Shown: in pieces, positions 1 through 45,709 of the stretch
Numbering within the stretch: the stretch's first letter is position 1
How the letters are laid out: each line of letters begins with the position of its first letter
From: Eubacteriaceae bacterium
GTDB lineage: Bacteria > Bacillota > Clostridia > Eubacteriales > Anaerofustaceae
Assembly (NCBI GenBank): GCA_012727485.1
Contig: JAAYHF010000076.1
Location: forward strand, 1 to 45,709
Reading direction: 5' to 3'
Length of the DNA stretch: 45,709 nucleotides
Made by a program: the position numbers and the translations under genes
The notes under the pieces: generated by a model
Told to the model about the DNA's origin: nothing
The model's database searches: none
Seen by the model: only the letters and a program-made list of their open reading frames with translations

Positions 1-1245
1 CACCAACACCATGTTCAAAACAAATTTTACCGCCCCGCCGATGGCTATATTCCTAATGGGTCTGTAATATTTACCGCAACCCTGAAGTATGCCGTGGAGG
101 GTACTCATGGCGACGGTGAATACCACGGTGAGCGAAGATAAAGCCAGCATATTCGCACCTCCCGGCGCCTTGGGATAGATAAGCTGATATATCGGTTCGC
201 ACAGGAGGGAAAGTCCGAGTGCGGCGGGGACGGCAATCAAAAACGCAAGTCTGACCGCCATGGAGGATTTTTTTCTGGCAAAGGCCATATCTCCCTTTAT
301 TATGGACTCACTCATGGAGGGAACGAGGGAGGTGGCAAGGGCCGCCCCCACAACCAACGGCACATTCAGCAGGGTCTGCGCCTTGTTGGTCAACTGTCCG
401 AAAAGTTCCGTCGCCTGATAGGAGCTGAAGCCCGCAAGGGCTAAATTGGCGGTTATGGTGACGGAGTCTATAAGATTCGTCAAGGTGGTCGCCACACTGC
501 TCAAGGTGACGGGAAGGGCGATTTTTACGAGATTTTTAAGTATATCGTTTACCGAATTCCCCTTGGCTTGGTTCAGGTGAAGATCCCGCAGATTGTCGTT
601 TTTTCTATATATGATATATGAAATATAAAGATAGCTGAGTGAAAAGAAAGCCCCCGCCACAGCCCCGAAGGTTCCCCCGGCGGCGCCCCAAGCCACCCCT
701 CTGGAGGAAGTTAGATAATAGGCCAAAGCCAAGCCCGCCCCCACCCTTCCGATCTGCTCGATTATGGTGGAAACGGACGAATAGACCATGCTCTGCATAC
801 CCTGGAAAAAGCCCCTTATCACGGAAAGCACCGCCACCAGCGCGGGCGCGAAGGATATGGCGATTATGCTGTAATAAGCCTGTGGTTCCCAACTGAATGC
901 TTTTATAAAGAAAGATGCTCCCGCAAACATGATAAGCGAGCAAAGCCCTCCGATCACAGCCAAAGCGCAGAGGGCGACATTATATATTTTGTAAGCCTGT
1001 TTACGATTTCCGAGAGCCACGCTTTCGGCGACAAGCTTTGATACCGCAAGGGGAAGTCCCCCGGTGGAGATGGTAAGGAAAGTAGTATAAAGGGGATAGG
1101 CATAACTGTATAGACCCATGCCGTAGTCGCCCAAAAGGTTGGTGAGAGGTATCTTGAAAAAAAGCCCGAGGAACTTTGACAAGAGCATTCCCAGGGTGAT
1201 TATCAAGGCACCCTTCACATAGTTCGCTTCCTTCTTTTCCCCCAT
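1..1245 (-). CDS. SpoVB/MurJ-like polysaccharide flippase (MATE/MOP superfamily), truncated at window edge
   Basis: Reverse-strand translation from ATG at 1245: MGEKKEANYVKGALIITLGMLLSKFLGLFFKIPLTNLLGDYGMGLYSYAYPLYTTFLTISTGGLPLAVSKLVAE...; typical SpoVB-like N-terminus, multiple TM segments, GGAGG upstream. Runs off the left edge, so it is missing from the ORF track. Confidence 0.88.
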   Translation of the reverse strand, partial: MGEKKEANYVKGALIITLGMLLSKFLGLFFKIPLTNLLGDYGMGLYSYAYPLYTTFLTISTGGLPLAVSKLVAESVALGNRKQAYKIYNVALCALAVIGGLCSLIMFAGASFFIKAFSWEPQAYYSIIAISFAPALVAVLSVIRGFFQGMQSMVYSSVSTIIEQIGRVGAGLALAYYLTSSRGVAWGAAGGTFGAVAGAFFSLSYLYISYIIYRKNDNLRDLHLNQAKGNSVNDILKNLVKIALPVTLSSVATTLTNLIDSVTITANLALAGFSSYQATELFGQLTNKAQTLLNVPLVVGAALATSLVPSMSESIIKGDMAFARKKSSMAVRLAFLIAVPAALGLSLLCEPIYQLIYPKAPGGANMLALSSLTVVFTVAMSTLHGILQGCGKYYRPIRNIAIGGAVKFVLNMVLV

Positions 1246-1460
1246 AATTCCTCCCGTGTAATCAATCAGCAGTAATTTAAAAGGTTCGTTTTCCATGTAA
1301 ATGAACGTTCTCAATGAGCATATAATTCGTTCTTTAATGAACCCATAGTATTATATACTGCCCGGGTAAGTTTACATTACTTGTTTAGTGTTAAATCGGT
1401 TAATTTTTTCTCTTCCCATAGTTGACATACCATAAGAGACATGATAATATACTCAAGCGG

Positions 1461-1534
1461 GCTTTCTTAGCTCAGTAGGTAGAGCACCACCATGGTAAGG
1501 TGGGGGTCATCAGTTCGAATCTGATAGAAAGCTC
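1461..1534 (+). tRNA. tRNA-Thr (GGT)
   Basis: Cloverleaf read by eye: acceptor GCTTTCT/AGAAAGC, D-stem GCTC/GAGC, anticodon stem CCACC-ATGGTAA-GGTGG (anticodon GGT), GTTCGAA T-loop; CCA not encoded. Confidence 0.93.
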
Positions 1535-1921
1535 CGGAAACAAAAGATGCACAATGTAATGTTGTGTGTTTTTTATTTTTCCCAAAGTAAAGAAGCCTTC
1601 TTTACTTCTGCGAGGGCGGTTAAACTTTATATAGGATAATCTGATTTTTCTCTCATATTCAAAAAGAGATGATTATTATAAAAAACACTGTTCCGGAAAT
1701 GTTAAGGCAACACCGTATTATTCAATAATATCAAAGAATAGGTATTTTTGTATATTGAATAATGCTCTCTTTTACCATATTATTGTTTTATAAGTGACCG
1801 GGGCAGAAACTAAAGTGATTTATTGGAGCCCAAGCTTCCCGTCATAATCCCCCCTCCGATAGTCGCACTTCATTGAGCTGATCACTTAAGAACCACGAAT
1901 GATTTCCTTGAATTATATTTT

Positions 1922-2062
1922 ATGAATATTGAAAAATGAATATTGAAAAAAAGCACAGATTTACTGTGCTTTTGCATAGTAAATCTGTGCTTTTGTGAAT
2001 AATACAGAAACGCTTTGGTCTTGCCCTTTAATATTCTAAATTATTCATTCTTCAATATTCAT
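1922..2062. repeat. Nested inverted-repeat element (MITE-like or structured non-coding element)
   Basis: ATGAATATTGAA at 1922-1933 and again at 1936-1947; reverse complement TTCAATATTCAT at 2051-2062; inside, AAGCACAGATTTACT (1951-1965) / AGTAAATCTGTGCTT (1978-1992), a perfect 15-bp inverted repeat. Confidence 0.55.
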
Positions 2063-2370
2063 CATTCATTGAGCGTTTGATTTATCAAACGCATTTCTGG
2101 GTTTAGTGTACAAAAAAGATACCGTGAGTTCGGCTCAGCCATTATAAAATATATATTTCGGAACAGTAGTTATAAGACAACGAACTAAGCCATTTCAACA
2201 TTGCCAACGGCACCTTTAGCAGCGCTGCTATCTGTTGCGACGCGATAAAAATGAGCCGCTGCGAATAGCATAGCGGCGGCGTTACTTTGTACAAAGGATG
2301 ACAGAAGAAAATTTAGAGCTTTGCGGAGAATTTTCTTCGTCATGAGGGGAATGTGTCCCCTATGAATGAT

Positions 2371-2398
2371 AAAAAAATAATCGCCTGTAGCGATTATT
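2371..2398 (-). terminator. Rho-independent terminator after tRNA-Arg
   Basis: On the minus strand AATAATCGC-TACAG-GCGATTATT followed by a T-run, just downstream of the tRNA. Confidence 0.8.
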
Positions 2399-2408
2399 GT
2401 TTTTATCA

Positions 2409-2484
2409 TGGTGCGCCTTAAAGGATTCGAACCTTCGACCTTCCGGTTCGTAGCCGGATGCACTATCCGCTGTGCTAAAGACGC
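2409..2484 (-). tRNA. tRNA-Arg (ACG)
   Basis: GCGTCTT TA GCAC...TCCGG-CTACGAA-CCGGA...GGTTCGAATCC...AAGGCGC-A-CCA; encoded CCA; anticodon ACG. Confidence 0.92.
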
Positions 2485-2582
2485 ACCTTAAAGATACAAG
2501 CCGTATTATAATCTTAAATCAAGATAATTTCAATAGGCACAGGGCATTTCTCATCTAATTTTCATGCGGATTTGCTTCTTCG

Positions 2583-3464
2583 CTAATCAGCTTCACTTCG
2601 TATCCTGCGGTTTATCTCATTGAGTACCTTCTTTTTATCCCTACACCATTCAGGGGCTATGAGCTTTGACTTCGGAGGGTCGCCTGTCATTCGGTGGATT
2701 ACCATGCCATAGGGCAAAGATTTCAGACAACTAAGTAATATATCAATATATTCTTCCATCTCAAGGGCTTTGAATTTACCCGAAAGGTAATCGGAGGCGA
2801 TGGGAGCGTCACTTAAGATATAAAGCAAATGCAGTTTTATGCCGTCACAGCCGCTTTCTCCGATATAACGGGCTGTCTGTATAATCATCTTTCTGTCCTC
2901 CCCGGGAAGCCCGATTATCATATGGGCGACGGTTTCAATCCCCCTTTTCTTCAAATCCGCAACCGCCTTGTCGAATACTTCAAGGGGATAACCCCGGCGG
3001 ATATACTCTGCGGTGGATTGATGAATAGTCTGCAAACCGAGTTCTGCCATCACCGGCTTCACCCGGTTGACCTCGCTCAACACTTCCAGAACATCCTCCC
3101 CCAGACAGTCCGGCCTTGTGGCGACGGAAAGGGCGACGATCTCCTCCTTCTCAATGGCTTTAAAATAAAGCTCCCTGAGGCGCTCGGGTTTGTCGTAGGT
3201 ATTGGTGTGATTTTGGAAATAGGCGATATATTTCGCTTTCCCCGCCTTATGAGCCACCCTTTCCTTCGCCCTTTCAAGCTGATAGGCTATGTCGCCCGCT
3301 TTCTCGGCAAATTCCCCAGAGCCCTCGGAAGAACAAAAGATACACCCGCCAACCCCGCATCTGCCGTCCCTGTTGGGGCAGGTGAAGCCCCCGTCAATGG
3401 CCAGCTTATATACCTTACAGCCGAATTTCGCTTTCAGATAATCGTCAAGAGTGAGTATTTTCAT
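2583..3464 (-). CDS. TIGR01212-type (YhcC-like) radical SAM protein
   Basis: 293 aa; KLAIDGGFTCPNRDGRCGVGGCIFCSSEGSGEF with CX3+CxxC-type cluster, ALSVATRPDCL, IGLPGED. Confidence 0.87.
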   Translation of the reverse strand: MKILTLDDYLKAKFGCKVYKLAIDGGFTCPNRDGRCGVGGCIFCSSEGSGEFAEKAGDIAYQLERAKERVAHKAGKAKYIAYFQNHTNTYDKPERLRELYFKAIEKEEIVALSVATRPDCLGEDVLEVLSEVNRVKPVMAELGLQTIHQSTAEYIRRGYPLEVFDKAVADLKKRGIETVAHMIIGLPGEDRKMIIQTARYIGESGCDGIKLHLLYILSDAPIASDYLSGKFKALEMEEYIDILLSCLKSLPYGMVIHRMTGDPPKSKLIAPEWCRDKKKVLNEINRRIRSEAD

Positions 3465-4153
3465 TTTTGTTTAGCGCCTTGTAAATTAACGGCTATGAAT
3501 TCGTTAGGGGTAATGCGCTCCGGAGTTACAAGGCAATCGACCGCCTTTATGACGACTCCCCTTTCCTCGGCCCGTCTGAGGGCCTCCGCAAAATCAGGGG
3601 AAGTTTCCTCATTCGGACTGAAAACACCCGGCCCCTTCATCTGCACAACTATCAGAAACAAAGCCCCGTAACCCTCGGCTAAAGCCGAAATAAGACCGTT
3701 TATATGCTTTATGCCCCTTTCGGTGGGGGCGTCCGGAAAAAGGGCAACTCCTCCCCTCTCAAGGGTACAGCCCTTTATTTCCGCAAAGATTTTCCTTTGG
3801 GGGCTTTGAATGTAATAGTCAAAGCGGGAAGCCCCGTGGGTGACTTCGCCCTTGATTAAGGTCATATCCGGATATATCCTTCTTATCACCTCGGGGGCAA
3901 CGGCGTTGGGCGCCATGGAGTCGATATTCACAAATCCCTCCCCCCTTTTAACCGCCACCAGGTCATAGCGGGTCTTGCGGTTGGGATTGCCGCTCTCGCA
4001 AAGATAGACAGTCCTTCCCGGGGTGAGCAATTCGGAAAGTCTGCCTGTGTTTTTTATATGCACCCTTTCTTCTTGCCCATCTGTCAATACCAATGCGATA
4101 AATCGGTTTGGGCGGGAAAGAAAAACGGCCTGTTTGATATTCGGATATTCCAA
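3461..4153 (-). CDS. sfsA: SfsA family protein (DNA/RNA nuclease)
   Basis: 230 aa; HIKNTGRLSELLTPGRTVYL, FAEIKGCTLERGGVALFPDAPTERGIKHI typical of SfsA; 4-bp overlap with the next gene. Confidence 0.92.
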   Translation of the reverse strand: MEYPNIKQAVFLSRPNRFIALVLTDGQEERVHIKNTGRLSELLTPGRTVYLCESGNPNRKTRYDLVAVKRGEGFVNIDSMAPNAVAPEVIRRIYPDMTLIKGEVTHGASRFDYYIQSPQRKIFAEIKGCTLERGGVALFPDAPTERGIKHINGLISALAEGYGALFLIVVQMKGPGVFSPNEETSPDFAEALRRAEERGVVIKAVDCLVTPERITPNEFIAVNLQGAKQK

Positions 4154-4154
4154 G

Positions 4155-4901
4155 TTAATTATTTGCCTTGCCCTGATTGGCGACGGCCTTTGCTTTCTCG
4201 TTTATCGCTTGTGCGTCTCCGAGATAGTATTTTTCGGTGACGCAAAAATTTCCGTCAAATTCGTATACAAGGGGAACCCCTGTGGGTATGTTGACTTCCA
4301 CGATCTGCTCATCGGTGAGCGCCTCGAAATATTTCACCAATGCCCTCAGGGAATTACCGTGGGCGCATATTATGACCCTTTCGCCCTTTAACATATCCTG
4401 CTTTATAACGCTTTCGAAATAGGGTACCGTTCTTGCCACGGTGTCCTTCAAGCTTTCGGTAAGCGGCAAAAGGGATCTGTCTATTTTATCATATTGGAGC
4501 AATAAAGCGGGGTTGCGGCTGTCGTCTTCGGTGAGGGCGGGGGGTTGAACGTCATAGGACCTTCTCCATATCTTAACCTGCTGTTCCCCGTATTTCTCGG
4601 CGGTGTCAGCCTTATTAAGCCCCTGAAGCGCTCCGTAGTGCCTTTCGTTGAGCCGCCAGTCCTTTACAACGGGCAAATACTGCCTGTCCATTTCCTCCAA
4701 GATGATATTCAGCGTTTTAATGGCTCTTTTTAAATAAGAGGTGTGGCAGATGTCAAAATCGAACCCTGATTGCGTAAGCAGTTTGCCCGCCTCCTTGGCC
4801 TCGTTTTCGCCCGTTTCCGTCAGTCCCACATCTGTCCAGCCCGTAAAGCGGTTTTCCAGATTCCAAGTGCTTTGCCCATGGCGTACCAATACTAATTTCA
4901 T
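4155..4901 (-). CDS. gpmA: 2,3-bisphosphoglycerate-dependent phosphoglycerate mutase
   Basis: 248 aa; [62 protein letters not shown]. Confidence 0.96.
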
Positions 4902-4911
4902 AATCCCTCCG

Positions 4912-6147
4912 TTAATGATTAATATACATAATGTCCAGATCGCAGTAGCCGTTTATCCCTTCAACCTTGCCGTTACTGCAACGCTGCCAGATAAGGTAAT
5001 CCTTCTCATAGGTCGTCTGTTGTGCATAATGGGCAAGCCATGTGTCGTATTCGGGCAGGTCCCAAATATTTCGCATATAATTCAGGCTTCCGTAATTCAT
5101 GCCTTTATAACCGTTTTCTTCTATCACCCCGAAAAATGCCCGGGCGATGTCGTTCATATCCTTGAAGCTCTTGTTCATGCTGTTAAATCGGGAAAAATCC
5201 TCCCAATCAAGGGCGACCCCCAATTCCAGTGAGACGCCCTTCAAATTCCGAACCACCCATTCGGCTTGGGTTTCGGCTTCTTGCAGTGTCGAAGCATAGG
5301 AATAAAAATATACTCCCAAATAATCTATCCCCGCCTTCTTGGCTTCCTCTATGTTGGAAAGATACCAACCGTCCATTTTAGGATCCCCTCCCCAGCCCGC
5401 CTGATAACCTATTCTCATTATGGCGAAGGAAACCCCGGAGGATTTTACCTTATACCAATCTATATCGCCCTGCCAAGTGGAAACATCAATTCCGTAAAGA
5501 CGGTTTTCGCCCTTGTAATCGGACACAAAATCCGCAAAATGATAATAAGGAGTACTGCCGCCGGAGGAATTCGAGGCAGGAACAACCCTTAGGGTGAAAT
5601 CATGGGAGCTCACATTCCCCGAAGCATCGCTCACCCTGTAAGTCAGCGGATATTCGCCCAATGTATTGACATCATAACTCCCGATAATCTCCCTTTTCGG
5701 AGAGGGGTCGCAGACATCTCCGGAGATGACGCTTTGGGTGAAGTCGATATTGTTGTTCACGGTCAGCGTATATTTTTCGCCGCAGATTATCACGGGGGGA
5801 GTTTTATCCGTTACAGTGTAGGTAAGCTCCTCCTCAATGCTCTTTCCCCGGGAATTCTTATATACTATCTTCACGGTGGCTTCTCCGAGCTTTCCGGTGT
5901 CAATGGGCATATCTGCGCTGACGAGAGTGCCGTTTTCCAAATCAAACAAATCGTAAAGAGTTGCTTTGCTGTTGTATTCAAACTCTTTTTCGAGCTTATT
6001 CAGCGTTGTTTTTTTGAAAGAATTGCCGTTTAGTGTCCCTTCGCCGCCAAGCATCACCATCGCCGCCGCAAATACGGCGGTGGCGCAAAGGACTACAAGT
6101 ACGATTTTCAGTGAGAGCAAAAGCTTTTTCTTCTTTTTTCTTTTCAA
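4912..6147 (-). CDS. Membrane-anchored GH25 lysozyme with Ig-like (DUF5011-type) domain
   Basis: 411 aa; N-terminal TM; Ig-like region ([17 protein letters not shown]...); GH25 signature [31 protein letters not shown] and ALDWEDFS. Confidence 0.88.
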
Positions 6148-6163
6148 GATGACCTCTTTAAAT

Positions 6164-7195
6164 TTATTTTACAGGGCTTTCGGTCAAAAATATCCGTTTT
6201 TCATCGAAGTCGATCAACACATCACTGCCGAAGGGGAAAATTCCTATCGGCAGGGCATGACCCACATTCAGGTTATATAAAACGGGCATATCGCTTTTGC
6301 CGAATTCCCTTAAAATCCTTTTATATATCTGCTTATACTCATCATAATAGATTTCTTCTTTGGGCTTTCCCACAACAATGCCGTTTATATAATCGAATAT
6401 TCCTTGGGCGCCCATGCCCCTGAGTATATAACCCACCTCGTCGGGGGAAGGCTTGTCCTCGCTGGTTTCGCACAAAAGTATCTTTCCCTTCCATTGCTCG
6501 GCGGCAGGCCAAATCTTAGTGCCGAAGCACATCGGGAAAACATCAATACAGCCCCCGAGGAATTGTCCCCTCACTTTTCCCCTGCCCTGAAGCAATTCAT
6601 AGCCCTTTTCATCGGCAATGAGCCTTCTTTGTTTTCCTGCGTTTTCCTCTTTCCATTCTAAATTTTCACGGCACCAAAAGCCGCATTTTTCTATTTCAAA
6701 ATTCTCCCTCGGTTCAAAGAAGATATTACGAATAGCCGCGGCGGTGTATTCGAACATCGCCCCGTATTCGGCAAAATCCTGAAGTAAACAGGGCCCGTAA
6801 AAGGAAACGACCCCGGCTTTGTTCATGATAAGGTGGGTGACGGTTGTGTCGGAAAAACCCATGAATATTTTAGGGTTATTGCGAATGGCTTCATAGTCGA
6901 TATGGGGAAGCATACGAATGGAATCCTCTCCCCCGATGGCGCTGATAATGCCCTTTATGTTTTTATCCTTAAAAGAAGCCGTCAAATCTTCGGCCCTTTT
7001 TTGGGGGTGATTGTATATGTATTCACTGCCCATTAGGGCGTGTTCTCCGGGGACGGCTTTAAGACCGAAATTTTCTTTCAGCCGCTTTATTCCCAGATTA
7101 TATTTATGAATGAATCGACTGTCTCCGGCAATCCCGGAGGAAAGGCTCAATATTGCAACGGCGTCTGACTCTTTAAGCCGATCGGGTTTTATCAT
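6164..7195 (-). CDS. S66 family LD-carboxypeptidase / MccF-like peptidase
   Basis: 343 aa; MGFSDTTVTHLIM (S66 nucleophile region), LLCETSEDKPSPDEVGYILRGMGAQGIFDYINGIVVGKP, C-terminal GHALPIGIFPFGSDVLID. Confidence 0.87.
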   Translation of the reverse strand: MIKPDRLKESDAVAILSLSSGIAGDSRFIHKYNLGIKRLKENFGLKAVPGEHALMGSEYIYNHPQKRAEDLTASFKDKNIKGIISAIGGEDSIRMLPHIDYEAIRNNPKIFMGFSDTTVTHLIMNKAGVVSFYGPCLLQDFAEYGAMFEYTAAAIRNIFFEPRENFEIEKCGFWCRENLEWKEENAGKQRRLIADEKGYELLQGRGKVRGQFLGGCIDVFPMCFGTKIWPAAEQWKGKILLCETSEDKPSPDEVGYILRGMGAQGIFDYINGIVVGKPKEEIYYDEYKQIYKRILREFGKSDMPVLYNLNVGHALPIGIFPFGSDVLIDFDEKRIFLTESPVK

Positions 7196-7372
7196 CGAAG
7201 GCTCCCTCCCTGCGAATTATAACATAAAGCCCCGGGAGTATAAAGTTTTCGACATTTTTTCACCTCCGCGGGAAAGATTATGCCCGTTGCGGGAGGGATA
7301 TTCCCGAAAAATGTATAAACGAAGCGCTAAAGACGCAAAATTAATACAAACGAACAGTAAAGGAGATTTACG

Positions 7373-8641
7373 ATGGGAATGAACCCCTTTGAATTAAAGC
7401 CCAAAAATATCGAAGAAACCTATGTGGATATAAAGAACCTTTCGAGCAAGCCCTATAACAAAAACAGCACAGATCCCTACACAAAACTGCGTGTTATTTT
7501 GGCAAACGGCGCGGAGTTCGAGCAGGTATGGTTCGGCCACCAACTGTCCAGGCGCACCTCGGACAACGAACTCAGAAGACAGGTGGCGGCGATACGCCGC
7601 AGTGAGCAACAACAGCAAAAGCGCATTTCCTCCCTGAAGCCCATTAACGAAAGCATATTGGAGCATACCATAGGCTACGAAATGTTGGCGGTGGATTTGA
7701 CCATAGCCTTGGCCAAGCACGAGGAAAACGAGGTTGTGCAAAAAGCCCTTAACTTCGCCCTTTTGGAAGATTTTGACCATCTTTACAGATATGCGAACCT
7801 TTTGGAGGAAGATAAGGGGATAAAGGCGGAAAAGTTGGTGGGCAAGTATGTGGAAATCATGCCCGGCAGACCCACCATTTCCGAACACAGACACCCCCAT
7901 GACGACATAAGAAACCATATCACCGATAAGGACAGCCTTTTGACCAAGCTCAATGTGGGAATTATCACCGCCGCTGAACAGCAGACCATGAATTATTATA
8001 TGAACAACGCCATTTTCTACGATAATGAAATGGGAAGAAAGCTTTATTCGGAAATAGCGATGATAGAAGAACAGCATGTCACCCAGTACGGCGGCTTGAT
8101 GAACACCAAAACCACTTGGCTGGAATGTCTTCTCATGCACGAATACACGGAATGCTATCTTTATTATTCCAACTACGAAACGGAAACCGACGAGCGCATC
8201 AAGGCACTTTGGGAGGAATTATTCGAGCAGGAAGTCGCACATCTGCATAAGGCGGCTAATCTTTTGCAGGAATACGACAACAAGCAGTGGGAGCAGATTA
8301 TCCCCGACGGAACCTTCCCGGAGCTGCTCAAGCTCACTCCCGATAAGGAGTATTTGAGGGGGGTTATAAAGGACTCCGTTTATCTCACCGCCGATAAGGA
8401 GGATTATATCGAAGCCAAGCGCCTCGGGGAGGATTCTGATTTCTACAAATTCCAGCAGATATTCATCAAAAAAGACGCCGATGTGCCTTCCCACAAGGTC
8501 ATAAAAAATCACATCGCTCAAAAAGGCGAGGATTACCGCTATCAGAAGGGGGAACACCCCACAGATGAACTGAATGACCGCAAAGAGGACAACACCTCGG
8601 TGGGCAGAATAACGGGAATTTCCGACAAAAATAACGATTAG
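7373..8641 (+). CDS. Uncharacterised protein with repeated ferritin-like E/ExxH helical hairpins
   Basis: 422 aa; helices with GYE...EDFDH, AAEQQ...EEQH, HEYTE...EQEVAH; RBS AAGGAG upstream. Confidence 0.8.
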   Translation: MGMNPFELKPKNIEETYVDIKNLSSKPYNKNSTDPYTKLRVILANGAEFEQVWFGHQLSRRTSDNELRRQVAAIRRSEQQQQKRISSLKPINESILEHTIGYEMLAVDLTIALAKHEENEVVQKALNFALLEDFDHLYRYANLLEEDKGIKAEKLVGKYVEIMPGRPTISEHRHPHDDIRNHITDKDSLLTKLNVGIITAAEQQTMNYYMNNAIFYDNEMGRKLYSEIAMIEEQHVTQYGGLMNTKTTWLECLLMHEYTECYLYYSNYETETDERIKALWEELFEQEVAHLHKAANLLQEYDNKQWEQIIPDGTFPELLKLTPDKEYLRGVIKDSVYLTADKEDYIEAKRLGEDSDFYKFQQIFIKKDADVPSHKVIKNHIAQKGEDYRYQKGEHPTDELNDRKEDNTSVGRITGISDKNND

Positions 8642-8653
8642 AAGGAAATAATC

Positions 8654-8697
8654 AAAGCCCTCTTTTCCGGTTGATAAAACCGCAAGAGGGCTTTTTT
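8654..8697 (+). terminator. Rho-independent terminator
   Basis: AAAGCCCTCTT (8654-8664) / AAGAGGGCTTT (8684-8694), T-run, right after the stop of the 7373-8641 CDS. Confidence 0.9.
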
Positions 8698-8711
8698 ACG
8701 CATTGAGACAA

Positions 8712-9113
8712 CTAAAGGGTAATTTCAGTTTCGACAACGCACTCGCTTTTGATTCTTCCCACAAGATATTGGAGGGCTTCCACCACCCTTACTCTAATAT
8801 CCCCGCCGATGAGTACGAACATAATATCGTCGCCCACCTCGAGGCGGCCTTCATTAAGCCAAACCCTGACATAATATATACCGCTTAATTTGCGGGCATC
8901 CTCTATAACTTCCGATAGCTTGTCTTCATTATAGGAAAACATCATCGCCGTAACCGGGGGAGCGTCCGACCTGCCCTCCCTCACTTTTTCCCTTGCGGTG
9001 GCTCTGACCACCCCGTTATGGGTCAGATACATACCCACATTCCCCGCATTTTTATCCGCCTTGGCTTCTTTCAGCCATTCGTCAATCGAAGGTTTATTTT
9101 TCGTCATTTCCAT
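8712..9113 (-). CDS. MoaE-like protein (molybdopterin synthase large-subunit family), divergent
   Basis: 133 aa; WLKEAKADKNAGNVGMYLTHNGVVR..., YYVRVWLNEGRLEVGDDIMFVLIGGDIRVRVVEALQYLVGRIKSE resembles the MoaE fold. Confidence 0.68.
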   Translation of the reverse strand: MEMTKNKPSIDEWLKEAKADKNAGNVGMYLTHNGVVRATAREKVREGRSDAPPVTAMMFSYNEDKLSEVIEDARKLSGIYYVRVWLNEGRLEVGDDIMFVLIGGDIRVRVVEALQYLVGRIKSECVVETEITL

Positions 9114-9196
9114 ACTCCTTTGTTTGATTATAGCATAAAGCGCAGAAGCCGCATATAGCGCCCGCCTTCCTCGCTAAATAAAGAGAAGGCGAGCGC

Positions 9197-9224
9197 AATA
9201 GCGGGCGCAATTGCGCCCGCTATT
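9197..9224. repeat. Perfect 28-bp palindrome
   Basis: AATAGCGGGCGCAA|TTGCGCCCGCTATT. Confidence 0.9.
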
Positions 9225-9253
9225 AAGGTTTTAATTTTAAAAAGGCTATGTAA

Positions 9254-9754
9254 TTATTTAAAGCTTATCGTCTCGGCCCAGCTTTCGAAAAGGGGAAGGA
9301 ACTTGTCCTTTTCACCGACAAGGCAGGCAAAGTTAATTACCCAGAAAGCATCGTCGGTTCTGCGCAGGGTGGAAAAATAAAAGAAATCATTGCTGTCCAC
9401 GGTGTTTTCATAAGTGGCATTGTAGTTGTTGTTTTCATCGGCAACGAAATCAACGCCGTTCACATTGCTGACGAGGGCGGCATAATCCGCCATGCTCATA
9501 TTCGCCGCATCATTACCGATGGAGGCGAAAAGCTCGAAATCCTCTTTAATCGCATTCATCATGCAGTCAGTCGCTTCAAAAAAGCAGGTGCTGCCTTCGA
9601 CAGTGCTTTCCTTGAAGCCTTTTTTCATCTGAATGGTGAGCCCGGAGGCGGATTCATAAGTAACCGGTTCATCTCCCTTCCCTCCACAGCCGGAAAGCAT
9701 GAGGGCAAAGACGATGAGCAGGGCTAAACTAAGGGCAGTTTTGGTTTTTTTCAT
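9254..9754 (-). CDS. Hypothetical lipoprotein
   Basis: 166 aa; signal peptide with lipobox ALMLSGCGG; otherwise unrecognised. Confidence 0.75.
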   Translation of the reverse strand: MKKTKTALSLALLIVFALMLSGCGGKGDEPVTYESASGLTIQMKKGFKESTVEGSTCFFEATDCMMNAIKEDFELFASIGNDAANMSMADYAALVSNVNGVDFVADENNNYNATYENTVDSNDFFYFSTLRRTDDAFWVINFACLVGEKDKFLPLFESWAETISFK

Positions 9755-9867
9755 AATTTTCTCCTGTTTTTTTAATTTTCTCCATTAATTCTATCACAAA
9801 AAGGAACTTTTTGCTTCCCCCAAATCGGGGGAATTTCCCTTATTCAACGGGATCCCTCGGGGAGAAG

Positions 9868-10308
9868 TCAGGGTTCCTTTATTGTTTCAAGGCCGTTTTC
9901 GGATAAAAAACCGTTGATTTTTTCCGCAGTGTAAATGCCGCGCTCGATGCAAAGGATTATCACCGCATCTCTTTTGTTTTTGGCGTAAAGCGGATTCATG
10001 CCGTAAAGAGAAAGTCCCCTTTGCATCTGCTTGAAATCGGGCTTCAATGCCAAAAGCAACCTGAGAATTTTATCTCGCCTTATCGTATGCGCCTCCCCGC
10101 TTATAAGCTTGTAACCGTATTTTTGGGGCAGATTCGCTTCGATGAAAAGCTGTTGTTTGCTCATTCCCCTTTGGGCCAACATATCCTCGATAAAGTCGGA
10201 AAAGCCGAAATAAGCCTGATAATTCAGCGCTTTGAAATAGGGCTTCATGTCGTCTATATCGGTTTTTTTGAGCTGCTCCAAAAGCTGTGTGGTGCTTTGA
10301 TTTTCCAT
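9868..10308 (-). CDS. Cro/C1-type HTH protein next to a Ser/Thr kinase
   Basis: ORF track gives 9868-10452, but an internal ATG at 10308 (MENQSTTQLLEQL...) looks the more likely start. HTH-like region IEDMLAQRGMSKQQLFIEANLPQKYGYKLISGEAHTIRRDKILRLLLAL. Confidence 0.72.
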   Translation of the reverse strand: MENQSTTQLLEQLKKTDIDDMKPYFKALNYQAYFGFSDFIEDMLAQRGMSKQQLFIEANLPQKYGYKLISGEAHTIRRDKILRLLLALKPDFKQMQRGLSLYGMNPLYAKNKRDAVIILCIERGIYTAEKINGFLSENGLETIKEP

Positions 10309-10656
10309 TTGCGCTCCGTTAAATGCGGGCTGATTTTCCGAAATTTCATTTTGATTATAGCCGATTATCCTCGGTTGGTAAAGAGTTTTCGTTAAGGCGT
10401 GATATACTTGTTTCGTGGAAACGGCTACAGAAAGAAGTTGTAAACAGCTCAATACTATGACATCATATCTTAGCTTCCCCGATGTTATCTATTGAGGCTA
10501 AAAAGAATGAGCCCTTGTCATGCAGGCGTTGAACCATATTTTGTACGGTTGACTTTTCTTCCCCGTCGCCGATCTCCTAAAAGGAAAAACACGCAATTAT
10601 TCGGGCATTTATGAGGGAAGATACGGAAGAAACTAAAGAAATCAGACAGGCAGGAA

Positions 10657-11742
10657 ATGGAAAAAGGCAGAAATATTGAATTTATGGAGCAATGTGAGAT
10701 GCTGTCCCCCATAGCGGGAGAAAAGGTTAGCCTTGTTCGCATCGGCGGCGGTTTTTATGTCAAAAAGACCTCTCCCACCTTCAATACGGATATATTGCTC
10801 CAACTCATGGAGCATCAGCCGAGGGGAATACCCAAGATATACGCTTTCATGGAAAATGAGGACGGGGTGAGCGTTATAGAGGAATTCATCAACGGGAAAA
10901 GCTTACAGGCTCTCCTTGATCAGAGAGGAACATTCGGGGAAAACGAAACTCTTCGCATCATATCGGCTTTATGCGATGCGGTAAATGAGTTGCACTGCCT
11001 TTCCCCCGCAGTGATACACAGGGATATCAAACCTTCCAATGTACTCATCACCAACGATAATATCGTAAAGCTCATAGATCTGGACGCCTCCCGCCAATGG
11101 GAAAACATGAGAAATCGGGACACCGTGCTTTTGGGCACCCGGGGCTACGCTTCCCCGGAGCAGTTCGGCTTTGAGCAATCCGGACCGAGGAGCGATATTT
11201 ACGCATTGGGGGTGCTGATGAATATGATGCTTCTCGGCTGTATGCCTTCACAACAAATATACAAGGGGCGTCTGGGCAGGATCATAAAGAAATGCGTAGC
11301 CCTCAACCCCGATGACAGGTATTCGGGCGTTTTGAAATTGAAAGAAGCCCTGCCCTATGTGAAAAGAGAAAAAATACGCGACATCATGCCCGTCAAAGAG
11401 GGCTTTGCCCCGCCGGGTTTTCGCAGCAAAGACCCTTTGAAGATGATTGTGGCGCTCTGCGGTTATACTGCCGTATTGGCGCTGTCCTTCGGCTTTAAAA
11501 AGGAGAATTACATACAAACTTATAAAATGTTCGCAGACAGGCTTTGTTTTTGCGCCGCCTGTTTTGCCATCGTTTGTTTTTATACAAACTGGAGGGGTTT
11601 TGCCGATTTATTCCCCTTAACCCGGAGCCGTAGCAGAATACTTCGCACCGTAAGCCACATCATCTCCCCGGTGATGATTCTTTTCTTTCTTTTGGCGCTA
11701 ATGTATTTGGCGGAAAAATGCTTGGTGTTTTTTATGAGATAG
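10657..11742 (+). CDS. Membrane Ser/Thr protein kinase (Hanks-type)
   Basis: 361 aa; VIHRDIKPSNVLI catalytic loop, KLIDLDASR in DFG position, LLGTRGYASPEQFG; C-terminal hydrophobic segments. Confidence 0.9.
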   Translation: MEKGRNIEFMEQCEMLSPIAGEKVSLVRIGGGFYVKKTSPTFNTDILLQLMEHQPRGIPKIYAFMENEDGVSVIEEFINGKSLQALLDQRGTFGENETLRIISALCDAVNELHCLSPAVIHRDIKPSNVLITNDNIVKLIDLDASRQWENMRNRDTVLLGTRGYASPEQFGFEQSGPRSDIYALGVLMNMMLLGCMPSQQIYKGRLGRIIKKCVALNPDDRYSGVLKLKEALPYVKREKIRDIMPVKEGFAPPGFRSKDPLKMIVALCGYTAVLALSFGFKKENYIQTYKMFADRLCFCAACFAIVCFYTNWRGFADLFPLTRSRSRILRTVSHIISPVMILFFLLALMYLAEKCLVFFMR

Positions 11743-11744
11743 CT

Positions 11745-12476
11745 TTATTTAAGCTTTTCTATATTCTCCGAAGTGATTTTCATAAAGTCAAAACTGACTT
11801 CCTTTGCGCCCTTCAGATAGGAGTCATACCATATCATATACTCGGCTTCGTCCACGGGCGGGTTGCTCTTATCTGCATTTGCGGGAGTGATATAGTAAAC
11901 ATACCCGGTTTTGCTCTTATCTATGTCCTCGGGGAACCCCTCGGGAACAAAGTTTTTATCCCAAGCTTCCACAGACCCCTCTTTTACATATATCCCTGAT
12001 GCCGCATCAAATTGATAAATGGAAAAAGGCCAGAAGTTATCGCCCGAAAGTCCCTGATTGTGGGAGAAGCCGACCTTTATTATGCCGTTGTCGTAGAAGG
12101 TTAGCATCGGATATTCGCCCAGCAGTTTCTTCATTTCTCCCCCCTCGTCTTCCCAAAGGTAAATCAAAGCGGAATTGCCTGCGGAATATTCGGAATTCAA
12201 AAGTAAGATCAATTCGTCCCTGCCGTCCTTATTGACATCTCCCAGGGCGAATTGACTTTTGCCGATATCCTCCCCGGTTCCGATGGGCAACTTTTCTCCG
12301 CCGGGGAGAAGGCCTTTGTTTAAAATATCTTCGAGGGCCTTGTAATAGGCGGCTTTCCCCGAAGGAGAAAGGGCTTCCTTCACCGGCTCATCTGTCTTAT
12401 CCTTTTTCCCGCAACCGAAACAGCACAAAGCCACCGCCAACAACATCAATGCAATAATTCTTTTCTTCATTTTCAT
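11745..12476 (-). CDS. Lipoprotein with FG-GAP/EF-like GDVNKDGRDELIL motif
   Basis: 243 aa; lipobox ALCCFGCGK; GDVNKDGRDELILLL. Confidence 0.75.
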   Translation of the reverse strand: MKMKKRIIALMLLAVALCCFGCGKKDKTDEPVKEALSPSGKAAYYKALEDILNKGLLPGGEKLPIGTGEDIGKSQFALGDVNKDGRDELILLLNSEYSAGNSALIYLWEDEGGEMKKLLGEYPMLTFYDNGIIKVGFSHNQGLSGDNFWPFSIYQFDAASGIYVKEGSVEAWDKNFVPEGFPEDIDKSKTGYVYYITPANADKSNPPVDEAEYMIWYDSYLKGAKEVSFDFMKITSENIEKLK

Positions 12477-12584
12477 TACCTCTTATGTGGATTTTAACTT
12501 TTTGAATTATAGCACCAACCCCGAAGCCGTAACAGTCAAAAATGGATTAAACATTATTATAATTTCCATTTTTCTTGTTTTTAT

Positions 12585-12636
12585 ACACCTCGCAAAGGCG
12601 CAACGCCTTACAAGGCGTTGCGCTTTTACGAGGTGT
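12585..12636. repeat. 52-bp near-perfect hairpin
   Basis: ACACCTCGCAAAGGCGCAACGCCTT-AC-AAGGCGTTGCGCTTTTACGAGGTGT; 23 of 25 arm positions complementary. Confidence 0.85.
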
Positions 12637-13043
12637 TGCTCCCTACGGTCGGCAACGGGTTTTACGGGAGGAAATATAAAGCATTAATTCCATAAATAGC
12701 AACGCCGTGCAATCGTCCGTAAAAAGCAATACAGAAAAGCTTCTATTAAAAAACTCTCTTTGTAAATGAAAAAGATACGCACAATCAAAAGAATCACGCC
12801 CTTTATTAAAAGCATCGTTCGCTGTATTTATGGTTCCTTTTTGGGGAATAAATCCGACAAATATTATTCAAAATAGGAGTGATAAGTTACATTATTAAGA
12901 TAACGGATATACTTCGATAGCGTTATTGAGCCTTTTGCATTAATTCCAAATAAAACAGCTAAACAGCAAGAAATCGCCCCGATATAATAACATTTATTGC
13001 CGTTATTACCGAAACGGATACAAAAGAAAAGCCTGCCGCAGTA

Positions 13044-14963
13044 TTATATTTCGGCGTATGAGCTTTCTTTAGACAAAAACTCCCTCAACTCATCTTGAGG
13101 CATGGGGCGGGCGAAGTAATAACCCTGAACCATGTCACAGCCGCATTTTTTAACGAAATCAAACTGCTCCTCGGTTTCAACCCCCTCGGCCACCACCATT
13201 CGGCCCATATCCTTAAAACCCGCCACCAATTTCTCCAAAAAATTTCCTTGTTGGGAGGCGTTTAACCCGGCGAGCAACAGGGAGCGATCCAACTTTATCA
13301 CATCGAGGGGAACTCTCAGCATAACCTCCACATTCGAATAACCTATGCCGAAGTCGTCCAAGCTGAATAATACGCCCTCTTTGCTCATATTTTCCAAAAA
13401 GCTGTTCACCCGCTCATTTTCTTCCAACAATACCCTTTCGGTTATCTCTAATTTAATCATACTCGGAGAAATACCCGCCCCTTCGATGATGCCCATCACC
13501 CTTCCCTCTATGCCCGGTTCCATAAATTGCACAAAGGGGAAATTTACAGAAACACTGCCCATTTTACCGCCGAATTCGGCGCAGGCTTTGCAGGCCTTTT
13601 CAAGCACCATATAGGTTATGGGTATAATCAATCCCGTTGCCTCTGCCACGGGGATAAACTCATCGGGATAAATCTTTCCCATGGGAGTTTCCTTCAGGCG
13701 CAACAACGCTTCGACGCAAACAAATTTATTTTGCGAAACCGACCATATGGGCTGATAACAAAGATAGAAACCGTCTTCCTTAAGCGCGCTTCGTAGAGTT
13801 TCCTCTATCAGGCGGAGGCGGTTTTTCCTTGATATAAGCTCCTTTTCGTAGCGCACGATCTTCCCTTCGCCCGCCAACTTCACCTCGGTCAAGGCGAAAT
13901 CCAAGGCGCTGATGGGGTCTTCTTCCCCCTTATAACCGGTGTGTTCCACGCTCGCCATGGAAGCGGAGAGCTTACATTCGATTTCGTCCGCCGTGAAAGG
14001 CTCGGTGAATCTGGTAAAAACTTTATTTATACATTGCTCGGTCTCCCCCGGCTTTGTTATCAGGGCGAAAATATCTCCGGAATAACGATAGGCGCTCTTT
14101 TTTCCGTTCAAATCCATGAGCGATTGACCGACTTCCTTCAAAAATGAATCGCCCGCATGGGTGCCGTGGCGTTGATTAATAAGTTTAAAGCCGTCCAGAG
14201 AAACAGCGGCAAGGCCGAAGCCTTCTTCCCTTTGCACAAGGCGGCTAACCTCCTCCAAAAGCGCCTCCCTGTTATAAAGCCCGGTCAGCCCGTCCCTGGC
14301 AAGCCTGTTATTCTGGAAATAAAGGAAAAGTACCAATAGCGAAAAGACGGAGGCTGTGCCTGTCAATATGACATCGGTGAAGAATTTTTGCAACATTACG
14401 AAAAACAGCGCCAAAAGAGGAAAGCTTATCATCACAGCCGTCACCCTGTTTCCGACCTTTCGGCGGGATTGGGCCGCTAAGATGCAAATGCTGAAGCAAT
14501 AGAAATAAAAAACTATATATGTGCTGTAAATATGGGAACCCTGCACATAGCCCATATTCGGCAAAATGGCAAAAACATTGTGACTCCAAAAGTTAGCAAT
14601 CAATAGAATGAGGTATGCGATATAGGGAAGCGAAAAGAGATTCCAGCGGGAAGTCAAGCGAAACGAGGTATCCTTATGATGGAGCATTATCACCACATAA
14701 TAAAAGTAAATCAGCGGCATTATGGGGGTAAAGACAAAATAGGCGGTGGTAATCGCCACGGTTATCCAAATGGGAATGGATTCATAGGAATAAATCATCA
14801 GGGTAGATGCTATATTCAATATAATGGCGATCAGACTCACCCATTCCGCCGCCCGAAACATGGTATCCAAAATATTGCTCGCTGTCAGTCTGCTCCCGGA
14901 ATAAGCGATCAATGCCGATAAAAATAGCAGGCTCGTCCATTCCGCCGTGATGTTCCATGTCAT
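13044..14963 (-). CDS. Membrane GGDEF-EAL protein; GGDEF degenerate, EAL probably active
   Basis: 639 aa; N-terminal multi-TM; YRYSGDIFALI in place of GGDEF; VCVEALLRLK, DDFGIGYSNVE, KLDRSLL, VVAEGVETEEQ, QGYYFARPM. Confidence 0.92.
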   Translation of the reverse strand: MTWNITAEWTSLLFLSALIAYSGSRLTASNILDTMFRAAEWVSLIAIILNIASTLMIYSYESIPIWITVAITTAYFVFTPIMPLIYFYYVVIMLHHKDTSFRLTSRWNLFSLPYIAYLILLIANFWSHNVFAILPNMGYVQGSHIYSTYIVFYFYCFSICILAAQSRRKVGNRVTAVMISFPLLALFFVMLQKFFTDVILTGTASVFSLLVLFLYFQNNRLARDGLTGLYNREALLEEVSRLVQREEGFGLAAVSLDGFKLINQRHGTHAGDSFLKEVGQSLMDLNGKKSAYRYSGDIFALITKPGETEQCINKVFTRFTEPFTADEIECKLSASMASVEHTGYKGEEDPISALDFALTEVKLAGEGKIVRYEKELISRKNRLRLIEETLRSALKEDGFYLCYQPIWSVSQNKFVCVEALLRLKETPMGKIYPDEFIPVAEATGLIIPITYMVLEKACKACAEFGGKMGSVSVNFPFVQFMEPGIEGRVMGIIEGAGISPSMIKLEITERVLLEENERVNSFLENMSKEGVLFSLDDFGIGYSNVEVMLRVPLDVIKLDRSLLLAGLNASQQGNFLEKLVAGFKDMGRMVVAEGVETEEQFDFVKKCGCDMVQGYYFARPMPQDELREFLSKESSYAEI

Positions 14964-15969
14964 AGGCTCATATTCCTCTTTTTCGATTAACCCAACAAGC
15001 CGCAGTGATTTTGCAAAACCTCAAGGGAAAATAATATTATATTCATTATACTTTAAATTATCGCCTTTTACAACATATTAGCGATATTTATACAGATATA
15101 CCTTTTTAATCTTTCAAAGGGAGTGCTGACTTTGCTTTTGCTTATATAAAGCCCGAGTATAAAGGCTGTATCGCATAAAAGAAAACCATGGAAAAACCTT
15201 CCCTTTACACAAGATGTAAAAGTAATCATTATTGAATAGCACTTGCCTTTGAAAAGAGTTGCTTTCATGCGTTAATTGCCTTATAAAGAGTCGAAGAACT
15301 CTTTTTACCTTTTGGGTTTAAATCAGGCTGTTTACCGAGTAAATCCGCATTGCGCGGTGTCGCCTTAAAGAGAAATGTCCCTTCGCGAAGCGGTTTCAAC
15401 CGTTAAATATTTTGCTTACCGACAATGCAGGCTTGCGGAATTTGCTTCGGCAAAAATAACGGCCGTAATCGCTATATTTCGAAAAGCCGTTTCCGAAATG
15501 GGATTTATCCTTTTCGAGCCTTGTTTTACCGTATGACATAAGGGAAGGGCGGAAAGGGTAAGTAAGGGCGAAGGGGAGAACACGGATAAAGCGAAAGGAA
15601 TATAAAGATATGGTTTTGCTTTTGCGTTTAGCTGTAGGGCTATACCCGTATAAGTGCGAATTTATACAACAAAGATAACAGGAAGAAGGTGGCGTTTTTG
15701 CGCTCTCTCCTTCGGTATCTTTTAAATCAAACCAAGTCACCACTGCGAACAGCGCCTTGCAGTCTTTATATTTTCCGCGGAGGTATCCTGTCGGGGAATT
15801 TTTATGTATTTAAACATTATTTTGCATCGTGCGGTGTTATTTATTGTATGCGAGATGATACCGTAAGAAATCTTTACCGATTTGACAAAAGGCTTTATTA
15901 AGTGAAATTTCACGAATGAAAATAAAAAACACAGCTTCCCGCTGTGCTACGGACTGACAATAATAAACG

Positions 15970-16043
15970 GTGGACCTTCAGGGACTTGAACCCCGGACAA
16001 ACCGGTTATGAGCCGGTGGCTCTGACCAACTGAGCTAAAGGTC
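15970..16043 (-). tRNA. tRNA-Met (CAT)
   Basis: GGACCTT TA GCTC...ACCGG-CTCATAA-CCGGT...GGTTCAAGTCC...AAGGTCC-A; CCA not encoded. Elongator Met versus Ile2 not decidable by eye. Confidence 0.9.
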
Positions 16044-16122
16044 CACACATAAAATGCTTTGACATTATATATCAAAGCATTTTAAATAGCAATATCTATT
16101 TGTAAAAAAAGGAAAATTTACC

Positions 16123-16485
16123 TTAATACTTCGTCTTGGCTCTGCCTATGAGGGAGAATATATAGCCGAAAACCACCGCAGAACCTATTCCCCCCGCCGC
16201 GGCGGTCAATCCTCCGGTGAATACACCGATCAGCCCCCTCTCGTCAACGGCGGTCATGGTGCCTTTCACCAAGGTGTAGCCGAAGCCTGTCAGAGGCACC
16301 GTGGCGCCGCAACCGCCCAAATCCACCAGATATTCATAAATGCCCAAGGCGGAAAGCACCACCCCCGCCACAACATATATCACGAGGATTTCCCCCGAGA
16401 CGAGCTTTGTCAAATCCATGATAATCTGGGCGATGAGGCACAGCGCTCCCCCTATGACAAAGGCCCATAAATATTCTTCAAACAT
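16123..16485 (-). CDS. spoVAE: Stage V sporulation protein AE (SpoVAE)
   Basis: MFEEYLWAFVIGGALCLIAQIIMDLTKLVSGEILVIYVVAGVVLSALGIYEYLVDLGGCGATVPLTGFG; start taken at 16485, with GGAGG upstream. Confidence 0.93.
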   Translation of the reverse strand: MFEEYLWAFVIGGALCLIAQIIMDLTKLVSGEILVIYVVAGVVLSALGIYEYLVDLGGCGATVPLTGFGYTLVKGTMTAVDERGLIGVFTGGLTAAAGGIGSAVVFGYIFSLIGRAKTKY

Positions 16486-17503
16486 TGTATTTCCTCCGTT
16501 CATTGGTTATGGTGACGGCATGGGCTATGCAGGGTATGCTGTTGGACTGCTGGCTTGAAGTGGTGGACAAAAGCGCCCCCGTGGCGACAAAAAGCAGGGT
16601 ATTTATCCTCTTTTCCTTCATCAGTTTATAAATAAAGCCGTTGAATACATTCGCACAGCAACCCGCTCCGCTGCCGCCGTTGTTCACATACTGCACGCTG
16701 TCGTCGTAAATGAGCTTTCCGCAGTCGGTGATGTTTTCCCCGGGGTAGCCGTATTCCTCTAAAAGTTCCTTCGCAATGTTAAGCCCTTCGTTGGCGAGAT
16801 CCCCCGTTAAGACCAGATCGTAATCCTTTAAATCGGTTTTTGTATTGGCAAAATGCTCGATTAAGGTCTTTACCGCCGCGGGAGCCATGGCACTGCCCAT
16901 GTTATAGGGGTCGCACTGCCCCAGATCCGTCACCGAGCCGATGGTAAAGTCATTGATATAAGGCCCACCCCCGCCCGATGCCACCAAACAGCTTCCCGCC
17001 CCCGTGACCGTGCGCTGACTGGTGGCGGGGTTTTGAGTACCCAGCTCCAGCGGCGAACGATACTGCCTTTCGGAAGTGGAAAAATGGCTGGAAGCGGTCA
17101 CTATCGCCTTTTTAAAGGCGCCAGAATCAATACCCAGACTCGCTATTTGAAGTCCCAAGGTATATGTGGCGCAGGCGTTGTATATGCCCCAATAGGGTAT
17201 TGCGAAGTCCCTGACGGCAAAGGTGGTGGCGGTGATTTGATTGAGCAGATCCCCGCCTATGATAACATCGGTTTCTTCTTCGTTTACAGAAGCTTTTTTC
17301 ATCAAAAGTTCGATGGAATTTTTCAGCATACCGCTTTCGGCGCTTTCGTAGCTCTTTTCGTCCATCAAATCGTCCTCATTTACCACATCGAAATATTTAC
17401 CCAAGGGCCCTTCGCCCTCGAAGGGGCCGACCACGGAGGCGGTTTGCTCGATGGAAACATCACCCTCCAAAATATAAGTTCTTCCCTTTAATCTTTTCGC
17501 CAT
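16478..17503 (-). CDS. spoVAD: Stage V sporulation protein AD (SpoVAD)
   Basis: 341 aa thiolase-like; VVGPFEGEGPLGKYFD, PYWGIYNACATYTLGL, NNGGSGAGCCANVFNG. Confidence 0.95.
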   Translation of the reverse strand: MAKRLKGRTYILEGDVSIEQTASVVGPFEGEGPLGKYFDVVNEDDLMDEKSYESAESGMLKNSIELLMKKASVNEEETDVIIGGDLLNQITATTFAVRDFAIPYWGIYNACATYTLGLQIASLGIDSGAFKKAIVTASSHFSTSERQYRSPLELGTQNPATSQRTVTGAGSCLVASGGGGPYINDFTIGSVTDLGQCDPYNMGSAMAPAAVKTLIEHFANTKTDLKDYDLVLTGDLANEGLNIAKELLEEYGYPGENITDCGKLIYDDSVQYVNNGGSGAGCCANVFNGFIYKLMKEKRINTLLFVATGALLSTTSSQQSNSIPCIAHAVTITNERRKYNV

Positions 17504-17977
17504 CTAGAAAATCACCCCCCATAGATAATATATCAATCCGAATATCCAGGAGCTTACCGTCGCATAGACAATGACGGGCCCTGCTATGGTGAACATTTTC
17601 GCCCCAAGGCCGAACACCGGGCCTTCTGTTTTAAAATCCACCGCGCAGGAAACAATGGAATTCGCAAAACCGGTGATGGGAACAATGGAGCCGGCCCCCG
17701 CATGGCGGCCTATCATATCGTATATACCGAATGCGGTCAGCGACGAACCCAAAAAGACCAACACGATGGTGGTGATGAGGGCCGCATCCTGTTCGGGAGT
17801 TCCCCAACCGATGATGATGTTCTTTATGAGCTGACCGAGGGTGCATATCGTCCCGCCCACAAGAAAAGCCATAACCGCATTCTTGAAATACTCCGGCTTG
17901 GCCTTGTTTTTCTTGCTTATTCTTTCGTAATCCTCGCGAAAAACTTCTTCGCTTTTAATTCTTTCGTTTTTAGCCAA
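17504..17977 (-). CDS. spoVAC: Stage V sporulation protein AC (SpoVAC)
   Basis: 157 aa; FLVGGTICTLGQLIKN, GHR-like AGAGSIVPITGFANSIVSCAVDFKTEGPVFGLGAKMFTIAGPVIVYA. Confidence 0.95.
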   Translation of the reverse strand: MAKNERIKSEEVFREDYERISKKNKAKPEYFKNAVMAFLVGGTICTLGQLIKNIIIGWGTPEQDAALITTIVLVFLGSSLTAFGIYDMIGRHAGAGSIVPITGFANSIVSCAVDFKTEGPVFGLGAKMFTIAGPVIVYATVSSWIFGLIYYLWGVIF

Positions 17978-17992
17978 ATCATTCCTCCTAAA

Positions 17993-18030
17993 AAAGCGGA
18001 ATTTCCGAAATTATCGGATATTTCCGCTTT
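17993..18030 (-). terminator. Intercistronic terminator-like hairpin between sigF and spoVAC
   Basis: Minus strand AAAGCGGAA...TTCCGCTTTTTT, T-run running into the AGGAGG of spoVAC. Confidence 0.65.
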
Positions 18031-18052
18031 ATTTTAGGCATATTTGGCTAAT

Positions 18053-18790
18053 TTATACCGCATAATACTCGCTTTTGAGCTTTTCGATTATCCTTTTTTC
18101 CTTTCTTGAAACCTGCACCTGGGATATTCCCAAAATTTTAGCCGTTTTGCTCTGGGTCAGTCCGTTTATATAGCGCAGAACTATTATGCGCCGGGATAGC
18201 ATATCCATTTTATCCAAAGAGGCTTTTATCGCTATCTTATCCAAGGCATAGCCTATCTCGTCCGAGGTGTCGGCTATAATGTCCGCATTCGTGCGGGAAT
18301 CCTCATCACCCCCGGGACTGTCCTCGAAATGGTCGGGATTGCGGCAGGCTTCCATGGCGGAGATTATGTCGTCCTCGCCTATGCCGAGGTTTTTGGATAT
18401 TTCCGCCACCCCCGGTTCGTAGCCCTTTGTCTTGATGCAATATTCTATATTCGCCCTGACCTTCAGATAAACCGTTTTCAGGCTTCGGCTCACCTTCACA
18501 GCCCCCTCGTCCCTCAAATGCCTTTTAAGCTCTCCGTTTATCACATGAACGGCATAGGTGGAAAATTGGGTGTTGTAATCGGGATCGTATCTGCGAGCCG
18601 CCTTTATCAGCCCTATTGCCCCTATCTGAAAAAGGTCGTCATATTCCTCCGAATACTGCAAAAAACGCTTAAGAAGGCTGTTTATCAAGGGCTTATTGCG
18701 CCTTATAAGCTCCTCGGTGGCCTGTTTATCCCCCCCCTTTGCTCTGGAAAGCAACTCCGGAGTGTAATATTTTTCGTTATTGACAGGCAC
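18053..18790 (-). CDS. sigF: RNA polymerase sporulation sigma factor SigF
   Basis: 245 aa sigma-70; DDLFQIGAIGLIKAARRYDPDYNTQFSTYAVHVINGELKRHLRD, ILGISQVQVSRKEKRI; downstream of spoIIAA-AB. Confidence 0.95.
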   Translation of the reverse strand: MPVNNEKYYTPELLSRAKGGDKQATEELIRRNKPLINSLLKRFLQYSEEYDDLFQIGAIGLIKAARRYDPDYNTQFSTYAVHVINGELKRHLRDEGAVKVSRSLKTVYLKVRANIEYCIKTKGYEPGVAEISKNLGIGEDDIISAMEACRNPDHFEDSPGGDEDSRTNADIIADTSDEIGYALDKIAIKASLDKMDMLSRRIIVLRYINGLTQSKTAKILGISQVQVSRKEKRIIEKLKSEYYAV

Positions 18791-19226
18791 ATTGACTCAC
18801 CTGCGGGGCAGCAGCCATTCTCTTTGTCATTATTATGGTTGTTCCGCAGGAAGGGGAGGAAATGATGGAAATGCTGTCCATGAAGGATTCCATTATGGTA
18901 AATCCCATTCCGCTGCGCTCCAATTCCGGCTTTGATGTGTAAAGAGGTTCTTTTGCCTGTTCTATATCCGGTATGCCCTTGCCCTCATCGCTTATCTTCA
19001 ATGTCAGCATATCGTCCTCGATTATGGCAGTCAGCTCTATGGTGCCCTCCTTTCCTTCATATCCGTGGATAACGCAGTTTGTCACCGCCTCGGAAACGCT
19101 GGTTTTAACGTCCGCCAATTCGCTTAAGGTGGGGTTCATCGGCAGAATGAAGGAGGCGATGCAACTCCTTGCCAGAGTTTCGTTTTCCGGCAGACTCTTG
19201 AATCTGATTGTCATATAATTATTCAT
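18777..19226 (-). CDS. spoIIAB: Anti-sigma F factor SpoIIAB
   Basis: 149 aa; SLPENETLARSCIASFILPMNPTLSELADVKTSVSEAVTNCVIHGYEG, GMGFTIMESFMDS. Confidence 0.96.
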   Translation of the reverse strand: MNNYMTIRFKSLPENETLARSCIASFILPMNPTLSELADVKTSVSEAVTNCVIHGYEGKEGTIELTAIIEDDMLTLKISDEGKGIPDIEQAKEPLYTSKPELERSGMGFTIMESFMDSISIISSPSCGTTIIMTKRMAAAPQVSQCACQ

Positions 19227-19585
19227 ATCGTCACTTCCTTGGATTCTTTCGTCAGATAGTCATAGGCTTCCTGAAAATCGGAATAACACTTGAAAAGCTT
19301 GAATAAGCCGGACATTTTCAATATTTTTCTGACGCTGTCGTTTTTGCAGATAATCGCAGTTTTACCCTGTCTGGGTCTTATTAACCTGTATCTGCCCATA
19401 ATCAGCCCTATGCCCGCCGAATCCATCAGCGCCAATTCCGAAAAATCGAAGATAAGGTGCTTTAATTCCTTTTTGCATAGGGCGCTGTCCGCCTTTTCTC
19501 TCACAGCCTTTGCCGCATGGTCGTCCAATTCCCCCTTAACACTAATCAAAAGAATGTTCTCCATGGATTGAATTTTATAGTCCAT
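19223..19585 (-). CDS. spoIIAA: Anti-anti-sigma factor SpoIIAA
   Basis: 120 aa STAS domain; LIFDFSELALMDSAGIGLIMGRYR. Confidence 0.95.
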   Translation of the reverse strand: MDYKIQSMENILLISVKGELDDHAAKAVREKADSALCKKELKHLIFDFSELALMDSAGIGLIMGRYRLIRPRQGKTAIICKNDSVRKILKMSGLFKLFKCYSDFQEAYDYLTKESKEVTI

Positions 19586-19593
19586 TTGCTCTC

Positions 19594-20091
19594 CTAAATC
19601 TTAAAAAGCTTTTTCGAACCCGCTTTTTTTATGTTGTTAAGCTTCTCCCGGGTTTCCACAAGTTCATAGGTTTTTTCCTTGAGCTTGCTTTTCAGCTCGT
19701 CGTTCTCCTTTTGAAGATCCGAGGTGTTTTTATATCGGCTCACCTTCCGCAGTTCCCCTATTTCCCTCAAAAGTTCCGAAATAAGCTCCTTTAAGCCTGT
19801 GGGATCGGCCTGTTCTTCGTCAACTTCCTCCGGCTTGAAAATCTTATCCTCAAAGGAGCGCTCATTGATTCTTTCGGAATTCAAGACCGCCTTTATCTGG
19901 GCATTTTTCATTCCATCGGCTTTAAGCTTATAGATATAACGGAACATTTCCAGCTCCCTGGGGGTGTAAAACCTTCTGTTGGCTTCCCCCCGGGGTATGG
20001 TCAGATTAAATTCGCTTTCGTAATACCTAAGGCAGGATTTGGAGCATCCCAGCATCGAAGCGGCTTGTCCTATCAAATATTTTTCTTCCAA
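19594..20091 (-). CDS. MerR-type HTH protein with C-terminal coiled coil
   Basis: 165 aa, TTG start; YLIGQAASMLGCSKSCLRYYESEFNLTIPRGEANRRFYTPRELEMFRYIYKLK then a long charged coiled-coil-like region and basic tail. Confidence 0.88.
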   Translation of the reverse strand: MEEKYLIGQAASMLGCSKSCLRYYESEFNLTIPRGEANRRFYTPRELEMFRYIYKLKADGMKNAQIKAVLNSERINERSFEDKIFKPEEVDEEQADPTGLKELISELLREIGELRKVSRYKNTSDLQKENDELKSKLKEKTYELVETREKLNNIKKAGSKKLFKI

Positions 20092-20096
20092 AATAA

Positions 20097-20124
20097 TAAC
20101 CCCTGAACTCGTTGTCAGGGGTTA
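20097..20124 (-). promoter_or_regulatory. Perfect hairpin covering the Shine-Dalgarno of the merR-like gene (or thiI terminator)
   Basis: Minus strand TAACCCCTGA-CAACGAGT-TCAGGGGTTA; AGGGG lies in the 3' arm, 8 nt before the TTG start. Confidence 0.6.
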
Positions 20125-20170
20125 TATTACCAAAGCAAAATTGCTGAAAGCGTTCTGTTTTGTCGATGAA

Positions 20171-21325
20171 TTATAATTTTATTATCTCGATATTCTCCAT
20201 CGCCTTTGCGATGAGTTCCGGGGCTGGAAGGCGGCTTTCCTGATATAAAACCTTTTCCAATACAGGGCGGGTTTGGGGGTGCTTGGGTACAAAGACGGTA
20301 CAGCAATCCTCAAAGGGTTTTATGGAAATCTCATAGGTGCCGATGCTTTGGGCGATTTTGATTATATCGTCCTTATCCGTGCCTATCAGGGGTCTGAAAA
20401 CGGGAATATCGGCGGCTTGGTCGGTGCAGATGATGCTTTCCATGGTTTGGGAAGCCACCTGTCCGAGGCTCTCCCCGGTTATCAATGCCCCCAAGCCGTT
20501 TTTTTCCGCATATAACCGAGCGCATTTTATCATAAAGCGGCGAAGTATCACAGTCAGATAGGATTCATCGCAGTTTTTGATTATCTCCTGCTGTATTTCC
20601 GTCAGGGAGATCATGGCGATTTCGAAACCGTTGTTATATAAGGAGAGGATCTTGCCGATATCCTCCACCTTCCTTTGGGCGTCCAGACTTGTGAAGGGAT
20701 AGGAATGGAAATGAATGCCCGTCACCTTCATTCCCCTTCGGGCCATCATATAGGCGGCAACGGGGCTGTCTATCCCGCCGGAAAGCAACACCCCTCCCCT
20801 GCCCGCCGTACCCATGGGCATTCCCTTCTGACCGGGAATATCTCCGTAGGTTATGTAGGTTTCCTTGCGTACCTCCACCCCGATAGTAATTTCCGGTTTA
20901 TGCACATCAACCTTAAGCGATGGGTATTTATCCAAAAGATAGGAACCCACCATGCTTGATATTTCGGGAGAAGTGAGGGGGAAACTCTTATCGCCCCTTC
21001 TGGATTCCACTTTAAAGGTATTGCCCCGAATGTCTTTCATCACCTCGCCCGCCGCCTGATAGATATGCTCCATATCCGATGCGGTTTGAACAGCCCTTGT
21101 TATCGCCACAATGCCGAATACCTTTGTGAGAGATGATATGACTTCCGATTCAATATCATCGGCAACATTGTAAACCGCCACCCTGCCCTGTATCTTTTCC
21201 ACCTTGACCTCCTCAAACATACGCAGGGCATATTTAATATTCCGAACAAGGGTATCGACGAAATAGTTTTTATTCAAGCCCTTTAGGGCTATTTCTCCGT
21301 ATCTTACCAAAAAGAGTTTCTTCAT
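20171..21325 (-). CDS. thiI: tRNA 4-thiouridine(8) synthase ThiI
   Basis: 384 aa; FLVRYGEIALKGLNKNYF, GGVLLSGGIDSPVAAYMMARRG, GESLGQVASQT. Confidence 0.96.
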   Translation of the reverse strand: MKKLFLVRYGEIALKGLNKNYFVDTLVRNIKYALRMFEEVKVEKIQGRVAVYNVADDIESEVISSLTKVFGIVAITRAVQTASDMEHIYQAAGEVMKDIRGNTFKVESRRGDKSFPLTSPEISSMVGSYLLDKYPSLKVDVHKPEITIGVEVRKETYITYGDIPGQKGMPMGTAGRGGVLLSGGIDSPVAAYMMARRGMKVTGIHFHSYPFTSLDAQRKVEDIGKILSLYNNGFEIAMISLTEIQQEIIKNCDESYLTVILRRFMIKCARLYAEKNGLGALITGESLGQVASQTMESIICTDQAADIPVFRPLIGTDKDDIIKIAQSIGTYEISIKPFEDCCTVFVPKHPQTRPVLEKVLYQESRLPAPELIAKAMENIEIIKL

Positions 21326-21481
21326 TTATCTTTTATTCCTTTCACGAGCCGATGGGCTTGGTGCGCCGAGGGCGCTTTTCAGGGCGCAGGCATGACAAAG
21401 CGCAAACTATATAAGGCATATAAGCCGCAAGCAAGAGCCAAAGCGGGCTTGCTTCCTTACTTATTTAAGTTTTCGGTATCC

Positions 21482-22630
21482 TCAAGCTTTACCCTTTTTA
21501 AGGGAAGTGAGGGTATTCACGCTCTTTTCAAGCGCATCGGCAAGAATATCTATCTGCTCGAAGGTATTGAAATCCGAAAGGCTGATTCGCAGTGTTCCCT
21601 CTATCCTCGCCTTATCGAAGCCCAAAGCGCTCAGCACCGTTTTTGTTTTTTTATGGGCGGAACAGGCGGAGGAAGTGGAGACATAGATCTCCTTTTCTTC
21701 CAGCATATGCACCAGAACTTCCCCCTTTAAACCCGGGAAAGACAGGCTCACGATATGGGGGGAGTAACCCTCTGCCCCGCTGTTTATGCAATCCGCGGAA
21801 AACAGAAGGGTGAGCTTTTCCGTCAGATATGCCTTTAAATCCGTAAGTTTGGAATAAACCGCCCTTATATCCGTCAGCTCGCAGGTTTTGCCGAGGGAAG
21901 CGATCAGGGGGGAGTTCACCGTGCCGCTGCGCAGATTATTCTGCTGTCCTCCCCCGAGGATCTGGGGGCTGAAGGTGAGGTTTTTCTTGTATATCAAAGC
22001 CCCTATGCCCTTTAAGCCGTGGAATTTGTGGGCGGAGATACTCACCATATCCGCCTTTGCGAGGTTTCCTTCGATCTTTCCGAAGCCCTGCGTGGCGTCT
22101 ATATGCACCAACGCCGAGGGATTTGCGCTTTTAACCGCCGAGATAATCCCTTCGATGTCCTGTATAATGCCCGTTTCGTTATTCACCCAAATGATGCTGA
22201 CCAGCTTTGTCTGCCTGTTTACAAGCGATTTCAGCATTTCGGGATCGATCTTCCCCTTTTCATCGCCGCTCAGCCTTATCACCTTTGCTCCAAGCTTTTC
22301 GATATAATCGGCGGTTTCCGAAACGCAGGGATGCTCAATATCCGTTATTATCATTTGGCTGTTCGATATATCCGAATATTTTTCCATCGTCCCCTTTATG
22401 GCGAGGTTGGCGGATTCGGTGGCCCCGGAGGTGAAAATAACTTCGTGGTTTTCGAATTTATATAGCTTTAAAACCTCCCCCTTGGCGTATTCAACAGCCC
22501 TTGCCGCCTCACTGCCGAAGGAATGGAGGGCGGAGGGGTTGGCATAATTTCGGGAAGCCTGCAAAGCATAAAAACTTACGACCTCGTCATAGGGCTTGGT
22601 GGAGGCGGCGTTATCAAAATAGCATATCAT
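21482..22630 (-). CDS. Cysteine desulfurase (NifS/IscS family)
   Basis: 382 aa; YFDNAASTKPYDEV, VSISAHKFHGLKGIGALIYKK, STSSACSAHKKTK. Confidence 0.95.
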   Translation of the reverse strand: MICYFDNAASTKPYDEVVSFYALQASRNYANPSALHSFGSEAARAVEYAKGEVLKLYKFENHEVIFTSGATESANLAIKGTMEKYSDISNSQMIITDIEHPCVSETADYIEKLGAKVIRLSGDEKGKIDPEMLKSLVNRQTKLVSIIWVNNETGIIQDIEGIISAVKSANPSALVHIDATQGFGKIEGNLAKADMVSISAHKFHGLKGIGALIYKKNLTFSPQILGGGQQNNLRSGTVNSPLIASLGKTCELTDIRAVYSKLTDLKAYLTEKLTLLFSADCINSGAEGYSPHIVSLSFPGLKGEVLVHMLEEKEIYVSTSSACSAHKKTKTVLSALGFDKARIEGTLRISLSDFNTFEQIDILADALEKSVNTLTSLKKGKA

Positions 22631-22631
22631 A

Positions 22632-23732
22632 TTATTTTATATACTCCCTAACTATATATTCGCCGGTGAAGGCTCTCATGGCGCTCGTATATTTCATTTT
22701 AAAGCGCAGTCTGTCGCCTATTTTGTATTCCTTATCACAATCGGTGATGTCCGCAAGAAGATGGTCACTGCTTGCTTCGAGCAATTCTATCTTCTCGTCC
22801 AAGGGCTCCATATCCGTATCAATGTCCTGCCTGCCCACGGAGCAGATCGCCCTCTTTCTTATCCCCTTATCGGTAAAAACGGGCAAGCGGTTCAATGCGG
22901 CAATGCCCGTCTCCCCGATGGGTACGCTGGGCTTTTCCTTGATTTCCACAATCTCACATTCCAAAACAAAACAATCGCTGTGCATTGAGGGGATATACTG
23001 CCTGGTCAAATCGTCCCTTCCGATGAGTATGCTGTCGCCTATGCGAAGATTATTGATACCCTCGGGCAGTTTGCCTTCCCTGACGAGGGAAAAGGAGGTA
23101 CTGCTTCCCCCGGATATATAATCCAATTTCACTGAAAGCTCCTTTTGTATCCTGCGGGCAATCGCAACAAGGCGGGAGAGGTTTTCGAAGGTGGGTTTAA
23201 TTCCCCCATAGCAGGAAAGGTTCGTGCCTATCCCGCGAAGGCGTATGTTCTTCAGCTCAAGGGTCTCCTTTGCGGCGGCAAGCAGATCTTCTTCTTTGAA
23301 ATAACCTTCCCTTAAATCGCCCAAATCGAACATAAGAAGCACCCCGTGGGTTTTGCCCTTTATCCCGGCTAATTTATCCAATTCTCTTATCACCGCAATT
23401 TCGGAATTGAGCGATAAATCCGCAAGGTCAACGACCCTTTCGCATTCGCTGAGCGCAGGGATACGGATAAGCCATTTTTCGCAGGGTATATCCGCTATTT
23501 TCGCAAGGTTTTCAATCCGCGAATCCGCAAGTATTTTTATTCCCGCTTCAAGGAGCGCTTCGCATATCAATCTGTCCGCCCGGTGCATCTTTGTCACCGC
23601 CGCAACGCTCACCCCCGCCCCGCCGCACTCTCCGAGAATTTGGCGGGCGTTATCTTTGATCTTGTTTATATCAATTATAAGCCTTGCACCCATTTTAACC
23701 TCACAGAAGAAATTCACCGAACTATTATACAT
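22632..23732 (-). CDS. Alanine/ornithine racemase-family PLP enzyme
   Basis: 366 aa; GARLIIDINKIKDNARQI, VAAVTKMHRADRLICEALLEAGIKILADSRIENL; start possibly internal at MGARLIID. Confidence 0.85.
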   Translation of the reverse strand: MYNSSVNFFCEVKMGARLIIDINKIKDNARQILGECGGAGVSVAAVTKMHRADRLICEALLEAGIKILADSRIENLAKIADIPCEKWLIRIPALSECERVVDLADLSLNSEIAVIRELDKLAGIKGKTHGVLLMFDLGDLREGYFKEEDLLAAAKETLELKNIRLRGIGTNLSCYGGIKPTFENLSRLVAIARRIQKELSVKLDYISGGSSTSFSLVREGKLPEGINNLRIGDSILIGRDDLTRQYIPSMHSDCFVLECEIVEIKEKPSVPIGETGIAALNRLPVFTDKGIRKRAICSVGRQDIDTDMEPLDEKIELLEASSDHLLADITDCDKEYKIGDRLRFKMKYTSAMRAFTGEYIVREYIK

Positions 23733-23832
23733 CCCGGGGCAAGCAATAATAAAGGATTTTAACGCTCAAAAATAATCAAAGCCATAATATTGACTTTGAA
23801 GCGAGGTTATTATATACTTGCAAAGTAAGGTT

Positions 23833-23908
23833 AGGGGTATAGCTCAGCTGGTAGAGCAATGGTCTCCAAAACCATGTGCCGAGGGTTCAAATCCTTCTGC
23901 CCCTGCCA
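23833..23908 (+). tRNA. tRNA-Trp (CCA)
   Basis: AGGGGTA TA GCTC...ATGGT-CTCCAAA-ACCAT...GGTTCAAATCC...TGCCCCT-G-CCA; encoded CCA. Confidence 0.94.
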
Positions 23909-23947
23909 TATTTTTATGCGATTTTTCCGTAAAACGGAGTTGATATT

Positions 23948-24799
23948 ATGAATAAAACAATCCTAAGTTCCGACAGTACTCTGGATTTGAACGATGAACT
24001 GATTGCAAAACATGAAGTAAACAACATTTATTACCATATATTTTCCGACGGAGTTGATTATATAGATTCGGTAACCATCACCGCGGCGGACATTGAAAGA
24101 AATTATCGCGAAAAACATGTGCTTCCCCAGACTTCTGCGCCGAATGTGGCGGATTATGAGGAGCATTTCAGCCGTCTTTTGGAAAAAGGGGACGAAGTCA
24201 TTCATGTCAATTTATCCTCCGCCATATCCAGCTCCTATCAAAATGCGGTAATAGCAAGCAGTCAATTCGACAATGTTTATTGCGTCGATTCCCGCAACCT
24301 CTCCTCCGGAGGGGGGCTTTTGGTTTTAAAAGCCGCCGAGATGATACTCCGGGGCGAAAGGGCTGTGGATATTGCCGAATATCTGATATCCGCAAGGGAT
24401 AAGGTACACACCAGCTTCATATTGAGCAACCTTGAATTCATGGTGGCGGGGGGCAGATGCTCCGCACTGACCGCCTTCGGAGCCAATGTGCTTAAAATAA
24501 AGCCCTGCATCGAGGTGGACACTTCCACAGGCAAGATGGGAGTGGCGAGAAAATACAGGGGGGAATATACCCAAGCCGCTGTGAAGTATGCGACGGACGA
24601 GCTTACAAAATACGACAATATTGATTACGACAGCATTTTCATCACCTCCACCACCGTGGAGGACAAGACCAGGCAGGCTGTGAAAGAAGCTATTTTAGCA
24701 AACGGCAGTTTCAAGAATATCTATATCGCAAACGCCAGCTGCACCATAACAAGCCACTGCGGTGCGGGTTGTTTGGGAATACTGTTTATGACAAAATAA
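23948..24799 (+). CDS. DegV family (fatty-acid-binding) protein
   Basis: 283 aa; SSDSTLDLNDEL, PQTSAPNVADYEEHF, VHVNLSSAISSSYQNA, VDSRNLSSGGGLLVL. Confidence 0.93.
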   Translation: MNKTILSSDSTLDLNDELIAKHEVNNIYYHIFSDGVDYIDSVTITAADIERNYREKHVLPQTSAPNVADYEEHFSRLLEKGDEVIHVNLSSAISSSYQNAVIASSQFDNVYCVDSRNLSSGGGLLVLKAAEMILRGERAVDIAEYLISARDKVHTSFILSNLEFMVAGGRCSALTAFGANVLKIKPCIEVDTSTGKMGVARKYRGEYTQAAVKYATDELTKYDNIDYDSIFITSTTVEDKTRQAVKEAILANGSFKNIYIANASCTITSHCGAGCLGILFMTK

Positions 24800-24816
24800 T
24801 TTATGAAAATAAAGCA

Positions 24817-24847
24817 ATTCCCCGCCGCTCGGCGGGGAATCGTTTTG
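24817..24847. terminator. Terminator between convergent genes
   Basis: ATTCCCCGCCG-CT-CGGCGGGGAAT followed by CGTTTTG, between degV and ppa. Confidence 0.75.
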
Positions 24848-24863
24848 ATATTATTAATCTTTT

Positions 24864-25391
24864 CTATTTGAAGATTTCCTTATAATCGGCTATTGCCTGT
24901 GCAATGGTGGCGATGGCGGCATCAGCGTCCTTCACATCGTCCACTTCGGTAACCTTGTTTTCAAGGGTCTTATAGACGGCGAAGAAATTCTGGATTTCCT
25001 CATAGACATGGTGGGGCAGCTCGAAAATGCTCTTGTATTCGTTGAAGCTGGGGTCTTTTTTGGGAACTGCTATGATCTTTTCATCGGCTTCCCCGGAATC
25101 CAGCATGGTGACCATTCCGATGGGGGTGCATCTTACCAAAGTCATCGGATCAAGGGCTTCACTGCAAAGCACCAAAACATCGAGCGGGTCATTGTCGCCG
25201 CCGTAGGTCAGGGGGATAAGTCCGTAGTTTGCGGGATAATGGGTTGATGTGTAAAGAACTCTGTCCAACATAATCAAACCGGTTTTTTTATCTAATTCGT
25301 ATTTTTTCTTGCTTCCCTTGGATATTTCAATGAAAGCGATAAAATCTTCGGGGGTGATCCTTTCTTCGTCAATGTCATGCCAAATGTTCAT
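24864..25391 (-). CDS. ppa: Inorganic pyrophosphatase
   Basis: EISKGSKKKYELDKKTGLIMLDRVLYTSTHYPANYGLIPLTYGGDNDPLDVLVL; start likely MNIWHDI at 25391 (track ORF begins 25424). Confidence 0.95.
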   Translation of the reverse strand: MNIWHDIDEERITPEDFIAFIEISKGSKKKYELDKKTGLIMLDRVLYTSTHYPANYGLIPLTYGGDNDPLDVLVLCSEALDPMTLVRCTPIGMVTMLDSGEADEKIIAVPKKDPSFNEYKSIFELPHHVYEEIQNFFAVYKTLENKVTEVDDVKDADAAIATIAQAIADYKEIFK

Positions 25392-25656
25392 GATAGCTCC
25401 TCTTCTTTTATAATTTATACTCACAACATTTTAGTGGTTTTGCCCCTTCGTGTCAACCATAAGGGATTATTTTCAACCTAATAGGGCAAAAAATCGCAAA
25501 TTCACCCCCCGAGGGCTTATCTTCGAAGCTGACGGAAGAATCAGGGGCGAGAAGAAGCGAAGGGGGGCGGCGAATATTGCATTTACCTGATTTCAATAAT
25601 ATAATTAGCCTTACAAAACGGCCATGTATACAGCCGAAAAGAATAAGGGAGGGAAA

Positions 25657-26439
25657 ATGAAAATAGCCTGTGTGGGGGATAACTGCATTGATGCCTACGA
25701 TGAACTCGGAGAATACTACCCCGGGGGAAACCCTGTGAATGTGGCGGTTTATTCCTCCCTATTGGGGAACAAAGCCTCCTACACCGGGGTTGTGGGGGAC
25801 GATGAAATGGGGAAGCTGATGATTTGTGCCCTATCGGGCAAGGGGGTGGACATATCCCATTTAAGGGTTCAAAGGGGCAAGACCGCCGTGACCCATGTGA
25901 CCTACGAGGGAACAAACCGCATCTTCGGGGAATACGAAGAAGGGGTTATGGCAGATTTCAAGCTCAATGAGGACGATTTGGATTTTCTTTGCTCCGCAGA
26001 TATCGTTGTCAGCGGTATATGGGGAAAATGCGAGGAGCATCTTCATTTTATCCATGAAAGGAAGGTGAAAGTTGCCTTTGATTTTGCGGATAAGCTCGAA
26101 AGCGATATTGTCAAGAGGGCGGCGAAGTATGTGGACTGTGCCTTCTTTTCCCATGATAGGGACGACTCTTTTATCAGGGATTATCTCACGGATATATGCA
26201 AAATGGGCGCAAAGAAAGCCGTCGCCACCTTGGGCGAGAAGGGAAGCATCGCCTTCGACGGGAAGAATTTCACCGTTTTCGGCATAGTACCCTGCCGGGT
26301 GGTGGATACCTTAGGGGCGGGAGACAGCTACATAGCCGGATTCATCAATTCCATGCTTTGCGGCGGGACGACGGCCGAATGTATGATGGCAGGGGCAAAG
26401 ACAAGCTCAAGGGCGCTGGGGGTTAAGGGGGCTTGGTAG
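25657..26439 (+). CDS. PfkB-family sugar kinase, fructoselysine-6-kinase-like
   Basis: KIACVGDNCIDAYDELGEYYPGGNPVNVAVYSSLLG; VVDTLGAGDSYIAGFI; start at 25657 rather than 25624. Confidence 0.85.
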   Translation: MKIACVGDNCIDAYDELGEYYPGGNPVNVAVYSSLLGNKASYTGVVGDDEMGKLMICALSGKGVDISHLRVQRGKTAVTHVTYEGTNRIFGEYEEGVMADFKLNEDDLDFLCSADIVVSGIWGKCEEHLHFIHERKVKVAFDFADKLESDIVKRAAKYVDCAFFSHDRDDSFIRDYLTDICKMGAKKAVATLGEKGSIAFDGKNFTVFGIVPCRVVDTLGAGDSYIAGFINSMLCGGTTAECMMAGAKTSSRALGVKGAW

Positions 26440-26765
26440 TCGCCTTTTCCCGATAAGAATACGCTTCGATTTATAAAGGGCTGTATAACCGCACTTGTGC
26501 AGTTATCGGCCCTTTTTGTATATGGAACGAGACAACGCCGAAGGACACGACGCCAAATAGGCGTATAGCCAAGCGCTTCAACGCCGAACGGTTTTTACAA
26601 TCTATGCTCAATTTAGGACTTTATCGCACAATAAGCTACATAATAAATTTACGAACAAGCCGCTCATCAAGCTTAAATAAGCACAATGCAACCCTCCGAA
26701 GCCCTACCGAGTAATCCGAAGGCAATATGACTTTTCCCGTGTATGCCGTTCCTTGCCCTAAAATG

Positions 26766-26808
26766 CGAAAACGCAAGGTATTCCCTTGCGTTCTTGTCTG
26801 CGTTTTCG
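26766..26808. repeat. Overlapping, mutually exclusive hairpins
   Basis: CGAAAACGCA (26766-26775) with TGCGTTTTCG (26799-26808), or ACGCAAGG (26771-26778) with CCTTGCGT (26784-26791). Confidence 0.6.
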
Positions 26809-26940
26809 TAAAAACGGTATTTCACCGCTTTAATTATAATTCCGGCTTATTTCGATCGGTATTGACCGATTTTGCGTTGCCCGAGCCTTTTGCCGTTTGA
26901 CTTATGTTATTCTCATACCCTTTGCATCAAAAGCCTTGAC

Positions 26941-28104
26941 TCAATAGGAATTCTTCAATATACCGTCTATTTCGGAATTTGCGAGTTGGGCGGGGTTGGC
27001 AAACTGCTTTGCGCTTTCGGAAATAAGGTAGATATCCTCCTCCTCTATCCCCAAATCCTTCAGGCGCACTGCGCCGAAGCTCTCGGTAAGATTCGAGAGG
27101 TATTCGGTCACTGCCCGCATTAACACATCTTTTTTGTCATAGCTGTAATCTATCCCCGAAAAAACACTGCCCAGCCCGGCGTATTTAAGCGAGGTTTCCT
27201 CATAACTTTCGAAGAATTGCACCCGCCGCATATTGGTCAGGGTGGCTTCGTAGATCAAAGCGCCGTAAACCTCATTTACATCAACCGCATATCTGCTTAT
27301 AATCTCCTGCGCCATTCCCCTTAAAACCCCTCTTTGGGAATAGCCCTCCGCAAAGCCCGCCAACAGAGAAGCATAGCAAAGCCTCTCGGAGAAATCCTCC
27401 GATATATCCCCCTTGTCCGACAGCATCTCCGCAATACAACTCACCAGATATTTCACCCCTTCGCCCGCCAACAGCTCCGAAAAGGCGCAACCGTCCACGG
27501 CGACATAGGTTTCTATTATGCCCCCCATAAGCCGCAGTATAAAGAACCTTAAATCCCGATTCTTTTCGATGAAGCATATTTTTGGATCTGCTATCACAAC
27601 ATCGGGCAGATAAATATCCTTTTGGCTGACGGAGTAATATTTCTCGGCTTCGTAGTCAATGGTATACATTTGGTTTGTCACGGCGCTCGAGGCGAAAAGC
27701 CCCGCGGGCATGGCGAGCAAGGGAATGGTTTTGCGCCCCCTGCCGCCGAATAAAACGCCCTTCCGCTCCCCCGCCTCCGAAAGGATTTCCTTCAGGGCTT
27801 TGGCGGTGTTTATAACATTTTCCCCGCCGAGGGCGATTATTAACTCCGTATCTTTAAAATCATACTCTTTGATCAATGAGGGGAGAACCTGCTTATGTCC
27901 GTATATCTGCTCCCGGGTGTACGAAACGCCGCTTTCCTCAAGCTTGTTTTTCAATTTTTCGAATATATCCTTATGATTGAGCGAGAAATCGTCGCATAAA
28001 AGGAAGGCCTTCGTTCCGAAGTCCCTTGCGATCCTGCCCGCATTCTCAAGGCTGTTGTTGCCGAAGATAACCTTTCCCGGCGTGTTTACGATAAATGGAT
28101 TCAT
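26941..28104 (-). CDS. Iron-containing alcohol dehydrogenase fold protein, metal ligands apparently lost
   Basis: 387 aa; VNTPGKVIFGNNSLENAG, ALGGENVINTAKAL; later motifs degenerate (see findings). Confidence 0.8.
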   Translation of the reverse strand: MNPFIVNTPGKVIFGNNSLENAGRIARDFGTKAFLLCDDFSLNHKDIFEKLKNKLEESGVSYTREQIYGHKQVLPSLIKEYDFKDTELIIALGGENVINTAKALKEILSEAGERKGVLFGGRGRKTIPLLAMPAGLFASSAVTNQMYTIDYEAEKYYSVSQKDIYLPDVVIADPKICFIEKNRDLRFFILRLMGGIIETYVAVDGCAFSELLAGEGVKYLVSCIAEMLSDKGDISEDFSERLCYASLLAGFAEGYSQRGVLRGMAQEIISRYAVDVNEVYGALIYEATLTNMRRVQFFESYEETSLKYAGLGSVFSGIDYSYDKKDVLMRAVTEYLSNLTESFGAVRLKDLGIEEEDIYLISESAKQFANPAQLANSEIDGILKNSY

Positions 28105-28220
28105 CTTTTCCCTCCAAAACAGTTGCGTTATAATTATAATACAAGAATTAATATAATGAAAGTTCTTAATTGAACTGTAATCACCGATAAGGATATAGTA
28201 AAATATAATCGGGTGAAATT

Positions 28221-29720
28221 ATGAAATATTACAGCACAAGAAATAAAAATAATATCAAAACTTCCTGCGAGGCCATTCTTTCGGGCATATCCGAGGAGGG
28301 CGGGCTTTTTATTCCCGCTCGAGAGACGAAAGACCCGCTGCCCCGGGAAACTTATTTTGACAAAGGGGAAAAGGCGCCCTATGCCGAAATAGCCGTAAGC
28401 GTTCTTTCCCATTATCTCACTGATTACTCCCCCGGGCAAATCAGGGAAGCGGTTTTACGGGCTTACTGCCCCGGGAAATTCGGCTCAAGCGAGATATTTC
28501 CCCTTGCGGATATGGGAAGATTCGGTTTTCTCGATTTAACCACAGGGAGAACCTGCGCCTTTAAAGATGCGGCTTTAAGCATTCTTGCGCCCTTGATGGA
28601 ATACGCCAAGGTTAATACAGGTAACAAATACAAAACATTAATCCTTACAGCCACCTCGGGGGACACCGGCAAGGCCGCCATGGAGGGCTTTTCTTCGAGC
28701 AGTGCGGCGGATGTTTTGGTTTTCTACCCCCACAACGGGGTTTCCGAATTGCAAAAGCGGCAGATGCTCACCGGCAGGAGCGAAAACACAAAGGCCATCG
28801 CCATTAGGGGCAATTTCGACGATGTCCAAAACGCCGTGAAGCGGGTTTTCACCGACAGCGCCTTTAATAACCTGCTTTCCGACAGGGGAATAGAGCTTTC
28901 CAGCGCCAATTCCATCAACATCGGCAGGCTTCTCCCCCAGATTGTCTATTACTTCAATGCCTACGCCACCCTTCTTCAAAAGGGGAAAGTCTCCCCCGGG
29001 GAAAAGGTCAATTTCTGCGTACCCACAGGGAATTTCGGGGATATTTTGGCGGGGTATTATGCGGGTGAGTTGGGGCTTCCCCTGGGCAAACTCATCTGCG
29101 CCTCAAACTCCAACAGCGTACTCACGGATTTCTTCAAAACGGGGATCTATGACCGCAGAAGGGAATTTGTTCGCACCATCTCCCCTTCCATGGATATATT
29201 GATTTCAAGCAACTTGGAAAGGCTCATCTTTGAAATTTATTCGGGCGACGATAAAAAGGTTGCCCAAACGATGAACTCTCTTATAAGGGAGGGTTATTAC
29301 AGGGTTGACCCGAACAACGAGGTTTTTAAAACCTTCGAAGCGAGTTGGGCAAGCGAGCAGGAGGCCCTTGCGGCGATAAAGACCGTTTTCAATGAATATT
29401 CCTATCTGATCGACACCCACACCGCCTGCGGCTACGACGCTTATGTTAAAACCGCACAAAGGGGCAAAATAGAGGGCTACACCGTGATTTTATCCACCGC
29501 AAGCCCCTTCAAATTCCCCTCGGAGGTCTTATATGCCCTTTGCGAGAAAAGGGAAGTCGACGAGATAGTTTCTCTGGAAACTCTCAACGAGCTGACCGGA
29601 AAGAGCATTCCGAAGCCCATTGAAAACGCCGTCAAACTTGACAAAGAAAAAGAAACGGTGATAAAAGCAAGCGAAATAACCGATACGATATTAAAATTCA
29701 TCGAAGAAAGAGGTATGTAG
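28221..29720 (+). CDS. thrC: Threonine synthase
   Basis: 499 aa; YSTRNKNN...EGGLFIP, GRTCAFKDAALSILAPLM, ILTATSGDTGKAAMEGF. Confidence 0.95.
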   Translation: MKYYSTRNKNNIKTSCEAILSGISEEGGLFIPARETKDPLPRETYFDKGEKAPYAEIAVSVLSHYLTDYSPGQIREAVLRAYCPGKFGSSEIFPLADMGRFGFLDLTTGRTCAFKDAALSILAPLMEYAKVNTGNKYKTLILTATSGDTGKAAMEGFSSSSAADVLVFYPHNGVSELQKRQMLTGRSENTKAIAIRGNFDDVQNAVKRVFTDSAFNNLLSDRGIELSSANSINIGRLLPQIVYYFNAYATLLQKGKVSPGEKVNFCVPTGNFGDILAGYYAGELGLPLGKLICASNSNSVLTDFFKTGIYDRRREFVRTISPSMDILISSNLERLIFEIYSGDDKKVAQTMNSLIREGYYRVDPNNEVFKTFEASWASEQEALAAIKTVFNEYSYLIDTHTACGYDAYVKTAQRGKIEGYTVILSTASPFKFPSEVLYALCEKREVDEIVSLETLNELTGKSIPKPIENAVKLDKEKETVIKASEITDTILKFIEERGM

Positions 29721-30602
29721 ATGTACAGAATCATTTCTCCCGCTTCCAGCGCCAATTTAGCCTGCGGATTCGACAGTCTCGGCGTATGTTTCGATATGGC
29801 CAACGAGATCGAATTCGAGGGCTATCAGGACGCGATTATAGTTAATAAATATGCGGACATCATACGCAACAGGGAAAATTTGATTGTAAAGAGTTACTTC
29901 AAAGCCTGTGAGGTGCTGGGTTATAAGAGTACGGGGCTTAAAATTGATGTAAAGACGGGTATTCCCGTTTCCCGGGGGCTGGGATCCAGCGCTTCCTGTA
30001 TCTGCGCGGGGGTAATGGGGGCTTATTTGCTTTCAGGCACAAAGATAAATGCCGATGACATTTTCAATATATCCGCCATAATAGAAGGCCATGCGGATAA
30101 TGTGGCCGCCAATATATACGGAGGGGGGGTCATCGCCTTCAAATCCGGGGAAGACTACAAATGCGCCCCCTTCGAGGTGGCGGAAAAATACACCTTCATT
30201 TCCGTTATTCCCGATTACAAATTATCCACCAAGAAGGCAAGGCAGGTTCTGCCCGAGAAATACACCAAGGAAGATGCGGTGTTCAACCTTTCCCACGCCG
30301 CCGCATTGATCCGCGCATTGGAAAGCGGCGACAGCTCCCTTTTGGGAGAAGCTCTGGATGATAGGCTTCATCAGCCCTACCGCATACCCCTCATCGAGAA
30401 TTACGAGAAGATAAGGCAGATAAGCCTGAAATGCGGCGCAATAGGCGTTTACATCAGCGGAGCGGGCCCCACGATAATGGCAATAAGCGAGGGGGAGGAA
30501 GCCGCAAACCGTATGGAAATCGCTTTCAAGGCGGAAAATATGGCGCTTACTGTCACCGCAAATAAAATAAACCGCAAAGGCATAAGCTTCTCTGCGGTTT
30601 AA
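29721..30602 (+). CDS. thrB: Homoserine kinase
   Basis: 293 aa GHMP kinase; SSANLACGFDSLGV, VSRGLGSSASCICAGVMGA, ISGAGPTIMAI; abuts thrC. Confidence 0.95.
   Translation: MYRIISPASSANLACGFDSLGVCFDMANEIEFEGYQDAIIVNKYADIIRNRENLIVKSYFKACEVLGYKSTGLKIDVKTGIPVSRGLGSSASCICAGVMGAYLLSGTKINADDIFNISAIIEGHADNVAANIYGGGVIAFKSGEDYKCAPFEVAEKYTFISVIPDYKLSTKKARQVLPEKYTKEDAVFNLSHAAALIRALESGDSSLLGEALDDRLHQPYRIPLIENYEKIRQISLKCGAIGVYISGAGPTIMAISEGEEAANRMEIAFKAENMALTVTANKINRKGISFSAV
30569..30600 (-). terminator. Candidate argS terminator inside the 3' end of thrB
   Basis: Minus strand AAACCGC...GCGGTTT followed by ATTTTATTT; lies downstream of argS and within the last thrB codons. Confidence 0.45.
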
Positions 30603-30615
30603 AAAAGTCAATTTG

Positions 30616-32280
30616 TCACATTTCTTCGGGAGCGCTCACGCCGAGTATGGTAAGAGCGCTTTTTATTATGTTTTTGCAGGCTGTGATGAGCATAAGCCTT
30701 GCATTCATCAGGGAGGCGTCCTCGTTTTTCACCCGACAGGCGTTATAGAAGCTGTGGAAACAGGAGGCGAGGTCGTAAACATACTTTGTTATTTTCGAAG
30801 GGTCGAATTCGTCCGCCGCGGTTTTTATCACCCCCGAATAGTCCGCCATGGCCGCCAAAAGGGCGATTTCCGTTTTGTCGGTCAGTTTGGTGTAATCCGC
30901 GGGAGTGTTCGCCGGGGGAACATTGCGCAAAATGGAGCATATCCTCGCATGGGCATACTGCACATAAAAAACGGGGTTGTCCAAAGTATTTTTCACCGCC
31001 AGATCCATATCGAAATCCAAGTGGGAATTGGGGTTGGTGCTGTTGAAAATATATCTCACCGCATCCACCGGCACTTCCTCCAAAAGTTCGTCCAAAGTAA
31101 CCATATCCCCTCTGCGCTTGGACATTCTCAAGGTTTCGTTGCCCCTGACCAAATGCACCAACTGCATAAGGACTATCCTGAGCCTTTCCGGGTCGATCCC
31201 CGCCGCCGCCATGGACATTCTCAACCTGTGGACATGGCCGTGGTGATCCGCCCCCCATACATTTACCGCCAAATCGAAATTTCTTTCCTTCAGCTTATTC
31301 AGGTGGTAAGCGATATCCGAGGCAAAATAGGTGGGTATTCCGTTGGAACGGATCAATACCTCGTCCTTTTCGCAGTTATAATCGGTGGCCTTGAACCAAA
31401 CAGCCCCGTCCTTTTCGTATACGGCGCCCTTATCCCTGAGAAAATCAATCGCCTTTGTTATGGCTCCCGATTCATGGAGGGTGGATTCGCTGAACCAAAC
31501 ATCGTAGTTAATGCCGTATTTCTCCAGAACCCTGCGGATATTGCCGACATTGTTTTCCAATCCGAAGGCGATGGCCTTTTCGGTCAATTCTTCTTTGGGC
31601 ATTTTATCCGCTTCGGGATTTTCCTTTGCAAACCTTTCGGCTATCCCCGCCACGTCCTGACCCTTGTAACCGTCCTCGGGGAAGGGGAAATCCGGGTCGG
31701 TGAGCTGTTTGTAACGGGCATAAATGGATTCCCCGAATTTTTTGATCTGATTGCCCGCATCGTTGAGATAAAATTCCTTGGTAACTTCCCAACCCGCCTT
31801 GCGGTAAACATTGGCGATCACATCTCCTATCGCCCCCCCTCTGGCGTTGCCGATATGGCAGGGCCCCGTGGGATTGGAGCTGACATATTCCACATTTATG
31901 GTTTTCGGTTTATCCGAAATAAGGCTTCCGTAATCCTCGCCCCGGGAAATCATCAGGGCAAGCTCGTCGTAATACCACTGCTTTTTCAGATAAAAATTGA
32001 TGAATCCCGCCCCCGCTATTTCCGTTTTTTCCACAGCGGGGTGCTTGCCCTCTATCAACTCCGTTATTTTCGCGGCTATGACTTTGGGGTTTGAGCGGAA
32101 AGCTTTGGCAAGCTGCATTGCGGCGTTGCAGGAAAGTTCCCCGAAGCGTTCTTCCTTGGGGGTTTCCAGCAGGGTTTTATAATTATCGGGCAGCGTGCAG
32201 CCTTCCTTTTCAGCTAATTGCCTGACTGCCCCTTCTATGATGATCGCTAGTTGTTTTTCTAATTCAAGTTTTCCGCCCAT
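30616..32280 (-). CDS. argS: Arginyl-tRNA synthetase
   Basis: 554 aa; VEYVSSNPTGPCHIGNARGGAIGD, RMSKRRGDMVTLDELLEEV, C-terminal SALTILG. Confidence 0.97.
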   Translation of the reverse strand: MGGKLELEKQLAIIIEGAVRQLAEKEGCTLPDNYKTLLETPKEERFGELSCNAAMQLAKAFRSNPKVIAAKITELIEGKHPAVEKTEIAGAGFINFYLKKQWYYDELALMISRGEDYGSLISDKPKTINVEYVSSNPTGPCHIGNARGGAIGDVIANVYRKAGWEVTKEFYLNDAGNQIKKFGESIYARYKQLTDPDFPFPEDGYKGQDVAGIAERFAKENPEADKMPKEELTEKAIAFGLENNVGNIRRVLEKYGINYDVWFSESTLHESGAITKAIDFLRDKGAVYEKDGAVWFKATDYNCEKDEVLIRSNGIPTYFASDIAYHLNKLKERNFDLAVNVWGADHHGHVHRLRMSMAAAGIDPERLRIVLMQLVHLVRGNETLRMSKRRGDMVTLDELLEEVPVDAVRYIFNSTNPNSHLDFDMDLAVKNTLDNPVFYVQYAHARICSILRNVPPANTPADYTKLTDKTEIALLAAMADYSGVIKTAADEFDPSKITKYVYDLASCFHSFYNACRVKNEDASLMNARLMLITACKNIIKSALTILGVSAPEEM

Positions 32281-32285
32281 TTATG

Positions 32286-33359
32286 TTATTGCTTTTTGAA
32301 AAGCAGTTCCTTTCTTTTTTCGTATCTTTCCATACCCAATTCGATCAGCTTTCCTATCAGCGCCGAATAACCTATGCCTGAATTTGCCCAAAGCTTGGGA
32401 TACATACTGATATTGGTGAATCCGGGCAGGGTATTTATCTCGTTGATGATGACCCTTTGGTCTTTATTGGTCACAAAAAAGTCTATTCGGGAAAGCCCGG
32501 AGCAGTTCAAGGCCTTGAAGGCCCTTGCCGCATAGCTTTTCACCTGCTCGGCCTTATCCGCGGGAATCGGCGCGGGGATAACCACCTCGGAATCGTCTCC
32601 GGAAAGATATTTCGCCTCGTAATCGTAAAATTCGTTGCAGGGCTTGATCCAACCGGGCTCGGAAATCATCACATCTTCATTGCCCAGTGCGGCGATCTCT
32701 ATCTCCATGCCGTCTATGAATTCTTCAACCAAAATCTTTATATCGTATTTGATGGCGTCCCTTAAGGCTTCTTCCAATTCTTCCCGGTCATGGGCCTTGG
32801 CTATACCCACGCTGGAACCCATATTTGCGGGTTTCACGAAAACGGGATATTCGAATTGGTTTTCGATTTTATTGCATTGCAAAGCCATGTTTTCGATTAT
32901 TTCTTGTTTAAAAAGGGTGACTCCCTTCGCCACGGGAATGCCCGCCGCCTCGAAAAGGGTTTTGGAGACGCATTTATCCATCGCCAACGCAGAACCCAGC
33001 ACCCCGCAACCCACATAGGGCTTATCCAACATTTCGAAAAGCCCCTGCAAGGTTCCGTCCTCGCTGAAGGTGCCGTGCATCACCGGGAAGATTATATCCG
33101 TTTTTGCGAAGTCCTCATCTGTAAAAAGGGAAAAATCCCATTTATTATGCTCATCGTCGCTTTCCCAGCAATCCTCTTTGATGTTTTTCACATCTCCCGT
33201 ATATATGCTCCATCTGCCTTCTCTGGTGATGCCTATTAAGGTGACATCGTACTGCGCTCTGTCAATGGCTCTTATGACATTATAGGAGGAATTCAGGGAA
33301 ACCTCATGCTCCCCGCTTTTTCCGCCGAACATAACGCCCACATTAATTCTTTTATCCAA
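32286..33359 (-). CDS. ddl: D-alanine--D-alanine ligase
   Basis: 357 aa; NVGVMFGGKSGEHEVSLNSS, VKPANMGSSVGIAKA, INEINTLPGFTNISMYPKLW. Confidence 0.96.
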   Translation of the reverse strand: MDKRINVGVMFGGKSGEHEVSLNSSYNVIRAIDRAQYDVTLIGITREGRWSIYTGDVKNIKEDCWESDDEHNKWDFSLFTDEDFAKTDIIFPVMHGTFSEDGTLQGLFEMLDKPYVGCGVLGSALAMDKCVSKTLFEAAGIPVAKGVTLFKQEIIENMALQCNKIENQFEYPVFVKPANMGSSVGIAKAHDREELEEALRDAIKYDIKILVEEFIDGMEIEIAALGNEDVMISEPGWIKPCNEFYDYEAKYLSGDDSEVVIPAPIPADKAEQVKSYAARAFKALNCSGLSRIDFFVTNKDQRVIINEINTLPGFTNISMYPKLWANSGIGYSALIGKLIELGMERYEKRKELLFKKQ

Positions 33360-33437
33360 CGCCGGCTCCTTTAAATGTAATCATTATTCAGATTATAACA
33401 TGAACGAGGGGAATATGAAACTTTTGCAAATAAAAAA

Positions 33438-33513
33438 TGGTGATGCTAACCGGGCTTGAACCGATGACCTCTACCGTGTCAGGGTAGCGCTCTTCCAGCT
33501 GAGCTACAGCATC
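33438..33513 (-). tRNA. tRNA-Val (GAC)
   Basis: GATGCTG TA GCTC...CTACC-CTGACAC-GGTAG...GGTTCAAGCC...TAGCATC-A-CCA; encoded CCA. Confidence 0.93.
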
Positions 33514-33667
33514 AACACACAAATGTATTTTAATATATCTTTCCCCCGTAACAAACATTTTCATGAAGAAATTGCAAATTTACATTCCCGTCAGCTCGGC
33601 GCTATTTGTTTTTAAGCTGTATATTCGCCGGGCTTAAGGTGAAAAATAGATTCGTCGGAGGTGAGAA

Positions 33668-34432
33668 ATGTATAAAAAAGTAGAGATTTGCGGTATTTCC
33701 ACCGATTCTCTCCCTAAAGTCGGTCAGGCGCAAACGGAGATGATGCTCACCCGCCTGAAAAACGGAGACGAATCCATAAGGGAAGAATTCATCAGATGCA
33801 ATCTCAGGCTCGTTTTAAGCGTTATAAGGAAATTCGGCTATAGGGGCGAGAACATGGACGATATTTTCCAGATAGGTTGCATAGGGCTCATTAAGGCCAT
33901 TAACAATTTTGATTTGAAATACGATGTTAAATTTTCGACCTACGCCGTGCCGATGATAGCCGGAGAGGTCAAGCGCTATCTGCGGGACGCGGGGGCAATT
34001 CGGGTGAGCCGTTCCATAAAGGATGTGGCCTATAAGGCGATGAAGATCAAGGAGAGCAATCCCTCGGCCGCCAAGGAAAATAAAGATATAGCGCAACAGC
34101 TCGGAATATCGGTCAAAAAAGTGGACGAGGCCATGAAGGCGATATGCGAACCCGCCTCTTTGCACGAATATGTCTTCGGCAGTGATAACGACGGGCTGAC
34201 GGTGATGGATCAGCTCAAGGACGAAAAGAACATCGAGGATAACTGGGTGGACAACATCGCCTTAAAGGAGGCCGTGGCTTCCCTTGACGAAAAGGAGATG
34301 CTTATAATCAATCTGCGCTATTACAAAGGGCGCACCCAGAACGAAGTGGCCAAAAAGATAGGAATATCCCAAGCCCAGGTATCGAGGATAGAAAAAAATG
34401 CCTTAGCCGCCATAAAAAGGCAAATGACTTGA
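33668..34432 (+). CDS. sigG: RNA polymerase sporulation sigma factor SigG
   Basis: 254 aa; N-terminal KVEICGISTDSLP, DDIFQIGCIGLIKAINNFDLKYDVKFSTYAVPMIAGEVKRYLRD. Confidence 0.95.
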   Translation: MYKKVEICGISTDSLPKVGQAQTEMMLTRLKNGDESIREEFIRCNLRLVLSVIRKFGYRGENMDDIFQIGCIGLIKAINNFDLKYDVKFSTYAVPMIAGEVKRYLRDAGAIRVSRSIKDVAYKAMKIKESNPSAAKENKDIAQQLGISVKKVDEAMKAICEPASLHEYVFGSDNDGLTVMDQLKDEKNIEDNWVDNIALKEAVASLDEKEMLIINLRYYKGRTQNEVAKKIGISQAQVSRIEKNALAAIKRQMT

Positions 34433-34483
34433 AAAAAATGCGGTAATATTGATTAAAGGCAATCAGTATTATATAATCATGAT

Positions 34484-34945
34484 ATGAAATGTCCAAAATG
34501 CGGCTGTATAGAAAGCAAGGTACTGGATTCCAGACCCTTTGACGATTACAATTCCATCAGAAGAAGGCGGGAATGTACGGAATGTAAATTCCGCTTCACC
34601 ACCCATGAGAGGGCGGTTTTTGTTTCTCTGGTTGTGGTAAAAAAGGATCTGACCCGGGAGGAATACGACAGGAACAAGATAATCAAGGGAGTGATGAAAT
34701 CCTGCGAAAAGCGGCCCGTTTCCCTGGAGCAAATAGAGGAAATGGTCACCGGGATAGAAGCCGAGCTTTTTTCCACCAGCGCGGGCGAGGTGCAATCCAG
34801 CGAGATAGGCGAAGCGGTGATGGAAAAACTTAAGGATTTGGACGAAGTCGCCTATGTGAGATTCGCTTCGGTATACAGGCAATTCAAGGATATTGATACC
34901 TTCATGGACGAATTGCAGAAAATCCTCAAACACAGAGAAAATTAA
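34484..34945 (+). CDS. nrdR: Transcriptional repressor NrdR
   Basis: 153 aa; MKCPKCGCIESKVLDSRPFDDYNSIRRRRECTECKFRFTTHE, ATP-cone. Confidence 0.96.
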   Translation: MKCPKCGCIESKVLDSRPFDDYNSIRRRRECTECKFRFTTHERAVFVSLVVVKKDLTREEYDRNKIIKGVMKSCEKRPVSLEQIEEMVTGIEAELFSTSAGEVQSSEIGEAVMEKLKDLDEVAYVRFASVYRQFKDIDTFMDELQKILKHREN

Positions 34946-35014
34946 GTTTCGAATATGCGCCGAAAACCGGCGCATATTTTTCTTTTAAAGCCTGTATTAT
35001 AGCACGGGGATTAA

Positions 35015-35623
35015 TTGGCTAAGAAAATACTCTTGCACATAAGAAAGAATTTATCGGAATATCTCATGTTTACGCTGGTTTTCATCATAGGCGCAACCCT
35101 GGGAGCCGCTTGGATATACCTTATGCCCGAGGAGAAAAAGGCGCTTTTCACCTCTTATCTCCAAAAATACATATCAGCCTTCGCCAAGGGAGCAAATCCG
35201 GCCAAGGATTCCTTTAAGGCGGGGTTTATGAACCAGCTCAAGGTCAACATCACCTTTTTACTCATGGGCTTTTTTGATATGGGCATTCTATTTGCCTATT
35301 CTTTTCTTTTCATCAGGGGGGCCGCCCTGGGTTTTGCGGGGGGGTGCATCGTGGGGCTATATTCCTACAAGGGCTTTTTTTACTGCGCCTGCATCTTCTT
35401 TGCGGATTTGATTTTCATAACTCCTTCCCTGCTGTTTGCCTGCGTATGCGTGCGCTCCTTCCGTTCGAAGATCGCCGCATCGGGCGCAAAGGCTTATCAA
35501 AGCTTCACCGCCGCATACATAGTAATGCTTAGCTTCGCTTTTTTGATCAACACTTTGGGCACATTGGTGAAATCCCTCTGTGTTCCATATATACTGATGC
35601 ACTTAAACAAGGGGATTCTCTGA
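35015..35623 (+). CDS. spoIIM: Stage II sporulation protein M
   Basis: 202 aa, TTG start, multi-TM; LMFTLVFIIGATLGAAWIYLMPEEKKAL. Confidence 0.88.
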   Translation: MAKKILLHIRKNLSEYLMFTLVFIIGATLGAAWIYLMPEEKKALFTSYLQKYISAFAKGANPAKDSFKAGFMNQLKVNITFLLMGFFDMGILFAYSFLFIRGAALGFAGGCIVGLYSYKGFFYCACIFFADLIFITPSLLFACVCVRSFRSKIAASGAKAYQSFTAAYIVMLSFAFLINTLGTLVKSLCVPYILMHLNKGIL

Positions 35624-35689
35624 TAATCGTCGTTTTCGGTAATTAACGGGGCGTAAGCCAAATAAGATATATAAGCCAAGGAGGTTTTA

Positions 35690-36838
35690 ATGAAAAAGAA
35701 AATGATCCCGGCGATAATGGCAATGTTTCTTATCCTTTGCATCTTTCCCGCCCGGGTGGAAAGCGCCGAAATAGCAATAGATTGCCCCTGCGCCGTTTTA
35801 ATGGATATGAACACCAAAAGGGTGCTTTACGAAAAGGATTCCCACAAAAAACAGCCCATCGCCAGCATGACCAAGATAATGACAATGCTCATAGCGATGG
35901 AATACCTCGACGAAGGGCGCATCACCCCCGAGGAAAGCGTTATCATATCCCAAAGGGCTTCCGCCATGGGGGGGACACGGCTTTTCCTTGAGGCAAACGA
36001 AGTCAGAACCGTTGACGACCTGCTTTATGGGATAGCAATAGAAAGCGGCAACGATGCGGCTGTTGCCTTGGCGGAATTCATCGGCGGGAGTTATGAGGGT
36101 TTCATTGAATTGATGAACGAAAAGGCCCGTCAGCTCGGCATGGACGATTCCTATTTCGGCACGCCCTGCGGGCTGGAGGATAAGGACAATTATTCCTGCG
36201 CCTATGACACCGCCCTGATGTCCGCGGAATTATTGAAGCACGAGAGGATCTACAACTACATTTCCGTCTGGACGAAGGAGGTCACCGTCGGGCGCAATAA
36301 CGATGTGAAGCGGGTTCTTGCCAATACGAACAAACTGCTCACCCAAACGGACTATGTGGACGGGATAAAAACGGGCTATACATCGCAATCGGGCTACTGC
36401 CTATCCGCCACCGCCAAGAAGGGGGATATGCGGCTGATTGCCGTTGTGATGAACGCCCAAAGCTCTGCGGTAAGGTTTACGGACACCAAAACCCTGCTTA
36501 TTTACGGCATGAATTCCTTCGAGGGCAAATACATAATCAAGCCGGGCGATACAGTTTGCGCCGCCCCCATTTTAAATGCGGAAAACCCCACGAGCGAGCT
36601 TGCCGTCAGGGAAGGCGTTTATTCCCTGAGCGAGGCGGGAAAACAAAAGCAATATGAGGAAAAAACGGAAATTTTTCCTTCCTTGAGCGCTCCGATTGAC
36701 GGGAACACCCCCGTGGGAAAGCTGACGATCACATCCAATGAGGAGGTCTTTACCCTCGATCTATACCCCTCAGCCCCCATAGAAAAATGCACTTTCAGAG
36801 AATTTTTAAGGCGAATCGGGGAATACGCCCTTTATTAA
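35690..36838 (+). CDS. D-alanyl-D-alanine carboxypeptidase (DacF/PBP5-type)
   Basis: 382 aa; PIASMTKIMTMLIAMEYL (SxxK), SGNDAAVALAE (SxN), VDGIKTGYTSQSGYCL (KTG). Confidence 0.94.
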   Translation: MKKKMIPAIMAMFLILCIFPARVESAEIAIDCPCAVLMDMNTKRVLYEKDSHKKQPIASMTKIMTMLIAMEYLDEGRITPEESVIISQRASAMGGTRLFLEANEVRTVDDLLYGIAIESGNDAAVALAEFIGGSYEGFIELMNEKARQLGMDDSYFGTPCGLEDKDNYSCAYDTALMSAELLKHERIYNYISVWTKEVTVGRNNDVKRVLANTNKLLTQTDYVDGIKTGYTSQSGYCLSATAKKGDMRLIAVVMNAQSSAVRFTDTKTLLIYGMNSFEGKYIIKPGDTVCAAPILNAENPTSELAVREGVYSLSEAGKQKQYEEKTEIFPSLSAPIDGNTPVGKLTITSNEEVFTLDLYPSAPIEKCTFREFLRRIGEYALY

Positions 36839-36876
36839 AAAAAATCCGGAAGCGCTCATGATTTGCGCTTCCGGAT
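36837..36876 (-). terminator. spo0A terminator
   Basis: ATCCGGAAGCGC (36844-36855) / GCGCTTCCGGAT (36865-36876); T-run on the minus strand. Confidence 0.88.
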
Positions 36877-36904
36877 ACACAAGCCCTTTAACCCGGCTTC
36901 AGGT

Positions 36905-37690
36905 TCAGACATACTCACCAATTTGCATCCTTATCTTGTCGGCGACCATCGCAATGAATTCGCTGTTCGTCGGCTTGCCTTTGTTTTGATCGATCGTATA
37001 CCCGAATATCATATCCAAGGTTTCAACCCTGCCCCTTGACCAAGCCACCTCGATGCCGTGGCGTATGGCGCGTTCGACCCGGCTTGATGTGGTGTTGTAT
37101 TTCCTTGCTATCGCAGGGTAAAGCTCCTTGGTTATCCCTCCCAGAAGTTCCTGATTTGAGATGACCATTTTAATGGCATCTCTCATGTACATATAACCTT
37201 TGATATGTGCGGGAACTCCTATTTCGTGCAGGATATTCGTGACAAGCACATGGTTGTTGTCCTCTCCGGTTTTATTGAACATGACCTTTGTGTAAACTTC
37301 CGAAGTTCTTTCGGGGTTGTACTTCACGATCTGCTCCACTCTGGATGCAAATTCATCCAGATCAACGGGCTTGACAAAGTAATAGTCAGCCCCCAATTCA
37401 ACCGCATTTCGGGTCAGTTTGTCGTTTGCCACGACGGACATCATGATAATGACGGGGTCATAATCCTCGTCTAAATTGGAAATCGCCTTCAACACTTCGA
37501 TTCCGTCCATATAGGGCATAACGTTATCCAAAATGACCACCTGCGGCATTTTCTGCTTTATGACTTCCATAAGCTCCGTACCGCTGCAGGCAGTGCCAAC
37601 AACATTGATATCGGTGTACAGCAATAATTTCTTTTCGATGGCGGATGCAAATGTGGTATTGTCATCGGCGATCGCAACTGAATAAGACAT
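36905..37690 (-). CDS. spo0A: Sporulation response regulator Spo0A
   Basis: 261 aa; [17 protein letters not shown] receiver; [35 protein letters not shown] Spo0A_C. Confidence 0.97.
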
Positions 37691-37782
37691 AATCTCACAG
37701 TCCTTTCTACTTCCGTATGATTTTCTACCACATAATACATCGATCTATACGAAAAAATTGTCATAAAATGAATGGGGTTATA

Positions 37783-39045
37783 TTATTTCAGATTATTCAG
37801 CATCCATTCTATGAATATCGCATAACCCCTTTGGGGGTTATTAACGAGCACGTGGGTAACTGCGCCGACGATCTTGCCGTTTTGGATTATGGGACATCCA
37901 CTCATGCCCCTTACAATACCGCCGGTTTTTTCTATCAATCTTTCATCCGTCACTTCTATCAGCATACTCTTTGTGCTGATTTTGTTCTGCTTGTTTACCT
38001 TAATTATGTTTATCGCATATTCTTCCGCTTTATCGTCAAGAGTCACAATTATCCCGGCGGGCCCTTCGGTTATCTCGTTTTGCATGGCGATGGGATATAG
38101 CATATCCTCGTTTAGCTCTATTCCGCCTTTGTATTCCCCGTAGATCCCGTATTCCGTATTGGACAGCACATCTCCGCAAACTCCCTTTCGGGAGGAAAAA
38201 ACTCCCCTCAGCTCCCCCGGGGCTTTGCTTACTCCCTTGGTTATTTTCACCACATTGGCTTTAAGCAATACTCCCTTTTTCATCGGCACGGTAACATGGG
38301 TGTTCGCGTCCGTGATGGCATGGCCCAATGCGCCGAAATATTTTTTATCCTGGGTGACGAAGGTTAGGGTGCCTATGCCGGAAACATTATCCCTTACCCA
38401 TAGGCCTATCTGATAATTCCCGCTGCCGTTTATAATGGGATAAACGGTGAAGGTCATCGGTTTGCCCTCCCTGACCAAGAGAATTTGCACTTTCTGTCCG
38501 TTCACGCTGTTCAGCACCTCCCGAAATTCCGAGGCCTTGTCCACAGCAACTCCGTTAATGGCTTTGACGATATCTCCTTCCCTTATGCCCGCCCGATAAG
38601 CGGGGCTGTATTCGGTGCCGCCCGAAACACCCAAAGGTTCGAATCCCACAGCTATGACCCCGGAGGTGTCCACCTTAACTCCGATGGCATCTCCGCAGAC
38701 ATAAAGTTTTTCGTTTGAGATCACATTCACCTTCAAATGCTTAAATACGACCCTATTATATATATTTACGGTAAAATCGAAATCTCCTTCTTTTTTTGCG
38801 AAAAAATTTAAACTTTTTTTTGCGTTTACCTTGTAAGCCGTCGAAAATTCGCCATTTACCCCGATAATATCCTCTTTTTGCTTTAAATTCACATTTGTGA
38901 AGATACTTTCAATTTTGACGCTTGCCGTTTGTCCGGCGATGATGTTTATGGTTTCGTCACAGAAGCTCGGGTATATGGCAAAGGCGGCCATAACCGAAAA
39001 CAAAAGCACAATAAAAAAATACGCACAGCGGTTTTTAATCTTCAT
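37783..39045 (-). CDS. spoIVB: SpoIVB peptidase (PDZ, S55)
   Basis: 420 aa; GDAIGVKVDTSGVIAVGFE, PDZ AGIREGDIVKAINGV, GMSGCPIIQNGKIVGAVTHVLVNNPQRGYAIFIEWML. Confidence 0.95.
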   Translation of the reverse strand: MKIKNRCAYFFIVLLFSVMAAFAIYPSFCDETINIIAGQTASVKIESIFTNVNLKQKEDIIGVNGEFSTAYKVNAKKSLNFFAKKEGDFDFTVNIYNRVVFKHLKVNVISNEKLYVCGDAIGVKVDTSGVIAVGFEPLGVSGGTEYSPAYRAGIREGDIVKAINGVAVDKASEFREVLNSVNGQKVQILLVREGKPMTFTVYPIINGSGNYQIGLWVRDNVSGIGTLTFVTQDKKYFGALGHAITDANTHVTVPMKKGVLLKANVVKITKGVSKAPGELRGVFSSRKGVCGDVLSNTEYGIYGEYKGGIELNEDMLYPIAMQNEITEGPAGIIVTLDDKAEEYAINIIKVNKQNKISTKSMLIEVTDERLIEKTGGIVRGMSGCPIIQNGKIVGAVTHVLVNNPQRGYAIFIEWMLNNLK

Positions 39046-39081
39046 GTGCGTATTTTGTGTTTCAATGGCGGATATGATTCA

Positions 39082-40785
39082 TTAAGAAGGGAGGGACTCT
39101 CTGAAAGAAGCGGCCTGGGAAAGCACCTGCCTTGCATGGGCAAGGGCTGTTTCGTCTATTTCCACCCCTCCGAGGATACGGGCGATTTCCTCCACCCTTT
39201 CTTCCTCGCTCAGGTTGGTAACCTTTGTGTAGGTTGCTCCGTTTTCCACATATTTGCCTATGAGTATATGGTTATTGGCCATGCTCGCTATTTGCGAAAG
39301 GTGGGTTATACAGATAATCTGATGCTCCCCGCTTAAAGAAGCGATCTTTTCGGCGGCTTTCTGGGCAGTTCGTCCGCTGATGCCCGTATCTATTTCGTCG
39401 AATATAAGAGTATCGGTTCTGTCCGCCCGGGCAAGGATACTTTTCATCGAAAGCATTATTCTGGAAATCTCACCGCCGGAGGCGGCCTTCGCCAGGGGGC
39501 GCAGTTCCTGACCCGCATTGGTGGAAATCATGAATTGGGCGGTTTCGATGCCCTTTGCCCCGTAATGCTCCTCCCCGAGGGGGGTGAACTGCACTTCGAA
39601 AACAGTGTTCGGCATAGCCAAATCGCTTAATTGCTCGCAAAGACCCTTCCCAAGCTCGACGGCGGCTTGCTTTCTTATTTCGCTGAGCTTTGAGGCTTGT
39701 TTCATATATTCGCCTTTTTTCTTTTCGTAATCCTCCCGCGCCTGATCGATCAGCCCATCGATATTATCCATTGCCGATAACTTTTCCCTTAACTCATCGG
39801 AGTAATTCAATATATCGGAGATGGTAAATCCGTATTTTCTTTTAAGCTTGTTTATCTTGTTTAATCTGGCGTGTATATCCTCCAAAAGGGCGGGGTCGAA
39901 TTCGATGGAATCCTTATAATCACGCAGAGTTATGACCGCATCTTCGATGGAATAGGCGGCTTCGTTCAGACTGTCAAAAGCGCCCTTTAAGCTCTCGTCT
40001 ATGCGGGAGGCGTCCTGCAACATTCCCTTTGCGGAGGAAAGCATATCGCTGACGCTTCTTTCCCTTGAATAAAGCAGTGAGTAAGCTCCATCGACAAAGC
40101 CGAATAGCTTTTCGCCGTTTTGCAGAATATCTATCCTTTTCTCCAGCGTCTCGTCCTCGCCGGGGTTTAGGGCGGCTTGCTCGATTTCCTTCAGCTCTCT
40201 TTGGTAATCCTCCCGATTGTTTTCCCGATTTTTGGCGGATTCCAAAAGCTTTTTAAGCTCCCTTTTGCTTTTTCGCATATTCTCGAAGCTTTCCTCCACC
40301 CCGCTTAGCGCCTCCGATGCCCTTTGTCCGGCGAAGGAATCCAGCATATCGGTATGGGTGGAAGGATCAAGCAACTTTTGATGTTCGTGCTGACCGTGGA
40401 TATCCACAAGGAACAGGCCTATCTGCTTCAAGGCATTGACGCTTAGCATTGTGGAATTTATCCGACAGACATTCCTGCCCCCCGCATAAAGCTCGCGGCT
40501 TATCAAAAGGCAGTTGTCCTCATAATCTATGTTATTTTCCTCAAGGAGCTTCTTTAATTCACCCTCTATTTTATCCAATGAAAACAAAGCCTGAACAAAG
40601 GTTTTATTCTCCCCGCTTCTTATCACGGAAACCCCGGTGCGATAACCGAGGGCAAGGGAAAGGGCGTCCACCAGAATGGATTTTCCCGCCCCGGTTTCCC
40701 CCGTGAGTACATTAAAGCCCTTCTCAAAGGAAATTTGGGTGTTGTCTATTATTGCATAGTTTTTGACTTCAAGGGTTTGAAGCAT
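39082..40785 (-). CDS. recN: DNA repair protein RecN
   Basis: 567 aa; MLQTLEVKNYAIIDNTQISFEKGFNVLTGETGAGKSILVDALSLALG, FDEIDTGISGRTAQKAAEKI. Confidence 0.96.
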   Translation of the reverse strand: MLQTLEVKNYAIIDNTQISFEKGFNVLTGETGAGKSILVDALSLALGYRTGVSVIRSGENKTFVQALFSLDKIEGELKKLLEENNIDYEDNCLLISRELYAGGRNVCRINSTMLSVNALKQIGLFLVDIHGQHEHQKLLDPSTHTDMLDSFAGQRASEALSGVEESFENMRKSKRELKKLLESAKNRENNREDYQRELKEIEQAALNPGEDETLEKRIDILQNGEKLFGFVDGAYSLLYSRERSVSDMLSSAKGMLQDASRIDESLKGAFDSLNEAAYSIEDAVITLRDYKDSIEFDPALLEDIHARLNKINKLKRKYGFTISDILNYSDELREKLSAMDNIDGLIDQAREDYEKKKGEYMKQASKLSEIRKQAAVELGKGLCEQLSDLAMPNTVFEVQFTPLGEEHYGAKGIETAQFMISTNAGQELRPLAKAASGGEISRIMLSMKSILARADRTDTLIFDEIDTGISGRTAQKAAEKIASLSGEHQIICITHLSQIASMANNHILIGKYVENGATYTKVTNLSEEERVEEIARILGGVEIDETALAHARQVLSQAASFRESLPS

Positions 40786-40791
40786 ATTTTT

Positions 40792-41244
40792 TTACCAGCT
40801 GAGTATTTTTTTAAAATCCTTCACCAATTCGGCGGCCTTGGCCTCGTTTGCCACCAACACGAATACGGTGTCGTCTCCCGCGACGCTCCCTATAATATCG
40901 TTGCTCAAGGAAGCATCTATGGAAACGGCGGCGGCGTTCGCCATGCCCCGAACGGTTTGTATACAAATCATAAAGCCCACATACTGCACCTTTATGACCA
41001 CTCTTTTGAAAATATCCACCAGCCTCTCGTCGAATATATCGTCGTTCGGCCCGGGGGCGGAATATTTATAGGTGCCGTTGTCGCTCATTATCTTAAGCAG
41101 TTTGAGTTCCCTTATATCCCTGGAAACGGTGGCCTGGGTTACGGAAATGTTGTTTTCCTTGAGCCTTTCGGTCAGTTCCTCCTGGGTATGGATCTCGTTT
41201 TCGGCGATGAGTTTAAGGATTATTGCCTGTCTTTCATTTTTCAT
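40792..41244 (-). CDS. argR: Arginine repressor
   Basis: 150 aa; RQAIILKLIAENEIHTQEELTERLKENNISVTQATVSRDIRELKLLKI. Confidence 0.96.
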   Translation of the reverse strand: MKNERQAIILKLIAENEIHTQEELTERLKENNISVTQATVSRDIRELKLLKIMSDNGTYKYSAPGPNDDIFDERLVDIFKRVVIKVQYVGFMICIQTVRGMANAAAVSIDASLSNDIIGSVAGDDTVFVLVANEAKAAELVKDFKKILSW

Positions 41245-41307
41245 TTATAACCATTCCTTTCGCTGTGAGGGTAATCAGTCAAGTTTCTTTCCGTTAAAAG
41301 CAAGAAG

Positions 41308-42099
41308 CTATCCTCTGTTGAGTTTCTCGCTGACTGTTTTATAAAAATCGTAATCCTTAAAACGGATTATCTTCGTTATCATATCGGCTTTTTTGATGAG
41401 AATGCTTCCTTGGTTGGGTTGTATCATTCTCCCGTCGCGGCTTATGGAGGTCTTTTGCTCGTCAAAGACGACTTTGATACTCTGCGAGCTGTCAACCGCC
41501 ACCGCCCTTGAATTCAGGGTGTGGGGCGCTATGGGCTGAATTATCATCAAACGGCAGGAGGGAGCGACCAGGGGGCCTCCGAGGGACAGCACATAGGCGG
41601 TGGAGCCTGTGGGAGTGGAGATTATCACCCCGTCCGCCGAAATGTCGTAGAGCAGGGTATCGTTCACATAAATCTTGAAATGCCCCACATTATGCTCCAT
41701 TTTATTTTTAAGTACAATGTCGTTGAGGGCGTTGCCCAAATCCCCCCCGTCGGAGGGGCGGTAGGCGTTGATCATCATACATTCTTCTATGCGATATTCC
41801 CCCTTTATTATCCTGTCTATCGCCGGGATAATATCCTCACTGCGAATGGTGGGCAAAAAACCCAGCGTTCCCGTATTTACCCCCGCCATGGGCAAATTCA
41901 TTGCGGAGAAAATCTGCGCCGCCCAAAGAAAGGTGCCGTCCCCGCCGAAAACCATTCCGAAGTCATACAAGCTTTCGGGTTCGTTCATCGGTATACGGGT
42001 ATGTTCCCAGCCTATTGAATTCAAATAGGCCGCGGCAGTAAGGTAATCCTCCACCGATTCGGGTTTGATGTCGTTCACAAAGAACAATGCTCTTTTCAT
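41308..42099 (-). CDS. NAD kinase
   Basis: GGDGTFLWAAQIF, GVNTGTLGFLPTI, ADGVIISTPTGSTAYVLSLGGPLV; start likely MKRALFFV at 42099 (track ORF begins 42150 and overlaps tlyA). Confidence 0.94.
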   Translation of the reverse strand: MKRALFFVNDIKPESVEDYLTAAAYLNSIGWEHTRIPMNEPESLYDFGMVFGGDGTFLWAAQIFSAMNLPMAGVNTGTLGFLPTIRSEDIIPAIDRIIKGEYRIEECMMINAYRPSDGGDLGNALNDIVLKNKMEHNVGHFKIYVNDTLLYDISADGVIISTPTGSTAYVLSLGGPLVAPSCRLMIIQPIAPHTLNSRAVAVDSSQSIKVVFDEQKTSISRDGRMIQPNQGSILIKKADMITKIIRFKDYDFYKTVSEKLNRG

Positions 42100-42121
42100 T
42101 TTTATCGATCTCCGAAGCTGA

Positions 42122-42934
42122 TTAATTCTCTTTGCGAATAAGCTCGTCATGAGCCGATTCCACGCATTTTTCTATCATTTCGTCATTATTGCCGTTGTAA
42201 TCCGAAAGGGTGAAGCGGCCCAAGAATTCGATGTTCCCCTTCGGCCCTTTTATCGGTGAATAATCAAGGGATATAAGGTTATAGCCCAAATCGGCAAGGG
42301 AGGCGCTCACGCTTTTGAGCGTTTTTTTATGTATCGCCCCGTCGGTTATGACCCCGTTTTTCCCAATCTCCTCCCTTAGGGATTCGAATTGGGGCTTTAT
42401 CAGGAATACAAGCTCGGTTTTTTCGTCTATGAAGTTTTTCAAATTCCCGCAAAGCTTGGTTATGGAGATGAAGGAAACATCCATCACAACGATGTCGATT
42501 ATATCCTCTATCTCGCTTTTGTCAAAATAGCGGAAGTTTGTTTTTTCATATACCGCAACCCTGCTGTCCCGCCTGAGCTTATCCGCAAGTTGATCTGTTC
42601 CCGCGTCTATGCTGTAAACCTTCTTTGCACCGCCGGTCAGCAGGCAGTCCGTGAAGCCCCCGGTGGAAGCGCCTATATCAAGGGCTGTCTTGCCCCTCAC
42701 ATCGATCTTAAACACCCTTAGAGCCTTCTCAAGCTTGTAGCCGCCCCTGCTCACATAGGGGCAACCTGTGTCATTCAGGGCGATTTGGGCGTCTGCGGCC
42801 ACCAACGCCGAGGGTTTGTCGCATACACTCCCCGAAAGGGTCACCGCCCCCTGCTTGATAAGGGTTTTGGCCTTCTCCCTGCTTTGAACAAGACCTCTTT
42901 CGAACAGCGCCACATCGAGCCGAATTTTATTCAT
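42122..42934 (-). CDS. TlyA family rRNA methyltransferase/hemolysin
   Basis: 270 aa; S4 domain RLDVALFERGLVQSREKAKTLIKQGAV, KTALDIGASTGGFTDCLL, VVMDVSFISITKL. Confidence 0.94.
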   Translation of the reverse strand: MNKIRLDVALFERGLVQSREKAKTLIKQGAVTLSGSVCDKPSALVAADAQIALNDTGCPYVSRGGYKLEKALRVFKIDVRGKTALDIGASTGGFTDCLLTGGAKKVYSIDAGTDQLADKLRRDSRVAVYEKTNFRYFDKSEIEDIIDIVVMDVSFISITKLCGNLKNFIDEKTELVFLIKPQFESLREEIGKNGVITDGAIHKKTLKSVSASLADLGYNLISLDYSPIKGPKGNIEFLGRFTLSDYNGNNDEMIEKCVESAHDELIRKEN

Positions 42935-43742
42935 CGGTCTTGTCTTTTTTCTCTCCCTCCCCCATGGGGAAAAAGCCCTTTTTCCTTTGAACTATTATAA
43001 AAGCGGAGGATAACAGGATAAGCAGAACCGATACTATCTGCGCCGTTCTCATTCCCATGAAATAAAGGCTGTCGGTACGCAGGGCTTCTATGAAAAATCT
43101 GCCCGTCGAATAGAGGATAAAATACCAGCAGGTCACCGAACCGTGGTATTTCGCCTTTTTGCTCACAATGAATATCAATATAAGGCACACGGCCATATTC
43201 CAGAGGGATTCGTAAAGAAAGGTGGGGTGAACGCTTAAAACCTTTCCCCCCTCAATCACCTCGATCGCCCAAGGGAGGTCGGTTGTTGTGCCGTGGGCTT
43301 CCATATTGAAATAATTGCCCCATCTGCCGATGGCCTGCCCCAAAGCAAGGCTCGGCGCCAAAAGATCAGTCACCGAAAAAAAGTTAATCTTTTTATGTCT
43401 GCAAACCAATAAAGCCGCAGAAGCACCGAAAAGAATGGCTCCGTGAATGGCAAGCCCCCCCTTCCAAATGGCAAGAATCTCCGAAAGGTGGTTTGAATAA
43501 TAAGACCATTCAAAGACAACATAATATAACCTTGCTCCGAGAACGGCGCAGGGGATTATCCAGAGGAATATATCGTAAAGGTCGTCTTCCTTGAAGCCCT
43601 TTGACTTGCCCCTTCTCAGAAAGACAAAAAAGCCCGCCATGATGCCGAGGCTTATCATAATAGCATACCATCTTATCTGATAACCGAACACCTCGAAGGC
43701 CACAGGGTCGGGCTTACCCAAAAACGCAAGTAATTTACTCAT
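42927..43742 (-). CDS. lgt: Prolipoprotein diacylglyceryl transferase
   Basis: 271 aa multi-TM; IRWYAIMISLGI, GGLAIHGAILFG, GQAIGRWGNYFNMEAHG. Confidence 0.96.
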   Translation of the reverse strand: MSKLLAFLGKPDPVAFEVFGYQIRWYAIMISLGIMAGFFVFLRRGKSKGFKEDDLYDIFLWIIPCAVLGARLYYVVFEWSYYSNHLSEILAIWKGGLAIHGAILFGASAALLVCRHKKINFFSVTDLLAPSLALGQAIGRWGNYFNMEAHGTTTDLPWAIEVIEGGKVLSVHPTFLYESLWNMAVCLILIFIVSKKAKYHGSVTCWYFILYSTGRFFIEALRTDSLYFMGMRTAQIVSVLLILLSSAFIIVQRKKGFFPMGEGEKKDKTDE

Positions 43743-43819
43743 AAGCTACTCCGACTAAGATTATACCACAACTTTTTGCTTTTTATAATTATTCATATCT
43801 TTTTGGGCAATTTTTGCAT

Positions 43820-43915
43820 AAAAAAACAGCCGTATTTCTGTTTTTCTGCTTTTCTAACCAATATTTTAACCGTATAAACGATTATAATATACAGAAAACA
43901 AGGAAAAACGGCTGT
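43820..43915 (-). terminator. Possible pduL terminator with long loop
   Basis: ACAGCCGT (43826-43833) / ACGGCTGT (43908-43915); T-run on the minus strand after the distal arm. Confidence 0.4.
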
Positions 43916-43922
43916 ATAATCT

Positions 43923-44495
43923 TTATTTGATGATCTCGCAGATGAGTCCGTTGGCGGCTCCCGCCGCATTCCCTTCTTCTATATCCACATGGAAGTCAAT
44001 TTGACCGCTGCCTCCGGCGCGCACCAAAACATTGCCGAAAATGATCTCCCTTTCCCCGGGTACTTTTACGCTTACCCTCTGTCCGTCACAAAGACCGTAT
44101 TCCTCGGCTTGAGCAAGGCTGATATGTATATGCCTTAAGGCTACGATAACGCCCTGTTCCAACATTATGCTTCCGTTGGGGCCTATTACCTCCAAACCGG
44201 GAGTACCCTTTAAATCCCCGGAATCCCTCATGACGGGGGCTATCCCCAGCTTGAAACAATCAGCGCGGAGGACTTCTATCTGGGTTTCCTTCCTTTCGGG
44301 CCCCAAAACCCTCACCTTTTCGATTATGCCCTTGGGTCCTTTGAGATTGACACATTCCTCATAGGCATACTGCCCCGGCTGGGAAAGCTCGTTGCGAACC
44401 TTGAACTCATAGCCCTTTCCGAAAAGGGCCTCCTTATCCGCAAGGCTTAAATGGCAATGACGATTAGACAGAGATATTCCGACAGTGTTTTTCAT
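43923..44495 (-). CDS. pduL: PduL-type phosphate propanoyltransferase (phosphotransacylase)
   Basis: 190 aa; GISLSNRHCHLSLADKEALFG, VRVLGPERKETQIEVLRADCFKLGI, ALRHIHISLAQAEEYGL. Confidence 0.93.
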   Translation of the reverse strand: MKNTVGISLSNRHCHLSLADKEALFGKGYEFKVRNELSQPGQYAYEECVNLKGPKGIIEKVRVLGPERKETQIEVLRADCFKLGIAPVMRDSGDLKGTPGLEVIGPNGSIMLEQGVIVALRHIHISLAQAEEYGLCDGQRVSVKVPGEREIIFGNVLVRAGGSGQIDFHVDIEEGNAAGAANGLICEIIK

Positions 44496-44507
44496 ATCCT
44501 TCTCCTT

Positions 44508-45500
44508 TTATTGTATTATGGGCGAAACATATTGGGCGGCGCCCGTTCTTGTGGTGGGCACCTTCACTATCCCGCCGACCACCAAATTCTTCCAGAGATT
44601 TATCACATCGGCAACGCTTTGGTCTTCGGCGGCGTAGCTTTCGCTCAAAGCGCCCTCCCCGAGCCCGAAGCGGGCTATTTGCCCCTTCATGAGCCCGTTG
44701 TAATAAACCTCCATCATCGCATTTACTGCGCTTAATATGTCCTCTTTGACGATGAAATCCATCCCCTGGGTTCGATAATTATAAACTGCCCCGATCACGG
44801 GTATATTCAACTGCCCGGCCACATTATAAATGTAATCCGCTTCGTCGATGGTATATATGATGTCGCAGTTTGCGATCGCCGAGGCCAAGGCATCAAAACT
44901 CACCGCATCGTCGGTTTCATCTCCCCTGTAGAACTTCACGATTTCGAGATCCTTATTGACGGACTTTATCCCCGCGGTGAAGCCCGCCTCGTATTCTATG
45001 TAGGAGAGATATTCGTATTTACCCACAAAGCCCACGCTGTCAACGCTTTTGCAGGCGGCGTAAAGCCCGGAGAGGAAACCCGCCTGTTCCCTTCTGAAAA
45101 CGATGCTGTATATATTCTGGGCGTCCTGAACCCCGTCCAAATTGCCGTCCGCATCTCCGCCCACCAGGGCGAAGTTGACCGCGGGGAAATTCTTGGCGCT
45201 TGAAAGGCAGATGTTTTCCAAGCCTTCTCCCGCAAATACCGCAAGACCCGGGGTTTTCGCCAAAACCTCGGTGACATCAAGCTCACTGCCGGATTCTTCG
45301 GTCAGTTGAATTTCTTCGAGCTTTAAGCCGTAAAGCTCACAACTGCTTTTTAAGCCCTCATGGGTATATTGATTCATATAACCGTCCTTCAGAGAGCCTT
45401 TATAGATAAAAACCACATCGGGAGTGGCCTTTTTGCAGGAAGCGCCCCCGAAGGCAAAGGCAAGGCAGATGAGAAGGATCAGTATTCTTTTAATTTTCAT
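44508..45500 (-). CDS. BMP-family (basic membrane protein) substrate-binding lipoprotein
   Basis: Start taken at MKIKRILIL (45500); lipobox AFGGASCKK; VVFIYKGSLKDGYMNQYTHEGL, FVGKYEYLSYIEYEAGFTAGIKSVN. Confidence 0.85.
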   Translation of the reverse strand: MKIKRILILLICLAFAFGGASCKKATPDVVFIYKGSLKDGYMNQYTHEGLKSSCELYGLKLEEIQLTEESGSELDVTEVLAKTPGLAVFAGEGLENICLSSAKNFPAVNFALVGGDADGNLDGVQDAQNIYSIVFRREQAGFLSGLYAACKSVDSVGFVGKYEYLSYIEYEAGFTAGIKSVNKDLEIVKFYRGDETDDAVSFDALASAIANCDIIYTIDEADYIYNVAGQLNIPVIGAVYNYRTQGMDFIVKEDILSAVNAMMEVYYNGLMKGQIARFGLGEGALSESYAAEDQSVADVINLWKNLVVGGIVKVPTTRTGAAQYVSPIIQ

Positions 45501-45709
45501 CGCCCGACCCCGCCGAAATATATTCCTTTGCGTAATATGCGGCGACGGCTCCGTCGGCGGCCGCAGTGATAACCTGGCGCAGGGGGGTAACTCGCACATC
45601 TCCCGCCGCATATACCCCCTCGCAGGAGGTTTGCATTTTTTCGTTTGTTATAATCCAACCCTCGTCGGTATCGACCATTCCCCTGAAAATTTCCGTATTG
45701 GGGATAAAG
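45490..45709 (-). CDS. Thioredoxin reductase-like flavoprotein, C-terminal fragment
   Basis: Reverse translation ...FIPNTEIFRGMVDTDEGWIITNEKMQTSCEGVYAAGDVRVTPLRQVITAAADGAVAAYYAKEY; runs off the right edge. Confidence 0.9.
   Translation of the reverse strand, partial: FIPNTEIFRGMVDTDEGWIITNEKMQTSCEGVYAAGDVRVTPLRQVITAAADGAVAAYYAKEYISAGSGDEN

Follow-up and report, generated by a model that had tools for sequence, protein, structure and literature searches.

A MerR-type coiled-coil protein at the head of the spoIIA operon in Anaerofustaceae as a candidate Spo0A-controlled DNA-membrane tether

The window, that is, the whole 45,709-nt stretch of DNA analyzed here (contig JAAYHF010000076.1, assembly GCA_012727485.1), comes from a Eubacteriaceae bacterium of the Anaerofustaceae. 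It carries a gene, designated merRcc, at the head of a series of genes lying on one strand in the order spoIIAA-spoIIAB-sigF-spoVAC-spoVAD-spoVAE. A preliminary description had placed an open reading frame at 19594–20091 without giving a strand; the gene was confirmed and assigned to the minus strand. Its TTG start was supported by homologues from several genera, which start at the same place and also with TTG. The gap of 8 nt to spoIIAA on the same strand (19586–19593) was likewise confirmed, and co-transcription of the two genes is likely from this arrangement. The genes considered were as follows:

20171–21325, minus: thiI, the neighbor upstream of merRcc, outside the system
19594–20091, minus: merRcc, MerR-HTH/coiled-coil/basic-tail protein of 165 aa (from the TTG at 20091 to the stop codon at 19594)
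19223–19585, minus: spoIIAA, anti-sigma-F antagonist (STAS, 4.1e-21; TIGR02886, 108.7 bits, just below the cut-off of 114.75)
18777–19226, minus: spoIIAB, anti-sigma F (TIGR01925, 190.7 bits)
18053–18790, minus: sigF, sporulation sigma factor, divergent in sequence score (TIGR02885, 228 bits, below the cut-off of 321)
17504–17977, minus: spoVAC
16478–17503, minus: spoVAD
16123–16503, minus: spoVAE (AEB-type)
36905–37690, minus: spo0A, candidate regulator of merRcc

More sporulation genes were found at 33668–39045 of the window, namely those for a sigG-like sigma factor (33668–34432), spoIIM (35015–35623), a DacF-like carboxypeptidase (35690–36838), and spoIVB (37783–39045, minus strand). A literature search on a MerR gene at spoIIA returned nothing relevant.

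The merRcc protein was divided into the following parts:

19876–20079, minus: MerR winged helix-turn-helix (HTH), residues 5–72 (Pfam MerR_1, 3.2e-18; AlphaFold2 pLDDT ~90)
19804–19875, minus: acidic linker, residues 73–96, poorly conserved (charge −6; pLDDT <50 at 77–94; pairwise identity 17–20%)
19609–19803, minus: single long helix or coiled coil, residues 97–161 (AlphaFold2 helix of 65 residues)
19642–19722, minus: coiled-coil core LxxENxxLKxKxKEKxYE, residues 124–150, the best-conserved part of merRcc, with invariant columns
19597–19629, minus: basic/aromatic tail KKAGSKKLFKI, residues 155–165, a putative membrane or DNA contact

AlphaFold2 analysis with an 18-row alignment, a structure prediction that the preliminary description had proposed, yielded a winged helix predicted with confidence, a linker disordered at residues 77–94, and one helix spanning residues 97–161. 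The pTM of the monomer was low (0.44), and the relative placement of these parts is therefore not fixed by the model. The N-terminal MerR HTH, acidic linker, and basic tail named in that description were all recovered, the last two with net charges of −6 (residues 75–100) and +5 (last 14 residues). Beyond MerR_1, no Pfam or NCBIfam family reached its cut-off on merRcc. An effector (sensor) domain, which the same description had not seen, was detected in none of the 14 orthologues (merRcc and 13 others). A metal- or drug-sensing MerR regulator was rejected on this ground, and because NCBIfam equivalog scores fell far below their cut-offs.

The heptad-like coiled coil described earlier held in part. 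The long predicted helix, the conserved core motif, and the residues at positions 130, 137, 144, and 151 (N, L, L, and L) fit a coiled coil, but the heptad periodicity of the single sequence was modest (best window z ~2, residues 93–120). The mean pairwise identity was 0.55–0.67 in the coiled-coil core versus 0.40–0.51 in the HTH (0.55 versus 0.40 within Anaerofustaceae), which is the reverse of what is expected for a plain regulator.

The positive charge of the tail is shared by the homologues examined. In all 43, some of which are near-duplicates, the last 14 residues carried a net charge of +2 to +7 together with hydrophobic or aromatic residues, as in KKRSLFSRLFGR and KSIFKKIFKRK. The tails of Anaerofustaceae merRcc proteins are short; in a single-sequence model of a Caloranaerobacter homologue, the predicted helix reached the C-terminus. 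The helical hydrophobic moments of the tails were no better than those of shuffled sequences. One end of the merRcc protein probably grips DNA, and the other end may touch the cell membrane, the latter suggestion being based on tail composition, tail conservation, and the precedent of TubY rather than on the hydrophobic moment.

Three elements were noted between thiI and the merRcc start codon:

20160–20167, minus: 0A-box-like site (plus strand TTGTCGAT, minus strand ATCGACAA), separated by 3 nt from the coordinates of thiI upstream
20124–20129, minus: −10-like TAATAT, 29 nt after CGACAAA (consensus match only)
20096–20125, minus: perfect 11-bp hairpin (z −3.3) with a likely Shine-Dalgarno sequence, AGGGG, in its 3′ arm

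CGACAA is the core of the Spo0A box read on the opposite strand (TTGTCG), the box consensus being TGTCGAA. It was present upstream of merRcc, on the same strand, in nine of 10 family genomes and six of seven genera, the seventh genus having AGACAA; the background frequency is 0.039 per 200 nt. The site was also retained in G003, where merRcc is detached from spoIIA. In three genomes (G004, G007, and G010), it apparently lies inside the 3′ end of an upstream hydrolase gene, so that protein conservation may contribute. Exact Spo0A boxes were found upstream of distant orthologues at 10 of 45 loci, some of them near-duplicates, versus 0.9 expected. TAATAT recurred with the same spacing in four further genomes (Anaerofustis L004–L006, and L007). 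When spoIIE was used as a motif control, only G002 and G005 had the exact sequence TTCGACA, at 57 nt upstream, and two more of the 10 genomes had the core CGACAA; given these sparse boxes, the motif test lends support but does not decide. The earlier proposal of a sporulation factor gains support from the CGACAA site, and merRcc is probably under Spo0A control.

The hairpin may act as the thiI terminator, as a translation block on read-through RNA, or as both. If transcription starts just after TAATAT, it would form only on thiI read-through RNA and block translation there. Rfam analysis revealed no known RNA element in the merRcc leader. The palindrome had a single full-length match in the genome, and the idea that it represents dispersed RacA-type binding sites was rejected for this reason.

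The distribution of merRcc was determined in 13 genomes of the Anaerofustaceae (GTDB terms), a family assigned via named relatives such as Anaerofustis stercorihominis. Within the order, orthologues stood apart, scoring at least 160 bits except for two divergent copies (G002 and G005), and other MerR proteins scored below 62 bits. The Anaerofustaceae sequences formed one supported clade (99/97) in a tree of 40 homologues. Every one of the 10 family genomes that encode spoIIAB, Spo0A, and SpoIIE carried merRcc, and none of the three lacking them did, a strict co-occurrence that supports the link to sporulation proposed from the window. Across the order (67 genomes), spoIIAB was found in 13 of 14 merRcc carriers versus 17 of 67 genomes overall, and in the class sample in 26 of 27 carriers versus 280 of 391; relatedness was not corrected for in either comparison. 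At the threshold used, merRcc was missing from most sporulators in the class sample. It was also missing from four spoIIAB-positive genomes of the order (G013, G017, G021, and G032), and it is thus not a general sporulation need.

The gene directly precedes spoIIAA in six family genomes (G000, G002, G004, G005, G007, and G010), is separated from it by one SASP-like gene in three (G008, G009, and G012; L004:2062–2238 and the L006/L007 equivalents), and is detached from spoIIA in G003. The gene-neighborhood survey suggested by the preliminary description therefore gave a divided answer: the linkage recurs across Anaerofustaceae, in nine of 10 genomes directly or across the SASP-like gene, but synteny with spoIIA is absent in other Clostridia, an outcome that the preliminary description had named as counting against its reading. 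Orthologues there were neither beside spoIIA nor in sporulation loci, and their hosts are mostly sporulators. Their neighbors, mostly recognized by eye from sequence except in the Geosporobacter record, included cmk-plsC-ispH, cheR, M42 peptidase genes, an MBL beta-CASP hydrolase gene, and miaB-mutS-mutL. These other contexts indicate that the spoIIA linkage is a derived trait of Anaerofustaceae. The MBL-merRcc pair, common to G007 and distant families, supports orthology. In Anaerofustis G003, cmk-plsC-ispH follows spoVA, which points to a local rearrangement as the probable origin of the spoIIA linkage, retained thereafter.

Several related sequences were observed during this survey. The spoIIA-linked orthologues of G002 and G005 (L013:1492–2406 and L021:1492–2097) have a diverged HTH and a longer linker, with the coiled-coil core and tail intact. 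In G208 (L139:5006–6930), the MerR HTH of this family is fused to a STAS anti-anti-sigma domain, and the fusion has lost the coiled coil. Genes for an RsbW-like HATPase and a SigB/F/G-type sigma factor come next, and cheR lies upstream. The homologue on a Geosporobacter plasmid was considered as a partition gene and rejected, its neighbors being of ordinary chromosomal type (cmk, plsC, ispH, miaB, mutSL, and hfq). Phage homologues showed little likeness beyond the HTH and belong to PHROG families of unknown function. The Anaerofustis genomes G003, G009, and G012 carry spo0A, spoIIE, and the spoIIA operon, although one Anaerofustis species has been described as non-spore-forming (PMC12029686).

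In Bacillus sporulation, RacA and DivIVA hold the chromosome at the pole. RacA is made early in sporulation under Spo0A/sigma-H, binds sites near the origin, and traps the origin in the forespore; as to its timing, merRcc offers the conserved 0A-box-like motif upstream. The RacA-like layout seen earlier in merRcc was upheld, as a MerR-like winged HTH and a coiled coil were found with no effector domain. The HTH model superposed on the RacA DNA-binding domain (5I44/5I41) with TM scores of 0.81–0.84 (on target) and 1.1–1.4 Å over ~62 residues. Other MerR-type domains superposed nearly as well, and this match therefore does not show RacA membership. NF009646 (PRK13182), which we take to be the RacA model, had no match in the genome of the window at E ≤ 1, the B. 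subtilis control being positive, and RacA chains were missing from a profile search of the PDB with the merRcc family at E ≤ 10. DivIVA (PF05103) was detected in none of the 13 Anaerofustaceae genomes, while control genomes were positive. RacA membership was rejected on these three results. The proposed clostridial RacA analogue is supported as far as layout, spoIIA linkage, and co-occurrence are concerned, but not as a member of the RacA sequence family or as a partner of DivIVA. RacA anchors through DivIVA (PMC6593407). A DivIVA-dependent anchor is unlikely in Anaerofustaceae, as DivIVA was undetected in all 13 genomes, and a RacA-like job, if present, would need another anchor, for which the tail is the obvious candidate.

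We tentatively prefer the reading that the merRcc protein is a Spo0A-controlled DNA-membrane tether linked to sporulation. Its starting points, the domains, conservation, synteny, co-occurrence, and upstream motif of merRcc, are established by sequence or computation. Beyond these, we infer control by Spo0A, oligomerization, contact with the membrane, and involvement in anchoring the chromosome or timing the septum. The protein would be a sporulation-linked member of a Clostridia-wide MerR-type family that lacks a sensor domain and ends in a short Lys/Phe tail after a highly conserved coiled coil; in Anaerofustaceae, its gene came to lead the spoIIA operon. Spo0A would probably switch it on before polar septation; the winged helices would bind chromosomal sites; the coiled coil would form a dimer or tetramer, gathering several tails; and the clustered basic-hydrophobic tails would hold the nucleoprotein complex at the membrane. 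The protein would then perform RacA's anchoring task directly and independently of DivIVA. This reading is favored by the lack of an effector domain, the positive tails of all 43 homologues, the TubY and Noc precedents, the 10/10 versus 0/3 co-occurrence, the 0A-box-like motif, the lack of DivIVA in 13 of 13 genomes, the fold match of the HTH to RacA, and a coiled-coil core better conserved than the HTH. Against it are the short tails with hydrophobic moments like those of shuffles, the position of orthologues elsewhere outside sporulation loci, the four spoIIAB-positive genomes of the order and most class sporulators without the gene, the diverged HTH in G002 and G005, and the uniqueness of the sole perfect palindrome, which leaves no dispersed binding sites found. 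The more specific proposal of a DivIVA-independent clostridial chromosome anchor for sporulation, produced alongside the sigma-F switch under Spo0A control and tethering DNA directly to the membrane by clustered Lys/Phe tails, is rather unlikely.

The main rival, possible but somewhat unlikely, is that merRcc encodes an effector-less MerR transcription regulator of early sporulation, which adjusts spoIIA or other genes, possibly its own promoter, with the tail serving only as a DNA-binding extension. HiNmlR, GlnR, and TnrA likewise have no sensor domain, and the best Foldseek E-values for the merRcc model were for HiNmlR (a MerR regulator without a sensor domain) and others, in line with the Pfam MerR_1 match. 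The perfect inverted repeat just upstream of the start could be an operator, and TubY itself also activates transcription (PMC7762940). Against this rival, conservation is higher in the coiled-coil core than in the HTH, two spoIIA-linked members have a strongly diverged HTH, and the Lys/Phe tail persists. It is distinctly unlikely that merRcc is a general Clostridia gene of unrelated or housekeeping function, brought beside spoIIA by rearrangement and carried by read-through. The strict loss of merRcc together with sporulation genes in Anaerofustaceae, the presence of spoIIAB in nearly all carriers (13/14 and 26/27), and the Spo0A-box-like site kept even where the gene is detached all argue against this, while its company elsewhere (MBL hydrolase, cheR, M42 peptidase, ispH, and miaB-mutS genes), its detachment in G003, and the SASP-like gene intervening in three genomes speak for it. 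In a third rival, the merRcc protein acts on the sigma-F partner switch itself, as an additional regulator whose coiled coil contacts SpoIIAA, SpoIIAB, or sigma F. This would agree with the position of merRcc next to spoIIAA, immediately or with one SASP-like gene in between, in nine of 10 family genomes, and with the HTH-STAS fusion beside an RsbW-like protein and a sigma factor in G208. It is nevertheless very improbable: most orthologues have no partner-switch neighbors, merRcc lies apart from spoIIA in G003, and the G208 fusion, having lost the coiled coil, does not use it.

With RacA undetected in the genome of the window and DivIVA in the 13 family genomes, merRcc is a concrete candidate for origin capture, offering a defined tail, a DNA-binding domain, and a likely regulator. 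It could be how these gut bacteria hold a chromosome in place during sporulation, and, if the DivIVA-independent anchor proves true, merRcc would correspond functionally to RacA where both RacA and DivIVA are lacking. Should anchoring prove wrong, merRcc still marks an uncharacterized family spread across Clostridia, whose loss in Anaerofustaceae goes with the loss of sporulation.

Compared with known systems, merRcc shares with RacA of Bacillus subtilis a MerR-like HTH, a C-terminal coiled coil, small size, the lack of an effector domain, and a link to sporulation, but there is no sequence-family match, and RacA needs DivIVA, which was undetected in the 13 Anaerofustaceae genomes. MerR regulators of the HiNmlR type share the winged helix and the lack of a ligand domain, but have shorter chains (126–132 residues modeled) and neither a conserved core motif nor a Lys/Phe tail like that of merRcc. 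Noc, a DNA-binding protein that uses a weak amphipathic helix to recruit DNA to the membrane (PMC4331003), sets a precedent for such a tether, but it is a ParB-type CTPase with an N-terminal helix and no homology to merRcc.

The closest known architecture is that of TubY from type III (TubRZ) plasmid and phage partition, a closer precedent than RacA. By its published layout, TubY has a MerR-like HTH, a parallel-tetramer coiled coil, and a conserved amphipathic Lys/Phe tail; this tail binds DNA and, only when oligomerized, membranes (PMC7762940). The HTH, coiled coil, and Lys/Phe tail of merRcc match this layout. Profile searches of the PDB with the merRcc family did not return TubY. merRcc differs in being linked to spoIIA, with no adjoining tubulin-family gene. 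A tubulin-family search of the 13 family genomes yielded one FtsZ each (none found in the incomplete G008) plus, in G005, an FtsZ-like protein of 308 aa whose GTPase motif appears degenerate (L180:2233–3159). A TubZ/TubR partition system was rejected, as these were the only such genes and no tubZ-type gene lies near merRcc. Chromosomal TubY has been reported in some Clostridia (PMC7762940), and the DivIVA-independent anchor, if true, would link plasmid tethers of the TubY type with sporulation.
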